A stretch of DNA of 64,000 nucleotides, taken from contig CP073341.1 of the NCBI GenBank assembly GCA_018141785.1, positions 3,689,422 to 3,753,421 on the forward strand, in the 5' to 3' direction. This DNA is from Candidatus Paraprochloron terpiosi LD05. Lineage in GTDB: Bacteria; Cyanobacteriota; Cyanobacteriia; Cyanobacteriales; Prochloraceae. Below, piece by piece: positions 1 through 64,000 of this stretch (positions are counted from its first letter, which is position 1; the number at the start of each line of letters is the position of its first letter). The notes beneath the pieces are model-generated. The model saw only the letters and a program-made list of their open reading frames with translations. It was not told the origin of the DNA and searched no databases. The translations under genes were made by a program, and so were the position numbers.

Positions 1-692
1 GGTACATAGCGGTTAATAAAGTGAGCATTTTTAGCGGATTTGAGTAAGAAAATCCCTGCTAATATGGGTTGATCTACCCCCGCTGCAATTGTTTTCATGA
101 ATTTTTCTAGGCGATCGAAATCTGTAATCAGTTGACTTTGGAAAAACTGCGCCCCTGCGGCTACTTTCTGCTCGAACCGTCTTTGCAACCCGGACCAACT
201 TTTTGATTGGGGGTCAACAGCAGCACCTGGAAACAGGTCTAGGGGTTCGTCCGGTAGGGGTTTGCCATTTAAATCTAAGCCTTGATTCAGTTTGCTAATC
301 ACCTTCAGCAGTCGCACTGATTCTAAATCGAAGACAGCTTTAGCGTCAACATGGTCTCCTGCTTTCACTGGATCCCCTGTTAGAGCAAGGACATTGCGGA
401 TACCGAGAGCGTGAGCACCCATAAGGTCAGCTTGGAGACCGATACGATTGCGATCGCGACAAGCAATCTGATAAATAGGTTCTATCCCATGGTGCCATAA
501 AATCACTGCTGCTGCCAAAGAAGACATGCGCAACACCGCCCGACTGCCATCGGTTACATTAACTGCATGGACTCTTCCCTGGAGGGTTTTCGCCATTGTT
601 AACATTCTAGCTGGGTTACCTCCTTTAGGGGGGGCTACTTCAGCAGTAATCAAAAATTCTTTCTTTTGGACACCCAGGCGAAAATTGGACAT
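1..692 (-). CDS. Methylenetetrahydrofolate reductase-like protein, C-terminus cut by window edge
   Basis: Reading from ATG at 692 towards base 1 there is an open frame with no stop, so the gene continues outside the window. The N-terminus contains FLITAEVAPPKGG followed by VNVTDGSRA and LALTGDP, the pattern of the methylenetetrahydrofolate reductase TIM-barrel family, which reduces 5,10-methylene-THF to 5-methyl-THF for methionine synthesis. About 230 residues are visible. It lies on the same strand as trpS, which is upstream of it, about 50 bp away. The family is clear; which of the MTHFR-like subfamilies of cyanobacteria it belongs to is not. Confidence 0.82.
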   Translation of the reverse strand, partial: MSNFRLGVQKKEFLITAEVAPPKGGNPARMLTMAKTLQGRVHAVNVTDGSRAVLRMSSLAAAVILWHHGIEPIYQIACRDRNRIGLQADLMGAHALGIRNVLALTGDPVKAGDHVDAKAVFDLESVRLLKVISKLNQGLDLNGKPLPDEPLDLFPGAAVDPQSKSWSGLQRRFEQKVAAGAQFFQSQLITDFDRLEKFMKTIAAGVDQPILAGIFLLKSAKNAHFINRYV

Positions 693-703
693 TAGCTCTG
701 CTC

Positions 704-728
704 CTCTGTGTCTCTGTGCCTCTGCGTG
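704..728. repeat. Small dispersed repeat (TCTCTGTGCCTCTGCG type)
   Basis: The run TCTCTGTGCCTCTGCG belongs to a short cyanobacterial repeat. Relatives in this window are at 1801-1830 and 4121-4144 (opposite orientation, CGCAAAGCCGCAAAG), 26109-26142 and 54647-54690. All lie at gene ends. Confidence 0.6.
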
Positions 729-742
729 AAACTCCTTGGACC

Positions 743-1753
743 CTACAAAGGAGATAAATAACCCAAAGCCTTTTTAACTTTAGCAAGAGTTCCAGCCGCC
801 ACCTTTTCTGCCTTTTGGCGACCTTCTGCTAACACTGAGTCTAAATATCCTTTTTCTGCTCTGATAGCTTTATATTTATCTTGGATAGGTTTAATTACCT
901 CCATTGTAACTTCTGTGAGGAGAGGTTTAAATTGTCCCCAACCCATATTAGCAAACTCTGTTGCTACTTCTTCTTTGTTTTTGTCAGCAAGGATAGTATA
1001 GAGGTTCAGGAGGTTATTGCATTCCGGTCGATTTTCGGGGTCAAAAGTCAAACCTCGCACTTGGTCTGTTTTACACCGTTTAATCTTTTTGGCGATAATA
1101 TCGGGGGAGTCCAAAAGATTAATGCGACTCATTGTCGAGGGGTCTGACTTAGACATTTTCTTGGTTCCGTCCGTCAAACTCATGACCCGGGCACCTGACT
1201 GGGAAATTAAGGGTTCGGGAACCTTGAGGATAGGTCGCTTTTTCTTGCCAAACTTATCGTTGAACCTCCCTGCAATATCCCGAGTCAGTTCTAAATGTTG
1301 TTTTTGGTCTTCCCCCACTGGTACCTTATCCGCATTATAGAGTAAAATATCTGCTGCCATTAAAACAGGGTAATCTAGTAATCCTGTACTGACATTTTCT
1401 CCTTGTTTCAGAGCTTTTTCTTTAAACTGAATCATCCTTTCCAACCAATTTAGGGGTGTGATACAGTTCAGCAGCCATGCTAATTCGCTGTGGGCAGAAA
1501 CATGGGATTGGACGAAAATGGTAGCATGTTCTAAATCAATGCCGCAAGCGAGATAGAGAGCGGCTATAGTATAGGTATCGGCAGCGAGAGTAGCTGGGTT
1601 ATGGGGTACAGTAATGGCGTGCAAATCCACAACACAGAAGAAGTTTTCGTAGTCTTCCTGTCCTTGAACCCAGTTGCGAATCGCCCCCAAATAGTTCCCT
1701 AAGTGTAACTTTCCCGTGGGTTGAACCCCAGAGAGAATGCGCTGCTTACTCAT
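743..1753 (-). CDS. trpS: Tryptophanyl-tRNA synthetase
   Basis: A 336-residue class I aminoacyl-tRNA synthetase that charges tRNA-Trp in the cytoplasm. The ATP-binding HIGH-type motif is HLGN at residues 17-20 in GVQPTGKLHLGN, and the KMSKS loop is KKMSKSDPS near residue 200. The length is normal for bacterial TrpS. The ATG at 1753 gives the expected N-terminus MSKQRILSG. No anomalies are visible. Confidence 0.97.
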   Translation of the reverse strand: MSKQRILSGVQPTGKLHLGNYLGAIRNWVQGQEDYENFFCVVDLHAITVPHNPATLAADTYTIAALYLACGIDLEHATIFVQSHVSAHSELAWLLNCITPLNWLERMIQFKEKALKQGENVSTGLLDYPVLMAADILLYNADKVPVGEDQKQHLELTRDIAGRFNDKFGKKKRPILKVPEPLISQSGARVMSLTDGTKKMSKSDPSTMSRINLLDSPDIIAKKIKRCKTDQVRGLTFDPENRPECNNLLNLYTILADKNKEEVATEFANMGWGQFKPLLTEVTMEVIKPIQDKYKAIRAEKGYLDSVLAEGRQKAEKVAAGTLAKVKKALGYLSPL

Positions 1754-2113
1754 TTTTGTCCTTTTTCCTGTAACTCTCTTTTATATTATAGCACCAGAAT
1801 GGTCTCGCGCAAAGCCGCAAAGCCGCAAAGAAGGGTAAACATTTTTCAATTTAATTTCCACATTTTTATGAAAACACATATAGGTAAAAAAAATATTGTT
1901 TGGATATTAATGTTTTTCTTTATTGGAGCATAGAACCTTCGCCCATGCAGCGTCTTGGTCCACAATATATATTACATTTAACCAAAGGCAAAATGGTGCA
2001 TTCTTCCGTCATCCCAGCAGCGAAGTGTCCTAAACTGTAATAGTAGCGCTATAACTGTTAAGGTACGTGGTAACTGATGTATAATGAAACAGTTGTATTC
2101 TGCGACTTAAATC
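1754..2113. other. Intergenic region between divergent trpS and purB
   Basis: This 360-bp A/T-rich spacer separates divergently transcribed trpS and purB, so both promoters should lie here. It contains one dispersed repeat at about 1801-1830 (GCGCAAAGCCGCAAAG), the same family as at 4121-4144. No convincing ORF, RNA gene or riboswitch was seen. Confidence 0.5.
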
Positions 2114-3409
2114 TTGCTGGAACGCTATACTCTGCCCGAAATGGGCGAACTCTGGACTGACACCTATAAGATGAAAACCTGGCTCCAAGTAGAAATTGCC
2201 GTCAGCTCCGCTCAAGCTGAACTAGGATATATACCCAAAGCAGCAGTAGAGGATATCAAAGCCAAGGCTAATTTTGACCCAGCACGGGTTTTGGAAATTG
2301 AAGCAGAAGTTCGCCATGACGTGATCGCCTTTCTCACCAATGTAAACGAGTACGTTGGTGAAGCGGGGAGATATATTCACTTGGGGCTGACAAGTTCTGA
2401 CGTTTTGGACACCGGGTTAGCACTACAACTGGTAGCCAGTCTCAGCTTGATATTAGCCCAAATGGAAGATTTAACCCAAGCCATAAGGTATAAAGCCCAG
2501 GAACATCGTTATACAGTCATGGTAGGGCGTTCCCACGGTATTCATGCTGAACCCATTACTTTTGGCTTCAAGTTAGCGGGTTGGTTGGCGGAGGTTTTGC
2601 GTCACCGCGATCGCCTTGTCCGACTCCGTCGCGACATTGGTGTGGGGAAAATTTCCGGTGCTGTGGGAACCTATGCTAATGTAGACCCCAGGATAGAAGC
2701 CATCGCCACCCAAAACCTAGGATTAGAACCGGATACTGCCTCCACCCAAATTATCTCTCGCGATCGCCATGGTGATTTTATCAGTCAATTAGCCCTCCTG
2801 GGTGCCTCGATAGAACGTTTTGCTGTAGAAATTCGCAATCTCCAACGGACAGATGTTCTGGAAGTGGAAGAGTTTTTCGCCAAGGGACAAAAAGGCTCTT
2901 CTGCGATGCCCCACAAGCGGAACCCTATTCGTTCTGAGCGCCTCACCGGTATGGCAAGAATTATCCGGGGCCATGCTGTAGCTGCCTTGGAAAATGTGGC
3001 CCTATGGCACGAGAGGGACATTTCCCACAGCTCTGCGGAGCGGGTAATTCTCTCCGACTCCTGCATTATCATCCATTTTATGTTGAAGGAATTAACAGAC
3101 GTGGTGAAGCACCTCCAAGTCTACCCGGAGAACATGAAGCGGAATATGAATATTTACGGGGGAGTCATCTTTAGCCAGCGGGTGTTATTAACCTTAGTGG
3201 AAAAAGGCATGAGTCGGGAAGATGCATATGCGATCGTGCAAAGATGTGCTCATGAAGCTTGGAATAAACCCCAAGGTGATTTTCATGGTTTAATTAGTCA
3301 AGATAGTGCAGTGCAACAATATTTATCCGACCCTGAGATTGAATCCTGTTTTGATCCCCAACACCACTTGCAACACCTAGATGAAATATATCAGCGTTTG
3401 TGTATCTAA
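2114..3409 (+). CDS. purB: Adenylosuccinate lyase
   Basis: A 431-residue fumarase/aspartase-superfamily enzyme that acts twice in purine synthesis (SAICAR to AICAR, adenylosuccinate to AMP). The superfamily signature GSSAMPHKRNP is at about residues 260-270 and the substrate-binding HLGLTSSD is at about 88-95. The start is TTG at 2114, because homologues begin with the MxERYTLPEMG sequence encoded immediately there. No strong Shine-Dalgarno sequence precedes it. The length is normal. hetI-like follows 9 bp downstream on the same strand. Confidence 0.96.
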   Translation: MLERYTLPEMGELWTDTYKMKTWLQVEIAVSSAQAELGYIPKAAVEDIKAKANFDPARVLEIEAEVRHDVIAFLTNVNEYVGEAGRYIHLGLTSSDVLDTGLALQLVASLSLILAQMEDLTQAIRYKAQEHRYTVMVGRSHGIHAEPITFGFKLAGWLAEVLRHRDRLVRLRRDIGVGKISGAVGTYANVDPRIEAIATQNLGLEPDTASTQIISRDRHGDFISQLALLGASIERFAVEIRNLQRTDVLEVEEFFAKGQKGSSAMPHKRNPIRSERLTGMARIIRGHAVAALENVALWHERDISHSSAERVILSDSCIIIHFMLKELTDVVKHLQVYPENMKRNMNIYGGVIFSQRVLLTLVEKGMSREDAYAIVQRCAHEAWNKPQGDFHGLISQDSAVQQYLSDPEIESCFDPQHHLQHLDEIYQRLCI

Positions 3410-3418
3410 TTTTAACAC

Positions 3419-4189
3419 ATGTGGGAAGAGCCACCGCAAAAATTAGTTTTAGGTCCAGATGAAGTTCATATTTGGCGTGGTAACCTGGACTTATCAAGAG
3501 AAAGAGTGGAAAAATTGGCCCTCACTCTCTCAACAGACGAGGTAGAGAGGGCAAACCGCTTCTATTTTCAGCAGCACAAAGAGCGTTTTATTGTGGGTCG
3601 CGGTACCCTGAGAACTATCTTAGCCAGTTATTTAAACACTGACCCTGTTACACTACAGTTTGAGTATAATAAGAGAGGAAAACCCAGATTAGGAGGGGAT
3701 TTCAGTGGTCATGAACTGCAATTTAACTTATCTCACTCATGCAGGTTAGTTTTATACGGATTTACTCGTGGTCACCTCTTGGGTATTGACGTGGAATACC
3801 TGAGTGCTGGAAAAGATATAGAAGGAATCGCTCAACGGTTTTTTACTCCTAGAGAATATGCTATCATTAAAGAGCTGGCTGAACCAGAAAAGCAAAAAGC
3901 ATTTTTCCGCTGTTGGACTGCTAAAGAAGCTTATTTAAAAGCAGTTGGCTCTGGATTAGCAGGTTCAATCAACTCAATTGAAGTTAGCTTTTTAACCAAG
4001 GAAGCAATAGAACTACTCAGTATTGATAATAATTCTCAAGCTGCTGCTAATTGGTCTTTATTAAATATTCCTCTCTCTCAGGATTATATCGCTACTTTAG
4101 CAATCAAAGTACTTGTTTCGCGCAAAGCCGCAAAGACGCAAAGGTTAAATTTCTTACTTATTAAGTGTCCTAAGGATAAAACACTATGA
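3419..4189 (+). CDS. 4'-phosphopantetheinyl transferase, HetI/Sfp-like
   Basis: A 256-residue Sfp-type enzyme that transfers phosphopantetheine from CoA to a serine on acyl or peptidyl carrier proteins. The magnesium and CoA-binding motifs are LLGIDVEY at about residue 119-126 and WTAKEAYLKAVG at about 165-176. HetI is the cyanobacterial member, named from heterocyst loci, but most cyanobacteria use it as a general carrier-protein activator. The last 20 or so residues (containing SRKAAKTQR) are encoded by a dispersed repeat at 4121-4144, so the natural C-terminus has been replaced or extended. The stop overlaps the ATG of the downstream pseudogene by 4 nt. Confidence 0.9.
   Translation: MWEEPPQKLVLGPDEVHIWRGNLDLSRERVEKLALTLSTDEVERANRFYFQQHKERFIVGRGTLRTILASYLNTDPVTLQFEYNKRGKPRLGGDFSGHELQFNLSHSCRLVLYGFTRGHLLGIDVEYLSAGKDIEGIAQRFFTPREYAIIKELAEPEKQKAFFRCWTAKEAYLKAVGSGLAGSINSIEVSFLTKEAIELLSIDNNSQAAANWSLLNIPLSQDYIATLAIKVLVSRKAAKTQRLNFLLIKCPKDKTL
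4121..4144. repeat. Dispersed repeat read into the hetI-like C-terminus
   Basis: GCGCAAAGCCGCAAAGACGC is nearly identical to 1803-1828. Here it is translated as part of the phosphopantetheinyl transferase tail. Confidence 0.7.
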
Positions 4190-5430
4190 CTAAAATCTAC
4201 CACGCTCATCTCTGGGGTTCCCGGAAAGATAAGTTTCGCTATCTTCTAGAACATGATATAACTACCGTTGAGTGGACAGAATTAAATCCTCAAGCGCCGT
4301 TTTATCTCTTTATTCCTTTTCATACGGAGTTACTACCAGAATATGAAAAAGGTTGGAAAATCACAGAGATAATGCCTGAATTTTCCCTTGGTTGTTTAAC
4401 AAAACGTGATAATCTTGTTGTTAATTATTCCTTTGAGGAGACTAAAGATAACATATTGAAGTTTATTGATATCAATAAAACTACTCAATAAGCCGTTGAT
4501 ATTTTTGGATGAAAATTATTTGATAAAGATAAATGGAATGCTTCTATTGCAAAGAAATGTATTACAATTCCAGAAATAGACAATTATATTCGACCAGAAA
4601 CATACAGACCATTTGATAATAGATTTATTTTTTATCACGAAAAATTTGTTGCACGATTAAATTATCGTATTATGCAACATTTTAGATCCCCTAATTATGG
4701 AATAGTTGTAGGAAGACAGGGAGCGGCAACAGGTTCAACTTTTTGGGATGTTATTTTTATGTGTAATTCAATAATAGATCAAAATATTTTTCGTAGAGGA
4801 GGAGGAACTGTTTTCCCCCTATACCTTTATCCTAACACCCAAAACCAACAAAGCAGCCTGTTTGTGGAAAAATCCCCCAACCTCTCCTCAGACTTCCTAA
4901 ATGCAATTAAAACCAAATTAGGCTACATACCCACCCCAGAAGCCATATTCTACTACATATACGCCATTTTCCACAGTCCCACCTATCGCCAACGATATGC
5001 CGAGTTTCTTAAAATAGACTTTCCCCGGGTACCCCTAACTAGTAATAACCAGCTATTTAAAGATTTGGGAGTAAAAGGGAAAGAATTGGTGGATCTGCAC
5101 TTAATGAAATCCAAGAAACTCAACAAACTCATTACCAAAATGGGCGGTGAAGGAGATAACGCTGTTACCAAAATAACCTACAATTGCGAAGAAAAGCGGG
5201 TTTATATCAACAAAACCAGCTATTTTGCAGGTATTGCCCCAGAAGTGTGGGAATTTAAGATTGGGGGGTATCAGGTATTGGCTAAATGGCTGAAGGATAG
5301 GAAAAAAGCGAAACGTAGCTTATCCTTTGAGGATATGTTACCTTATCAAAAGGTGGTGGTTGCTCTGAAGGAAACCATAGAACTTATGAGAGAAATTGAT
5401 GAGCTGATTCCGAGTTTCCCTATTGAGTAA
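4186..5430 (+). pseudogene. Target-recognition (specificity) module of a type ISP/IIG restriction-modification enzyme, copy 1, two in-frame stops
   Basis: One reading frame runs from ATG 4186 to TAA 5430, interrupted by TAA at 4489-4491 and TGA at 4510-4512 with no frameshift. The N-terminus (KIYHAHLWGSRKDKFR, then VEWTELNP) and a central PETYRPFDNRF are typical of the C-terminal specificity domain of LlaBIII-like type ISP and type IIG enzymes. The first ~115 bp and everything from about 4830 to the stop are almost identical to the ORF at 9867-11117. The centre is quite different, as expected for a domain that sets DNA sequence recognition. The similarity starts exactly at ATG and ends just after the stop, so the two copies are ORF-sized cassettes. 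No methyltransferase domain is attached. Confidence 0.8.
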
Positions 5431-5465
5431 AATCTTGCGTATTGCTATAATAATGTAAAATTACC

Positions 5466-6473
5466 ATGAAAATGTCATCTATCATGTTTGAAGCTTACCT
5501 CCAATCCATTGAAAAAAACCTCCCAAAAGGGAGCGAACGCAGTCATTACCCAGCATTAAAAGATTTGCTGTCCAATTCCCCCGGCATCCGCGATGGCGGG
5601 GGAATTGATGCGGTGATTGAAGAAAAAGGCAACAAGGCAGTAATTCCCGACTTTACGGTAAAGCGTCGCGATTTACTGGTGGGTTATATCGAAGCAAAAG
5701 ATATCCAGCTAGATTTGGAGCAGGTTGAAAAGACTGAGCAGCTAAAACGCTATCTAGAGGCGTTTCCCAATCTGGTGTTAACCAATTATTTGGAGTTTCG
5801 CTGGTATGTTAACGGGGAGCGTAGACTTAAGGAGGTTTTGGCCACAAGAAACGGGGAAAAGCTTCAGTTACAAGATAGGGATAAAACTGCTATACTTCTG
5901 GAACAGTTTCTGAACTATACAGGGGAGATGATTAGCAATCCTGAAGATTTGGCTCAACAAATGGCACGGTTGACGAAGGCGATTCTATTAGCAGTGACAA
6001 CTGCCCTAGAGTTAGAAGAGAAAGAAGGGGAGTTGCAGCAACTGAAACAGGGGTTTAGGGAGGTGTTGCTCCCAACTTTGAATGATTCGGATTTTGGGGA
6101 TATGTACGCCCAGACTATTTCCTATGGACTGTTTGCAGCCAGGGTAAGTCATGCTCAAAATCCTGATGGGGAAGCCTTTAGGAGACGCACAGCAGGTACC
6201 TATATTCCCGCAACCAATCCCTTTTTAAAGCGGTTGTTTAATACTATGGTGGAAACCGATGCATGTACCCCCATTAATTGGGCGCTGGATGACTCGGTGC
6301 AATTACTGTCTCAAGTAGATATGGGCAGTATTCTGGAAAACTTTGGGCGACGCACTCGAACTGAAGATCCAGTGGTACATTTCTACGAGACGTTTCTAGG
6401 GGCGTACAATGCCAAGCTGCGCAAGAGTCGAGGGGATCTACCAGCTATTGCTGAAAAACGCGGCAGCAGTTAA
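5466..6473 (+). pseudogene. N-terminal part of type ISP/IIG restriction-modification enzyme (nuclease and linker), truncated
   Basis: A 335-residue ORF. Residues ~70-95 (PDFTVKRRDLLVGYIEAKD) form a PD-(D/E)XK-type nuclease core. A helical region follows, ending in EDPVVHFYETFLGAYN, which in intact enzymes leads straight into the methyltransferase sequence starting with YYTPEPVV. Here the sequence instead becomes unrelated (DLPAIAEKRGSS) and stops. The next piece of the same enzyme appears at 7444, after NTF2-like genes. No helicase domain separates nuclease and methyltransferase parts, so a single-chain type IIG-like layout is more likely than a full type ISP motor enzyme. It should be non-functional for modification because motif I of the methyltransferase is missing. 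Confidence 0.8.
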
Positions 6474-6517
6474 GTCGGCTAACTTTGTTTGTATTTAATT
6501 ATTGGGAGAATCTACCT

Positions 6518-7066
6518 ATGAAAAAAGTAATTTCCAGTTTGCTCATGATGTTTGCCATGACTTCGTGTCTGATGTCAAGGAATGATGAAAAAGTTGAGAT
6601 TATCCAGACAATCAATTCAATTGGCTTCTATGCCGATATGGGAGATTGGGATAAGGTCGCCGAGCAATTCCACAGAGATGGCGTTGTCATTGATTACACA
6701 TCCTATAAAAATGCCTCTGCTGGAACCAAGGAGGCAGGTGGAACTTTGTTGACACCTGAACAAGTGGTCGCTGCCTGGCAAACTGTGCTTCCCGGTTATG
6801 AACACACCCGTCATGTGCAAAGTAATCACATGGTAGAAGTGGACGGAAAAAAAGCCACCGCCGTATCCAGTATCCATGCAACCCACGTGCTGCCAAATGA
6901 ACAGGGCGAAGACTACTGGATTTTTCTGGGTGACTACTACCATGAATTGGTGAAAACAAAAGATGGTTGGAAAGTGACCCTGAAGCGTGCCAATATGCGT
7001 TCTCAGTTGGGCAATCCCGATCTGCCTGCGATGGCGACTGAAGTGGTTAAATCGAGAAACAAATAA
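6518..7066 (+). CDS. NTF2/SnoaL-like lipoprotein
   Basis: The ATG at 6518 is preferred over the upstream start at 6485. It follows GGGAGAA by 7 nt and gives a lipoprotein signal peptide, MKKVISSLLMMFAMTSC, with a lipobox cysteine at residue 17. The mature ~165 residues fit the nuclear transport factor 2/SnoaL-like fold (alternating helices, then VDGKKATAVSSIHATHV and WKVTLKRANM strands). Such domains bind small molecules or serve as scaffolds, and no specific role can be given. The gene sits inside a broken restriction-modification gene, beside a truncated paralogue, and its base usage differs from the neighbours. That suggests a transferred insertion. Confidence 0.7.
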   Translation: MKKVISSLLMMFAMTSCLMSRNDEKVEIIQTINSIGFYADMGDWDKVAEQFHRDGVVIDYTSYKNASAGTKEAGGTLLTPEQVVAAWQTVLPGYEHTRHVQSNHMVEVDGKKATAVSSIHATHVLPNEQGEDYWIFLGDYYHELVKTKDGWKVTLKRANMRSQLGNPDLPAMATEVVKSRNK

Positions 7067-7089
7067 TCTTCGCTTCCCCTCAAGTTGCA

Positions 7090-7323
7090 ATGGCATCTGC
7101 GTCAGATGAGGCGCTGGAAAAACGACTTGTCACAGAGGCGCTGTTCAGAGTATTCCGCAATGTGGATACCTATAATTGGCAGGAACTGCCCAGGGATTTT
7201 GCCAGAGAAATTGTTATTGACTATCGGAATCATGGCGTGTCAAAGGTGAAACGTTTTTCCCGTTCCGAATTGGCGCAGTTTTGGAAGAGCCGCCATCAAG
7301 GCCGCGATACCAGCCAGCACTAA
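7090..7323 (+). pseudogene. Truncated NTF2/SnoaL-like protein
   Basis: A 77-residue ORF aligning with the N-terminal half of the preceding gene: helix, FAREIVIDYRNHG, then a helix ELAQFWKSRHQGR matching QVVAAWQTVLPGY. It ends where the preceding protein continues with its beta sheet, so it is a truncated tandem paralogue. The 3' junction at about 7320 enters G/C-rich sequence unlike the flanks. It is probably not a functional fold. Confidence 0.5.
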
Positions 7324-7443
7324 CCCCATACCGTGCTGCCGGCGCCATAAAAAATGGCCAACAATCGGATTGAGGTTTGTCAGTTGTTTGTCGTCAACTA
7401 AAAATAATCGGAGTAAATTGTCCGCAATTTGGAAGAAGTTGGT

Positions 7444-7683
7444 ATGGCGCACCAGTGGGATAGCTATGTACGGGATAATTTGCTGCATCGCTTATTTGGT
7501 TTTGAGTTATTGATGGCACCCTATACTGTGGCTCATCTCAAATTGGGTTGGCAATTGCAAGAATTGGGCTATCAGTTTACCAATAAACAACGATTGGGCA
7601 TCTATTTAACCAATACCCTAGATGAGGCAATGAAAAAGTCCGAGGTTTTGTTTGGGCAATATGTGGCAGCTGAAGCCGGAGAA
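7444..7683 (+). pseudogene. Methyltransferase fragment of the type ISP/IIG enzyme (piece 2)
   Basis: The segment QWDSYVRDNLLHRLFGFELL, then MAPYTVAHLKLG and LGIYLTNTLDEA, is characteristic of the methyltransferase core between motif I and the NPPY motif in type ISP/IIG enzymes. It is the continuation of the enzyme begun at 5466, with about a hundred expected residues (including the SAM-binding motif) replaced by the NTF2 insertion. Its 3' end joins the truncated group II intron at about 7677-7690, where the stretch GGAGAAATGGCGCA is shared with the intact intron at 13061-13074. The catalytic NPPY motif is missing. Confidence 0.78.
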
Positions 7684-8357
7684 ATGGCGCATCCACGGAG
7701 GCTCGCCTGAAAAGGATTGAGTCACAAGTCCGAGGGTGGAGGCAATATCATAAAAACTGCGATATGGGTAAACACGCTCTATGGTCACTGCGGATATGGT
7801 TATGGCGCAAACTAAGGGCAGAAAAACGCAGGATGGCAATTAAGGAAGCGGAGAAAGCAAGACGTCTGGCTATCAAAGGGAAACCCCTAGTAGGAGCAGC
7901 AAAACGCCAACTTACAATAGCCCAGATAGAGAAAGCCTTTCCCTCAGTTCCCTGGAAAGTCAATGACCACGTAATGGTCAAAGGTGATGCCTCACCCTTC
8001 AATGGGAATATTTCCTATTGGGTCGGTCGCAACTCTAAATTATATAGTGGACCAACCGCTGAAGCCCTCAGGCGACAGAAGAATATATGTCCGCACTGCA
8101 ACCGTAAGTTCATGGAGATGGATGGTGTCGTGGAGTTGCACCACATTGACGGCAACCATAACAACTGGAAACGTAAGAATTTAGTTGCTCTCCATCGGGA
8201 ATGTCACCAGGCGCAAGCGATACACCGCAAGCGCATTAAAGACGGACTCGTAAAGCGCGTCGTAAAGACATAGGAGCACCTGAGCTGTATGAGGTGAAAG
8301 TCTCATGTACAGTTCGTAGGAGAGGGGCGAGGCGGTAACGTCTCCCTCGACTCTAAT
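7677..8357 (+). mobile_element. 5'-truncated group II intron
   Basis: This segment matches the 3' part of the full-length intron at 13061-13723. It carries the end of the intron-encoded protein, a 34-nt domain V at 8282-8315 (GAGCTGTATGAGGTGAAAG at its 5' side) and domain VI. It ends with the same CTCGACTCTAAT as the full copy, after which the host gene resumes. Everything 5' of the protein's maturase region is absent. Loss of the 5' end with an exact 3' end is what incomplete reverse transcription during retrohoming would give, but a deletion after insertion cannot be excluded, because host methyltransferase sequence is also missing. Confidence 0.85.
7680..8273 (+). pseudogene. C-terminal fragment of group II intron-encoded protein (maturase X and HNH endonuclease)
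   Basis: The reading frame from about 7680 encodes the maturase thumb helices (RLKRIESQVRGWRQYH) and the HNH endonuclease domain (CPHCNRKF, then ELHHIDGNHNNW and LHRECHQ), ending at the TAG at 8273. It is highly similar to residues 270-460 of the ORF at 12257-13639. The reverse transcriptase domain is absent, so it cannot support retrohoming. An internal ATG at 7764 could give a 169-residue stand-alone HNH protein. Confidence 0.8.
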
Positions 8358-8619
8358 GAAATTTATTCGCTTTGGACAATGGCGCATAGAGGTTACGGGT
8401 TGTGGTATTCTCGCTTTTGTTACCAATCATGGCTATTTGGATAACCCCACTTTTCGGGGAATGCGTCAGAGTTTGGATAAGACTTTTGATGAAATCTATG
8501 TGCTAGATTTGCACGGTAACAGTAAGAAAAAGGAGGTGTCCCCTCATGGTTACCCTGACGAAAATGTTTTTGATATTCAGCAGGGGGTAGCGGTGGTTAT
8601 CATGGTAAAATATCCCTGA
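8356..8619 (+). pseudogene. Methyltransferase fragment of the type ISP/IIG enzyme (piece 3)
   Basis: The 87 residues contain KFIRFGQWRIE, GILAFVTNHGYLDNPTFRGM, LDLHGNSKK and DENVFDIQQGVAV. This is the characteristic block between the NPPY motif and the specificity domain of type ISP/IIG enzymes. It begins at the exact 3' end of the truncated intron and ends with IMVKYP followed by stop codons, where intact enzymes run into the YHAHLWG specificity domain. That next domain is found at 9867, after 1.2 kb of toxin-antitoxin genes. Confidence 0.8.
8602..8616. repeat. Direct repeat, left boundary of VapBC module
   Basis: ATGGTAAAATATCCC here is matched by ATGACTAAAATATCCC at 9393-9408. The two flank the antitoxin-VapC pair. 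The first 12 bases, plus 4 upstream (16 nt, TATCATGGTAAAATAT), recur at 14074-14089. Confidence 0.6.
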
Positions 8620-8656
8620 GCATGATACAATGTTATCTTTACGGAGGAAACAATCT

Positions 8657-8923
8657 ATGGAAACCAAAACATCGGTTCGCGAACAACTACAGCAAGAAAT
8701 TGAACAAGCACCGGATGAAATTTTGGCGCGCGCTTTAGAGTTAATGCAAAAATTAACATCAACGTCTTCTTCAGAAAAATCAGACCTTCCCTACCGTCCA
8801 GCTTCTGGAAAATCCCTAGTAGATTATCAAGGAGGATGGGCTGGAGACGATTTTGAAGACTGTCTGCAATTGGTTTATGATAGCCGTAGCAAGGTAAATT
8901 TCTCTGAGCATGAACGGTTTTAG
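8657..8923 (+). CDS. VapB-type antitoxin
   Basis: An 88-residue acidic protein directly upstream of a PIN toxin gene (3-bp gap). The ATG at 8657 is chosen over 8630 because it has GGAGG 9 nt upstream. The N-terminus (VREQLQQEIEQAPDEILARAL) resembles the DUF2281-type antitoxins that pair with PIN domains in cyanobacteria. The C-terminal half, with SLVDYQGGWAGDDFED, would wrap the toxin active site. Together with the next gene it forms an autoregulated toxin-antitoxin operon. Confidence 0.7.
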   Translation: METKTSVREQLQQEIEQAPDEILARALELMQKLTSTSSSEKSDLPYRPASGKSLVDYQGGWAGDDFEDCLQLVYDSRSKVNFSEHERF

Positions 8924-8926
8924 ACT

Positions 8927-9400
8927 ATGTATTTGCTCGACACGAACCATTGTAGTTATCTGCTCGAAAAAGAATTAACAGTCTACAATCGTGCCACCGC
9001 CGTCGGTACAGAGAACTTAGCAACTTGTGTAATTGTTCAGGGTGAACTGACGTTTATGGCAGAAAAGTCTGAACAAAAGCAACGGAATTTAGAAAATGTG
9101 AATAATTTTCTCCAGTATCTCCGAGTTTATCTTATTAATGACACGACAGCTGGGATTTATGGGCAACTCAAAGCAGCACTCATCAATCAATTTGGACCTA
9201 AAGAAAAAAGCCGACGGCGAAGAACCAAAATCACAGATATTGGTTTTGATGATAATGATCTATGGATTGCTTCAATTGCTCTGGAACACAATCTCATTCT
9301 TGTTTCTGCGGATAGTGACTTCCAACGTATCCAAACCCTGGGCGCTCTATCCGTGGAAACTTGGTTGTACACCAAAAACGTAAACCTAACCCATGACTAA
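8927..9400 (+). CDS. PIN-domain toxin, VapC family
   Basis: A 157-residue ribonuclease toxin. The PIN acidic residues are visible: MYLLDTNH (first aspartate), QGELTF (glutamate about residue 38), and the late FDDNDLWIASIALEHNLILV and SADSDF motifs. The family cleaves tRNA or rRNA and is neutralised by the gene before it. The module lies inside a broken restriction-modification gene. Its 3' end overlaps the repeat at 9393-9408. Confidence 0.88.
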   Translation: MYLLDTNHCSYLLEKELTVYNRATAVGTENLATCVIVQGELTFMAEKSEQKQRNLENVNNFLQYLRVYLINDTTAGIYGQLKAALINQFGPKEKSRRRRTKITDIGFDDNDLWIASIALEHNLILVSADSDFQRIQTLGALSVETWLYTKNVNLTHD

Positions 9401-9408
9401 AATATCCC
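9393..9408. repeat. Direct repeat, right boundary of VapBC module
   Basis: ATGACTAAAATATCCC, imperfect copy of 8602-8616. ATGACTAAAATC also starts the specificity ORFs at 4186 and 9867 and recurs at 14052, so this is a recurrent junction sequence in the locus. Confidence 0.6.
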
Positions 9409-9422
9409 AAGGAGGAAGTACC

Positions 9423-9650
9423 ATGAAAGGAATGCAACAATTTACTGCCATTATTGAGAGTGAAGGGGATGGTTATGTAGCCTTGTGTCCAGAATTGGAC
9501 ATTGCTAGTCAAGGTAATTCTGTAGAGGAAGCCAAAAATAATTTGATTGAAGCGGTTCAACTATTTTTTGAAGTAGCAGATTCTTCAGAAATACAGAACC
9601 GCTTACATAGAGAATTATTGGTGACAAAATTGGAGGTTTCTGTTGGGTAA
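9423..9650 (+). CDS. hicB: HicB-family antitoxin
   Basis: A 75-residue protein from the ATG at 9423, which has AAGGAGG 10 nt upstream. The partial RNase H-like HicB fold is shown by FTAIIESEGDGYVALCPELD and the SVEEAKNNLIEAVQLFFE helix. It precedes and overlaps hicA by 8 nt. HicB neutralises HicA mRNA interferase and usually represses the operon. In most hicAB operons hicA comes first; cyanobacteria often have this hicB-hicA order. Confidence 0.88.
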   Translation: MKGMQQFTAIIESEGDGYVALCPELDIASQGNSVEEAKNNLIEAVQLFFEVADSSEIQNRLHRELLVTKLEVSVG

Positions 9651-9867
9651 ACTGCGAGTTTTATCTGGTGGAGAAGTCTGTCAAATTCTGGCAGCACATG
9701 GCTTTGTGAGAGTGGGACAACGTGGTAGTCATATTATAATGCAACTTAAAACTGAAGCAACCACTATCACGGTTCCGGTTCCTAACTATACAGAAGTAAA
9801 GATTGGAACTTTGCAATCTATTATTCGCCAATCAAAATTACCACGTCATCTGTTTGAGGTAACATAA
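9643..9867 (+). CDS. hicA: HicA-family mRNA interferase toxin
   Basis: A 74-residue double-stranded RNA-binding-fold toxin: GGEVCQILAAHGFVRVGQRG, then SHIIM with the catalytic histidine and the ITVPVPNYTEVKIGTLQSII strand-helix. It starts at TTG 9643, inside the 3' end of hicB, indicating translational coupling. Its stop overlaps the ATG of the specificity ORF (TAATGA), so toxin and restriction-modification module are co-translated. Confidence 0.88.
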   Translation: MGKLRVLSGGEVCQILAAHGFVRVGQRGSHIIMQLKTEATTITVPVPNYTEVKIGTLQSIIRQSKLPRHLFEVT

Positions 9868-11117
9868 TGACTAAAATCTACCACGCTCATCTCTGGGGTT
9901 CCCGGAAAGATAAGTTTCGCTATCTTCTAGAACATGATATAACCACCGTTGAGTGGACAGAATTAAATCCTGGAGCGCCATTTTATCTGTTCATCCCTCA
10001 AAATACCGAGTTCCTCCCAGAATATGAGACAGGTTGGAAAATCACAGAGATAATGCCAGTTAATTCCGTAGGAATCGTCACCGCAAGGGACAGTTTAACT
10101 ATAAAATGGTCAGGGACTGATGTCATGGATACGGTTAAAGACTTTGCTTCACTGACAGTAGAAGATGCTCGCAGAAAATATAATCTGGGGGAAGATGCAC
10201 GAGATTGGAAGGTTGAGTTAGCCCAAAAGGATTTAAAGAGCAGTGGAATAACCAATTCTAAGGTGGTTCCCATTTTATATCGTCCCTTTGATGTGAGATT
10301 TACTTACTATACGGGAAAAACAAGAGGCTTTATTTGTATGCCTCGTTTTGGCGTTATGGGACACATGCTAAATGAGGCCAATTTGGGATTTTATACTTGT
10401 CGTCAAACTATCAGTGAGTCTTGGCGACATATTCTAGTTACTAATAGCATTACGGAAAGTTCTTATGTTTCTAACAGAAGTCGTGAGATAGGTTATTTAC
10501 TTCCCCTCTATACCTATTTGAACACCCAAAACCAACAAAGTAGCTTATTTGTGGAAAAATCCCCCAACCTCTCCTCAGACTTCCTCAGTGCAATAAAAAC
10601 CAAAATTGGTTACATACCCACCCCAGAAGCCATATTTTACTACATATACGCCATTTTCCACAGTCCCACCTATCGCCAACGTTACGCCCAATTTCTTAAA
10701 ATAGACTTTCCCCGGGTACCCCTAACAAGTAATAACCAGCTATTTAAAGATTTGGGAACAAAGGGGAAAGAATTGGTGGACCTGCACCTAATGAAATCCA
10801 AGAAACTCAACAAGCTCATTACCAAAATGGGCGGTGAAGGAGATAACGCTGTTACCAAAATAACCTACAATTGCGAAGAAAAGCGGGTTTATATCAACAA
10901 AACCAGCTATTTTGCAGGTATTGCCCCAGAAGTGTGGGAATTTAAGATTGGGGGGTATCAGGTGTTAGATAAATGGCTGAAGGATAGGAAAAAAGCAAAA
11001 CGTAGCTTATCCTTTGAGGATATGTTACATTATCAAAAGGTGGTGGTTGCTCTGAAGGAAACCATAGAACTTGTGAGAGAGATAGATGGACTTATTCCTG
11101 GTTTCCCTATTGAGTAA
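9867..11117 (+). CDS. Target-recognition (specificity) module of a type ISP/IIG restriction-modification enzyme, copy 2
   Basis: An intact 416-residue ORF. The N-terminus KIYHAHLWGSRKDKFR, the central DARRKYNLGEDARDWKVELAQ, RPFDVRFTYYTGKTRGF and the tail identify the C-terminal specificity domain of type ISP/IIG enzymes. It equals copy 1 at both ends but differs in the central recognition region. No upstream methyltransferase is intact in the window, so it is an orphan unless it partners one elsewhere. The start is fixed by coupling to hicA. That both copies start at the same ATG suggests the specificity part is a separate gene in this lineage, like hsdS, rather than a fragment. Confidence 0.82.
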   Translation: MTKIYHAHLWGSRKDKFRYLLEHDITTVEWTELNPGAPFYLFIPQNTEFLPEYETGWKITEIMPVNSVGIVTARDSLTIKWSGTDVMDTVKDFASLTVEDARRKYNLGEDARDWKVELAQKDLKSSGITNSKVVPILYRPFDVRFTYYTGKTRGFICMPRFGVMGHMLNEANLGFYTCRQTISESWRHILVTNSITESSYVSNRSREIGYLLPLYTYLNTQNQQSSLFVEKSPNLSSDFLSAIKTKIGYIPTPEAIFYYIYAIFHSPTYRQRYAQFLKIDFPRVPLTSNNQLFKDLGTKGKELVDLHLMKSKKLNKLITKMGGEGDNAVTKITYNCEEKRVYINKTSYFAGIAPEVWEFKIGGYQVLDKWLKDRKKAKRSLSFEDMLHYQKVVVALKETIELVREIDGLIPGFPIE

Positions 11118-11148
11118 AATTATATCATCAGTACTTGGAGCAAACAAG

Positions 11149-13891
11149 ATGAAATGGCGTGTTGTGCTGGAAACCGATACTGAAACGGGCGATTGGGTAG
11201 TTTGGTGTGTGCGGCTCCGTTTCCTGTGAAAGTCGCGGCGTAAGCCAAACATAAGCAGGAGCAGGGTTCTAGGGACAGCGTCTCCGAACATATAAGCACT
11301 GAAAGGGGCTGAAAACGGAAACGTTCCCTCGTCATCCGCGATGCCGGGGGTTACCAAACCCTGACAACTGAATGAACTATGAGAGTGAGGACACAGTCAG
11401 TAATCGTGCAACCAAGTCTCTCCCGTGAAGGAATCACGTGAATCCTTACCTGGCCACAGTGAGATTAATCATCAGGCTGAAGCTGGCAGCAGGGCGGAAC
11501 CGGAGCTATCGAGCGGTTCGATGGTAACGCCGCTAATAGGGAGAACACCGGGATAACAACGTGAATCATCAGTGAAAAGACCTAAGCTACGACACTGCCA
11601 AAACCGCTATAGAGCAGAAAAGACACCGAAAGAAACTCGTAAGAATATAACACCGTATACTTACATTCCTGAGTTGGTGATAGGTCAAGGGATGAGTCCC
11701 AAGGGTTCGTAACAATAGTTCATTCGGAACGAGTAAAAACTCGCTCAACTTCCACTGAAACGAGGGGTTCCAAACCCGACACGCAATGTGGTGGGGTCGC
11801 TTGATTAACGACCTAACGGAAGAGCGAGGGTAAGAGAAGGCGTAACTGCCTGATGGTTTCTACAGAGAAGATACCCAATGTAATTATCAGAGCGACTAAT
11901 GAAGGTCAAAACTGTGAACATCACTAACCAGACTCCAATCGAATACCGCAGTTTAAAAGCCCTGAGACTTCATTTAGCAGCATTCCTGCTAATGGGGAAG
12001 ATTGGCCGGAGGGCTGACGATGTCTGGAAAGACCTGCCATGGAAGAAATTCCGGCAACATGTATTTCGGTTACAGCGGAGTATCTTCAAAGCGCAAAAAG
12101 AACAAGCAAAAGCCAAGGTCAAACGTTTACAACGGCTTTTATTACAAAGTCGTGCAGCTCAAGCTCTGGCCGTCAAACAAGTAACACAGCTAACACCTTG
12201 GGCGTAAGTCCCCCGGAGTTGATGGCAAAACAGCGCTCTCCCCCAAAGAGCGTCTAGTGTTATGCCAAAGGCTGAACAAGCACTGGTACCACTGGAAACA
12301 CCAACAACTGAGAAGGGTAAACATCCCCAAGCCTAACGGCAAAACACGGGGATTAGGCATCCCGACAATAGCCGACAGGGCATGGCAAGCATTGCTCAAA
12401 TTAGCAGCGGAGCCAGCCTATGAGGCAACCGCCGGAGAAAGGAGCTATGGCTTTAGACCCGGTCGCTGTACTGCGGACGCACAAAGGCTCATCTTCAACA
12501 ACCTCAGAAGCTTTGCAAACGGTAAAGACAAGCTGATTCTGGAAACAGATATCAGTAAATGCTTTGACGAAATTGACCACAAGGTCATACTCGATGGAGT
12601 AGTCCTACCAATCGAAGCCTTAAAGGGATTAAAGAGAGCTGTAAAAGCAGGCGTTCGGGGTGAATACCCCGACCGTATTATGGGCACTCCCCAAGGTGGT
12701 GTCATATCACCATTACTGGCCAACATAGCCCTAGATGGATTTGAGAACCTGGGGTTGAATCAATGGAAAAGGAGACGCCGAGATGGCACTCTCATAAGGG
12801 GTATACGTTACGCAGATGATGCGGTCTTTATCTGTAAACCCGGAGCCGACACCAAGAAGCTACGGGAAGATATCGACGAATTTCTAAAGTCCAGAGGGCT
12901 ACGAATTAACGAAACCAAGACTAAGGTGAGTAAAGCTACGGATGGATTCGACTTTTTGGGGTGGCGCTTTCGTGTCAATTCCCGTGGAATCTTTAAGTCC
13001 ACACCGAGCTGGGAGAATTATGCGGACATAAAGACCAAGGTAAAGGCTACTTGGAGAAATGGCGCAACCACGGAGGCTCGCCTGAAGAGGATAGAGTCAC
13101 AAATCCGAGGTTGGAGGCAATACCATAAAAACTGCGATATGAGCAAGCACTCGCTATGGTCGCTCAATCACTGGGTATGGCGTAAGCTGAGGGCTGAAAA
13201 ACGCAGGATGGCAATTAAGGAAGCTGAGAAAGCAAGACGTCTGGCTATCAAGGGTAAACCCTTAGGGGCAGCTAAACGCCAGCTTACAACAGAGCAGATT
13301 AAGAAAGCTTTTCCAGCAGTTTCCTGGAAAGTCAATGACCACGTGATGGTCAAAGAAGATGCCTCACCCTACGATGGAAACATCTCCTATTGGGTTGACC
13401 GGAATTCCAAATTATATAGTGGGCCAACCGCTGAAGCAATTAAGCGACAAAAGGGTAAGTGTCCGCATTGCAACCGTAAGTTCATGGAGATGGATGGAGC
13501 TGTGGAGTTGCACCACATTGACGGCAACCATAACAACTGGAAACGTAAGAATTTAGTTGCTCTCCATCGAGAATGTCACCAGGCGCAAGCAATACATCGC
13601 AAGCGTATTAAGGATGGACTCTCGCAAAAGCGCCGCTAGAAGCACCTGAGCTGTATGAGGTGAAAGTCTCACGTACAGTTCGTAGGAGAGGGGCGAGGTG
13701 GTAACATCTCCCTCGACTCTAATCCAGAATTACCTGGTTGCGTGTCAGCAGGAGAAACTGAAGAAGAAGCTTTAGAGAACATTCGTGAGGCGCGCCGCGT
13801 AGCGGATCCCTTCGGGATCGCCCTTTATCTAGAACCAGATCCCATTGAATTAAAATCCAGGGCGGTTTTACGGGAGGTATGGGTAGGATGA
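11149..13891 (+). CDS. HicB-family antitoxin split by a group II intron (exons 11149-11208 and 13724-13891)
   Basis: Exon 1 has 20 codons (MKWRVVLETDTETGDWVVWC) from ATG 11149. Exon 2 begins with CCA at 13724 and encodes PELPGCVSAGETEEEALENI onwards, to the TGA at 13891. Removing 11209-13723 joins TGT to CCA in frame and restores the HicB signature WCPELPGCVSAGET, so a spliced mRNA would give a normal 75-residue antitoxin. Exon 2 also contains a 24-nt in-frame palindromic insertion (13793-13816) adding RRVADPFG between REA and IALYLEPD. The downstream hicA is degraded, so selection on splicing may be relaxed. Confidence 0.85.
11209..13723 (+). mobile_element. Full-length group II intron, 2515 bp
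   Basis: The 5' end GTGCGGCTCC fits the GUGYG consensus. Domain V is the 34 nt at 13648-13681, with GAGCTGTATGAGG, GTGAAAG and GTACAGTTC, and domain VI follows to CTCTAAT at 13723. The boundaries are set independently by the exact restoration of the hicB frame. The internal protein has RT, maturase and HNH domains, as in cyanobacterial chloroplast-like class introns. Insertion is in the sense orientation of a coding gene, which requires splicing for antitoxin production. Confidence 0.93.
11899..13639 (+). pseudogene. Group II intron-encoded reverse transcriptase/maturase/HNH endonuclease, frameshifted
   Basis: The first frame (11899-12207) encodes the N-terminal RT0 region (EYRSLKALRLHLAAFLL, then the basic region around KAKVKRLQRLLLQS). 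The second frame carries GVDGKTALSPKERLVLCQRL from about 12215 and continues to 13639 with RT motifs (ETDISKCFDEIDH, MGTPQGGVISPLL, YADD at IRYADDAVF), maturase X and HNH (CPHC and ELHHIDGNHNNW). A single-base indel between about 12188 and 12210 separates them. The second frame alone (460 residues from 12257) could be translated but lacks RT0. Splicing would then depend on another maturase, on residual activity or on frameshifting. Confidence 0.88.
13793..13816. repeat. 24-bp palindromic insertion within hicB exon 2
   Basis: CGCCGCGTAGCGGATCCCTT, continuing with CGGG, is a cyanobacterial small dispersed palindrome (GGATCCC then TTCGGGATC). Its length of 24 keeps the frame, adding eight residues. 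Confidence 0.75.
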
Positions 13892-14042
13892 CTCGTATCC
13901 GACGCATGAATGCTGATGATATGGATTTGAGTTAGTGTCCCAGAAAGAGGGTCATCGGAAGTGGCGAAATCTCCCCATTGGTACTCTACGCAATATTATG
14001 GTGAGTGCCAATATTCCAGAAACCGAATGGAAAACGGAGTAG
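13888..14042 (+). pseudogene. Degraded HicA toxin gene
   Basis: ATG overlaps the hicB stop (ATGA). The first 15 codons (MTRIRRMNADDMDLS) are HicA-like, then a stop occurs. The other end of HicA, RNLPIGTLRNIMVSANIPET, reappears in a different frame up to TAG at 14042. The central region with the catalytic histidine is deleted, so the toxin is dead while the antitoxin gene stays recoverable after splicing. Confidence 0.78.
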
Positions 14043-14051
14043 AATAGAATC

Positions 14052-14089
14052 ATGACTAAAATCTCCACTCTGCTATCATGGTAAAATAT
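14052..14089. repeat. Recombination scar carrying both junction sequences of the locus
   Basis: ATGACTAAAATCT at 14052-14064 equals the start of both specificity ORFs, here directly after degraded hicA as at 9867. It is followed by TATCATGGTAAAATAT at 14074-14089, identical to 8598-8613 at the end of the methyltransferase piece. The rest of 14043-14240 shows no gene. Confidence 0.6.
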
Positions 14090-14240
14090 TCTAAGTCTGT
14101 CAATGACGTCGAGCTGTAAGGTGTTGTAAATGTGCTTCTGACTCTGGCGAGTACTCTATACGGTAAGCCAACTTGCCAACTCTGATTTCTTTGGTTTTCC
14201 ATGATACAACACACCCTACAAAACTGGAAACTGGTAACTG

Positions 14241-14807
14241 CTATAGATGTTTCAACCATCCAAATATCTCTCCTAGGGTTAATTGTAAATCTTTCCCTAA
14301 CTCTGGTACAGGTAAAATTGCAGCTTTCTCTGACAAGAATTGTGGTTGTTGTTGGGAAGGATAAACTAAAATAGACTGTGTTTCTGGATCAATTAGCCAG
14401 CCCATTTTGCTACCATGATTGAGAGCGTGTAAAATTTTTCCCGTAACAGTTGTTGGATTTTGGTCAGGAGAGAGGATTTCTATCATCCAATCCGGTGCAA
14501 GATTAAAAACATTAGCAACGTTACCGTTCTCATCCACGGGAATTCTTTCCCATAGGAACACTGTAATATCTGGTACAATGGCACGTCCTCCAAATACACA
14601 ACGAAGTTCAGTATAAGCGCGAGCAATGCGTTGTTTTTTGACCACAGCGTTAATAGTTTCAGTTAGCTCCACTTGAATGGTGCTATGATGTCCTTGTGGT
14701 ATAGGTTTTTGCATAACTTTTCTATCGATGTATTCCCTTGCAGGTTTGACATCGGGAAGTTTGAGAAATTCTTCTAAGCTGAGAGTTTTAATAAGTGATT
14801 GTACCAT
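14241..14807 (-). CDS. Uma2-family (DUF820) putative endonuclease
   Basis: A 188-residue PD-(D/E)XK-fold protein of the large cyanobacterial Uma2 family. The core shows PAREYIDRKV, then IVPDITVFLWERIP (aspartate), and DWMIEILSPDQNPTTV (E...Q pattern), followed by GWLIDPETQSILVY. The ATG at 14807 is preferred to 14843 because it gives MVQSLIKTLSLEEFL, matching the paralogue at 19694; the longer form runs into a palindromic repeat. The family's cellular role is unknown. Confidence 0.85.
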   Translation of the reverse strand: MVQSLIKTLSLEEFLKLPDVKPAREYIDRKVMQKPIPQGHHSTIQVELTETINAVVKKQRIARAYTELRCVFGGRAIVPDITVFLWERIPVDENGNVANVFNLAPDWMIEILSPDQNPTTVTGKILHALNHGSKMGWLIDPETQSILVYPSQQQPQFLSEKAAILPVPELGKDLQLTLGEIFGWLKHL

Positions 14808-14825
14808 TTTTTGTATTAGTTCAAC

Positions 14826-14848
14826 TTGGTGGGCAATGCCCACCCTAC
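14826..14848. repeat. Palindromic dispersed repeat (GTGGGCAATGCCCACC)
   Basis: GGTGGGCAATGCCCACC with flanking CTAC. Related copies are at 28514-28537 and 54619-54643, all between genes. It forms a strong hairpin and lies between the Uma2 and RND genes. Confidence 0.75.
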
Positions 14849-14851
14849 TGA

Positions 14852-17800
14852 TTACTGATCACTGGTATTGCGAAGTAACCGCCCTTGGCGTCCTAGTAAC
14901 TGTTTTGACACCTTTCCGTTAGGAACAACAATATCTTGAGGCACCCTTTTCTGTTTTCCACCAAACAACTTACCCAACCAGCCCATGAAGTTATCCACAT
15001 AGGTAAACAATACTGGTACCACCACCAGGGTGAGGAGAGTAGAAGTGGTAAAACCACCAATAACAGCGATCGCCATCGGGCTGCGCACTTCTCCGTCTGC
15101 CCCCCATTCTAAGGCAATGGGCGTCATCCCGGCAATAGTGGATATAGAGGTCATGAGAATTGGTCTTAAGCGGGACACTCCTGCCTCGACAACAGCCTTA
15201 AACTGAGATTTACCCCGCCGCTTACCTTCCAAGGTAAAATCCACTAGGAGAATGGCATTTTTAGTTACCAACCCCATCAAGAGCACAATACCAATGAGAG
15301 CAAATAAACCCAACTCTTTCTGAGTTATCAAAAGCGCTGCTAATGCTCCCCCGAAGGACAAAGGTAAAGCTACTAAAATGCCAAAGGGATAGAGGAAGTT
15401 ATTGTAAAGTAACACCAAAATAGCATAAATGGCGAAAATTGCCAAGCTTAAAGCCTGCCTGAAGCGAGTGAAAACGTCCTCCATAATCTCCGCATCTCCC
15501 CCCGGTTCTTCGGAAACATCAGGAGGGAGGGGGTTCATGGCTGGTAAAGCTTTTACTTGTGTAAACCCAGCTCCTAAGGATATACCTTGTAAATTGGCTT
15601 CTAAAGAAACCTGACGATAGCGATTAAAACGTTCAATTTCTGCGGGACCGCTAATTAAACGAATATCAGCAACAGCAGTTAAAGGTACTAAAGTGCCATT
15701 CCTACTAGGAACCCGGAGATTTTCCAAGGTAGACTTATCTTTCCGCTGCTCTGGCGACAGGAGGACACGAATGGGAATTTGGCGATCCGGGAGATTGAAC
15801 TTAGCTAAATTGGAGGAAATATCCCCCAATAAAGCGAGAGCAGCGGTACGCCCGATATCGGTGACGGAAACCCCTAAATCAGCAGCCCGCTCTACATTGG
15901 GGATAATGGCGATTTCCGGTTTCACTAAGCTGAGACTGGAACTCACTTCTACTAAACCGGGAATTTCCCGCATTTGCTGTTCTAAAGCTGCTGCTGTTTG
16001 GGAAAGAGATTGGGCATTTTCGCTTTTGAGAATGAGGGATAAATCCTTGCCATCACCTCTGGCACCCTGACCTTGAAAACTAATCCGCGCCCCAGGAATT
16101 TGCCGTAGTAAGGGGCGCATAGACTTTTCAAACTCCCGCTGGTGAAGTTCCCGTTCTCCTTTGGGTACTAAATTAACGAAGATTGTACCTTCATTCACTT
16201 TATCTGCTGATGCAAAGACACTTTTAACCGCCGGATTTCCTTGCAACAGTTCATTGGTTGCACCCATCACCTCCTCAGTCTCTTCCAAAGTGGAGCCTGG
16301 GGGCAATTCTACCTTTATCAAGCTCAAGGCAATATCCCCTTGGTTAAATAAACCTTGGGGAATATAGGATATTAATTGTAAGCTGCCAATAAAGAAGGCA
16401 ACAGCCAATAAGAGGGTGCTAATGCGGTGACGCAGGGCTAAAGTGAGTAAACGGCGATAGGGTTGAAATTTCCTGATGTGTTGCTTCTTAGTTTCTCCTT
16501 GTTTTGGTTGCAGGAAGTAAGCACTGAGCATAGGAGTCATGGTAGTAGCCACCAGAGTGGAAAACATGGTGCACACCGATACTGTCACCCCGAAGGGTTG
16601 GAAATATTGACCCGGAATACCCCCCATAAAGGCTACCGGGAGGAATACGGCGACAATGGTAGCAGTAGTGGCTACTACTGCCAAGCCTATTTCCCTGGAT
16701 CCATCTAAAGCTGCTTGCCAAGGAGTTTTCCCCATTTGCAAATGCTGATCGATGTTCTCAATCATACAAATGGCGTCATCTACCAAATTCCCCACTGCCA
16801 AAGCTAAAGCCAGCAAAGTCATGGAGTTGAGGGTATAATCCAGACATTGCATCACCATAAAGGTGGGGATGATAGACAAGGGAAGTGCTAGGGCAGTAAT
16901 TAATGTTACTCGCCAATCCCTGATAAAGAATCCCACCGTCACCACTGTGAGAAGACAGCCCAGTATCAAAGCTTGAATAGTGGAACTATAGGAACCCCGG
17001 ATTTGATCTGCCCGGGTAAAAATCAGTTCTAGCTGAATATCCTCCGGCAAGATTTTACCCAACCCCTTCACTGCTTCCCGTACCCCTTCTTCTACTGTCA
17101 CCAGGGTACTACCAGTGCTCCGGAGAACGGAAAAAGCTACTACTGGATCCCCATTCAACCATGCTCCTTGTCTGGGTTCCCCAAAACCATCCCTCACCTC
17201 CCCTAGACTGGTAAGGGGTACCTGATCCCCATTGGGAAGAATAATAGAATAGTCTTTTAAATCAGCAACTGTTTTCGCACTCCCCAGGGTGCGGATATTT
17301 TGCTCCGTACCTCCTAACTCCGATCGCCCTCCTGCTAGATTAAGATTTAAATTGCGAATTTGGTCGTTGACTTGGGTGGCGGTAATGCCATATGCTTGGA
17401 GACGATGGGAATCAAGTTCGATCCGAACTTCCCGATCCACTCCTCCCAAGCGATTGATTTCAGCTACCCCCGGTACGTTCAGCAATTCCCGACTAATACG
17501 GCGATCCACTATATCACTCAACTCTTCCACCGACCTTTGGGGGGAGGAGACTGCATAGGTCATGATGGAGCCACCGACGAATTCTAACCGTTGGATGATG
17601 GGGTCGTTGATATCCTGGGGTAAATCTTGGCGAATTTGGTCTATGGCATTGCGCACGTCATTGATAGCCCGATCGCTATCGGTTCCCAAATCGAACACAA
17701 TGGTAGTGACGGAAGTTTCGTCCGTAATATTGGAGGTAAGGCGATCGATGTTCCCTAACCCGGCTACTGCGTCTTCTACCTTCTTGGTTACCTCCGACTC

Positions 17801-17983
17801 CAGTTCCGTCGGCCCTGCACCTTGCTGACTGATGGTAATATTAACGGCAGGAAAATCGATGTTAGGTCTTTCATTAATACCTAAATTAGTAAAGGATACC
17901 ACACCAACGATAGCCATAATCAGAAAGGCTACAATGGTGGGTACGGGTTTTTTAATTGACCACTCACTGAGATGGAAAGACAT
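14852..17983 (-). CDS. RND-family efflux transporter inner-membrane subunit (HAE1 type)
   Basis: A 1043-residue AcrB/MdtC-type proton-driven pump. The N-terminal TM1 is VPTIVAFLIMAIVGVVSF. TM4 has the proton-relay pair in GNLVDDAICMIEN near residue 400, and TM10 carries LLMGLVTKNAILLVDFT with the conserved lysine. Two large periplasmic loops lie between the TM blocks. The length is normal for the family. The adaptor gene lies immediately upstream on the same strand (58-bp gap), so they form an operon. The substrate cannot be told; an outer-membrane TolC partner would be encoded elsewhere. Confidence 0.94.
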   Translation of the reverse strand: MSFHLSEWSIKKPVPTIVAFLIMAIVGVVSFTNLGINERPNIDFPAVNITISQQGAGPTELESEVTKKVEDAVAGLGNIDRLTSNITDETSVTTIVFDLGTDSDRAINDVRNAIDQIRQDLPQDINDPIIQRLEFVGGSIMTYAVSSPQRSVEELSDIVDRRISRELLNVPGVAEINRLGGVDREVRIELDSHRLQAYGITATQVNDQIRNLNLNLAGGRSELGGTEQNIRTLGSAKTVADLKDYSIILPNGDQVPLTSLGEVRDGFGEPRQGAWLNGDPVVAFSVLRSTGSTLVTVEEGVREAVKGLGKILPEDIQLELIFTRADQIRGSYSSTIQALILGCLLTVVTVGFFIRDWRVTLITALALPLSIIPTFMVMQCLDYTLNSMTLLALALAVGNLVDDAICMIENIDQHLQMGKTPWQAALDGSREIGLAVVATTATIVAVFLPVAFMGGIPGQYFQPFGVTVSVCTMFSTLVATTMTPMLSAYFLQPKQGETKKQHIRKFQPYRRLLTLALRHRISTLLLAVAFFIGSLQLISYIPQGLFNQGDIALSLIKVELPPGSTLEETEEVMGATNELLQGNPAVKSVFASADKVNEGTIFVNLVPKGERELHQREFEKSMRPLLRQIPGARISFQGQGARGDGKDLSLILKSENAQSLSQTAAALEQQMREIPGLVEVSSSLSLVKPEIAIIPNVERAADLGVSVTDIGRTAALALLGDISSNLAKFNLPDRQIPIRVLLSPEQRKDKSTLENLRVPSRNGTLVPLTAVADIRLISGPAEIERFNRYRQVSLEANLQGISLGAGFTQVKALPAMNPLPPDVSEEPGGDAEIMEDVFTRFRQALSLAIFAIYAILVLLYNNFLYPFGILVALPLSFGGALAALLITQKELGLFALIGIVLLMGLVTKNAILLVDFTLEGKRRGKSQFKAVVEAGVSRLRPILMTSISTIAGMTPIALEWGADGEVRSPMAIAVIGGFTTSTLLTLVVVPVLFTYVDNFMGWLGKLFGGKQKRVPQDIVVPNGKVSKQLLGRQGRLLRNTSDQ

Positions 17984-18041
17984 AATTGGTAATGGGTTCA
18001 GGGTTAATATTTGCCTTGTTTTGGCCTATGTTAGGGCATGG

Positions 18042-19493
18042 TTATTGGACAACTGCAACGGGATCGCCATCTTTAAGATAGGGAGAACCTTTAACAACCA
18101 CCCGCTCCCCTGCTTTCAGACCCTGCTTAATTTCCACTTGGTCTCCAGGTAATATTGCTCCCATTTCAATCCTTTGCTTCCTTACCTTATCCTCATTTAA
18201 GACATAAACAAGAGAAGTACCATCACTTTGGGGGAGAACAGCCTTGGCAGGTACTGTTAAACCAGAGGTTGTGGAAGTAAAGATTTCTCCTCGTAAGAAC
18301 ATACCTGGTCGTAAGGATGGTACTGACGGCAAATCCACCTTAACTGTTCCTTGACGAGACTGTTCCTCAACTATTGGTATTATCTCCCGCACCTTCCCCT
18401 CTAACTGCAAGTTAGGGATTGGGTCCGCAGTAATTTTGACCTTTTGTCCTATTCTAATTTGACTTAATTGGGTTTCGGGAATGTTTAACAATAATTCTAA
18501 GCGATTATCTTCGATAATTTCAAACAATCGCTCTGAAGAGGAAGTAATAGCCCCCACCCTAGCATTTCTTGTGGCCACTTTACCCCTACGAGGAGCTACT
18601 ACTAAAGTTCTTTGCAATTCTGCCATGGCTAACTGCACATCTGCTTCATTTTGAGCCAATTGAGCAGCGGCGCGAGCGATTTCTTCTCGTCTTGGTCCTG
18701 CTTGCAATTGGGCTAATTCCCTTTCCCCTTCTATGACAGAAGCGGTTAACCGTTCTATTTCCGGTCTATTAGTATTTTTAGCCTCCCTTAAAGCGAATTC
18801 TGCTTCCAATAAAGTCGCTTCAGCACTCTGTAACTCAGTAAGTGCAGCGTCAAATTGGTCTTGGGAAATAGCACCCTCTTGGACCAACTTTTCATTGCTA
18901 TTTTTGCGACTTTTGGCTAAATTCAATCGCGCTTGAGCCGCTCTAACTCTCGCTTCTGCTTGGTCTATTCTTCTGGGAATACTAGCTCTAGCTTCCTCCA
19001 ACCGTGCTCTATCTTGAGCTAGTCTCGCTTTTGCCCGTTCTATTTCCTCCCGACGGGTTCCTGCTTTTAATTCTGCCAGACGAGCTCTGGACTCAGCTAC
19101 AGTTGCTCTAGCTCTGGCTAACCTTGCTTGCAAGACAGAATCGTCCAAACGAGCTAAAAGCTGTCCCTCCCTAACCAGTGCACCTTCCTTGATCAGTACC
19201 TCTTTAATTTGCAATCCTGTTGCTGGAGATAATACGGGAATCATCTCAAAAGCTGCAACTGTACCCGTAGCATTTTCAGTGCGGCTAATAGGAGATACTT
19301 GTACTTCCGCCACCGTGACACTTTGAGCAGGAGCTGAGGTGGTGGTTTCCGGGGCTGCAACAGTAGTTTTCTCCTTCGTTGACCTTGAAGCTAAGAGCTG
19401 GGTTGCACCTACTGCCAGGGCGATGCCAATAGCAATGCCTAGGTATAAACCCCGTCGGTTGGAATTCGTTTTCTGCTCTTCTCGCTCTAACAT
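18042..19493 (-). CDS. RND efflux periplasmic adaptor (membrane fusion protein)
   Basis: A 483-residue HlyD/AcrA-type protein. An N-terminal membrane anchor (GLYLGIAIGIALAVGAT) is followed by a long alanine/arginine/glutamate-rich alpha-helical hairpin (about residues 120-280, with repeated ARLEEARA-type heptads). Lipoyl and beta-barrel segments come next (PRRGKVATRNARVG, LRPGMFLRGEIF). It bridges the RND pump and the outer-membrane channel. The hairpin is longer than in AcrA. It is first gene of the two-gene operon. Confidence 0.92.
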   Translation of the reverse strand: MLEREEQKTNSNRRGLYLGIAIGIALAVGATQLLASRSTKEKTTVAAPETTTSAPAQSVTVAEVQVSPISRTENATGTVAAFEMIPVLSPATGLQIKEVLIKEGALVREGQLLARLDDSVLQARLARARATVAESRARLAELKAGTRREEIERAKARLAQDRARLEEARASIPRRIDQAEARVRAAQARLNLAKSRKNSNEKLVQEGAISQDQFDAALTELQSAEATLLEAEFALREAKNTNRPEIERLTASVIEGERELAQLQAGPRREEIARAAAQLAQNEADVQLAMAELQRTLVVAPRRGKVATRNARVGAITSSSERLFEIIEDNRLELLLNIPETQLSQIRIGQKVKITADPIPNLQLEGKVREIIPIVEEQSRQGTVKVDLPSVPSLRPGMFLRGEIFTSTTSGLTVPAKAVLPQSDGTSLVYVLNEDKVRKQRIEMGAILPGDQVEIKQGLKAGERVVVKGSPYLKDGDPVAVVQ

Positions 19494-19577
19494 TGTGTGA
19501 AGAAAGATTGCTTTTTGTTAATTATAATCTAAAAATTGGCTGTTTGAAGGGCTAATATTAAATCCAACCAAAAATAT

Positions 19578-19606
19578 TTGACATTTTACCAGAGTTGTGT
19601 TATAAT
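19578..19606 (+). promoter_or_regulatory. Sigma-70 type promoter upstream of Uma2
   Basis: TTGACA at 19578-19583 and TATAAT at 19601-19606 are both perfect consensus hexamers with a 17-bp spacer, 88 bp upstream of the gene at 19694. This is unusually close to consensus for a cyanobacterium. Confidence 0.75.
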
Positions 19607-19693
19607 TAACAAGTGAGGTATTGCCGTCGGATTTGACGCTGCAGGTTCCATTAGAATAGAAAGTGCAAACTTACTGCTTTTCAGGTAGCCAAA

Positions 19694-20254
19694 ATGGTAC
19701 AAGCCCTTGCCAAAACGCTAACACTGCAAGAATTTCTGCAACAGCCAGAAACTAAACCTGCCAGGGAGTACATTAATGGAGAAATTATTCAGAAGCCTAT
19801 GCCAAAGGGGAGACACAGCCGTTTGCAAGGAAAACTCTGCGCTACTATCAATCAAGTCTCAGAGAACACAAAAATTGCCTATGCTTTCCCAGAATTAAGA
19901 TGTAGTTTTGGAGCGCGATCTATCGTCCCGGATGTGTCAGTTTTTCGGTGGGAGCGTATACCGTTTACATCAGATGGTAATGTTCCCGATAACTTTAACC
20001 TACCTCCAGATTGGACAATTGAAATTCTTTCCCCTGAACAGCAGCCCAATAAGGTATTAGACAATATTCTCTATTGCCTAGAGAATGGTAGTCGTCTTGG
20101 CTGGTTTATCGATCCAGACGATCTCAGCATCTTGTTTTTACTGCCTCAGCAACAGCCAGTGTTATGTCGTGGTGATCGAGTTATTCCCGTTCTCCCTGAT
20201 CTAGAACTGACTCTCACGGCTAGTCAAGTATTTAGCTGGTTGAAAATGGTCTAA
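19694..20254 (+). CDS. Uma2-family (DUF820) putative endonuclease
   Basis: A 186-residue paralogue of the gene at 14241: MVQALAKTLTLQEFL at the start, then PAREYINGEI, SIVPDVSVFRWERIP, DWTIEILSPEQQPNKV and GWFIDPDDLSIL. The PD-(D/E)XK fold predicts nuclease activity, but the family function is not established. It has a consensus promoter at 19578-19606, is transcribed divergently from the RND adaptor and is followed by a HigBA pair. Confidence 0.87.
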   Translation: MVQALAKTLTLQEFLQQPETKPAREYINGEIIQKPMPKGRHSRLQGKLCATINQVSENTKIAYAFPELRCSFGARSIVPDVSVFRWERIPFTSDGNVPDNFNLPPDWTIEILSPEQQPNKVLDNILYCLENGSRLGWFIDPDDLSILFLLPQQQPVLCRGDRVIPVLPDLELTLTASQVFSWLKMV

Positions 20255-20322
20255 ATTTTTCAGGTAAGAACCAAGCGATCGCCAAGTTATCTGGTGCAGT
20301 ACTCTTGTGATCTAAATACGGA

Positions 20323-20664
20323 ATGAAGAATAAAAGTAAACCGTTAATTTGGCTATATGGTGAAGTCAAAACTCCACCTTTTAGTCAAACGGCGCGGATA
20401 GAAGCAGGCGTGCTACTCAGTCAATTACAAGAAGGTGTGTCTCTTGAGCTGCCACATTCACGCCCTATACCAAGCATAGGAAGTCACTGTCATGAGCTAT
20501 GCATTCGAGATGCAGATAAAAACTGGCGAATTATTTATCGGTTCGATGAGGATGCCATCTTAATTGTTGAAGTCTTTAACAAAACAACTAGGGCGACACC
20601 CAAGAATATGCTTGAAGTTTGTAAAAAGCGCCTCAGAAAATACGATGCTGATAAACAGGAGTAA
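20323..20664 (+). CDS. HigB/RelE-like toxin (Gp49-like, DUF891)
   Basis: A 113-residue protein with the DUF891 pattern: IWLYGEVKTPPFS near the start, then IPSIGSHCHELCIRD, the RIIYRFDEDAIL strand pair and a basic C-terminal helix. These toxins cleave mRNA on the ribosome. The XRE antitoxin gene follows 4 bp downstream with its own AGGAG, the usual toxin-first higBA order. Confidence 0.88.
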   Translation: MKNKSKPLIWLYGEVKTPPFSQTARIEAGVLLSQLQEGVSLELPHSRPIPSIGSHCHELCIRDADKNWRIIYRFDEDAILIVEVFNKTTRATPKNMLEVCKKRLRKYDADKQE

Positions 20665-20668
20665 CACA

Positions 20669-20983
20669 ATGGAGCAGTCTAAAAAAGAACGTTTGGAATC
20701 TAAAGGTTGGAAAATTGGAACAGTTTCAGATTTTCTGGAGTTAACACCCGAAGAAACTGTGCTTGTTGAAATCAAGTTGGCGCTTAGTCAAAGCTTGAAG
20801 GAGCGCCGTCAAAAACTGATGACTCAAGGTGATCTCGCCTCTAAAATCAGCTCCAGCCAACCTCGGATTGCCAAAGCTGAAAATGGTGATGCTTCAATCT
20901 CAATTGAATTATTGCTCAGAGCAATATTAGCAACAGGTGCCACTCCTCAAGATATTGGAAAGATCATTGCTAGCGTGGGATAA
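20669..20983 (+). CDS. HigA-like XRE antitoxin
   Basis: A 104-residue protein from the ATG at 20669, with AGGAGT 5 nt upstream; the longer frame from 20564 only overlaps the toxin gene. The helix-turn-helix is at about residues 47-75 (MTQGDLASKISSSQPRIAKA). Such proteins bind the toxin and repress the operon. The segment after it (20984-21257) has no gene and holds only decayed fragments. Confidence 0.88.
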   Translation: MEQSKKERLESKGWKIGTVSDFLELTPEETVLVEIKLALSQSLKERRQKLMTQGDLASKISSSQPRIAKAENGDASISIELLLRAILATGATPQDIGKIIASVG

Positions 20984-21257
20984 GTTTACTGATGTTTTCT
21001 TTATTGCTGGCTTGGGGCGGACAATGGCTCTCTATAGGGTCATTTCTGGACTAAAAGGCTGTTTGGGAATGTCCTAATATACAGAAATTTGAAGTCTGCG
21101 ATCGCTATACATTTGATGGTGCTTGGTTATTTCCGCGAGTAAATAGTCGAGTTAAAGCTAACGGCTGAGGTCAGCGGCTGCAAGTAACTTGTCGGGTAAG
21201 TCAATCCTTTACCCAGCAATCCAGTACAACAAAATATTAAACTAATGTAACTGGAAT

Positions 21258-23021
21258 CTAAGTTTTAAATTTTTTATTAACCTTAACTTTGTCTCTCAAA
21301 TCGGTAGAAAAGCTCTTAAGCCGTGTAAGCTGGAGCTGGTTTAACGCGTACTTCTTATAAGAACTACTTGTTGCAATAGAATCTATTGTAGATACAGCTT
21401 GGGTGAACAATTCCGACATTTTAGAATAATCTTTCAATGCACTGAAAATATCACTGTAGTAATTAGTCGTTCTTTTTTCATTTATCAGAGGTGGTTCTTC
21501 TACTCCCTTAAGTAATATTTTTACCATCATTAAAATATGATATCGAAACTTTTTGTATTTCTTATCAACATATCCATTCTTAACCAAATTCTCGAAGAGA
21601 TGACACGTCAGGCAGCTAATGTAGTATGGATACAAGCTATGGGTGTCAACAAAAATTTTGTCTTCGTTTGCCTTTAGTAATGTAGCATAATATCTGTAAG
21701 TAGCATGAGGTATACCTAAGAACATTGAAATAAAACATTTGATTTGATAGGTGATAGAGACAACCTTACTCTTGTTAAGATTAGGCATCTGGTTCTCATA
21801 TTGCTTAGAACGCCTCTCATAGTAAAGTCGATATTCTTTATCTTGCTCATCAGTGAAACTATTATAGAAATCTTCTAGAGATTTTTGAAAAGGTTGAAGG
21901 GACAAAAAAACTTCTGTCTTGACTTCTGTCTGCCTATTCGTAGCCTTAATAATTCGATTTGTAACTTCTTCATCGCTTGTGACAATTAACTTCACTGGCA
22001 AATAAATACGACTATCTAACTCTGTTTTATTAGCATAAAGAATATGGCTAGTCTGGCATCCATTTACGATCTGAAAGTCTCTGATTGTAAATATATCTCC
22101 TGTCTTCAGAATTGATTTGGCAACAATAGTCACACCATTATTTAATAAGACAAAGCTGTTTTTTATAGCACTGTCTCTTAATGTATCTCTAATTTCTGTA
22201 TTAACAGGATTATCCCCTTGAAAGTCGCGAACATTGTCATAAAATAAACCTTTTAGTAAATTATCATCAGCACCACATATAAGTTTCAGGTATTCATCAC
22301 ATGGCAAAATGCCAATATACGCTTCCCTAACTCCATCAATCTGAGGTATTATCGTGTGTTTCTCAAAGTTAATTTGTTTATCTACTTTATTTTTTAACTC
22401 CTTGTATATAGTTTTAAGATATTCAGCATCTATTGGGATGAATTCAATTCCAGATTCCTTAAACAGGTTCGTATCTTTTAGTTTCTTTTTACCAATATCA
22501 ATTTTATGTAAGAGGTGGGGGTCATTTTGCCAACTTCCAGTCGTAACATAGTACATGGAGCAAGACGGATTACTAGCGAAATCAATTGATTGATCGTATA
22601 TATAATCTGCTAAATCTTTTAGAGCTTTGACACTCTCATTAGCATTGGCAGGTAAACCATGTTCAAAGAAACTCTCAACTCCAAAGATGAAGTTGCCGAT
22701 TTCACCCGAATCAAATTTATTGGAGGTCTTAGATTGAACAAAAACAAAGTTCACATATAGTCGATGAAACTTCTCCTTTAGATCGTCAACTTCTTCTTTT
22801 GAAAAAACTAGGTTATCATTAACTATTATTGCTATCCCATCAAAAGCCATATCTCTGCCACCACCTACCGTTACCTCATCAACTTCAAACCTCTCAGAAT
22901 GAAGGCGAGAAACTATACAGTGGTTGACAAAATACTCAAAAAGTTTACTCTTCTCTAAGTTTTCAGGATGCCCGTATTCTTTCTGAAAATCCTTTAAATA
23001 AGATTCTAGAATTCTATCCAT
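21258..23021 (-). CDS. AIPR-family abortive infection protein
   Basis: A 587-residue protein with the AIPR domain core: FVLLNNGVTIVAKSIL at about residues 288-303 and FQIVNGCQTSHILYANK at about 314-330. The N-terminal ~120 residues (GGGRDMAFDGIAIIVN, then VNFVFVQSK) have the acidic-strand-QxK layout of a restriction-type nuclease. AIPR proteins are linked to phage-resistance by abortive infection. The gene is A/T-rich compared with the neighbours, stands alone and is flanked by toxin-antitoxin modules, all suggesting acquisition. Confidence 0.85.
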   Translation of the reverse strand: MDRILESYLKDFQKEYGHPENLEKSKLFEYFVNHCIVSRLHSERFEVDEVTVGGGRDMAFDGIAIIVNDNLVFSKEEVDDLKEKFHRLYVNFVFVQSKTSNKFDSGEIGNFIFGVESFFEHGLPANANESVKALKDLADYIYDQSIDFASNPSCSMYYVTTGSWQNDPHLLHKIDIGKKKLKDTNLFKESGIEFIPIDAEYLKTIYKELKNKVDKQINFEKHTIIPQIDGVREAYIGILPCDEYLKLICGADDNLLKGLFYDNVRDFQGDNPVNTEIRDTLRDSAIKNSFVLLNNGVTIVAKSILKTGDIFTIRDFQIVNGCQTSHILYANKTELDSRIYLPVKLIVTSDEEVTNRIIKATNRQTEVKTEVFLSLQPFQKSLEDFYNSFTDEQDKEYRLYYERRSKQYENQMPNLNKSKVVSITYQIKCFISMFLGIPHATYRYYATLLKANEDKIFVDTHSLYPYYISCLTCHLFENLVKNGYVDKKYKKFRYHILMMVKILLKGVEEPPLINEKRTTNYYSDIFSALKDYSKMSELFTQAVSTIDSIATSSSYKKYALNQLQLTRLKSFSTDLRDKVKVNKKFKT

Positions 23022-23333
23022 ATTATTACTTCAATCATAAAATTTTAGCTACATTATTGACCGTGTTGCTAAACAGTATCTGTGAATCGCACGAGGGTGC
23101 TTATCCGTCAGATCTGTTGGATAACCCCCTTATTGGGGTCAGCGATCGCACAAGCGCTGACTTGTCAGTTCGCCTTTTGGCAAATCAGACTGGCTGCAAA
23201 ATACACTACAACTATACATGGGTGCATCTCAATTGTCAATGAGTAATTCTACCTAATTTTGAAGATTTTGGCCAAAAAAATTTAGTTAATCTTTAGCTCA
23301 TAGCGCAGTATAAATTAACAGCAACTCAATCTA
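23022..23333. other. Intergenic region with HIP1 site and left direct repeat
   Basis: A 312-bp spacer. It contains a hairpin (ACCCCCTTATTGGGGT at about 23124-23139), a HIP1 octamer GCGATCGC just after it, and the left copy (23209-23257) of a direct repeat found again at 24214-24262. No ORF is convincing. Confidence 0.5.
23209..23257. repeat. Direct repeat, left copy
   Basis: 34 identical bases starting CAACTATACATGGGTGCATC, then a diverging A/T-rich tail, matched at 24214-24262. The pair encloses the decayed VapBC module. Confidence 0.85.
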
Positions 23334-23753
23334 CTATACTGACCAGTCCTCAAGGGCTAAACCTGTGACACGCTCAAAATCTTGCCGATTACGTGTGATT
23401 AGGGTTGCTCCTCGGCTTAAGGCGATCGCTGCGATTTTCAAATCTTGTGTGCCAATCCGAATCTTTTGGGCGAGAAGGGATTGAAAACGGTCTTCTGCTT
23501 GAACATCGTAGCCCAGCACCGTAAAATCTCGCAAAAATTCGAGTGTCTTCGTGAACCAGTAATATGCATAAACCCGTTCTTAAGGTTTAGTAGCTTTCCG
23601 AATTTGTGCCAAACGACCTCGGATTAATTCTTCAACACTAATCACAGTGATAGCAATTTGGTCAGACGGGATCGTGATCAATCGCTGACTTAGGGGTTCA
23701 TGGCCTCGTTGATAGAGGCTCAAATGATCGCTGTTCAAAATATATAAGGTCAT
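23334..23753 (-). pseudogene. PIN-domain toxin (VapC family) with one in-frame stop
   Basis: A single frame from ATG 23753 to the stop at 23334 encodes 139 residues with a TAA at codon 58 (23582-23580). Before it: MTLYILNSDHLSLYQRGHEP (first PIN aspartate replaced into NSDH) and VISVEELIRGRL. After it: ERVYAYYWFTKTLEF, IRIGTQDLKIAAIALSRGAT and TRNRQDFERV, all PIN-domain blocks. No frameshift is needed. The antitoxin gene is intact 5 bp upstream. The protein is probably inactive unless the stop is read through. Confidence 0.85.
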
Positions 23754-23758
23754 TTAGG

Positions 23759-24076
23759 CTACAACGTCACTCTGTCAGGCCCCATCTTTTGATCAATGTC
23801 TTGCCGATATGCTGCAATTTCAGCCTGTAAATCATCAAAGGTCGGGTCGTCCTTGAACCATCCAAATTTATCAAGCCTTGGATTTCCTGTTTGCGTTGGC
23901 AGTGGAATGTCAACTTGAACTACTTCAACCTTATTGGTTAGATAGTCAAGAAGTTGAGATTTAAGCTGATCAATGGCGGCATCACGGCTATTTTCGACAA
24001 CCGTGACTTCAGGCCATTCTTTGGCACGAGCAATATATTTATCATTTTCTCTACTGAGGATAACTTTATAAATCAT
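23759..24076 (-). CDS. Antitoxin of a PIN toxin, HicB-like N-terminus
   Basis: A 105-residue protein. The first ~55 residues (YKVILSRENDKYIARAKEWP, then SRDAAIDQLKSQL) resemble the HicB/UPF0150 fold. The acidic C-terminal part (LDKFGWFKDDPTFDDLQAEI) is typical of antitoxins paired with PIN toxins in cyanobacteria. It ends 5 bp before the broken vapC, and is therefore an antitoxin without a working partner. Confidence 0.75.
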   Translation of the reverse strand: MIYKVILSRENDKYIARAKEWPEVTVVENSRDAAIDQLKSQLLDYLTNKVEVVQVDIPLPTQTGNPRLDKFGWFKDDPTFDDLQAEIAAYRQDIDQKMGPDRVTL

Positions 24077-24213
24077 GACTTGCTATAGAATCCTAGATAT
24101 TATATGAATCGGCTGCAGTGGATTTGTCGAGTAAGAACCAAGCGAACGCACTACCGAGAATTGAAAGCTCCGCTTATCATCACAGTCGGAAACAGACTTA
24201 CAGATCTATACTC

Positions 24214-24262
24214 CAACTATACATGGGTGCATCTCAATTGTCAATGATTAATTCTATTTAAT
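24214..24262. repeat. Direct repeat, right copy
   Basis: Second copy of 23209-23257, same orientation, 1005 bp away. Confidence 0.85.
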
Positions 24263-24423
24263 TAAGAAAATCTTGACGGAAAAAATTAATCAATGCTGAT
24301 TGCAATGGGGCAGCCAATATCTTCAAAAAAGTAGCGGCAACTTTAGTAATTTCTCTTGAAGGAGTCAGTAGAGACGCTCTTGACGCAGAAAAAGATAAGA
24401 GAGAGCGGGACTCTGGAACACCA

Positions 24424-24452
24424 TTGCTGGCTCAGAGAGGAAGTGCTATAAT
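24424..24452 (+). promoter_or_regulatory. Probable recA promoter
   Basis: TTGCTG at 24424-24429 and a consensus TATAAT at 24447-24452 with a 17-bp spacer, 40 bp upstream of the recA ATG. Confidence 0.65.
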
Positions 24453-24492
24453 TGAATAACCAATTTCCAGTTACCACCTATCCAGATACTGA

Positions 24493-25563
24493 ATGGCTAC
24501 TATCACCAAAAATCCCGACAAGGAAAAAGCCCTCAGCGTAGTCCTGAACCAGATCGAGCGCAATTTTGGCAAAGGAGCAATTATGCGTTTGGGGGACGCT
24601 ACCCGGATGAAAGTAGAGACCATCTCCACTGGGGCGCTAACCTTAGATTTAGCTCTAGGTGGCGGTTTACCCAAAGGAAGGGTAATTGAAATCTACGGTC
24701 CGGAAAGCTCTGGTAAAACCACTTTAGCACTCCACGCTATCGCCGAAGTGCAAAAATCAGGTGGGGTGGCGGCTTTTATCGATGCGGAACACGCTCTGGA
24801 TCCTACTTATTCCCAAGCTTTGGGAGTAGATATCGCCAACCTTCTGGTTGCTCAACCTGACACCGGGGAGTCTGGGCTGGAGATAGTGGATCAATTAGTG
24901 CGATCGGCTGCTGTAGATATAGTGGTCATTGACTCAGTAGCTGCTTTGGTACCCCGTGCGGAAATCGAAGGGGAAATGGGAGATCTCCAGGTGGGGTTAC
25001 ACGCTCGCTTAATGAGTAAAGCTTTACGTAAAATTGCCGGAAACATTAGTAGATCTGGCTCTACGGTCATTTTCCTCAACCAGTTGCGCCAAAAAATCGG
25101 CATTACCTACGGCAGTCCGGAAGTTACTACCGGGGGGAATGCTCTCAAGTTCTATGCGTCTGTGCGGTTAGATATTCGTCGCTCTCAAACCTTGAAAAAA
25201 GGTAGCGAAGGAGAATATGGCATTCGGGCTAAGGTCAAGGTTGCTAAGAATAAGGTAGCTCCTCCTTTTCGCATTGCTGAATTTGACATTATTTTCGGTC
25301 ACGGAATTTCTCGCCTCGGCTGCATGTTAGATTTGGCAGAACAAACGGAAGTAGTTATCCGCAAGGGTTCCTGGTATAGTTATAATGAGGATAAGATTTC
25401 CCAGGGTCGAGATAATGCGGTTAAATACTTAGAAGAACATCTCGAATTAGCAGCACAGATTGAGCAACAGGTGCGCAATAAGTTAGAAATGGGAGTAGTA
25501 GTTGCTGCTAATTCTGTTACGGCTATCTCGGAAGAGGGGCATGTGGACAAGGAGTCTGAATAG
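24493..25563 (+). CDS. recA: RecA recombinase
   Basis: A 356-residue strand-exchange ATPase for homologous recombination and repair. Walker A GPESSGKT is at residues 69-76, and the DNA-binding loop and signature [14 protein letters not shown] and [10 protein letters not shown] are present. The N-terminus ([20 protein letters not shown]) is canonical. The length and C-terminus are normal. A TM2-domain gene follows 30 bp downstream. Confidence 0.98.
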
Positions 25564-25593
25564 CCGCACTGTTTGTAAGCGTGGAGGATCGCC

Positions 25594-26088
25594 ATGAATC
25601 AAAACCAAGTAAATTCAGAATCAGGAATGACCCAGGTGTGGGTAAGTTACCTACTCTGGTTAGGATGTTTGATGGGTGTTTCCGGTTTGCATCGGTTTTA
25701 TAATCGAAAATATGTGAGCGGAACCCTGTGGTTGTTCACTTGGGGCATATTTGGTATTGGGCAATTCATTGATTTGTTCTTGATCCGTGACATGGTGGAG
25801 AAGCATAACCTTAAACGGTGGGCTTTGTTGAATGGTTACTATGGGAATGCTGCTGTGGTAGAGTTATCCCAGAAAACCAAGCTTAATGATAATGAGATCC
25901 AGATGCGTTTGCTCCAGGAGGCTAGTAAGCGGGGCGGTAAGCTGTCGGTAACCCAGGGAGCCATGGCGACGGGACTGTCTTTTGAGGAAGTGGAAAAAAA
26001 ACTGACGGAAATGTTGAAGTCCGGCCATATCAATATTGACAACGATCCAAAAACTGGAATAGTGATCTACAACTTTCATGAATTGTAA
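25594..26088 (+). CDS. TM2-domain membrane protein
   Basis: A 164-residue protein with two membrane helices: VWVSYLLWLGCLMGVSGLHR and a second around GTLWLFTWGIFGIGQFIDLF. They are joined by the TM2 hallmark GLHRFYNRKYVSGT. The cytoplasmic C-terminal half (SVTQGAMATGLSFEEVEKKL) looks like a small winged-helix domain. The ATG at 25594 has GGAGG upstream. Function is unknown. Confidence 0.85.
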   Translation: MNQNQVNSESGMTQVWVSYLLWLGCLMGVSGLHRFYNRKYVSGTLWLFTWGIFGIGQFIDLFLIRDMVEKHNLKRWALLNGYYGNAAVVELSQKTKLNDNEIQMRLLQEASKRGGKLSVTQGAMATGLSFEEVEKKLTEMLKSGHINIDNDPKTGIVIYNFHEL

Positions 26089-26094
26089 ATACCT

Positions 26095-26145
26095 CTCTTC
26101 CCTCTCTTCTCTTCCCTCTGCTCCCTCTGCGTCTCTGCGGTTTAT
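26095..26145. repeat. Small dispersed repeat (CTCTGCGTCTCTGCGG type)
   Basis: CTCCCTCTGCGTCTCTGCGG with a preceding polypyrimidine run, between the convergent TM2 and acyltransferase genes. Same family as 704-728 and 54647-54690. Confidence 0.6.
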
Positions 26146-26150
26146 TTTAT

Positions 26151-27257
26151 CTACACCTTAAAGAACCACCCTCGACGATACATACCGTAAGCCACCAGCC
26201 ACCAAAACAGTAAAGTAGCCAGAGCAAACAATAAAGAACCATTGGCCGGACCCGCCCAGGAAAGGAAAAAATGCTGGTAAATCCAATTGTAAGTACTTAT
26301 CGCCTCCTCCCCAACTCCTACCTTAGTCTTAAACAAAATTTTAATCTCTAATATAGAAGCGATGAAGATAAAAATAGCATTTAATCCCAACACTTCCAAA
26401 GGTTTACCCCAATTACGTTTCCCTCGCACTTCTATTAACTCATAACAAACTGCTAACACCAACAAAGCTATTCCAGCAGTAAAGAGAACGAAGGAACTAG
26501 TCCACAGTTTCTTATTCAGAGGAAACCCAACATTCCACACCAACCCCATAACAGAACTACTTAAACCAAAGATAGCCAAATTAATACTCGTGGTACTATT
26601 AATAGACTGCTTTCTCAACCACTCCACCGTGAAATAGCCCAACAAAACCGTCACCACAGCAGGAACAGTACTGAATAATCCCTCCGGATCCCCTAGAGAA
26701 TTATAATCATCCCATTTATAGAGGTGATTTGAAGGAATAATGAGGCGATCTATATAAGCGCCAAAATTTCCCACCCGAGTTAAATTACCCGCCCCATACT
26801 CAGGAACAGGAATGAAAGTCATAGCTAACCAATACCCTAACAACAAAACTCCCCCTACCAACCACTGTCCCTTTTTTGGTAAATTGAGTATAATGAGAAT
26901 GGTTAACAAATAAGTTAAAGCAATTCTTTGCAGCACCCCCAAAATTCTGATACTCTCGAAGTCATAGTTCCAAAAGCCATTTAAAAACAATCCCAACCCA
27001 AATAAAATAACAGTACGACGTGCAATGGGCCAGTAAATACCATCGTACTTGCGCACCGAGAAAGGAATCGCCCCTCCCACAATAAAGAGAAAGAAGGGAA
27101 ATATCAAATCCGCAAAAGTACAGCCATTCCAGTCTGCGTGTTTTATCCAAGTATAGGCAGATTCTTCCAATCCAGCTTTGTTGACCAAAATCATCCCAGC
27201 GATGGTAAGTCCTCTAAATGCGTCGAGAGAACTCAGACGTTGTTTCTTATTATTCAT
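26151..27257 (-). CDS. Heparan-alpha-glucosaminide N-acetyltransferase-like membrane acyltransferase (COG4299)
   Basis: A 368-residue polytopic membrane protein. The N-terminus LSSLDAFRGLTIAGMILVN, followed by FADLIFPFFLFIVGGAIPFS, is the hallmark of the NagX/HGSNAT-like acyltransferase family. About ten hydrophobic segments follow. It probably acylates a cell-envelope sugar, substrate unknown. The start overlaps the end of the DUF3082 gene by 4 nt, so it is the last gene of an ispE-DUF3082 operon. Confidence 0.85.
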   Translation of the reverse strand: MNNKKQRLSSLDAFRGLTIAGMILVNKAGLEESAYTWIKHADWNGCTFADLIFPFFLFIVGGAIPFSVRKYDGIYWPIARRTVILFGLGLFLNGFWNYDFESIRILGVLQRIALTYLLTILIILNLPKKGQWLVGGVLLLGYWLAMTFIPVPEYGAGNLTRVGNFGAYIDRLIIPSNHLYKWDDYNSLGDPEGLFSTVPAVVTVLLGYFTVEWLRKQSINSTTSINLAIFGLSSSVMGLVWNVGFPLNKKLWTSSFVLFTAGIALLVLAVCYELIEVRGKRNWGKPLEVLGLNAIFIFIASILEIKILFKTKVGVGEEAISTYNWIYQHFFLSWAGPANGSLLFALATLLFWWLVAYGMYRRGWFFKV

Positions 27258-27559
27258 TGCTCTTGTGATAAACTTTTAATTCCAATCTGAATACCTAATG
27301 CTACTAAACCCATTGCTGCTAATGCAAAGATAAAGGTAGCCAAGGTAGCCCCCCCTACTACAAGAGTACGGACTGCTATGGCGATATTCATGGTAAATAC
27401 ATTACTGGAAATAACTGGTTTAGCGGCAAAAGTCGCGGCAATATTAGCCGTAAGCCAATAAAGAGCATAAGCGAGAGCACCTGCAATAGTTGCCCCCAAG
27501 AAACACCGTCCAGGACTTATAGTAATACCCTGTTTTTGTTGATCATCATCATTATTCAT
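27254..27559 (-). CDS. DUF3082 membrane protein
   Basis: A 101-residue protein with two hydrophobic segments (GRCFLGATIAGALAYALYWL and LVVGGATLATFIFALAAMGL) and an acidic N-terminus. It matches the cyanobacterial family DUF3082, commonly found after ispE. It overlaps ispE and the acyltransferase gene by 4 nt each (ATGA), which indicates tight translational coupling. Function is unknown. Confidence 0.85.
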   Translation of the reverse strand: MNNDDDQQKQGITISPGRCFLGATIAGALAYALYWLTANIAATFAAKPVISSNVFTMNIAIAVRTLVVGGATLATFIFALAAMGLVALGIQIGIKSLSQEQ

Positions 27560-28467
27560 CTGCGTTTATCTTCTGTGGTTAATAATTCTATCCCAGTACT
27601 AGCAAACTTTGTCACCCAAAAATGCAAATCTGGGTCATTCACTGCTTCCCTAGTTCTTTCCTGCACCAACTTAGCTTGAACTTCCGACTCACAGAGAGCA
27701 AAAACAGTGGGTCCGGAACCAGACATCATTCCAACAACCCCTGCATTAGCAAAAGCCTCCCGCAGTCGTTCTACCGGACCATATTCTGGCAATACTACTT
27801 TCTCCAAGTCATTGTATAAGAGTTTCCCAATGGTTGCCCCATTTTGAGATGTAATAGCTTGTAGCAAAGAACCCATGTCTCCTGAGGAGTCATATTTCCC
27901 CCTAAATTGCTGACGATAGGTTTGATATGCCCAAGGAGTAGAAACTCCCATTCCATCGTACTTACCTAACACCACCCAAAGAGACTCTAAATCGGGAATT
28001 GGGTCTAATTTTTCTCCTCTTCCTGTGGCGATCGCCGTTCCTCCTGACAAGCAAAAAGGAACATCTGAACCTATTTTCCCCCCCAATACTTGCAATTCTG
28101 GCAGAATCAATCCCAAGGACCACAATTGGTTAATTCCCACTAACACCGCTGCTGCATTGCAGGAACCCCCTGCTAAACCTGCTGCTACGGGAATTTGTTT
28201 ATCAATAGTAATCTTAACACCATCAGAACGATTAAATTCCGACTGCATTAACCGAGCAGCTCTATAAGCTAAATTGGTTTCATCTGTTGGTACTTCTGCA
28301 TGGGAACAACTCACGGAAATACCATCCCCTGTTTCCAGTATCAGTCTATCAGCCAGGTCAATGGTTTGGAGAATCATGACCAATTCGTGATAACCATCGG
28401 CTCGGTGTCCAATTATCTCTAAATATAAGTTTATCTTCCCTCGTGCAATTAATTCAATTGAGTCCAT
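27556..28467 (-). CDS. ispE: 4-diphosphocytidyl-2-C-methyl-D-erythritol kinase
   Basis: A 303-residue GHMP kinase of the MEP pathway to isoprenoids, including carotenoids and the chlorophyll phytyl tail. The N-terminal RGKINLYLEIIGHRADGYHE and the glycine-rich ATP site PVAAGLAGGSCNAAAVL (about residues 92-108) are diagnostic, and MMSGSGPTVFAL is the third GHMP motif. The length is normal. It heads the operon. Confidence 0.96.
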   Translation of the reverse strand: MDSIELIARGKINLYLEIIGHRADGYHELVMILQTIDLADRLILETGDGISVSCSHAEVPTDETNLAYRAARLMQSEFNRSDGVKITIDKQIPVAAGLAGGSCNAAAVLVGINQLWSLGLILPELQVLGGKIGSDVPFCLSGGTAIATGRGEKLDPIPDLESLWVVLGKYDGMGVSTPWAYQTYRQQFRGKYDSSGDMGSLLQAITSQNGATIGKLLYNDLEKVVLPEYGPVERLREAFANAGVVGMMSGSGPTVFALCESEVQAKLVQERTREAVNDPDLHFWVTKFASTGIELLTTEDKRR

Positions 28468-28513
28468 TTTTCCTTTTCTCCTCGCAATTATTCTTCTGGG
28501 AAATGGCTGATTA

Positions 28514-28537
28514 GGTAGGCAATGCCCACCCTACAAT
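28514..28537. repeat. Palindromic dispersed repeat (GGCAATGCCCACCCTAC)
   Basis: GTAGGCAATGCCCACCCTAC. Copies at 14826-14848 and 54619-54643. It overlaps the last bases of rsmA. Confidence 0.7.
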
Positions 28538-29334
28538 AAATTACTCAATGCAATCCAATCATGTAGGCTCAAATCTTCACCTCTCCCTTGGGGATTTATT
28601 GCTAATTTTTTCATTAATTCTGTTAACATGATTGGGTCTATTAAAGATTTTAAATTATTTCTTAACATTTTTCGCTTACTGGTAAACCCTAATTTAATTA
28701 TTCTTTCTAAAAGTAGCGGATTTTTAGCAGGGTTAGGAATAGGTCGAGGACGGAGACGTACCACGGCTGAATCTACCTTAGGAGGAGGATAAAAAGCTTG
28801 AGCTGGAACGGAACAAATTAACTCACATTCTGCTAAATACCCTACCCTAAGGGAGAGAGCGCCAAATGCTTTGGTACCTGGTTGGGCAGTCAAGCGATCC
28901 GCCACCTCTTTTTGCACCAGTAAGACAATTAAGTCATAATTGGTTGCGGCGGGTTTGGCAATTGTTCCTAACAACTTCTCCAAAATTGGTCCAGTTATAT
29001 TATAAGGTATATTTGCTACTACCTTCCTAGGATTTTGAAAATTGGGAAAAGGAGACAGGAGAGCATCTAAATCCAAATTGAGAATATCTCCTTGGAGCAG
29101 GAGAAAATTATCTTTACTTCTGAAAAATTGCACCAGCTTTTTACATAAATCTCGGTCAATTTCCACCCCTACCACTGCCTTTACCAAGGGTAAAAGGCGA
29201 CGGGTGAGATTGCCAGTACCGGAACCGATTTCTAAAAGACAATCTCCTGGTTGCAATGCAGCCGCTGCGACGATATTATCTAGTGCTTGTTGGTTGCGCA
29301 GCCAATGCTGCGCAAAACTTTTACGGGGTTTCAT
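28531..29334 (-). CDS. rsmA: 16S rRNA (adenine1518-N6/adenine1519-N6)-dimethyltransferase
   Basis: A 267-residue KsgA-type enzyme that dimethylates two adenines near the 3' end of 16S rRNA. The N-terminus [19 protein letters not shown] is canonical. SAM motif I is [11 protein letters not shown], and motif IV is [10 protein letters not shown]. The start overlaps the 3' end of sir by 14 nt, so it is co-transcribed with it. Confidence 0.96.
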
Positions 29335-31252
29335 CAGGAATGGCTAAATATGCCTCAAGAACTTCTGTCACTATTTTAGTCATGGGACGGCGCTGCTGGA
29401 CTGACTTTTCTTTGAGGAGTAGGTATAGGTCGTCTGGTATACCCACCCGATGCTGACAGGAACCTTTTGCGGCCTTTTTGTAACTTCCTATCTCATAGTT
29501 AGCCGAAAACTCCCGGAGAGCATCAAAACCGACACGATGGCAAAATACCCCAAAACTCTCCTTTTCTTGGCGATTTTCCTTAAAGTAAACAAAAAGAGGC
29601 TCGAAAAATGCCTCCAAATTTTCTACTGGCATTTTATCTTCATAGGGTTGTGCCAGTTGAGTTTGATTGGGGGAACCTCCCAGCCAAATTTGATATTTTC
29701 CTGGCATACTGCCCACGAAACCCAATTCTGCCATATAGGGGCGAGCGCAACCATTGGGACATCCAGTCATGCGAATCACAAAATGCTCCTTTTTCATTCC
29801 CAGACTTGCTAATAAAACCTCCAAGCGCTTGAGTAGGGAAGGCAGCACCCTTTCCGACTCCGTTATAGCTAAACCACAAGTAGGGAGGGCGGGACAAGCC
29901 ATGGCTGTACGCACAAGACCAGGTATTTTTTTGGGGTTGGTGAAGACATTGTGTGAGTGGAGAATAGCTTCAATTGTATCTTTGTCAGGAGGCTGGATTT
30001 CAGCAAGAATCAGGTTGTGGTTGGGGGTTAGGCGCATGGGCAAATTAAATTGTCCTACTATTTTCCTCAGAGCATTTCTGAGTTGAAAGTCACCTTCATC
30101 TTTAATGCGACCGTTTTCAATAGAAATACCCAGAAATAGCTTGCCATCCCCCTGTTTCTGCCAACCCAGGTAACCTTCATATTGCCAAGATGATAGGGGT
30201 TTGAAGGGAGCAATACTTTTACCAAAGTAACTTTCTACCTGGTGCAAGAACTTTTCTACCCCCCAGTCTTGCAGGAGATATTTCATCCGAGCGTGACGAC
30301 GGTTGTGGCGATCGCCATAGTCTCGTTGAGTAGCCACAATAGCTTTGATCAAGTCGTAAACATCTTCTTTTTCCACATAACCGATCTCATCAGCCATGCG
30401 AGCAAAAGTCTCTTCTTTATTGTGGGTGCGCCCCATACCGCCCCCAGCGAGGACATTAAATCCCGTTAAATCTCCCTCTTCGTCCACTATAACAACTAAA
30501 CTAACATCGTGGGTGTAGACATCAATAGAGTTATCTCCGGGAACGGTGACGCAAATTTTGAATTTACGGGGCATATAATGGGTGCCGTAAATTGGTTCTT
30601 CTTTATCAGGGAAAATAGTCCCGTTACCGTTGCGACTCCGAGCTGCTATTACTTCCGGGTCTTCTTCCCCACTGATAGCTTTTTCCCCATCCAACCAAAT
30701 TTCGTAGTAAGCACCTGTTTGGGGAGTGAGCAGATCTGCTACCTTATCCGCATACTCCCTCGCTATGAGGTATTCGGGGCGATTTTTGTAGGGAGCTGGG
30801 GGAGCCATTACATTGCGATTGACGTCACCGCAAGCCCCTAAAGTAGAACCCATACTCTTAACAATAGCAGCAATAGTCCCTTGGAGATTTTTTTTCAGGA
30901 CGCCGTGAATTTGAAAACCCTGACGGGTTGTAACTCTGAGAGTCTCGTTGCCATATTCTGTTGCCAATCTATCCAGAGTGAGGTATAGTTGAGGCGGGAT
31001 AAATCCCCCCGGACTGCGAGTGCGCAACATGAATTGGTAGTCTTTTTCTTGCCCCTTGATCCGATTATCTCGGTTATCTTGCTGATAAGAGCCATGAAAT
31101 TTGAGGACTTGGATCGCCTCTTCAGTGAAATGAGTAGTATCCTGGTGTAATTCCGTAGCTAGGGGTTCCCGCAAATAGTTACTGCGTTCCTTGATCCCTT
31201 CTAGTTTGGAAACCTTGGAAGTAGGGGTAGGGGTTGCTTGAGTTTGTACCAT
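29321..31252 (-). CDS. sir: Ferredoxin-sulfite reductase
   Basis: A 643-residue enzyme that reduces sulfite to sulfide with electrons from ferredoxin. Siroheme and 4Fe-4S ligands are at [18 protein letters not shown] and [16 protein letters not shown], and both ferrodoxin-like repeats of the nitrite/sulfite reductase family are present. The C-terminal ~40 residues ([20 protein letters not shown]) form an extra helical segment present in some cyanobacterial enzymes. The length is normal. Confidence 0.95.
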
Positions 31253-31328
31253 CTATTTAAATCCTGACAAGGTGCGGAAGTTCGATCGTATTGTATCTTA
31301 TCCAATCCCCTCTCGATCCGCAAAAGCG

Positions 31329-31694
31329 CTATAATTCTTCTGCCTTGTAGGTATAGAAGTTGTAAAATACCCCCACTGTCTCGAAATGGTAACTGGGTAA
31401 AGAAGGATGAAGGGATAGATCGGTAGAATAGATGCTGAAGAAGAGGAAATTCTTGCGTTCCGTTCCCTGGGAGATAATTCCTCCCATTTGAGGACGCAAC
31501 TCGGCAACTAAAGCATGACACGCACCCTTCAAAGCTCCTACCTGGCTGCATCCCCTTTCTTTCAACTCAAGGTTGAGCTTCTCTACAGCGTACTCTTGAT
31601 AAGCAGTTGACCCCGGATTCGTCAAAATCATCCCAGCGACTGATGCTGTTAATACGGTCCCAAGCACTGCTAGTCCTAACTTCTGGGTTTTCAT
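31329..31694 (-). CDS. DUF4359 protein
   Basis: A 121-residue protein with an N-terminal hydrophobic segment (LGLAVLGTVLTASVAGMILT) that is a signal anchor, followed by a short domain with two cysteines. It fits the cyanobacterial DUF4359 family. Function is unknown. It stands alone upstream of sir, on the same strand, 77 bp away. Confidence 0.75.
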   Translation of the reverse strand: MKTQKLGLAVLGTVLTASVAGMILTNPGSTAYQEYAVEKLNLELKERGCSQVGALKGACHALVAELRPQMGGIISQGTERKNFLFFSIYSTDLSLHPSLPSYHFETVGVFYNFYTYKAEEL

Positions 31695-31795
31695 GGTCCT
31701 CAGTTTTCACCCCTCAAAAACTTTCTTCGAGATTAACCGAGAAAATACTTGTCAACTTGAGAAAAAGATGTTATCTTAGTAAGAGTGAGCAATAT

Positions 31796-31869
31796 GGCGA
31801 GCGTAGCCAAGTGGTTAAGGCAGTGGGTTGTGGTCCCACCACTCGCGGGTTCGATTCCCGTCGTTCGCC
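31796..31869 (+). tRNA. tRNA-His (anticodon GTG)
   Basis: A 74-nt cloverleaf. The 8-bp acceptor stem GGCGAGCG/CGTTCGCC includes the extra G-1 that marks tRNA-His. The anticodon loop TTGTGGT is closed by GTGGG/CCCAC, and the T loop is TTCGATT in GCGGG/CCCGT. The 3' CCA is not encoded. Confidence 0.97.
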
Positions 31870-32142
31870 CTCATGGGATAGGGTGATTGGGGATAGTGTA
31901 CGAGAACCGCTCCCAAACTCCCAAGCTCCCTTACTACCATTCTCTGGGAAATAGGAAAATAGGGGGAAGCAGAAAGTAATTGGGTAGCAGCAGTGGGGTT
32001 GGACAGTCGCTATCCAGATTTAGAATGGGTGGCCAATACTCGCCGCTGGCCTCCGGAAATGAGCATTGTCAAAATTTCTCAACCTTGAACCTTGAATTCG
32101 GTTAAAATGAAAATTTGCTTAGTTTTTTCCTTGGAGGTTTAA

Positions 32143-32448
32143 TTGTCCGAACCGAAATTTATTTTAAAAGTTCTTTGGTTAAATAAAGATGTAGCGTTCG
32201 CCGTGGATCAATTAGTAGGTAAAGGAACCAGTCCCCTCACTGCTTATTTCTTCTGGCCCCGAAATGACGCTTGGCAACAGCTCAAAGAACAGTTAGAAGC
32301 CAAGCACTGGATTGAGGAAGAGGAAAGGATCGACGTCCTTAATAAGGCTACAGAAATAATTAATTACTGGCAAGAAGAGGGTAAAGGTACCAGTCTGGCT
32401 CAAGCCCAAGCTAAATTCCCAGCAATAATTTTTACTGGCAGTAATTGA
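32143..32448 (+). CDS. 30S ribosomal protein PSRP-3 (Ycf65-like)
   Basis: A 101-residue protein of the plastid-specific ribosomal protein 3 family found in cyanobacteria and plastids: [20 protein letters not shown], then [17 protein letters not shown]. The start is TTG 32143, supported by TTGGAGG 6-10 nt upstream. Just upstream (about 31977-32087) an in-frame run containing RYPDLEWVANTRRWPPEM ends in TGA and may be a gene remnant. Confidence 0.92.
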
Positions 32449-32953
32449 TCAATAAAGTTGGAGTAGGGGCAGCATCATAGATTATGTCTCTACTTTATTA
32501 TAGTTATTTGACAACAAAGTAATGTTGCCGAACGTCTCAGTCAATATGCTGGACAGTTGGTGGATTCCAATTGCTTTCGAGAACCGCTGATTTTGGCCAG
32601 TACAATCCCATTGTCAGAAAAAGAATTTGCCTATCATAAGATAGCAAAAGTTTTTTCTTCTTTTAGGCGAGGTGCTCTGGCACTAAAGATTGCTACCCAA
32701 ACAGTTTTTGGCTTATCTAACATATTGGCTAATTTGCTTGTAATCCTCTAATGATAGGCTTTTGGCTAATTCATCTAGACGAATTACTTCTTCAACTTCT
32801 GACTCTTTTTTAATTATTACTTAAGGACATGATATGAATATGGGGGGGTCAAATTTTTGACCCCCCGAAAGCCAATATGTGTCGTCCCCCCCGCCATTAA
32901 TCAATGCCGGGGGCCGGAGTGGCTAACTCTCACTCGCAGTTTTTTCTGGTTTT
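32449..32953. other. Gene-poor region with small ORF remnants
   Basis: 505 bp without a clear gene. On the plus strand about 32519-32640 reads VAERLSQYAGQLVDSNCF and more. On the minus strand 32822-32721 encodes a short KKESEVEEVIRLDELAKSLS segment ending in TAA, with no ATG. Either may be remnants of antitoxin-like genes. Two strong hairpins lie at 32843-32866 and about 32887-32912. Confidence 0.4.
32843..32866. terminator. Strong G/C hairpin, probable terminator
   Basis: GGGGGGTCAAA pairs with TTTGACCCCCC around a 2-nt loop. It is downstream of the broken decarboxylase (minus strand) and of PSRP-3 (plus strand), so it could serve either. A second hairpin with C- and G-runs lies at about 32887-32912. 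Confidence 0.55.
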
Positions 32954-34921
32954 TTAAGAACGAGATTTCTGACGACGACGCTTCTTGAGCCGCTTCAATG
33001 CCTTGCGAGATTGCCGCCCAATACCAGATAGAAGGTTATCTGACGTGGAACCGCCTGCACCTGGCTCATGGCGACTACATTCAACGGGCTTAATCTTGGA
33101 GAAGTCGGAGTAAGGCAAGGGGCAATTTCCGGCATCATCATTCGCTTCGGGAACTGTGCCCGCTTCGATCGCATCCCGCGCTGTCAAAACCAACCGAACC
33201 AGCTCGTCCATCACCAAAGGCGTGACATTGACATTCATGGGAAAGGCTTTCACCGCATAGATGAAACCGGGCTCTATATCCTCATCGTCATAGTCTGTGG
33301 GACGGAAACCGCTGGTATAGCTGATGTACGGTGCGTAGCTTCCTCCATGCAACTGACCATCCCGGTGCCACTGCCAGAGCAGATCGGCTATATCTTGCTG
33401 CAATTTATTATTTGCCTCCAGCTCTTCCTTGGCAGCGGGATCGTTCAATTCTTTGTTGTATTGGGCTTCCGCATCAATTCCATTTTTGTACACCCGGAAT
33501 AGAGTAACAAAACCTGAATCTGTTGCGTTGACACAAACGATAGTTTTCTTGTTAGCAATTACCTCGTGCCGCAGGTAATGTTGCATTTCCAGAATACCCC
33601 CCAGAATCGAGCGGAATCAAAAATAACCCATGAACTTGAGGGTAGCCCAGGCTGCCATAGAGTAGGAGCCGGAACGGGAAACTTCCAGGGTATAAAGACC
33701 GGGGTTGTAGCAGGTGCGAGCTTGAAGATAAGCAGAACCGGGACGACTTAGGAGTTCTTGGAATTTATGCAGGCTGCGAACCATTACCACGCTGCAATTG
33801 TAGGTTGCCCAGCCCGTTTTGTGAAAGTCGCAGCCAATAGCATCGGCGTAAACCACCTTGCTGATGGCTTCATAGTTTTTCTTAATCTCGCACAAAACCT
33901 CTGGAGCAAAGCCCAAGGGATTCGCTGCGAAGTCATACCCTTTGAAAGTGAGCCAAGACCAGCCAATCACGGCATCGGCGTAGATGAGGGGGCGTCCTAC
34001 TCCGTCGGGATGCTTTTCCAGGGGATAGAGTTCATCTACAAGAGTCCTTACCTTGTCTATCGGATCCACGGCAAAGGCATCGGTCGTGCCCATGGTGCAG
34101 ACAATAGCGGCGATGGGCGTACCAGAGAAATGGAAAGATCGCACCACTTCTTCTAGGTGGTTGAAATCCATCGCATTGGTCGCATCATCGGTGTCGATTT
34201 CGATGTAGTTATTCATGCCCAGACCTGTCCAGTCTGTGGAGTTCTGCTTGCAGTAGTGACCCTGTTGAGACACCAGCACCTTGGCATCGGTGCGAATGCC
34301 ATTACAACGGGAGTCCATGCCCAAACAACTGGTTAAGGCGTATTTAATGCCATAAAAATAGCAACCGGATCCGCCAAAGGTGAACAGACCCCCCGCTTCA
34401 TCGGTGGGCCAGCCAATTAGGTCAGCTAGGATAGCAGATGTCTCCATTTCCGTCCGCTCCACATCCCAGGAATATTCCCCTTCAATGATGTTGGGGCTGA
34501 AGACCTGAGTCATCATGGCGGAGATGATGGCAGCGGTGTTGGCAGGAGGGATAACGTTGGGCATCACTAGGGGATGATTCCAGTTGGGCATTCCCCGAAA
34601 GAGATCGGCTGCATCCTGAAGCACTTCTGCCACCGAGGCCATATTTTCCCCCAGTTGGGCTTTGGTAACATTGCCGTAATGGGGGCCGGTAGGGTCGTTT
34701 CCCAGATACCCCGGCGTGCCGGAAGCGCTGGGGGACTGGGGTGGCTTGAGTTGATTGAGATAGCGAATTGCTTCGCCAACCATGTCGGCAAAGGGGTCTA
34801 AGATTGTGGAATAGTAGGTTGGGAAGGCACTGCGCATGTTTTAACGGACATTGGCCCAACGGGGTGCGTTTGCCTGTACGCTACCATCTTCGTTCCACTG
34901 GGCAGAAAATTTAGAGGCCAT
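32954..34921 (-). pseudogene. PLP-dependent group II decarboxylase, one frame with two in-frame stops
   Basis: One frame of 656 codons runs from ATG 34921 (AAGGAG 8 nt upstream) to 32954. TAA is at codon 27 (34843-34841) and TGA at 33619-33617, with no frameshift. The pieces read MASKFSAQWNEDGSVQANAP, then MRSAFPTYYSTILDPFADMV, then after the TGA, FRSILGGILEMQHYLRHEV. The PLP site is YADAIGCDFHKTGWATYN (Schiff-base lysine) and TFGGSGCYFYGIKYA binds phosphate. The two stops could derive from CAA and CGA or GGA by one change each. The basic tail (KALKRLKKRRRQKSRS) is unusual. Substrate is unknown. Confidence 0.85.
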
Positions 34922-35281
34922 TTTTGACTCCTTATTATTTTATTTATCTGTGCCAAAGCCTGGGCTGTCTGAAGCTAAGGCAGCATCCCTGACAGCACAA
35001 GCATTGTTTTCATATAGTATAAGTTTTTTTTGTCACTTCAAAATTAAAGTTATTTTTCTTAACAATTATTTTGTAGAATAGTTAGGCTCTCTCGAACTCA
35101 GGTGTAGTAGTGTTGCAATAGTTTTGGAAGCCTCGCCAATATCCGGTCGCCAAAAGATATTTCCCCATACTGCAATGCGATCAAATTTTGTACCAAAGTC
35201 CCCAGGAAAAGGGAGGGAGCGATGGCCATCGCTCCCTCTAGCTTCCAAATACGGTTTAAAAAAAACCGCTTACAAGATTAA
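34922..35281. other. Spacer between the two decarboxylase genes
   Basis: 360 bp. It holds the Shine-Dalgarno and presumably the promoter of the broken decarboxylase, an A/T-rich stretch at 35015-35075 and the hairpin at 35211-35240. No ORF is supported. Confidence 0.5.
35211..35240 (-). terminator. Probable rho-independent terminator of the intact decarboxylase gene
   Basis: GAGGGAGCGATGG pairs with CCATCGCTCCCTC, a near-perfect palindrome. On the minus strand it is followed by CCTTTTCC. It lies 40-70 bp past the decarboxylase stop. Confidence 0.65.
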
Positions 35282-37660
35282 TCAGTCGATGGCACCAGAT
35301 AGCAAGGCGGGATTTGCCTGTACTTCAGCAACCACTTCCCTGACAATATTAAAGAGTTCTGCCACCATGAAATAAACAAAGGGACGACCATCCACATCTT
35401 CGGTAATCCATGGGTCCATGATCACCGAGCGCAGAACCGTAATCGATGTGTCCTCAGAATTATCAGTAGCAGCATCCAAGCCTAACAAGCGTTGCTTGTA
35501 GTCGTTAAAAAATACCTCTCCGTAGCTATCCTTTTGGAAGTCCGTGGTACTCACAATAATCTGATAGTTGTAAATGTCACGACCATCGGCTTTGATGCTG
35601 ACGCGATCGTAGATTGCTTTGTTGAACTCATTGACCTGTTCCAGATTTTGATTGAGGCCACCGTCCACCTTATAGTTAAAGGCATAGGTGAGAATATTCA
35701 AGTCAGCTCCGGTTTCACGCAAATAATCTAGGGCCTCACCGCTGGGATCGTTGAGAATATCTTGATGACCTTTGCCAGTCAATTTCTGCCGGAGGAGCGC
35801 CACAGCCTCAGCCTCAGTTTTACACTGGGCAAAAGGCCCAACCAAATTGAACCTAGGCGTGGGAACAACGACAAAATCAGGTTCCTGGTGACTGGCTTCC
35901 AACAATTTCCAATGGAATGCTTTGCAGTTGTAGAGGGTGCGTCCCAGAATTTTACCGTAGCCTTGGCGAGTGGGACGGATGGCTGCATGGCTCAGATAAA
36001 CCCCTGCCGCTGCTGCTCCCGGCTTAGACCCTTCAATGCCATAGGTACCCAGCACCAAAGCATCTTCCTCTGCAGCGTCGGAGTTGATATAGGGTGCTTC
36101 AAAGGCAATGAGACTGCGCATGGCCATGTTGCGATAACAGAGGGCTCCGGCAGGATAGGGGAGGTATCCTGTTTTATGGGGATCGATGGTGATCGTATCT
36201 GTACGATAGAGATTTTGATACTGTCGAGTCACATAAGTACTCATGGGCAACACAGGGGTAGGCTCAGAGCCTGTGGGTTCAGGACCGTCCAACTGATCCC
36301 ACAACATGGACGCAAAGTAGCCTCCCCAGGCGGCATCCGCATGAACCGCAAAGTCCACATCGGCAGGACGATACTTTTGGTCTCGCAGGTTTAAGATATC
36401 CACCAGGGAATCCACATTGCCCTCTTCCGTAGTCCCAAAGACAGAGACCACCGCGATAATGGGTTGCTTCGCTGCAATATAGCCATCCATCGCAGCTTCC
36501 AAAGCAGCAGTATCCATACGTCCATACACATCAATAGTAAGTGTATGCATATTATTTGCCCCCAGTCCCAGAATGGCAGCCCCCTTCGGTAAGGAGTAGT
36601 GCTTGGAAGCGGGAACGAAGACGATGGGAGAGCCCACATCGGTTAAAAATTGCTGGGCAAAGTCCATAAAGCCCAGATTTTGTAGGGAATAGGGGGCAAT
36701 GGCGGCATTGAGTGCTTCAGGATCAATATCGTGCTCCTCCACCAAGCGGTTGGAGAGACTCAGCACTTCATCCACTGACAAGTTCAACAGGGCCCAAGTG
36801 TCCAACTTGGCGATTTTCTCATGTTTACCGGAGGGCAATGTAACTTCAAACTTGTCTGGCAGTTCAGAATTTAAGTCATTCAGGGCTTTTTTGAAGGAGA
36901 GGGGGTAGAATTTGAGATTGCGGGCCGCCCAAAGGGCTTCAATATTGGCGGTGGATCCGCCACAGGTTAAATGGCCCCAAGGTTCAGGGCTGGTGGCGCG
37001 ATACCCCAACATTCGGCATAAGTCCCGGGAGGCTTCCACTTCCAGCACGGTGGTGATGGGGGAGGCTTCCAAGGCTACGTTGTTTTGATTGTAGAGCATG
37101 GCTGCAAAATAGCCTGCCATACCCGGTAAAGTCTGATCCCAGGTCATGTGCCCTTGGTAGCGCATGCTGGCAAAGGGAGCGGATTTTTTCAGTTCGGCCA
37201 ACAACCGATAGAATTCGGTTTTAATCGTATCCACGGCTTCAAGATAACCCGGTTCCCGCTTCATACTTTCGGTGATGGGAGAGGGGTCGCTGGGGTGGAA
37301 GTTGCGCCGCCAAAAAACGTGATCGTTCAAGGCGACTAAAATCAAATCGGCAAACAGATCCACATTTTCCCCGCGCGGACCGAGAAACCAAGCTGCAACT
37401 TCTCGCTGGGTTTCATTTTCCCCCCCTAGCAAGTCTTGGATGGTTTGAGCAACAATCCGCTTTTTGCCTTCCAGTTCAGGAATGGCGCGATCGGCTAACA
37501 ACTTACCGACGCTTTTCTTCAACTTACGTAGTCCTTGACCGGAATAATCGGGGATTAAATTAGGGCGTAGTTTTGTCATTTTTGTCACTTGTGAGAATGG
37601 ATAATGAATCAAACGTATGGGCGTGAGACGGTGCGTTACTTCCTGCGGAAGGCTTTGCAT
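35282..37660 (-). CDS. PLP-dependent group II decarboxylase (tyrosine decarboxylase-like)
   Basis: A 792-residue enzyme. The PLP lysine is in TITIDPHKTGYLPYPAGALC. CGGSTANIEALWAARNLKFY and VLRSVIMDPWI recall enterococcal tyrosine decarboxylase, though this protein is longer. VSVFGTTEEGNVDSLVDIL and VHADAAWGGYF are the other cofactor-site blocks. It likely decarboxylates an amino acid, but the substrate cannot be named. The start is uncertain: ATG 37660 is the longest, and ATG 37579 (MTKLRPNLIPDYSG) is equally plausible. It is upstream of the broken paralogue on the same strand, with a terminator between. Confidence 0.88.
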   Translation of the reverse strand: MQSLPQEVTHRLTPIRLIHYPFSQVTKMTKLRPNLIPDYSGQGLRKLKKSVGKLLADRAIPELEGKKRIVAQTIQDLLGGENETQREVAAWFLGPRGENVDLFADLILVALNDHVFWRRNFHPSDPSPITESMKREPGYLEAVDTIKTEFYRLLAELKKSAPFASMRYQGHMTWDQTLPGMAGYFAAMLYNQNNVALEASPITTVLEVEASRDLCRMLGYRATSPEPWGHLTCGGSTANIEALWAARNLKFYPLSFKKALNDLNSELPDKFEVTLPSGKHEKIAKLDTWALLNLSVDEVLSLSNRLVEEHDIDPEALNAAIAPYSLQNLGFMDFAQQFLTDVGSPIVFVPASKHYSLPKGAAILGLGANNMHTLTIDVYGRMDTAALEAAMDGYIAAKQPIIAVVSVFGTTEEGNVDSLVDILNLRDQKYRPADVDFAVHADAAWGGYFASMLWDQLDGPEPTGSEPTPVLPMSTYVTRQYQNLYRTDTITIDPHKTGYLPYPAGALCYRNMAMRSLIAFEAPYINSDAAEEDALVLGTYGIEGSKPGAAAAGVYLSHAAIRPTRQGYGKILGRTLYNCKAFHWKLLEASHQEPDFVVVPTPRFNLVGPFAQCKTEAEAVALLRQKLTGKGHQDILNDPSGEALDYLRETGADLNILTYAFNYKVDGGLNQNLEQVNEFNKAIYDRVSIKADGRDIYNYQIIVSTTDFQKDSYGEVFFNDYKQRLLGLDAATDNSEDTSITVLRSVIMDPWITEDVDGRPFVYFMVAELFNIVREVVAEVQANPALLSGAID

Positions 37661-37994
37661 TGTTTACCGAATCAATTCATTGCTATTTTTTCTAATCTCT
37701 AATGGCTAGCTGTTGAATTCAACAGTCACTTATCGAGCAACCTCCTGAATTATTCTATTCCATAATTCTTCATTACTCACTTCCACTTCAAGTGGGTGAG
37801 GATTAGATTTATCCAGCAACTCAACAGTCACTTTTTTAGGTGACTAGCATGATACTTCGTCGTTGGCCGATGAAGTTGACTCGGCGGACTTATCCGACCT
37901 TAGATAACCCTTACGGGGGTGAGGGTAGTAAGCCCTCTATAGTCTAGCCATGCCCCTACACCCCATATCCATACTTTACTATTTTAACCCTAAA
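37661..37994. other. Intergenic region with hairpins and a 33-codon ORF remnant
   Basis: 334 bp. On the minus strand 37831-37730 reads VTVELLDKSNPHPLEVEVSN and so on, from GTG to TAA; it may be the tail of a lost gene. The 13-mer TCAACAGTCACTT occurs at both 37719-37731 and 37821-37833, bounding it. Small hairpins lie at about 37776-37800 and 37855-37880. The function is unclear. Confidence 0.4.
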
Positions 37995-38408
37995 TTAATT
38001 GACCATACCACCAGCAGCTTGAAAGCGAGCTCTGGCCCGCTTAAAATCTTGAGTGGCTTGAATTAACTCTTGGCGGTTGTCCCCTGTACTTACCTGATCG
38101 AGGTGCTTTTGGGCGCTCTCAAACTCAGTCCGAGCCGCTTCTTTGTCGATGCTCTCTCCTGCTTCAGCGCCATTTACCAAGACTTTCACCTCATTATCTT
38201 CCACTTCCGCAAATCCCCCCATGAGAGCGATCGCCTGCCAGTCTTTTCCTGGACGAATTCTCATTACCCCCGTATCTAGGGCTGTTAATAGAGGAGCGTG
38301 ACCTGTCAGAATCCCTAGCTGTCCGGTAGTACTGGGTAGAACAATTTCTTCTACACTATCATCCCAGACTGTCTTATCTGGGGTAATCACCCGCAAAGTT
38401 AAAGTCAT
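37995..38408 (-). CDS. atpC: ATP synthase F1 epsilon subunit
   Basis: A 137-residue epsilon subunit, which links the rotor to the catalytic head and inhibits ATP hydrolysis. The N-terminal beta-sandwich ([40 protein letters not shown]) and the C-terminal two-helix region are intact. It follows atpD on the same strand, the cyanobacterial atpBE order. The 116-bp spacer contains a dispersed repeat (CACTGGTTACTGGTCACTG). Confidence 0.96.
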
Positions 38409-38524
38409 TTTGTGATGTTTTAGTTTTTTCTTGTTTGTTACTCGTTCACCAGGGACTCACTTCCTTCCTGGGGTTGAAACCCCAGGCTATTGGTCACTGG
38501 TTACTGGTCACTGATAACTGTCAA

Positions 38525-40279
<1,755 letters not shown>

Positions 40280-41557
40280 ATGGGTCACACAGCGCTTAGT
40301 TTATTCTGCGGAGCAGGAGGCTGCTCGTTAGGTTTTAAGCAAGCAGGCTACGAAATTTTATTGGCTTCTGACATTGATAAGGCAGCTATCAGTAGCTACA
40401 GGACGAATTTCCCTGAGACTAATTGTATACAAGCAGATATACGCCATTTAGACTTTAATAAGATACTCCGACGCCTAGGTTTAGTTGTTGGAGAACTGGA
40501 CATTCTGATTGGTGGACCCCCATGTCAAGGATTTTCCACAGCAGGTCTAAGATTTTGGAATGATCCAAGAAATTCCCTTCTCAAGCAATATATTTACGCT
40601 CTTCAGACTATCAAACCGAAATGGTTCCTTATGGAAAATGTGGAGGGATTATTAACCTCCGACAAAGGGAGATATATTTACGAAGCAGTAAAAGCTTTTA
40701 TTGAATGGGGCTATCAAATCAGAATTGAAAAAGTTTATGCTCAAGAATATGGTGTTCCCCAAAGACGGAAAAGAGTTTTGATATTAGGAAATCGATTAGG
40801 TATTGATTTCAAATTTCCAGAACCTAAAATAGGAGCCTATGGAAAAATATTTCGATACTCCGATGTGACGTTGAGGCATACTATAACTGGTCTCCCAAAG
40901 CCATCTGATAGTAATCAAGAAAAACTTGTTTATACTTCACCCGCGATGAGTTCATGGGAAAAATATTTACGAGGCACAGCTAGGGAAGTTACAGAGCATT
41001 TTTTACCAAATATGACCGATTTACAGCTTAGGAGAATTAGATCACTGAAATCAGGTCAAACCATGAAAGATTTGCCAATTGATTTACAGCATGAGTCCTT
41101 TAAAAAACGGGCAAATAGACGAGTTATGGATGGCATGTCTACTGAAAAAAGAGGCGGCCCACCTTCAGGATTAAAACGTTTATTTTTTGATGAACCTTCT
41201 TTAACAATTACTGGGGCAGCAACAAGAGAGTTTATTCATCCTGATGAGGATCGTCCATTAACAATCAGAGAAGCAGCTAGAATTCAAAGCTTTCCAGATG
41301 ATTTTCTATTTTCTGGTACTTCCTCAGTAAAAATACAGCAAATAGGAAATGCTATCCCCCCGTTAATTTCATATATAGTCGCAAAACATATCAGAGATGA
41401 ATATGGATTTGAGCAAGGAAAGAATATCCCAGGAAAGTTACTGGGTTTTACCCTTACTAAGGCAAATGCTATGAGTCCAGCACTTAAGATTACTGAAAAA
41501 CTATTGTATGCTCTACTAGAAGTGAATCAAAGCAAGCAAATGACTCTATTAGGTTAA
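40280..41557 (+). CDS. DNA (cytosine-5-)-methyltransferase of a type II restriction-modification system
   Basis: A 425-residue m5C methyltransferase with the canonical motif order: I, LFCGAGGCSLGF (residues 8-19); IV, GGPPCQGFS with catalytic cysteine (about 78-86); VI, MENVEGLL; VIII, QRRKRVLILG; X, IQQIGNAIPP near the C-terminus. The variable target-recognition region lies between VIII and IX. The endonuclease gene follows 3 bp downstream, so the pair is a type II operon that protects and restricts the same site. Confidence 0.95.
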   Translation: MGHTALSLFCGAGGCSLGFKQAGYEILLASDIDKAAISSYRTNFPETNCIQADIRHLDFNKILRRLGLVVGELDILIGGPPCQGFSTAGLRFWNDPRNSLLKQYIYALQTIKPKWFLMENVEGLLTSDKGRYIYEAVKAFIEWGYQIRIEKVYAQEYGVPQRRKRVLILGNRLGIDFKFPEPKIGAYGKIFRYSDVTLRHTITGLPKPSDSNQEKLVYTSPAMSSWEKYLRGTAREVTEHFLPNMTDLQLRRIRSLKSGQTMKDLPIDLQHESFKKRANRRVMDGMSTEKRGGPPSGLKRLFFDEPSLTITGAATREFIHPDEDRPLTIREAARIQSFPDDFLFSGTSSVKIQQIGNAIPPLISYIVAKHIRDEYGFEQGKNIPGKLLGFTLTKANAMSPALKITEKLLYALLEVNQSKQMTLLG

Positions 41558-41560
41558 ATC

Positions 41561-42589
41561 ATGGCATCAGTTTTTATTAAGACTATATTCGCAAAGTGTA
41601 AGATGCATGGAAATGGCGATTCCCAAGTCACGATTTCTGATTCAGAGGTATACGCCCTAATCTGTATGGCAACTTGTGATTTAGGTTGGTCCTATCAAGA
41701 ACTAGGTATTATACCGGTTGATTTGCCCAGTTCAAATTACTACGAAATCGACCTCAATTGGTTTGAGCAGATAAAATTTAAAGATTTGAGCGCCGATCTA
41801 ATTTTAGATTCGCTGCGTTCGTGTATTGAAAAAGATAATGATTTCTCCCTATATATCGAAAATTTTTCAGCTTTACACAGAAAGAGAGCTAAATATAAGC
41901 GTATCTTGTCTCAACAACCATTACCCAACATGGAACAGATTGCTCCAAGGGTTTTATTAGAGTATGGATGTTGTGATGTGAAGCTTTTGGCAAATTGGAT
42001 GATTTGGCGCAAATGGATTTATGACATTGATAATCGATCTGCTCAAGAAACAGGGTACTTGTTTGAGCCAGTTATTGCCAGTTGTTTAGGTGGAAAGTCA
42101 ATAGGAGCAAGAAACTCTCCCATTAAGAGATTAGACTCGGAAGGACAGCCAACCCTGAAAGGACGACAAGTGGACTGCCTTATCCCAGCAAACAAAACTG
42201 CTTATGAACTCAAATTGCGTGTAACAATTGCTGCTAGTGGTCAGGGGAGGTTTGGCGAAGAACTGTCTTTTCCTAGAGAAAGTCAGGCTGCTGGTTATCG
42301 TCCTATATTACTTGTTCTTGATCCAACCCCATCTGCCCGTTTAACAAAACTTTCTGATGCGTTCCTCAAGTGTGGAGGAGAATTTTACCAAGGTGAAGAT
42401 GCTTGGAATCATATGAAACAGCAAGCAGGAAGCGTTATATCCGTATTCATCGAGAAATATATTAAGCCTGCTATTCAAGATATTGAATCTGTTAACATTA
42501 CAAATATTCAATCACTAACATTGAGTTGGAATGACGATAAAGTGGTGATTGATAATCAAGAGGATATCTATTCAATAGGCAGGCTGTAA
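41561..42589 (+). CDS. Type II restriction endonuclease, probably ApaLI-like
   Basis: A 342-residue protein directly after the methyltransferase. GRQVDCLIPANKTAYELKLR (about residues 202-221) is a PD-(D/E)XK site with D, E and K. The following TIAASGQGRFGEELSFPRE and LLVLDPTPSARL recall the ApaLI-like endonuclease family, whose prototype cuts GTGCAC. Recognition of that site here is an inference. The methyltransferase-endonuclease coupling strongly supports a restriction role. Confidence 0.8.
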   Translation: MASVFIKTIFAKCKMHGNGDSQVTISDSEVYALICMATCDLGWSYQELGIIPVDLPSSNYYEIDLNWFEQIKFKDLSADLILDSLRSCIEKDNDFSLYIENFSALHRKRAKYKRILSQQPLPNMEQIAPRVLLEYGCCDVKLLANWMIWRKWIYDIDNRSAQETGYLFEPVIASCLGGKSIGARNSPIKRLDSEGQPTLKGRQVDCLIPANKTAYELKLRVTIAASGQGRFGEELSFPRESQAAGYRPILLVLDPTPSARLTKLSDAFLKCGGEFYQGEDAWNHMKQQAGSVISVFIEKYIKPAIQDIESVNITNIQSLTLSWNDDKVVIDNQEDIYSIGRL

Positions 42590-42675
42590 AGAATGTGAAC
42601 ATTGGTATCACGCCGCTGACCTTGAAGCCTTTAGAGACTAAATCGCAGCTGCTATTGGACAAACGAATCACACAA

Positions 42676-42703
42676 CCTGCACCGGATGGCTGGGCGTTTA
42701 ACG
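42676..42703. repeat. Partial attC-like arm
   Basis: CTGCACCGGATGGCTGGGCG then TTTAACG resembles the arm at 50290-50310 (GCACCGGACGGCTTGGCG then ATAAC). GTTTAAC fits the RYYYAAC core of integron attC sites, but no partner arm is seen nearby. Confidence 0.35.
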
Positions 42704-42773
42704 CAATATGTTATATGGTCAGAAAGATTGGAAAATTATTAGACTAAATATATCAAGTGAGGTAGTATAGATC

Positions 42774-43470
42774 ATGTCACCCTTTAATCAAATTAAACTT
42801 ATATTATTTTCTCAACATGGAATGACAGATGATAACAGAGCAATGTGCTCCCTAGCTCACAAGGTAGCTCCACCTCAATCCTGTGTTATTGGGCCAAATT
42901 TGGGATTTATCCAAACTATGAATCAAGATTGAGCCTCTTATTAGCAAAGTTGAGGAAACCGCCGAGCAAGCATTTAAGCAGTATCCTGATACCCCAGCTC
43001 GAATCATTGCCACTTCACTGGGAGGTGTCATCTGGGTAGAAATATTATCTAGACATCCAGAGTGGTGGAAGCGGTTTGAGTCTTTAGTGTTGCTAGGTTC
43101 TCCTATCGGTGGTGCAGATTTGGCTAAAATTATTGACCCCTTTGGTTGGGGTATGGGAATAGCAAAACCCCTTGGTAAAAGTCGTCGGCTCCTAGCAGAA
43201 CAAATTACCGCTGTCATTCCCACATTGGTAGTAGCTGGGAATACCACAGGTGGAGGAGATGGTACTGTCTCAATTGAGTCTACTAAGCTAAAACACGCTC
43301 ATTTTGTTTGTTTGGACGGTGTAACTCATCGTGGACTGAGAACGCATCCTGCTATTGTTAAAGTGATTCAAGAATTTTGGTCACAGCCCAGAGAACCACT
43401 ACCTGCGCCAAGAGGTCTAATTTCAGAATTGATAGAGCATTCAGCTGCCAGGTATTACCGATGGGAGTGA
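42774..43470 (+). pseudogene. Alpha/beta-hydrolase, frameshifted
   Basis: ATG 42774 starts a frame reading FNQIKLILFSQHGMTDDNRA and more, stopping at TGA about 42930. The rest continues in another frame: IEPLISKVEETAEQAF, then RIIATSLGGVIWVEILSRHP with the nucleophile elbow as SLGG, LLGSPIGGADLAKI, and AGNTTGGGDGTVS with the acid, then the histidine in LDGVTHRGLRTHP. One indel near 42925-42935 accounts for it. Similar lipase-like hydrolases occur in cyanobacteria. It is probably inactive. Confidence 0.75.
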
Positions 43471-43666
43471 GCGAGATTTTCCCAAAGCAACAACTCTATT
43501 TTCCTTTGCAGATGGAACTAGCATCCGAACTTGGACAAATCTAGTGGGTGTTAAACATGTATTTATTGCTAACAGGCATGGAAAATGTGAATATGCAGCT
43601 ATGGAAGGCTGGATACACTCTACTAGTCTCCAACAGGCAATAGATGTAGCAATAAAATCGTTTTAA
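43445..43666 (+). pseudogene. Unidentified fragment after the hydrolase
   Basis: Another frame from about 43445 to TAA 43666 encodes about 73 residues (ITDGSERDFPKATTLFSFAD, then GVKHVFIANRHGKCEYAAME) with no start codon of its own. It overlaps the hydrolase end, so it may be a second domain or a separate gene that lost its 5' end. The family is not recognised. Confidence 0.4.
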
Positions 43667-43679
43667 GGTTAAGTTGCTG

Positions 43680-44828
43680 TTAGGAGTCTTGGAAAATAGC
43701 CAAATACGGCTCATAAGAAAAAGCCCGATTTCGCTTGTGTCCAGTGTTTTCTTTTAGAAGACCTATGTCCCCAAGCTTCTCAATTAAAGTGTTTGCATTG
43801 GGATATGACAATTTAGTAATTCCTTGAGCATGTTTTACAGTAAAGATGGGTTTGAAGTAGAGGCTCTCAAGCAATGTAATTGCATTACCGGATCTACGTC
43901 CCATTTTCTTGAGTACCAATTTGCGATGTTCCTCTTTCAGATTGACTATTTTACGAGCAGTAGCCGCAGCTTCCTGAGCAACTTCGTGGACACCACGTAG
44001 AAAGAATTTCAGCCAACCCTCCCAGTTACCACTGTCCCGAACAGCCTGAAGGCGATCGTAGTATTCAGCGCGATATTTCAAGAAATAGTAAGAAATGTAG
44101 AGTAAAGGGCGCTGTAGTATGTTTTGTTCACACAACAGAAATGTAATTAATAATCGTCCTGTTCTTCCATTGCCATCAAGAAAAGGATGAATTGTTTCAA
44201 ACTGAGCATGAGCTAATCCAACTTTGATTAAGGTAGGCATAGGCTGTGGCCCGTGCAAAAACTTCTCCAAATTATCTAGAGATTGGAGCATTTCATGAGG
44301 TGGTGGAGGAACATAAGTAGCCTCTGCCAGAGAACATCCTCCAGCGCCAATCCAATTTTGGGTACGACGAAACTCGCCCGGATTACGTTCAGCGCCTCTC
44401 ACTCCTTTCATTAACTCTTGGTGAATCTCTCGAATTAATCGCAAGGATACAGGCAAGTTTTTGAGACGTTTAAGACCATAATTAATCGCAGCAATATAGT
44501 TGACAACCTCAGCTACCTCCTGCGGGTTGTCCGGCTCTAAAGCCTGAGACTCCAATTCTAGAACATCTATTAAAGATGCTTGTGTGCCTTCAATCTGGCT
44601 TGATAGAACTGCTTCTTTCCGAACATACATAAACACAAACAGATCTGGATTTGGTAATGCATCGGTTACTCCGTCTAAACGACCCAATGCACGATCTGCC
44701 TTAGACAGCAGGTTCCACATTTCCTGATCCATAATAATTTCAGGTGTTGGTGGCAGTGTATTAGGTATAAAAGCCTTGTATCCCTCTATTTGTTGTACAT
44801 ATTGACCTGCTCTGGGCATACTGACCAC
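43680..44828 (-). CDS. Fic-family protein (putative AMPylase)
   Basis: A 382-residue protein. The Fic catalytic motif is intact: HPFLDGNGRTGR near residue 213. An N-terminal autoinhibitory motif SSQIEGTQ near residue 75 fits the S-x3-E-G consensus of class II Fic proteins, which keep themselves off until relieved. A C-terminal winged-helix region (FTVKHAQGITKLSYPNANTL) follows. Starts at 44828 or 44819 are both possible. It is the only gene on the minus strand in this part of the defence island. Confidence 0.9.
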   Translation of the reverse strand: MVSMPRAGQYVQQIEGYKAFIPNTLPPTPEIIMDQEMWNLLSKADRALGRLDGVTDALPNPDLFVFMYVRKEAVLSSQIEGTQASLIDVLELESQALEPDNPQEVAEVVNYIAAINYGLKRLKNLPVSLRLIREIHQELMKGVRGAERNPGEFRRTQNWIGAGGCSLAEATYVPPPPHEMLQSLDNLEKFLHGPQPMPTLIKVGLAHAQFETIHPFLDGNGRTGRLLITFLLCEQNILQRPLLYISYYFLKYRAEYYDRLQAVRDSGNWEGWLKFFLRGVHEVAQEAAATARKIVNLKEEHRKLVLKKMGRRSGNAITLLESLYFKPIFTVKHAQGITKLSYPNANTLIEKLGDIGLLKENTGHKRNRAFSYEPYLAIFQDS

Positions 44829-44930
44829 TATTATCGGTTCCGTTAATACTGAATAGCCTTTGACTCTATATTATCAAAAATAGCCCCTTTTCGTTAATAA
44901 GCGATTTTGGATCCGGTAGATCGGCCAGAT

Positions 44931-45155
44931 CCCAAGTTAGGCTACCCAGTACCAGGGTAATAACTTACTGTCCATGGGTTATCATGCTAGATGTACGACA
45001 AGACCATTCTCACCATAAGGATAATGCTGTCATCCTAGCACCAGGGGGAAGGGACTTGCACCCTCACGGTTATTCAGTTGTCAAGGTTCTCACCTTGACA
45101 TCCGTCCCTGAGTAGGTTAAACTCATGATAGATGAACTAATTACCCAAATCATAG
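44931..45155 (-). repeat. Intron-like repeat, copy R1
   Basis: Shares long blocks with R2 (47268-47512) and R3 (49550-49654). Read on the minus strand it contains TTGACAACTGAATAACC and GGGTGCAAGTCCC, resembling domain I of the intact group II intron (TGACAACTGAAT at 11362-11373). It lacks the internal hairpin around GATGTGAAAG present in R2 and R5. Confidence 0.65.
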
Positions 45156-45157
45156 TA

Positions 45158-47101
45158 ATGGCCAACAGCAGCAAAACACAACTTGGATATTTTATAAATT
45201 ATGATCTTTGGCAAGATGCTTTGGAGCTTTTAAAGTTTCAGATAAAGCAGAAACAAACTAACAGGCATTTTAATACTCTCAGCATGTTTTACTATGAAAA
45301 ACTTGATGCAAAGCGTCCAGCTGGAAAAAACTACTACAACATAAAGATATCTAGCAGCCTTTTTTACGGATTAAAGAAAGAATTTGCTATTTTCTCATAT
45401 GTTATACCAAAGCCTGGTCTTGGATTAAGAGATTATAAATTTTTCACTTACCCGATGAGGATTGTCTACTACGCTGTTGGGCTTTATTTACTTAAGCTTT
45501 CGCAAGAGTTTTTAATTGAGACTTATAAAAAAATTAAAAGTATCAAGGCTTTCTACGGTGGCAATCTCAATTATAAGTCTGGAAGACTTCACCTCAGTTC
45601 TAAAAACATTTACTATCGTAGTTTTTACAAGGATTATCAATCAGAAATTAAAAAAGAAACAAAATCGAGGACTCAAGACACAGTGGTTCTGAAGTTTGAT
45701 ATTGAAAATTACTTTAATGAATTATCAGTTCCTAGGTTACTTGATCTACTAAATCGTTTTATCAAGCCCAGTGTTAAAGCCAACATGGTTTACGATACTT
45801 TCACAAGAGAACAAATTATTTGCCTGTTCCAATTTATTTCTAATGGCAAGCCTGGAATCCCTCAGTCAGATAATGACGTTATTTCGGATTTTATTGGATA
45901 TCTTTATTTAGTTTTTGGAGATATGTTTATCGATGATTTACTAAAAAACGAAGACCACCAAGACATTATCGACTCACATAAGATTATTAGATATGTGGAC
46001 GACATAGATATTTTTATAACGTTCAAGCAAAATATTAATCAAGAATCTCAAGGTTTATTTATTCATTCAGTCGCTTCCCAAATCGCTGATATTTTGTATA
46101 ACGAACTTGGTCTTAAACTTAACATGAAAACTAGACTCTATCGTTTGTCGAAAGAAGACGAAAAAGAAGAATTTCTTAAGAATATTCGCAAATCATCACT
46201 TGGGGATGAATATTTTAGTGTTATTCAGAAAGATAATCAGAAAGAAGAAAAACCTCAAAATAAGTTGAATAAAATATTTAGAGAGCTGGAAAAGATAAAA
46301 AACTCTAGGGTAGAAGATTACTTTATGAGAGATAATTCAGTGCAAAAAGAAATTCTTCAAGAAGTATTTGATAAGACTGTAGAGCAAATCTTAGATAAGC
46401 CAGAAAACACAAACGAGATTAAAGAAATTTTCAAAAATTTCAATTTCGATCTCGTCAAAGTTCAACCTCTCGAAATATTGATTATATTACTGAAAGATGA
46501 GACTATTACTAATGAATTTAGAAAATTTTGCTTAGATAAAACTATCATTACCACAGGTGATGCCAACTTAATTATTAAGTTCTTATGTCAAACCAATTTT
46601 AGTGACAAAAAACTTCTTGACAAGCTCAAGAAAAATGTTCATATGAGTAACATTGTCGATATATTTTTGAGTAGAAAGCTTAATTATTATGAACCTGGAT
46701 ATTACAACTTGACTAGTACAAAGATAAAGAAGCTGTCAGCGATGCCTGATGTGTTAGAACAGATTCGATTGCGGATTTTGAGTGAGAGAAGTCAATCTTA
46801 TTCAGTTGCGCTTAATCATTTAGTTAATGAAATCCATGCTGTTTGCATGAACCTGGATACACTAAATAATAATAAGAATGAGAATAAGAAGAATTATAAT
46901 GTTAATGATGTAGTTAATTTTTGGCAATCAAAAGGCATCCGGCATGAAATATGTATAAAGGTAAGAAACTTATTTGATCGGAGAAACTCAAATAGCATTT
47001 CTCATCCAAGTTCTGATAGACGTCTTGCTTGGGAAGTTACTAAAGAGGAATATCTAGATTATTATGACCATGTTGGACAGTGTTTGGATTTTCTCTTATG
47101 A
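45158..47101 (+). CDS. AbiA-like abortive-infection reverse transcriptase with C-terminal HEPN motif
   Basis: A 647-residue protein. RT motifs: A, VVLKFDIENYFNEL (about residues 176-189); B, GIPQSDNDVISDFIG (about 231-245); C, RYVDDIDIF with YVDD near 278; D, LGLKLNMKTRLY. A long alpha-helical middle part follows. The C-terminus holds RNSNSISH (residues 609-616), an R-x6-H motif of HEPN RNase domains. This layout matches AbiA of lactococci and related defence RTs. The start at 45158 is preferred because the in-frame 45125 start lies inside repeat R1, also seen at 49624. The gene is very A/T-rich. It has no cognate second gene. Confidence 0.82.
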   Translation: MANSSKTQLGYFINYDLWQDALELLKFQIKQKQTNRHFNTLSMFYYEKLDAKRPAGKNYYNIKISSSLFYGLKKEFAIFSYVIPKPGLGLRDYKFFTYPMRIVYYAVGLYLLKLSQEFLIETYKKIKSIKAFYGGNLNYKSGRLHLSSKNIYYRSFYKDYQSEIKKETKSRTQDTVVLKFDIENYFNELSVPRLLDLLNRFIKPSVKANMVYDTFTREQIICLFQFISNGKPGIPQSDNDVISDFIGYLYLVFGDMFIDDLLKNEDHQDIIDSHKIIRYVDDIDIFITFKQNINQESQGLFIHSVASQIADILYNELGLKLNMKTRLYRLSKEDEKEEFLKNIRKSSLGDEYFSVIQKDNQKEEKPQNKLNKIFRELEKIKNSRVEDYFMRDNSVQKEILQEVFDKTVEQILDKPENTNEIKEIFKNFNFDLVKVQPLEILIILLKDETITNEFRKFCLDKTIITTGDANLIIKFLCQTNFSDKKLLDKLKKNVHMSNIVDIFLSRKLNYYEPGYYNLTSTKIKKLSAMPDVLEQIRLRILSERSQSYSVALNHLVNEIHAVCMNLDTLNNNKNENKKNYNVNDVVNFWQSKGIRHEICIKVRNLFDRRNSNSISHPSSDRRLAWEVTKEEYLDYYDHVGQCLDFLL

Positions 47102-47267
47102 CAACTCGTTCGGGTTATTGAGTCCCCGGTCAATGCAATCAGGCTTGGTAAGTTTAGTTGAGGTAGTAAATCCAACATAGGATGATGCTTTCTGCCAGGT
47201 TTATGCAGTCATGACAGTTCTGACACAATTTTGCTTTCGCTCTCCCTAAACCCATGCTCGGCGTCCT

Positions 47268-47512
47268 CCCAAGTTAGGCTACCCAGTTACCATTTGGTTC
47301 ATCACTTACTGCCAATGTAGGCGTCCTCAGTGACTTTTTTACATGGGGACAGGGGGAGAGAATCCCCTGGAAGAGACGGAACCTCATTCTGCCCATGGGT
47401 TATCATGCTAGATGTACGACTTTCACATCGCACAGGACCATTCTCTACCGTAAGGGTAATACTGTCATCCTAGCACCAGGGGGAAGGGATTTGCACCCTC
47501 ACGGTTATTCAG
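47268..47512 (-). repeat. Intron-like repeat, copy R2 (longest)
   Basis: About 245 bp. On the minus strand it forms a stem TGCTAGGATG/CATCTAGCA enclosing ACAG/CTGT and TGCGA/TCGTA hairpins. It separates the RT gene from the ATPase-TOPRIM pair. It partly overlaps the spurious 5' extension of the ATPase frame (47395-47562). Confidence 0.65.
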
Positions 47513-47562
47513 AAGTTAACCTGCTCCAAGTGGTCTTGTCTTTTTCAAATTTAAATTTTACT

Positions 47563-48624
47563 ATGAAAGTTCAGTCTGTTCAGTTAAAGTATTTTAAGCG
47601 ATTTCGGAATCCTCCGACCTTCGATTTCACCGATCCAGAAACCGGATTAGCAAGAGATCTCATAGTTTTGATAGGAATGAATGGTGCAGGAAAAACAAGT
47701 CTCCTCCAGGCTATTGCTGCAACACTAGGGGTAGCTACGGGACGGTTGCAAAGGCTCCCTGACTTGGAGTGGGCAGGATTTAATTATGAGCTTTTAGGAA
47801 GCAACTGGGGAGGATTTGCACCAGAAGTCACTCTAAAGGTACAATTTTCGTCTCCAGAAATTCAAGCAGTTCAAGAATTCCAGCAGAAATTGAAAGATAG
47901 GGGACGGGATTTACATCCTCCTGCACAGGAGCACATTGTGACTCTCAACTGGCGAGATGAGAGGGTTATAGCGGGTACTGCGGCTGAATTGTTTCAATTT
48001 AAAGGACGAGAATACGCTAAACAACTACTCCGCTCTGAAGGCTTCCAGGCTTTTGAGCGAGTTGGCACAACCCTTTGGTATACCGAGCAGAGAACTTCAA
48101 CCAGTCTAACCACAGAAGACCAACAAAACAAACTTGAAATCACAGATGATATCTTGCGAGATCGATTGTCCAAATGGCGGCAGTTTCATCAAGATATTGC
48201 AACAGGTAAAATTAAGCACCTACGTCCAGGGCAGAAGGACTTATATGCCGAAATAGAACGAGTCTACAAAACTATTTTCCCAGAGCGTAGTTTTGAAGGA
48301 CCTGTCCTACGAGAGGAAATTGATGACATTCTAAGTGAGCCTTGGTTTTATCTCTACGATGGTAAAAACCAGTATGAGATTTCCGAGATGTCAGGAGGTG
48401 AACGTGCTACCTTTCCAATACTAATGGACTTTGCTAGTTGGAATATTCATAATTCGGTCATCTTGATTGATGAAATTGAGTTGCACTTACATCCACCAAT
48501 GCAACAGGCATTATTAGCAGCTCTACCTAAGTTAGGTAAAAATAATCAATTCATCATTACAACTCACTCGGATTATGTGGAGAAACTGGTACCTGAAGCA
48601 TATGTTGTTCGGCTAGAGGTGTGA
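47563..48624 (+). CDS. AriA-like AAA ATPase of a PARIS-type defence system
   Basis: A 353-residue ATPase from the ATG at 47563. Walker A is GMNGAGKTS (about residues 38-46), the ABC-like signature is MSGGERATF (about 275-283), and Walker B is VILIDEIELHLHP (about 300-312) with THSDY as the H-loop. The partner at 48627 is a TOPRIM/DUF4435 protein, the arrangement of PARIS (AriA plus AriB), where the ATPase cage senses phage anti-restriction proteins and releases the toxic nuclease. OLD-type pairs are the main alternative. Confidence 0.75.
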   Translation: MKVQSVQLKYFKRFRNPPTFDFTDPETGLARDLIVLIGMNGAGKTSLLQAIAATLGVATGRLQRLPDLEWAGFNYELLGSNWGGFAPEVTLKVQFSSPEIQAVQEFQQKLKDRGRDLHPPAQEHIVTLNWRDERVIAGTAAELFQFKGREYAKQLLRSEGFQAFERVGTTLWYTEQRTSTSLTTEDQQNKLEITDDILRDRLSKWRQFHQDIATGKIKHLRPGQKDLYAEIERVYKTIFPERSFEGPVLREEIDDILSEPWFYLYDGKNQYEISEMSGGERATFPILMDFASWNIHNSVILIDEIELHLHPPMQQALLAALPKLGKNNQFIITTHSDYVEKLVPEAYVVRLEV

Positions 48625-48626
48625 TT

Positions 48627-49532
48627 ATGAGTGTTGTTAGTGGTGGAAGAACGATTTTTTGCGAGGGAAGGCAAACTAGCCTAGACTATAGGTTACTTAG
48701 CAGAGTAGTCGAGGGCATATCAGGTGATAAATGCACAATTATTCCTGCGGGCAGCAAGTTTACATTTTCCATTTTTGCACAAGGTTACTTCTTTCCCAAT
48801 GAGGTAAGAAACCAGCGATACATCGTTTTTCGCGATCACTAAGAGTGGCGCTTACGCGATCGGGATTTTGATGCTCAACCAACCCCTAGCATTCAATTAC
48901 TTCAACTGGAAAACAGATCAGGTAATCTATCTATTGCTTTGACCTATCGTGCTTGTGTTGAGAACTATCTTTTAGACACTAATTTAATTCATGCCTATTG
49001 GACAGAAAAATACACAGAGAAACGAGACAATCCTATCTCTAAGTGGGGGCATGGGGATTCACCTGGATTGGAAACGATTGCAGCATGGATTGAAACCAGT
49101 GCAAGAAATTTACAGTTCTATCAAGCTGTAAGATGGGCATTGGGTGATTTGTTGAGCATGAGGGCAGCACGGGAACTAAAAACCACTTGGACAGGTGGTG
49201 GTGGTAAGTTGCCTAAATCATTAGACTTACAAGACTGCCAGCAACAAGCATTAGCATTAGTCGCTCGATTTAAACAGACAGTTGAATCAGTTACACCAGA
49301 AAAGTTTGAAGCAAGTCTTAATTCATATCAAAAGCGTTTTATTGAGGAAAATTTTTGGACACAAAAACAGTACTTGATTTGGTTTCATGGAAAAGACCTT
49401 CAAAAGGAAATGCAGAGGCAGAAACCTCACTATATTTCTCTGTCTTCGTTTTTTGACTGGGCAATTACTCGGATTGACATTACTCAGCATTCCGATCTTA
49501 TACAGCTCAGAACAAGAATGGAGGAGCTATAG
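48627..49532 (+). pseudogene. AriB-like DUF4435/TOPRIM protein, interrupted by a 24-bp insertion with a stop
   Basis: A single frame of 302 codons. TOPRIM motifs are TIFCEGRQTSLDYRLLSRVV (catalytic glutamate) and IVFRD-RDFDAQPTPS (D-x-D). Between the two last a 24-bp insertion (48838-48861) brings TAA at 48840-48842. Its removal gives IVFRDRDFD. After the stop the frame continues with YRACVENYLLDTNLI and on to 49532, fitting DUF4435 proteins. The system is probably inactive here, although the ATPase frame is intact and without its effector should be harmless. Confidence 0.78.
48838..48861. repeat. 24-bp insertion bounded by CGCGATC duplications
   Basis: CGCGATC at 48831-48837 is repeated at 48855-48861, with ACTAAGAGTGGCGCTTA between. 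CGCGATC is part of the HIP1-like sequence, suggesting a slip or small-palindrome insertion at that site. Confidence 0.7.
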
Positions 49533-49549
49533 TTTAGTCTCTATTAATA

Positions 49550-49654
49550 GGACTTGCACCCTCACGGTTATTCAGTTGTCAGCGGTTCTCACCTTGCCAT
49601 CCGTCCCTGAGTCTGCTAGACTCATGATAGATAAACAAATTACCCAAATCATAG
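49550..49654 (-). repeat. Intron-like repeat, copy R3
   Basis: About 105 bp nearly identical to 45050-45155 of R1, including the ATGATAGAT and TTACCCAAATCATAG sequences that also form the 5' extension of the RT frame. It separates the PARIS-like pair from the next toxin-antitoxin module. Confidence 0.75.
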
Positions 49655-49660
49655 CCAACT

Positions 49661-50089
49661 ATGACTAAAAACAAGAAAGCATCCTCAAGCGATATTAGAT
49701 CGAAGGCGGCAAAAATTCTCAAGGATCCGAAGACTTCTCAGATTCAAAAGAAACTGGCTGGATCAGCTCTTTCACAGTCCGATCCTAATAAGCAGACTGG
49801 TTCCGAAATGGAAGAGATCGCGGCTCAAGTTCTTCAAGGTAACAGATATAGCGACACTACCAAAAGTTTAGCTGGATCTGTACTATCACAGGCTGCTATT
49901 CAACGGTTGCCAGACGGCGACATCAGAGAACTTACAACTCGTCCACAGGCTTATTTAGACGATATGTGGGATCGGCAACTAGAATCTGACTTAGAATCAG
50001 GAAAGCTAGATACCCTGATTGCCAGAGCAGAAAAGGATATTGCTACCAATCGAGTGAGGGATCTGGATGAAGTCCTTTACAACCTCTGA
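49661..50089 (+). CDS. Antitoxin-like protein with an internal repeat
   Basis: A 142-residue protein. Two similar units of about 30 residues occur: KAAKILKDPKTSQIQKKLAG with SALSQSD, and EEIAAQVLQGNRYSDTTKSL with AGSVLSQAA. The C-terminus (RQLESDLESGKLDTLIARAE) resembles toxin-neutralising tails. It overlaps the toxin fragment by 23 nt. It probably acts as antitoxin in this pair; the N-terminal units have no clear family. Confidence 0.55.
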   Translation: MTKNKKASSSDIRSKAAKILKDPKTSQIQKKLAGSALSQSDPNKQTGSEMEEIAAQVLQGNRYSDTTKSLAGSVLSQAAIQRLPDGDIRELTTRPQAYLDDMWDRQLESDLESGKLDTLIARAEKDIATNRVRDLDEVLYNL

Positions 50090-50261
50090 TTTTTGGCGCG
50101 CTTACGCAGTACTTCCTCATGCTATCAAGGAACAAGCACGAAAAGCTTATGAACTCTGGCAGGAGAATCAATCTCATCCATCATTGCATTTTAAGAAAGT
50201 GTATCAGCCTGATTTCACTGGTTCGGCAGTCACGACAGTTTTACCCCACTTTACAAATTGA
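50067..50261 (+). pseudogene. ParE/RelE-like toxin, C-terminally truncated
   Basis: The first ~45 residues (FTTSDFWRAYAVLPHAIKEQ, ARKAYELWQENQSHPSLHFKKV) are typical of RelE/ParE toxins, up to the point where a conserved YSVRIGxxYRALG strand should follow. Here it reads YQPDFTGSAVTTVLPHFTN and stops, right before repeat R4. The toxin core is lost while the antitoxin is kept. Confidence 0.7.
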
Positions 50262-50262
50262 C

Positions 50263-50387
50263 GACCATTCGCTACTATAGGGGTAATGCGGCACCGGACG
50301 GCTTGGCGATAACTTTTAGTGGCCCTTTGGGATCGCTGAGGCTTTCCCAATAAATCCGAGCCGCCGGTGAGCTTGTGAGTTAAACAT
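50263..50387. other. R4 fragment and attC-like imperfect palindrome
   Basis: 50263-50290 matches R2 in part (GACCATTCGCTAC, then GGGGTAATG). It is followed by CACCGGACGGCT (50292-50303), which pairs with AGCCGCCGGTG (50359-50369) with a single bulged A, as extrahelical bases do in attC sites. GTTAAAC at 50379-50385 fits GTTRRRY. No RYYYAAC core was found at the left end, so the assignment is incomplete. Confidence 0.4.
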
Positions 50388-50414
50388 AGGATAAGTCATA
50401 TAAGGAGGCTATTC

Positions 50415-51464
50415 ATGAATAAGAGTTACGTTATATGGAACAACAAGGGTGGTGTCGGTAAGAGTACTATTACCTTCCACATTGCATCTATGTATGCCGA
50501 GAAGCATCCAAATCAGAATGTGGTGGTTATAGATATGTGCCCACAAGCAAACTCATCAATGATGCTGATGGGAGGCGGTACTAGCGCTGAATCTCATCTA
50601 CAAGAACTGATTGTTGGAGAAATTCCTAAAACTGTTGTGGGTTATTTGACAGACAGTGTGTTAAAAAATGACACCGAAGATGTGAATAAGTATTTGCTTA
50701 AATTACAAGAAAGTAACAAAGAGCTACCGTCAAACCTTTTTCTGATGTCTGGTGATGGAAATCTTGAGTTAATTGCTCCCTTGTTGGCAGAAAGGGCTGA
50801 TGCGACACCATTGTCAAACAAGGATTCACCCTGGGTTGAAATACATTCAATTCTTAAAAAGTTTACAGAGCGTACTATATTTGACAAGCAAACAACATTT
50901 TTTATCGATACTAATCCGAGCTTCTCAATTTATACACAAATTGCAATTCTGGCAGGGGAAAAGTTATTGGTTCCTATTAATGCTGATGATTCATCGATTT
51001 ACGCCATATCGGGATTGTTTAATTTAATATGGGGTACAGAGAAAACACATCCAGTTTACGGAAAGTACACTTTTGCAGCTAAAGTTGATAGTTTCCAAAT
51101 GGAAAGACCAAAAATTGCACTTCTACTGGGTAATAGATTTACTCAAAAAAAAGGTGCAGCTCAAGCTTTCAAAGCACTATCAGATGAAGCGGTGAGGAAA
51201 ATGTTTCAGGAGTACTCAAAAAATCAATCTCGTTTTGTTGATGGAGAAAAGAATACTTATTCTCCGCAAAAATTTGAAAATGTTTATTGTCATGAATTGA
51301 GAGACTTTAATAGTGCTGGTGTAGTAGCAGCAAACCAAGGATTCCCATTGAGTAAAATGCTGACTAAACGTAGTTACACGGTATACGATAAGGAGATTCA
51401 AGTTTCTAAAGACCAGTGTAATAAATGTCATGAAGTAATCGAGAAGCTTGTTGAAAAGCTGTGA
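50415..51464 (+). CDS. ParA/MinD-like ATPase
   Basis: A 349-residue protein with deviant Walker A NNKGGVGKSTITFHIA (residues 9-24), switch I region VVVIDMCPQANSSMML and FFIDTNPSF as Walker B. GGAGG is 9 nt upstream of the ATG. No ParB or centromere-like repeats follow, so it is an orphan. Members of this type occur in plasmids, ICEs and defence islands. It is 1 kb from the NYN gene and next to a toxin-antitoxin pair. Confidence 0.85.
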   Translation: MNKSYVIWNNKGGVGKSTITFHIASMYAEKHPNQNVVVIDMCPQANSSMMLMGGGTSAESHLQELIVGEIPKTVVGYLTDSVLKNDTEDVNKYLLKLQESNKELPSNLFLMSGDGNLELIAPLLAERADATPLSNKDSPWVEIHSILKKFTERTIFDKQTTFFIDTNPSFSIYTQIAILAGEKLLVPINADDSSIYAISGLFNLIWGTEKTHPVYGKYTFAAKVDSFQMERPKIALLLGNRFTQKKGAAQAFKALSDEAVRKMFQEYSKNQSRFVDGEKNTYSPQKFENVYCHELRDFNSAGVVAANQGFPLSKMLTKRSYTVYDKEIQVSKDQCNKCHEVIEKLVEKL

Positions 51465-51598
51465 AAATATAAGGCGAGAGCAAGGCTCCGCTTCGCGAGC
51501 GACTATTGTCTGATTTGGGTGAACTGACCTATGTATATGAATATCTTCCTGCAAAGTGGCTGTTGTAACTTCGGAATTATGAAGGGTATTTATAACGA

Positions 51599-51862
51599 CT
51601 AGTCATAATAGATGTCCCGCCGATGGCTCACTTTGTGGATTGTTATACACTCAGTTTCATTCTCAAAAGAATAAATTACTCTGTAATCGCCAATTCTGAG
51701 TTTGAAGAGACCATTTAAATTGGCACTTAGTGCTTGGGGACTAATTCCATCAAAGTTCTCGCAAAGCCAGCGTATTTTTCGGAAAATGCGTTCTTGCACC
51801 GCTGAAGTAAGCGACTCCAAGCCTGCAATCGCTTTTGCCTTGAACTCTACACGGTAGCTCAT
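51599..51862 (-). CDS. RelE/ParE-like toxin
   Basis: An 87-residue ribonuclease-type toxin from the ATG at 51862, which shares one base with the antitoxin stop (TAATG). SYRVEFKAKAIAGLESLTSA, then NGLFKLRIGDYRVIYSFEN and HKVSHRRDIYYD are characteristic RelE/mRNA interferase blocks. The conserved arginines and the terminal tyrosine are present, so it is probably active. Confidence 0.88.
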   Translation of the reverse strand: MSYRVEFKAKAIAGLESLTSAVQERIFRKIRWLCENFDGISPQALSANLNGLFKLRIGDYRVIYSFENETECITIHKVSHRRDIYYD

Positions 51863-52077
51863 TACCACTTCAGACCAAGTTTCTTTGCTACTACGTTCGC
51901 AGTCAGACCACGCTCTCCGCCCTGAGTGCGCTGTAGCGATTCAATCAACTCCTGCACAACCTCAGGTTTTAGCTGTTCATCTTCATCTGGATCGCTCAAC
52001 AGTGTTTCTAGGGTTTCAGTTACTGTTTCCTGAATGAGGCACTTAAATTCTTCAATAGTCAGATCTTTAACTTGCAT
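51862..52077 (-). CDS. Antitoxin partner of the RelE-like toxin
   Basis: A 71-residue protein (VKDLTIEEFKCLIQETVTET, then acidic DPDEDEQ) typical of the small antitoxins preceding RelE-type toxins in cyanobacteria. It ends one base into the toxin start, so translation is coupled. Confidence 0.8.
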   Translation of the reverse strand: MQVKDLTIEEFKCLIQETVTETLETLLSDPDEDEQLKPEVVQELIESLQRTQGGERGLTANVVAKKLGLKW

Positions 52078-52587
52078 TGTCTCTCAGTCACGCTCCTCTT
52101 CTATTATAGCAATTCCATTTTATCGAGGTTATCGCATTTGAGCAATTCCTCAGAATTGGAATTCGTCCGCTTATCTTTGGGCAACGGTATTTCTGCCGTC
52201 TCTAATTAAACCCAGTGGGAAAGTCGCCCCTCCCACTGGTATGACCTTGGGTATGGACCCAGCCTGAGAATCTATCTGGCTCTACTGTGTTTCGTACCTC
52301 TGAAATTCGATTGAGTTTGGGTTCCATCTCTATCCCGGCAGGAGTTTAGTTCTCTCCCTATGAGTAGCCCTGAGTTCATCCCCAGCCCGCTTATCTTCTT
52401 TGGTTGGAGCGACCTGTTTTCGCTCCTCAGGGAATTACGGGATCATGATCAATGGTTCACTTGCGTTAACCCTTCTCAATCTTCCCCTTGCCCAATCTGC
52501 GCCACAGGTTGCGTGTTTCGGACTTCTGTGCTAGGCTCAAGGCCATTAGCTTGTATAAGCTCTTGAAAACTTAGTTTCTAGATTACT
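52078..52587. other. 510-bp region without a gene, structured-looking
   Basis: No credible ORF: a 68-codon frame at 52360 lacks any coding pattern. The sequence has several G/C-rich inverted segments, for example CAGTGGGA (52210-52217) with TCCCACTG (52231-52238). On the minus strand it looks like structured RNA, possibly another retroelement remnant. No family can be assigned. Confidence 0.35.
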
Positions 52588-53379
52588 ATGCCCCAAATAC
52601 ACAAAATACACATCTTTATTGATGGAACATGGCTCTTTAGGGTTTGCAGTCCTCATTCTGCCCTTGCAAATAAGACAGAATCACCTAAATATCCCTTTGT
52701 GATTGATTGGGATAAATTTAACATGGCGATTAAAGAACACGTTGAACAATCATCTCAACAATCACTTGAACTAGGTGAGGGAGTTTTTGTTACTTCTATC
52801 TTTTCATTACCTGAAGATTCTGATAATTGGTCAAATTGTTCTCAAGTTAAAATAACAGAGAAAACTAAACGAGTTGTATATGCGAAAGAACGTTTTGCTA
52901 AAGCAGCAGTCGATGTAGGATATTCAGACATTGGAATTTTACGACCTAAAATCAAAGATTGGATGATTCCAAAATTAGAAAAGGGTTCTTACCGAGAGAA
53001 GCAAGTAGATACTACAGTAGTTGCACTGCTAGTAAAATCAGCAATAACTCACCCACAAGATTATCACGCACTTGTTACAGGCGATGCTGACATGATTCCT
53101 GCAATTACGACAGCATTTCCAGAGTATACGAAAAATATTCTTGTTGTCTCTACCCATCCCGACGAACTAGATGCAAAACGTAGGCAGTCCTCTTTCTCTT
53201 ATTTGGATTTTTCATTTGATCTACCGCCTTTTTTCTTACAATAAAAAGAGAATGTCAAGAAAATCATTGCTGGTAATAATGTTTATGAGTGTGTTGAATG
53301 TGCAAAGATTTTTACAACGCAAAATCCAATACCAACTAATCGATATCAACGACCAAGATGTAACGGATGTAAAAATTAA
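52588..53379 (+). pseudogene. NYN-domain nuclease with C-terminal zinc ribbon, in-frame stop between them
   Basis: Residues 1-218 form a NYN (PIN-like) RNase: FIDGTWLF (residues 9-16), EKQVDTTVVALLVKSAI and YHALVTGDADMIPAI carry the acidic residues. A TAA at 53242-53244 follows. The same frame then continues with NVYECVECAKIFTTQN and RPRCNGCKN to 53379, giving two CxxC pairs as in a zinc ribbon. The TAA could come from CAA or AAA. The NYN domain alone is complete, so a shortened protein may still be active. Confidence 0.78.
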
Positions 53380-53908
53380 AAAAAGTCATGTTATATTGGT
53401 AGCAGCCTCGGAAGCCAGGCGTGGAATGCCTAATCACCAAGTTTTGCCTTTATATGCTGGAAATATGAGCGCAAACCTTGCTCAAAATCAAACAAAGAGC
53501 GGTGAGTTATAAACTAACCGCATTGGGAGAGAGCCACCGGAACTGGATTATTTCAGTAGTGCATTGGTTAGCAAGTGTTAATATTTGTCAACTAAAATCT
53601 ATCGGCTCCTCATTCTGTGCATGGGTTACCATGCTAGATGTACGACTTTCACATCGCACAAGACCATCCTCTACCGTAGGGGTAATGTTGTAACCTCAGC
53701 ACCAAATGCATTTGTGTTTTTCGTACATATCCGATACTAGATTCAGTCAGGAGTAAAAATGGATTCTTCTATTCTAAACAACGTAATGTAAGACTTGGGT
53801 AAGTATGGTCTTACTTCCCTGCTCAAGTCACTTAAGTCGGTTGAGAGTTCCTCTCCTCAGAGAAACGAGATAGCTTATTAACTAAATATCAGTTCAAGCT
53901 TAATAAAA
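53380..53908. other. Gene-poor spacer with inverted repeats and R5
   Basis: 529 bp. It has an inverted pair CTAACC (53514-53519)/GGTTAG (53566-53571) about 50 bp apart and the fifth repeat copy at 53610-53703. Small ORFs here (to 53512 and 53693) show no coding pattern. Confidence 0.5.
53610..53703 (-). repeat. Intron-like repeat, copy R5
   Basis: About 94 bp, close to 47389-47480 of R2. Its ACAA/TTGT stem replaces ACAG/CTGT of R2 with pairing kept. Confidence 0.65.
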
Positions 53909-54283
53909 ATGCCCCAAAGAAAACTTATTTTTTATCAAGATGAAAAAGGGAATGTTCCGATTATTGAGTGGCTAGATCGCCTTCCTCAGAAAGTTCAAAC
54001 TAAATGCTTTATTAAATTAGAAAGATTAGCACAACTTGGACATGAATTACGAAGACCAGAAGCTGATTTTTTAAGAGATAAAATTTACGAACTAAGAATT
54101 AATTTTCAAAGAATCAATTATCGAATCCTTTATTTTTTCTATCAAAATAAAGCTGTGGTAATATCTCATGGTATTATCAAAGACAAGCAAGTTCCTAACT
54201 CTGAAATAGAACAAGCAATTAAAAATCAAAGTAAATTTGAACAAAATCCTCAAATACACACTTATTCTCAGGAGTTGATATGA
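53909..54283 (+). CDS. HigB/Gp49-like toxin (DUF891)
   Basis: A 124-residue protein: KLIFYQDEKGNVPIIEWLDR, then ELRRPEADFLRDKIYELRIN and QRINYRILYFFYQNKAVV are hallmark blocks of phage-derived Gp49-like RelE toxins. It overlaps the antitoxin gene by 4 nt (ATGA), the usual toxin-first order. Probably active. Confidence 0.88.
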   Translation: MPQRKLIFYQDEKGNVPIIEWLDRLPQKVQTKCFIKLERLAQLGHELRRPEADFLRDKIYELRINFQRINYRILYFFYQNKAVVISHGIIKDKQVPNSEIEQAIKNQSKFEQNPQIHTYSQELI

Positions 54284-54585
54284 ACCACAAAAAAACAACA
54301 TCTGATGGCTTGGAAATACTCTATCAACGCTATTATAAAAATAATCCAGAACGGCAATTAGAATTAGAAAAAGCTCGTCTTGATGACCAAGTAGCAAGGG
54401 AAATTGTTAAACTCAAAGAAATTAATAATTTTTCTACCAAAGACTTAGCTAACTTACTCGATCTAGAAGAATCAGTGATTGAATCCTTAGAAAATGCTGA
54501 ATATGAAGGAGATTCTTTTTTAATGTTAAATATTATTGCTACAGGTTTAAAAATGAAAGTTAAATTTGAATTGATTTTGGCGTAA
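54280..54585 (+). CDS. XRE-type antitoxin of the HigB-like toxin
   Basis: A 101-residue protein with a helix-turn-helix in about residues 53-75 (FSTKDLANLLDLEESVIESL). The N-terminal acidic/aromatic helix (EILYQRYYKNNPERQLELEK) is the part that contacts the toxin in related pairs. It is coupled to the toxin by overlap and ends the defence island. Confidence 0.85.
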   Translation: MNHKKTTSDGLEILYQRYYKNNPERQLELEKARLDDQVAREIVKLKEINNFSTKDLANLLDLEESVIESLENAEYEGDSFLMLNIIATGLKMKVKFELILA

Positions 54586-54618
54586 AGTATAGCAACGAGC
54601 AATTAACAATGAATGCTT

Positions 54619-54690
54619 GTGGTGGGCGATGCCCACCCTACCTCTTTATCTCTCTGTGCCATAGGCTTCTAGCCTGTGAATCTCTGCGGT
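54619..54690. repeat. Compound dispersed repeat
   Basis: A GTGGGCGATGCCCACCCTAC palindrome (54619-54643) is followed by a CTCTGTGCC/AATCTCTGCGG element. The latter is itself split by a TAGGCTTCTAGCCT palindrome at about 54661-54676. The repeats are thus nested. Confidence 0.7.
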
Positions 54691-55036
54691 TTATGCTTTC
54701 GGGAAAGATAGAAGGCGATCGCTTTCTATCAGGATCCTGGTAATAATAGCATAATACTTCTTTATCATAATCAAAATCATCATCTACGTCTGTCTCTTCG
54801 TCCAACAGATCACTTCCATACTCATACCAAATTGACCACCAAAATCCACTGGCGTAACCTGTCTTAAGTAATTGATATCTAATTATATCTAGATCTCGGT
54901 TCTCACTTTCGATGTAGTTATAAACCAGATCAAGGCAGAATTCCAAGTCACCACCACAGCCATACTTGTCTTGCCAAGTGCAACTCCAGAAACCTTCGGG
55001 ATCGAAATCAAATTGAAATTTTTTGTTTTTGCTCAT
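54638..55036 (-). CDS. Hypothetical acidic protein
   Basis: A 132-residue protein from the ATG at 55036 (MSKNKKFQFDFDPEGFWSCT). It is rich in Asp, Glu and Tyr (DEETDVDDDFDYDKEVLCYY), with no signal peptide or membrane segment. The last 20 or so residues are encoded by the dispersed repeats at 54647-54690, so the C-terminus is acquired. No family is recognised. A promoter-like A/T tract lies upstream at 55050. Confidence 0.55.
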   Translation of the reverse strand: MSKNKKFQFDFDPEGFWSCTWQDKYGCGGDLEFCLDLVYNYIESENRDLDIIRYQLLKTGYASGFWWSIWYEYGSDLLDEETDVDDDFDYDKEVLCYYYQDPDRKRSPSIFPESINRRDSQARSLWHREIKR

Positions 55037-55132
55037 CACTTTCATAATACTCTTTTTTTTTTAATAATCTCAGGCGATGGGTGGGTAGTCTCTCCCTCTC
55101 CTCGGCGCTGCCGGTGTTCTGCGTGAAACCCA

Positions 55133-55642
55133 TCACCACCAACGAAGTTGCCAATAACCCTTTTCAGCTGGACTCTCTTCCTCTTCAGTGAGCCATTCCG
55201 TGGGTTTATAGGTTCCAAAGACCCTATCCCACCAATCTACTGCCAGACCGAAGTTTTCATGCCATTGGTTATACTTGTGGTGGACATAGTGAACGGGCAT
55301 TTTCATCCAGAAACATTTAGTGGGGTTTTCATGCTGGAGCTGGTGAGCGTAGGCTGAGAAAGCAGCATAGACTAGAGCACCCAAAAGCCAGGCAATGCCT
55401 GTGGATAGGTTAATTAAGAACAAAGTACACATGGGGATACAAGCGCCTTTAACATAGTCGCGAAATTCCCAAATAACTCCTTGTCCTTCATTGCGGCGAT
55501 GGTGATCCCGGTGACGTTTACCAAATCTAGGGGAATAGTGCATCAAGCGATGCACCCAATATTCCACTAAACTGGCAACAATAAAAGCCAGGACAAAACA
55601 GCCCATATCCACGGCAATACTTTGTAAGCTCAAACTCATCAA
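55133..55642 (-). CDS. Fatty acid hydroxylase/sterol desaturase family membrane protein
   Basis: A 169-residue integral membrane di-iron enzyme. The histidine clusters HRLMH, HRDHH, HQLQH and HYVHH are in order, and two hydrophobic stretches (VDMGCFVLAFIVASLVEYW and IPMCTLFLINLSTGIAWLLG) flank them. The family inserts hydroxyl groups into acyl or carotenoid substrates, and short cyanobacterial members include carotenoid-type hydroxylases. The substrate here is uncertain. Confidence 0.85.
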   Translation of the reverse strand: MMSLSLQSIAVDMGCFVLAFIVASLVEYWVHRLMHYSPRFGKRHRDHHRRNEGQGVIWEFRDYVKGACIPMCTLFLINLSTGIAWLLGALVYAAFSAYAHQLQHENPTKCFWMKMPVHYVHHKYNQWHENFGLAVDWWDRVFGTYKPTEWLTEEEESPAEKGYWQLRWW

Positions 55643-55674
55643 ATCTCCTCCGGCAAGAATTTTCCCTATATTAT

Positions 55675-57606
55675 CTATTCAGCTTTCGGACGTTGAAACT
55701 TAGATGAAGAAGTAAAGTGCTGCACAGGTTCTTCTTCCAGCGCCTTCTTCATAAACCGCCTCCAAATAGGAGCAGCATATCCTCCCCCAGTCACCCCTTT
55801 ACCTAAACTGACATAGTCATCTCTGCCGATCCAAATGGCTGTTGCTAGTTGGGGTGTATAACCCACGAACCACACATCGCGCTCTGAGGAAGTTGTTCCC
55901 GTCTTACCCGCAGCGGGACGACCAATATTGGCAGCGGTTCCCGTACCCCCATTAATTACTCCCTTCAAGACGCTGGTGAGAGAAGTTACTGCCCATGGAT
56001 CTAAAACCAGCTCTGGGGGTTTGGTATTGTCCAACAAAATATTGCCCAGACTGTCGCTCACCCGGATGATGGCTGTGGGTTCCCTATGCCAACCATTCTG
56101 GGCAAAGGTAGCATAAGCCCCCGCCATTTCTAAAGGGGACACTCCCACAGCCCCTAAAGGCAAGGATATGACGGGTTCCAAGGAACTCCTAATCCCCAAA
56201 CTACGGGCGGTTTCAATTACGTTCTTCAACCCCACCGCTACCCCCATTTTGACTGCTGGGACATTGCGGGATTGGATTAGGGCTTGGCGAATGGACATGG
56301 GGCCGCCATAACCGCCACGGTAGTTTTTGGGGGTATAGTAGCCATTCCCATCTCGATACCGCACGGGAGTATCCTGGACGATAGAATAGGGAGAATACTT
56401 GCCGGAAGCAAAAGCAGTATAGTAAACAAAAGGTTTAAAGGAAGATCCAGGCTGACGACGAGATTGAACGGCGCGATTGAACTGGCTTTTCTCATAATCC
56501 AATCCCCCCACTAGGGCTTTAATATAGTGGGTGCGAGGATCCACTGCTGCTAGGGCAATCTCTGCTTTTTGCAGTACCGAACCCCGCAGATACCGTTTGT
56601 GTCCTTCTCGGACGGTTTCTTCTGCCATACGCTGAAATTCATAGTCTACGCTGGTTTGAACCCGCATACCTCCCCTCTGGAGCGCATCTGCACCAAAGCG
56701 TTCTTTTAACTCCGTCATCACTGTATCGGTTATATAAGGCATTTTACTGCCTTGCCAAGAAGTGGGTTTCGAGGGGATCAACAGGGGTTCTGCCAAAGCT
56801 GCCTTCGCTTCGGAAGCGCTAATCCAGCTCAAATCCCCCATCCGCTCCAAAACTAGTTTCTGCCGCCGTTTTGTTTCCTTGTAGTTGATAAAGGGACTGT
56901 ATTGTTCTGGGGCTTGGATCAGTCCCGCCATCATGGCTGCTTCTGCTAAGTTTAACTCAGAAGCATCCTTCTTAAAATAGTTTTGGGCAGCGGTTTGGGC
57001 ACCGTAATTATTGTGACCCCAATAAATCATGTTTAGATAGAGCTGGAAAATCTCCTCTTTGCTAAAAGCTCGTTCCAGTCTAATAGCTAGTACTGCTTCT
57101 GCTAGCTTGCGATGAAAAGTGCGATCGCGATCCAGAAAGAGGTTTTTCGCTAGCTGCATACTGAAAGTGGAAGCCCCTTCCACTACTCTCCCTTGCTGGA
57201 AGTTCACCCAAAGAGCGCGACCGATACTATTGAGGTTAATGCCATAATGTTGATAGAAATGGCTATCTTCGATAGCTAAAACCGCTAACTTTAGTTGAGG
57301 GGAAATTTGGTCTAGATCAATGACTTCTCGGTGAGCTTCCCCATGAATGCTGGCCAGATGGGTACCTTTAATATCATAGATATAGCTGGTCTCTGGGGGA
57401 ACGTAGCCTTCCAGTACACTCACATTGGGGAGATCCCGAAGAGCTAGAGCCAAGCCCACCATAGAGCCAGCAACCACCGAACTAGCTAACATTCCCAGAG
57501 TCAGCATCGTTCCCCCTGCTACCCGCAAGATTCTGGTGGTATATTCAGCCACTGGTGTCCATGACTTGCTCTGTTCTTGTTTTGGTTGAATAATAGTAAA
57601 AGACAT
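55675..57606 (-). CDS. Class A penicillin-binding protein (PBP1A-like), copy 1
   Basis: A 643-residue bifunctional peptidoglycan glycosyltransferase/transpeptidase. The N-terminal TM segment is VAGGTMLTLGMLASSVVAGS. Glycosyltransferase motifs are AIEDSHFYQHYGIN and EGASTFSMQLAKNLFL. Transpeptidase motifs are QPGSSFKPF (serine nucleophile), QSRNVP (SxN) and GKTGTTSSE (KTG). All catalytic residues are present. A close paralogue lies directly upstream. Confidence 0.95.
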   Translation of the reverse strand: MSFTIIQPKQEQSKSWTPVAEYTTRILRVAGGTMLTLGMLASSVVAGSMVGLALALRDLPNVSVLEGYVPPETSYIYDIKGTHLASIHGEAHREVIDLDQISPQLKLAVLAIEDSHFYQHYGINLNSIGRALWVNFQQGRVVEGASTFSMQLAKNLFLDRDRTFHRKLAEAVLAIRLERAFSKEEIFQLYLNMIYWGHNNYGAQTAAQNYFKKDASELNLAEAAMMAGLIQAPEQYSPFINYKETKRRQKLVLERMGDLSWISASEAKAALAEPLLIPSKPTSWQGSKMPYITDTVMTELKERFGADALQRGGMRVQTSVDYEFQRMAEETVREGHKRYLRGSVLQKAEIALAAVDPRTHYIKALVGGLDYEKSQFNRAVQSRRQPGSSFKPFVYYTAFASGKYSPYSIVQDTPVRYRDGNGYYTPKNYRGGYGGPMSIRQALIQSRNVPAVKMGVAVGLKNVIETARSLGIRSSLEPVISLPLGAVGVSPLEMAGAYATFAQNGWHREPTAIIRVSDSLGNILLDNTKPPELVLDPWAVTSLTSVLKGVINGGTGTAANIGRPAAGKTGTTSSERDVWFVGYTPQLATAIWIGRDDYVSLGKGVTGGGYAAPIWRRFMKKALEEEPVQHFTSSSKFQRPKAE

Positions 57607-57781
57607 AGCAACTTTTTCCTTATTTGAAAATGGTTACGTTGGGCCTAAATTTTGCTCGTACCCGAAAGTTTAACCAACTTATTCAAAAAACAATTTATGT
57701 AAATACTTGAGCGCCAGCACACAGATGGGTTGGTGCTGTTGGGGAAAGTGCCTCAATATTTTTTATGATCCGGAATTGATA

Positions 57782-59719
57782 TTATTTCGCTTTCGGACGT
57801 TGAAACTGAGAAGGGGAAGTAAAATAGCGCACCTCTTCATTCTGGAGTGCTCCTCTCATAAACCGCCGCCAAACTGGGGCTGCTAACCCACCACCAGTAA
57901 CGCCCCGACCCAAACTTTGGTAATTATCCTTACCGATCCAAACCGCTGTAGCTAGTTGGGGGGTATAGCCCACAAACCAGACATCTTTCTCAGCCGAGGT
58001 GGTTCCCGTCTTACCAGCAGCGGGACGACCGATATAAGCTCGCGTCCCCGTACCCCCATTAATTACTCCTTGCAATACGCTGGTAAGGGAAGCTACAGAC
58101 CACTGATCTAGTACTAACTTCGGCGGTTTGGTATTGTCCAGTAAAATATTGCCCCGACTATCGGTTACCCGCACGATAGTAGTGGCGTCAGAGTGCCAAC
58201 CATCCGCCGCAAAGGTAGCAAAAGCCCCAGCCATTTCCAGAGGAGATAAGCCAACGGAACCTAAAGGTAAAGACAGTACCGGTTGCATGGGATTTTTAAT
58301 CCCCAAAGAACGGACAGTATCAATCACCTTATCTAACCCCACCGCTACCCCTATTTTCACTGCGGGAACATTGCTGGATTGGATCAGTGCGGCACGAATA
58401 GATATGGGTCCGCTATAGCCGCCGCCGTAGTTTTGAGGTCGATAATAAATATCTCCATCTCGATATCGCACCGGAGTATCATTAACAACAGAATAAGGAG
58501 TGTACTTGCCTGTAGCAAAAGCGGTATAGTAAACAAAGGGTTTAAAGGTAGATCCGGGTTGACGGCGGGATTGGATGGCGCGATTGAACTGACTTTTGTT
58601 GTAATCAACGCTCCCCACTAGGGCTTTGACAAAGTGGGTGCGAGGATCTACAGCAGCAAGGGCGATTTGAGAGGTACGGAGCCAACCGTAATTCAGATAA
58701 TAGTTGTAGGATTCCTGTACGTTCTTCTCCGCCCACTTTTGAAAGTCGTAGTCTACGGTAGTTTGAATCCGCAGCCCACCTTTACTGACGGATTCTGGAC
58801 CGAAACGTTCTTTTAACTCCGCAATTACTGCATCCGTAATATAGGGCAGTTGGCTGGTTTGCCAAGAAGTGGGTTTCCCGATTAACAGAGGTGTCTCATA
58901 AGCTGCTTTTGCCATCTGCTCACTAATCCAACCTATATCCTGCATCCGGTTTAGAACCTGTTTTTGGCGTTTTTTGGTTTCTTCATAGTTGTTAAAAGGA
59001 CTGTATTGTTCTGGAGCTTGGATCAATCCTGCCATCATGGATGCTTCTGCTAAGTTTAATTCGGAGGCATCTTTGTTAAAATAGCTTTCAGCAGCTGTTT
59101 GGGCACCATAATTGTTGTGTCCCCAATAGATGGTATTAAAATAAAGTTCTAAAATCTCTTCTTTAGTAAAAACTTGTTCCAATCTAATGGCTAGCACTGC
59201 TTCTGCTAGTTTGCGCTGAACAGTGCGATCGCGGGAAAGAAAGAGGTTTTTGGCTAGCTGCATACTCAAAGTGGAAGCCCCCTCTGACACCTCCCCTTTC
59301 TTAAAGTTAGCTACTACAGCCCGCCCAACGCTGTAAAAGTTAATGCCGTGATGTTGATAGAAGTGGCTATCTTCAATGGCTAATACGGCTCGTTTCAGTT
59401 CCGGCGACACTTGCTCCAGCTCCATTACTTCCCGATGGGCTTCTCCATGAATAGTGGCGAGGGATCGACCTTTAATATCGTAAATATAACTAGTCTCCGT
59501 GGGAATGTAGCCCTGCAATGTCCTCACATCTGGGAGATTGCGAAAACTAATAGCCAAACCCACCATAGAGCCAGCAGCTAAGGTACTGACGATGGTACCA
59601 ATAGTCAAGACTGTTCCCCCACTTACTTGAGCAACTCCAGCGAAAAATTTAACCACAGACTTCAGTGGGTTGTGGTTGGGGTTTGATTGTCTTTGTGGTT
59701 CAATGATAGTAGAAGACAT
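57782..59719 (-). CDS. Class A penicillin-binding protein (PBP1A-like), copy 2
   Basis: A 645-residue paralogue of the preceding gene with the same layout: a TM anchor, AIEDSHFYQHHGIN, EGASTLSMQLAKNLFL, QPGSTFKPF, QSSNVP and GKTGTTSAE. The N-terminal 30 residues and the spacer loops differ most. The tandem pair is on one strand, 175 bp apart. Duplication is clear; functional division is not. Confidence 0.95.
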   Translation of the reverse strand: MSSTIIEPQRQSNPNHNPLKSVVKFFAGVAQVSGGTVLTIGTIVSTLAAGSMVGLAISFRNLPDVRTLQGYIPTETSYIYDIKGRSLATIHGEAHREVMELEQVSPELKRAVLAIEDSHFYQHHGINFYSVGRAVVANFKKGEVSEGASTLSMQLAKNLFLSRDRTVQRKLAEAVLAIRLEQVFTKEEILELYFNTIYWGHNNYGAQTAAESYFNKDASELNLAEASMMAGLIQAPEQYSPFNNYEETKKRQKQVLNRMQDIGWISEQMAKAAYETPLLIGKPTSWQTSQLPYITDAVIAELKERFGPESVSKGGLRIQTTVDYDFQKWAEKNVQESYNYYLNYGWLRTSQIALAAVDPRTHFVKALVGSVDYNKSQFNRAIQSRRQPGSTFKPFVYYTAFATGKYTPYSVVNDTPVRYRDGDIYYRPQNYGGGYSGPISIRAALIQSSNVPAVKIGVAVGLDKVIDTVRSLGIKNPMQPVLSLPLGSVGLSPLEMAGAFATFAADGWHSDATTIVRVTDSRGNILLDNTKPPKLVLDQWSVASLTSVLQGVINGGTGTRAYIGRPAAGKTGTTSAEKDVWFVGYTPQLATAVWIGKDNYQSLGRGVTGGGLAAPVWRRFMRGALQNEEVRYFTSPSQFQRPKAK

Positions 59720-59816
59720 GGCAATTTTATTTTTTTATAAGGTTTAGCTTTCTTATACTATCTTGACAAGGGAGAGATTAATATGATAACATAATTTCAG
59801 AAAGGAGGTGTGCTGG

Positions 59817-61031
59817 TTGTTAAATAGTCTAAACTTGGATTGGCTCCATCGCGGTACAAGCGATATTTTTCCCCACCGCCGGGATTCAGAAAATACAGAT
59901 GAAAATATCCTGAAACGCTTAACTCAAAGTAACTGCCCTTTGCGGGTTAAGTTGGGTATTGATCCCACTGCTGCGGACATTCATTTAGGACATAGTATCG
60001 CTTTTCGCAAACTGCGCTCCTTTCAAGATGCGGGACATACTGCTGTCTTGATTATCGGCGATTTTACCGCTCAAATTGGCGACCCCACAGGTAAATCTGC
60101 CGTGCGCTCCCAATTAAGTGCAGCCCAAGTTAAGCAAAATGCCCAGGATTATTTGGCACAATTGCGTCCAATTCTGGATTTTGACACCCCCGGAAGGCTA
60201 GAAATTCGTTACAATTCCGAGTGGTTGACTGCATTAGATTTGAGGCAAATTCTCAATTTACTCTCCAGGATGACCGTAGGGCAAATGTTGGCAAAAGAGG
60301 GATTTGCCCTCCGTTACCAGCAAGAAAACCCCATTTACCTCCACGAGTTTCTCTACCCTTTGATGCAAGGTTACGATTCCGTGGCAGTTGAAGCAGATGT
60401 GGAGTTGGGAGGAACTGACCAGAAATTCAATATTGCTGTGGGACGGGATTTGCAAAGATATTTCGGTCAAAGTCCTCAGTTCGGTTTACTAGTTCCTATT
60501 CTCCTGGGTACTGACGGAGTGCAGAAGATGTCTAAGTCTTTGGGGAACTATGTGGGCTTGGGAGAAGATGCTCTGGGTATGTACTCCAAGTTGGAAAAGA
60601 TACCGGATGCTCTGTTAGCTAATTATTTCGAGCTGTTGACAGATTTACAACCAGCAGATTTGTCCTCTAATCCCCGAGAACAGCAAAAACAATTAGCTTT
60701 AGAAATTGTCAGCCAGTATCGAGGGAAGGAAGCAGCTTTGAAGGCGCAAGAAACTGCTATTGCTCAGGTATTAGCAGGGGAAATTGCTACTGATGGAGTA
60801 CCCTCTTATTCCCTAAAAGAGGTGAAGTTTCCCGCTAAGTTGTTTTATATCCTCAATGTTAGTGGTTTGTGCAAAAGTAGTGGCGAAGGAAAAAGACAAA
60901 TTAAAGGAGGTGCAGTGCGTTTAGATGGCGATCGCGTTCTCGATCCAGACTTGACTTTCCATACCCTAGAAGAACTTGAAGGGAAAGTTCTCCGCTTAGG
61001 GAAGAAAAAATTCATCCGACTGGTAACATGA
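59817..61031 (+). CDS. tyrS: Tyrosyl-tRNA synthetase
   Basis: A 404-residue class I synthetase. The start is TTG 59817, because AAAGGAGG at 59801-59808 lies 8 nt before it; the GTG at 59808 overlaps the ribosome-binding site. HIGH is HLGH in [15 protein letters not shown], and KMSKS is in [13 protein letters not shown]-terminal S4 RNA-binding domain ([19 protein letters not shown]) ends it. The stop overlaps the pyrF start (ATGA). Confidence 0.96.
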
Positions 61032-61729
61032 ATATTGCTGAACACATTATCGTTCCTTTAGACGTACCCACAAAGTCAGAGGCGATCGCCCTCATAAATA
61101 AACTGCCCCAAGTACTTTGGTGGAAAGTGGGTTTGGAGTTATTTGTCAGTGCTGGAACTGACATTCTTACACTTCTTAAAGAACGACAAAAGCGCATCTT
61201 CCTCGATTTAAAATTTCATGACATTCCTAACACTATAGCAGGTGCATGTAGGAGTGCTTTAGCTCATGAAGTTGATTTCCTAACTATCCACTGCACTGGG
61301 GGTAAAAATGCCCTCAAAGCAGCAGTGGAAGTAGTTCAACATGCAGCAAATCATCCTAAATTATTGGGAATTACCCTCCTAACCAGTTTAAACTCCAGAG
61401 ACTTAGCTTTTGACTTAAAAATACCCTTAGAATTGCCAGAATACGTTTTACAAATGGCACTTTTAGCTCAAGAATCAGGTTTAGATGGGGTAGTTTGTTC
61501 CCCCCAAGAAGTAGAGCAATTGCGGCAAATTTGCGGTCATGATTTCCTCTTAATTTGTCCCGGAGTACGTCCCAAATGGTCAGTAACCGGGGACCAAAGG
61601 CGAGTTATGACCCCTGCCCAGGCAATAGGAGCAGGGGCAGATTATTTAGTCATTGGTCGTCCCATTACTCAGGTTACAGATCCTGTAGAAGCTTGGGAAA
61701 AAATTGCTTCTGAATTAGCTACAATATGA
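61028..61729 (+). CDS. pyrF: Orotidine 5'-phosphate decarboxylase
   Basis: A 233-residue TIM-barrel enzyme that makes UMP. The signature [17 protein letters not shown] has the catalytic Asp/Lys. [13 protein letters not shown] and [20 protein letters not shown] match the other phosphate and substrate blocks. It overlaps tyrS by 4 nt and the following gene by 4 nt, forming a three-gene operon. Confidence 0.97.
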
Positions 61730-62250
61730 TACAATGGTTTTTATTAGCAATATTTATCTTGGCTCATTTCCTGGCAACAGATCAAGTATTGTTAGCCAAT
61801 ATACCACCCCCAGATAATAAACAACAAAACTGTCCAGCAGATTTAGAAAACTTAATTGATGATCTGCTCAAAAACCTTCCTAGTTACGCCAATCGAGTAA
61901 TTCAAAGGGGAAGGAGATTAGAGCGGGGTGTTTATAATTACATCATTGTGGCTGGAAAACCAGAATTTAAACCCATAGAACTGAATCAACTTCAATATAC
62001 TCCAGTTTTCCCCGAATCCACTCAGCAGGTGTTTTTTACTACCTTAGAAAGAGAACACGGTAGTGGGACTACCCTCACCACCCAGCATTATCACTGGTTA
62101 TTTCTGACTCAGACCACCAGTGGTTGGCGGTTAGTAATGCTTTTTTCCCGTTCCAGTTCAACAATACTACTCAGGGAAAGCAGTAATAGTGCGATTGGGG
62201 AAGGGATTCGTTTGTGGTTGAGAGATTGTCGTGCTGGTAATTTGTATTAA
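61726..62250 (+). CDS. Conserved cyanobacterial secreted protein
   Basis: A 174-residue protein with a cleavable signal peptide ([20 protein letters not shown]) and a mature part with [20 protein letters not shown], two cysteines and a strand-rich centre ([20 protein letters not shown]). It overlaps pyrF by 4 nt, so it is the third gene of the operon. Similar proteins follow pyrF in other cyanobacteria as far as I recall; function is unknown. Confidence 0.65.
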
Positions 62251-62256
62251 GCACCC

Positions 62257-63012
62257 TCACTCACACTCTTCTTCAGTCGGTAAATCAAATAAAACCGAGT
62301 TCATATAATTTTCAGCCCACTCAGAACCGAATGCTTTTTCTAAGACTCTTCTGGTTTTATCGTTCCGCTGTTGTTGACTGCAATAATAGCGCTGTCCTGC
62401 AAGATATGCAGCTTGTTCTTCCACCGATAAAGGCTGAACCTGAACAGCTTGATTACAGTGAATGTGGAGAAATTCCTCCACTCTTTCCAGAAAAGCCATC
62501 TCTTCTGCTGGACTATCCGGGCGAATAAAGAGGCAAAACTCTGAGAATATATCCCCCCATTGGGGCAAAGGACGAGGTTGGGAGAATGCCTTGCTAGAAC
62601 CAGTAGCAAGAGCATTTCGATAGGATTCTGGGAGAGTACGTTGGGGATTAGTGGGAGAAAGATCCGCGATCGCCGCACTTATTCGGGTTTTTCCTGCGAC
62701 TAAATCGCAACCAAACATAGGGAGGGGATATTCAGGTCGAGGAAACATGACGCAGTGCAAAATATCCAGATTTTGCCCCACCTTAGCTAATTCTAAGTGC
62801 ATTTTGCGAAACTGGGGCGTTTGGTAGCAGCGGTTTTCAATGGTCAGTTTTTCCCCCTCCAGTCTTCCTTCCACATAACCCAACCCCTCTGGTAAATCAT
62901 AGGGTTCCAGGTGGAGATATTTTGCCCAACAGGACTCGATACCCTGGGCTAGTTGGCAGATTAAAGGGTGTAGTTCTTCGCGCAAAGAGTTATAAACAGA
63001 GGTTTTTAACAT
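62257..63012 (-). CDS. pcyA: Phycocyanobilin:ferredoxin oxidoreductase
   Basis: A 251-residue ferredoxin-dependent bilin reductase that turns biliverdin into phycocyanobilin for phycobilisomes and phytochromes. [19 protein letters not shown] and [14 protein letters not shown] are family hallmarks. The conserved Asp in FGCDLV and the Glu/His around [16 protein letters not shown] fit the active site. It directly supports phycobilisome-based light harvesting and hence a cyanobacterium. Confidence 0.93.
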
Positions 63013-63077
63013 TCAAAGGCATTCAGTGTCCTCACATCTATGTTAGAATGAGTGGACATTTTAGGGAAGTAGTCTCT

Positions 63078-63239
63078 ATGTTAGGTTTGGGCTGGGCTGA
63101 AGTCATAGTCATCGGTATTGTAGCACTGCTGTTCTTTGGTCCAAAGAAGATACCACAAATTGGCAGTACACTCGGTAAAACCTTGCGGGGTTTTAAGGAG
63201 GAAGTTCGTGGACAGTCATCTGAAGATGAAGAAGTCTAA
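63078..63239 (+). CDS. tatA: Twin-arginine translocase subunit TatA/E
   Basis: A 53-residue pore protein starting at 63078 (MLGLGWAEVIVIGIVALLFF). It has one TM helix, a GPKKIPQIG hinge, an amphipathic helix (LGKTLRGFKEEVRG) and an acidic tail. An in-frame extension to 62922 overlaps pcyA and is not conserved-looking. TatA carries folded proteins across the thylakoid and plasma membranes. Confidence 0.93.
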   Translation: MLGLGWAEVIVIGIVALLFFGPKKIPQIGSTLGKTLRGFKEEVRGQSSEDEEV

Positions 63240-63820
63240 AATGAACCCAGACGGGAAATTGGCCAAAAGCGGCAAACAGCACGACCAATCACGTTTTTCT
63301 GCGGTAAGTAGCCCCAAATGTGGGAGTCATTGCTGTTGTTGCGGTTGTCTCCCATGACAAAGAGGAAGTCGGGGGGTACTTGTACTGGTTCTAATTCATA
63401 TCTGGGAGCTGCCGCAATGTACTTTTCCTCTAAGGGTTGGTTGTCTATGTAAACAATACCGTCGTGAACCGCTACCGTTTGACCGGGTGTACCAATGACT
63501 CGTTTAATAAAGGCTTGGTCTTTTCCATATCCTAGCATTTGCAGTTGGGGGGGCGGTTGAAAAACCACAATGTCTCCCCTGTGGGGTGGGTGTAAATAGT
63601 AAGATACTTTTTCCACTACCAGGCGATCGCCTGTTGCTAAGGTGGGTACCATGGAATCAGAAGGAATGTAGCGGGGTTCGGCGACGAAGACTCGAATCAG
63701 AAACGCCCATAATAGGGCAATGAGAATAATTTGACCATTTTCCTTGATTTGCTTCCAGAATGGGGTTTTAGTTGGTTCCGGTTGTTTTGTTACTTCTATT
63801 TCTTTTGCTTCTGTTTCCAT
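63236..63820 (-). CDS. lepB: Signal peptidase I
   Basis: A 194-residue membrane peptidase that removes Sec and Tat signal peptides. The ATG at 63820 (METEAKEIEV) is chosen over 63862, whose extra residues are not typical. The TM anchor is QIILIALLWAFLIRVFVAEP. The catalytic serine is in YIPSDSMVPTL, the lysine in FIKRVIGTPGQ, and GDNRNNSNDSHIWG is box E. Its 3' end overlaps the tatA stop by 4 nt. Confidence 0.95.
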   Translation of the reverse strand: METEAKEIEVTKQPEPTKTPFWKQIKENGQIILIALLWAFLIRVFVAEPRYIPSDSMVPTLATGDRLVVEKVSYYLHPPHRGDIVVFQPPPQLQMLGYGKDQAFIKRVIGTPGQTVAVHDGIVYIDNQPLEEKYIAAAPRYELEPVQVPPDFLFVMGDNRNNSNDSHIWGYLPQKNVIGRAVCRFWPISRLGSF

Positions 63821-64000
63821 AATAAATGGGATTGGGATTTTTCTCAAATGGCGAGGGCGCACAACCCCGACAGTAAGCCTTAGGCCCTACACAAGCGCGG
63901 GAGGCTATATTTGTACAAATGATTTAGGTTCACTATATATTCTAGTTTATACCACAATCTAAAATTTAAACAACTATACCAAACCTAAATGATTTGATCC

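Follow-up and report, generated by a model that had tools for sequence, protein, structure and literature searches.

The Abi polymerase AbiA of Lactococcus lactis (pTR2030; structure 8OZ7) is the closest described counterpart of the protein considered here. It forms a dimer via its HEPN domain and performs protein-primed synthesis of random single-stranded DNA, for which Tyr298 (or Tyr303) in a flexible loop serves as the primer (PMC11077055). Defence was abolished by D240N and by Y298F/Y303F, and deletion of the HEPN domain abolished polymerase activity (PMC11077055). AbiK (7R07) and Abi-P2 (7R08) resemble AbiA in the reverse transcriptase (RT) palm, in a helical domain standing in place of the thumb and in protein-primed, untemplated DNA synthesis; they differ from it in lacking a HEPN domain and in forming trimers or hexamers instead of dimers (PMC11077055). 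DRT2, DRT3 and DRT9 (DRT / UG) are defence RTs with a related palm as well, but they need a non-coding RNA or a second gene. The palm fold is also shared by group II intron RTs.

We analysed a 64,000-nucleotide stretch of Candidatus Paraprochloron terpiosi LD05 (contig CP073341.1), hereafter the window, in which an earlier reading, made from the sequence alone, had pointed at an AbiA-like RT with a HEPN motif as a single-gene defence system. The encoded protein shares with L. lactis AbiA the predicted order of three domains, the RYVDD and RN.N..SH motifs and the single-gene organisation, and both are matched by the same NCBIfam and PADLOC models. It differs in being only 23% identical, in a longer linker between RT and helical domains and in its chromosomal rather than plasmid-borne gene; furthermore, the alignment of the two priming tyrosines is uncertain. 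An intact and divergent AbiA is thereby added from outside Firmicutes.

Gene, family and domain layout

The longest reading of the open reading frame runs uninterrupted from an ATG at 45125 to the stop at 47101 and comprises 658 amino acids. The start at 45158 (647 amino acids), which had been chosen in the sequence-only reading, is better than ATG 45125, since close homologues all begin with M(T)xxxKTQLGYF and a promoter-like site ends 2 nt before ATG 45125. Residues are numbered below after the 647-residue protein. The gene and its parts are as follows:

45095 to 45123, forward strand: promoter-like site of sigma-70 type, TTGACA-N17-TAAACT, before abiA, a consensus match only, with 10 of 12 consensus positions matched, joint best of the region
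45158 to 47101, forward strand: abiA, coding for a 647-residue AbiA-family reverse transcriptase-like DNA polymerase (TIGR04499, PADLOC AbiA, Foldseek to 8oz7 chains A-D)
45158 to 46186, forward strand: RT-like domain made up of fingers and palm (residues 1-343)
45698 to 45700, forward strand: catalytic Asp D181 in motif A, LKFDIENYF, unchanged in every full-length homologue, L. lactis AbiA included
45854 to 45877, forward strand: motif B, GIPQSDND, residues 233-240, read as GIPQ(S/G)DN in close cyanobacterial relatives
45992 to 46003, forward strand: motif C, YVDD, residues 279-282, with RYxDD invariant in full-length homologues
46187 to 46399, forward strand: flexible linker region, residues 344-414, with pLDDT below 50, containing Tyr352 (46211-46213)
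46253 to 46747, forward strand: predicted helical (alpha-solenoid) domain, approximately residues 366-530, all-helical in the model, its counterpart being the helical domain of 8OZ7 (PMC11077055)
46748 to 47098, forward strand: HEPN-type C-terminal domain, approximately residues 531-647, covered by TIGR04499, with four main helices in a separate model
46982 to 47005, forward strand: HEPN R-X6-H motif RNSNSISH, residues 609-616, in which R, N, N, S and H are invariant down to RNSNPVSH (581-588) of L. lactis AbiA

The NCBIfam AbiA profile TIGR04499 matched the protein with 474.2 bits (cut-off 250; 7e-142) over profile positions 1-615 of 615, reaching residue 654 of 658 in the numbering of the longest frame. 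Search against defence-RT profiles, which had been proposed earlier as a check, returned PADLOC AbiA models at 1e-84 and 2e-20. The protein is hence a full-length member of the AbiA family and not merely AbiA-like. For comparison, a Lactococcus AbiA found on plasmid pUCCL629C scored 706 bits with TIGR04499, and its length (628 amino acids), RNSNPVSH at 581 and tyrosines 27, 130, 134, 298, 303 and 363 agreed with published L. lactis AbiA; the identity of 23% given above refers to this copy.

All motifs named in the sequence-only reading are present (RT motifs, GIPQSDND, YVDD and RNSNSISH), with the numbering of R609 and H616 exact. They are not chance occurrences, because TIGR04499 spans the whole protein and RNxNxxSH falls within the most conserved C-terminal stretch of every homologue. 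The palm residues D181 and R278-Y279-V280-D281-D282 are intact. It should be added that most of the close cyanobacterial relatives (L031, L037, L025, L026, L032) carry YTDD, whereas YVDD is found in the window protein and L. lactis AbiA.

An AlphaFold2 model of the full chain, built from an 11-row alignment, was of moderate quality (mean pLDDT 66, pTM 0.52), with pLDDT of about 65-89 over most of the RT-like domain. Its comparison with the PDB by Foldseek placed the four chains (A-D) of 8OZ7 at ranks 1-4 (E 3e-13 to 2e-12), followed by DRT9 and Abi-P2 near 2e-7; the matches to AbiK and Abi-P2 were several orders of magnitude weaker. The sequence search of the PDB missed 8OZ7, which is too divergent, and it was recovered by the fold search alone. 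The TM score to 8oz7 over the whole chain was 0.38, a low value that is probably due to poor placement of domains in the model. The region after the RT is all-helical in the model (confidence about 45-80) and is covered by the AbiA profile; what had been described earlier as a long helical insert would correspond to the helical (alpha-solenoid) domain typical of Abi polymerases. To our knowledge, such a domain replaces the thumb in all Abi polymerases.

The separate model of residues 515-647 was weak (pLDDT 58) and produced no significant Foldseek match. The best of its non-significant matches was the HEPN protein 2hsb, and the others listed, mostly HEPN domains, included HepT toxins, sacsin HEPN, Csx1 and 8OZ7. 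As the AbiA profile also extends over the C-terminus, these weak matches make a HEPN fold the best reading of the predicted domain.

The protein might alternatively have been a group II intron or retron RT. Weak matches to RVT_1 and to group II RTs do exist and are confined to residues 1-343; moreover, abiA has group II intron-like repeats on both sides, and RTs of group II introns abound in this genome. Nevertheless, the group II RT model scored 34.4 bits, far below its cut-off of 300, compared with 474 against 250 for the AbiA model. The protein has neither a maturase nor an HNH domain, Rfam gave no match to a group II RNA in the vicinity of abiA, retrons ranked far below AbiA in Foldseek and no retron model appeared among the listed profile matches. 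With both profile scores and the best structural match pointing to AbiA, the identity as a group II or retron RT was rejected, its probability being next to nil.

Conservation, distribution and mode of action

The search of 386 genomes of the phylum revealed three, including that of the window, with a protein above the family cut-off, and two further genomes carrying a second, divergent AbiA lineage. Scattered cyanobacteria hold relatives with 51-76% identity, five of them intact; copies are known from Sphaerospermopsis kisseleviana (76%), Microcystis wesenbergii (74%) and Symploca (51%), and an AbiA lineage of 25% identity is present in Pleurocapsa and Snowella. No AbiA copies were found in phages (tblastn) or viral contigs (scans), and the search of plasmids returned weak matches to Firmicutes RTs, including Lactococcus AbiA at E 0.3.

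Each copy was set among different, unrelated genes. Comparison of 1.5 kb of flanking DNA on both sides of the cyanobacterial abiA genes revealed no conserved non-coding RNA or promoter; the sole match was a 56-nt piece downstream of two loci, about 1.2 kb away from abiA at one locus and 250 nt away at the second; it is probably a dispersed repeat. Unrelated neighbours in every homologue and the lack of conserved flanking DNA, with no sign of a required RNA or partner, support the single-gene system proposed earlier and set AbiA apart from DRT2, DRT3 and DRT9.

Metagenome-assembled genome records titled Chloroflexaceae or Chloroflexi (L041 = G390:C303, L035 and L036) also carry AbiA of the cyanobacterial type. 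GTDB places at least the genome of L041 (G390) in the order of the window organism, and the title of this record looks wrong; on account of this placement, the Chloroflexi labels provide no evidence of spread to Chloroflexi.

Across eight full-length proteins, representing two cyanobacterial lineages and L. lactis AbiA and aligned with L-INS-i, 29 residues were invariant, down to 23% identity. D181, R278, Y279, D281 and D282 are among them, and P235 is the sole residue of motif B to be kept down to L. lactis AbiA. The eight positions of the HEPN motif account for as many as 5 of the 29 (hypergeometric P 6.5e-6). Comparison of so divergent a relative with the solved L. lactis enzyme singles out two conserved elements, the catalytic site of the polymerase and the R-X6-H motif of HEPN.

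Purifying selection acts on abiA: when it is compared with its closest orthologue (dS 1.0), dN/dS is 0.13; dS was saturated or nearly so in most other pairs. This bears on the view that the gene has lost its function and is decaying. Many relatives do carry broken copies: that of Scytonema hyalinum (L032) is split, that of Leptolyngbya (L034) ends early and reads YTDA, the Chloroflexi-labelled L035 and L036 are truncated or interrupted near transposase-like open reading frames, and G390 holds one frameshifted copy along with one remnant. Furthermore, a gene of the ATPase pair just downstream of abiA in the window has an in-frame stop. The window copy, however, is open over 647 codons and retains all catalytic residues, which together with its dN/dS renders decay very unlikely.

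A tyrosine at the position of Tyr352 is kept in all aligned cyanobacterial copies and in the Chloroflexi-labelled L035. It stands 26 residues after KTR, compared with 17 residues between KTK and Tyr298 in L. lactis AbiA, and alignment programs disagree on the pairing of these two tyrosines. By position, Tyr352 is most likely the priming tyrosine equivalent to Tyr298.

The window protein most probably works in the manner of L. lactis AbiA. We infer DNA synthesis, priming, dimerisation and defence by homology from the L. lactis work, as this 23% identical enzyme is the only tested member. Two copies would dimerise through their HEPN domains, and the palm (D181, D281, D282) would attach the first nucleotide to a tyrosine of the linker, most likely Tyr352. 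Extension would then yield random single-stranded DNA independently of a template or a separate primer, and this synthesis would block phage multiplication, with the HEPN domain acting mainly as dimeriser and structural support.

The sequence-only reading had assigned to the HEPN domain a second, toxic RNase activity. In its strongest form, the polymerase would be a sensor or activator and HEPN the real RNase, arresting or killing the infected cell. HEPN domains carrying the R-X6-H motif are usually RNases (PMC3710099), and here the motif is complete, with five of its eight positions invariant, in excess over the rest of the protein. On the other hand, no RNA cleavage by L. lactis AbiA was seen on any of several substrates, full protection was retained by both single mutants (R581A and H588A) as well as by their combination, and no clear cell death of abortive type was observed (PMC11077055); the conserved residues may be structural, located at the HEPN dimer interface. 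A toxic RNase thus found no support in the tested homologue, and we regard this alternative as rather improbable. Of similarly low probability is that HEPN in AbiA is a conditional RNase, activated solely by certain phages or by the DNA attached to the protein. Such a role would account for motif residues R, N, N, S and H being kept as strictly as the polymerase site though R and H were dispensable in the published assay. If so, the cyanobacterial branch could show RNase activity openly. The comparison with L. lactis AbiA sharpens the question as to why a motif apparently dispensable for L. lactis defence remains invariant.

It had also been stated that such a cyanobacterial example had not been studied. 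This holds insofar as our literature search found no paper testing a cyanobacterial AbiA copy; AbiA itself and its HEPN domain are, however, well described and the structure is solved. The cyanobacterial copies fall inside existing database models, and the novelty is therefore limited to a divergent cyanobacterial member, an ordinary but well-preserved representative of a known family.

Genomic surroundings of abiA

The gene is located in a strain-variable block, accompanied by a set of repeats:

42604 to 50149, strand not applicable: strain-variable block with a Fic gene, abiA, an ATPase pair and a small open reading frame, absent from a genome of the same genus (G387)
44921 to 45091, reverse strand: first repeat copy, located before abiA and antisense to it, resembling group II introns in part, with matches to dispersed sites
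47258 to 47526, reverse strand: second repeat copy, downstream of abiA
49550 to 49654 and 53603 to 53704: further repeat pieces

The flanking repeats had been taken for group II intron-like sequences. The repeats are real, and a part of 37-51 nt recurs with 86-92% identity at some 25 other genomic sites; of four such sites inspected, three (L004, L005, L007) lie upstream of open reading frames for group II intron RTs and one (L008) has none nearby. The intron-like character has no support from Rfam, where the search of the repeats gave no match to group II RNA models. The repeats resemble short group II intron fragments and are not part of the defence system. Segment 45052-45155 is duplicated at 49550-49654 (91% identity, 104-105 nt), including the promoter-like site and the leader start MID.ITQII. 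The two copies stand before abiA and before the small gene pair 49661-50261, respectively. The idea of cassettes, in which every repeat would announce a defence gene, was abandoned, as the repeats are degenerate fragments of intron-like character and parts of them recur at other genomic sites.

Across the whole genome (3.84 Mb), the model for group II intron RTs has 139 matches, 80 of them above 250 bits; one of the RT frames downstream of the inspected repeat sites (P0001) scored 211 bits with TIGR04416. The load of group II introns per megabase looks exceptional. A 24,270-residue open frame at G000:C1:3200003 turned out to be an artefact of masked N sequence.

In G387, window position 42603 is joined directly to 50150. 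The order there is window 38002-42603 (95% identical), 43 bases of window 50150-50192, an HTH-type open reading frame and then window 53936 onward. The block is present in one genome and absent from the other, which is compatible with insertion as well as deletion. At this site, a second relative (G386) carries an internally deleted Fic gene alongside other genes. The block adjoins atpB/atpE and is near a methyltransferase and a candidate restriction enzyme; the segment 38002-42603 shared with G387 comprises the atp genes, this C5-methyltransferase and the candidate restriction enzyme. Within the block, the Fic gene is SoFic-like (2e-125) and a PtuA/AriA-like ATPase is encoded at 47563-48624. 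The block is likely a defence hot spot differing between genomes of one genus.

Directly after the ATPase gene, the open reading frame 48621-49532 is interrupted by an in-frame TAA (48840-48842); beside this stop lies a short segment with the repeated sequence CGCGATC at its borders. Read across the stop, it had no Pfam or PADLOC match in a search for a PARIS-like AriB. Possibly, the two genes are a defence pair of ATPase and effector with a broken second gene. Outside the block, at 40280-42589, a C5-cytosine methyltransferase gene is followed by an open reading frame with a weak match to ApaLI-like restriction endonucleases, and both are conserved in the genome of the same genus; they likely form a type II restriction-modification pair.
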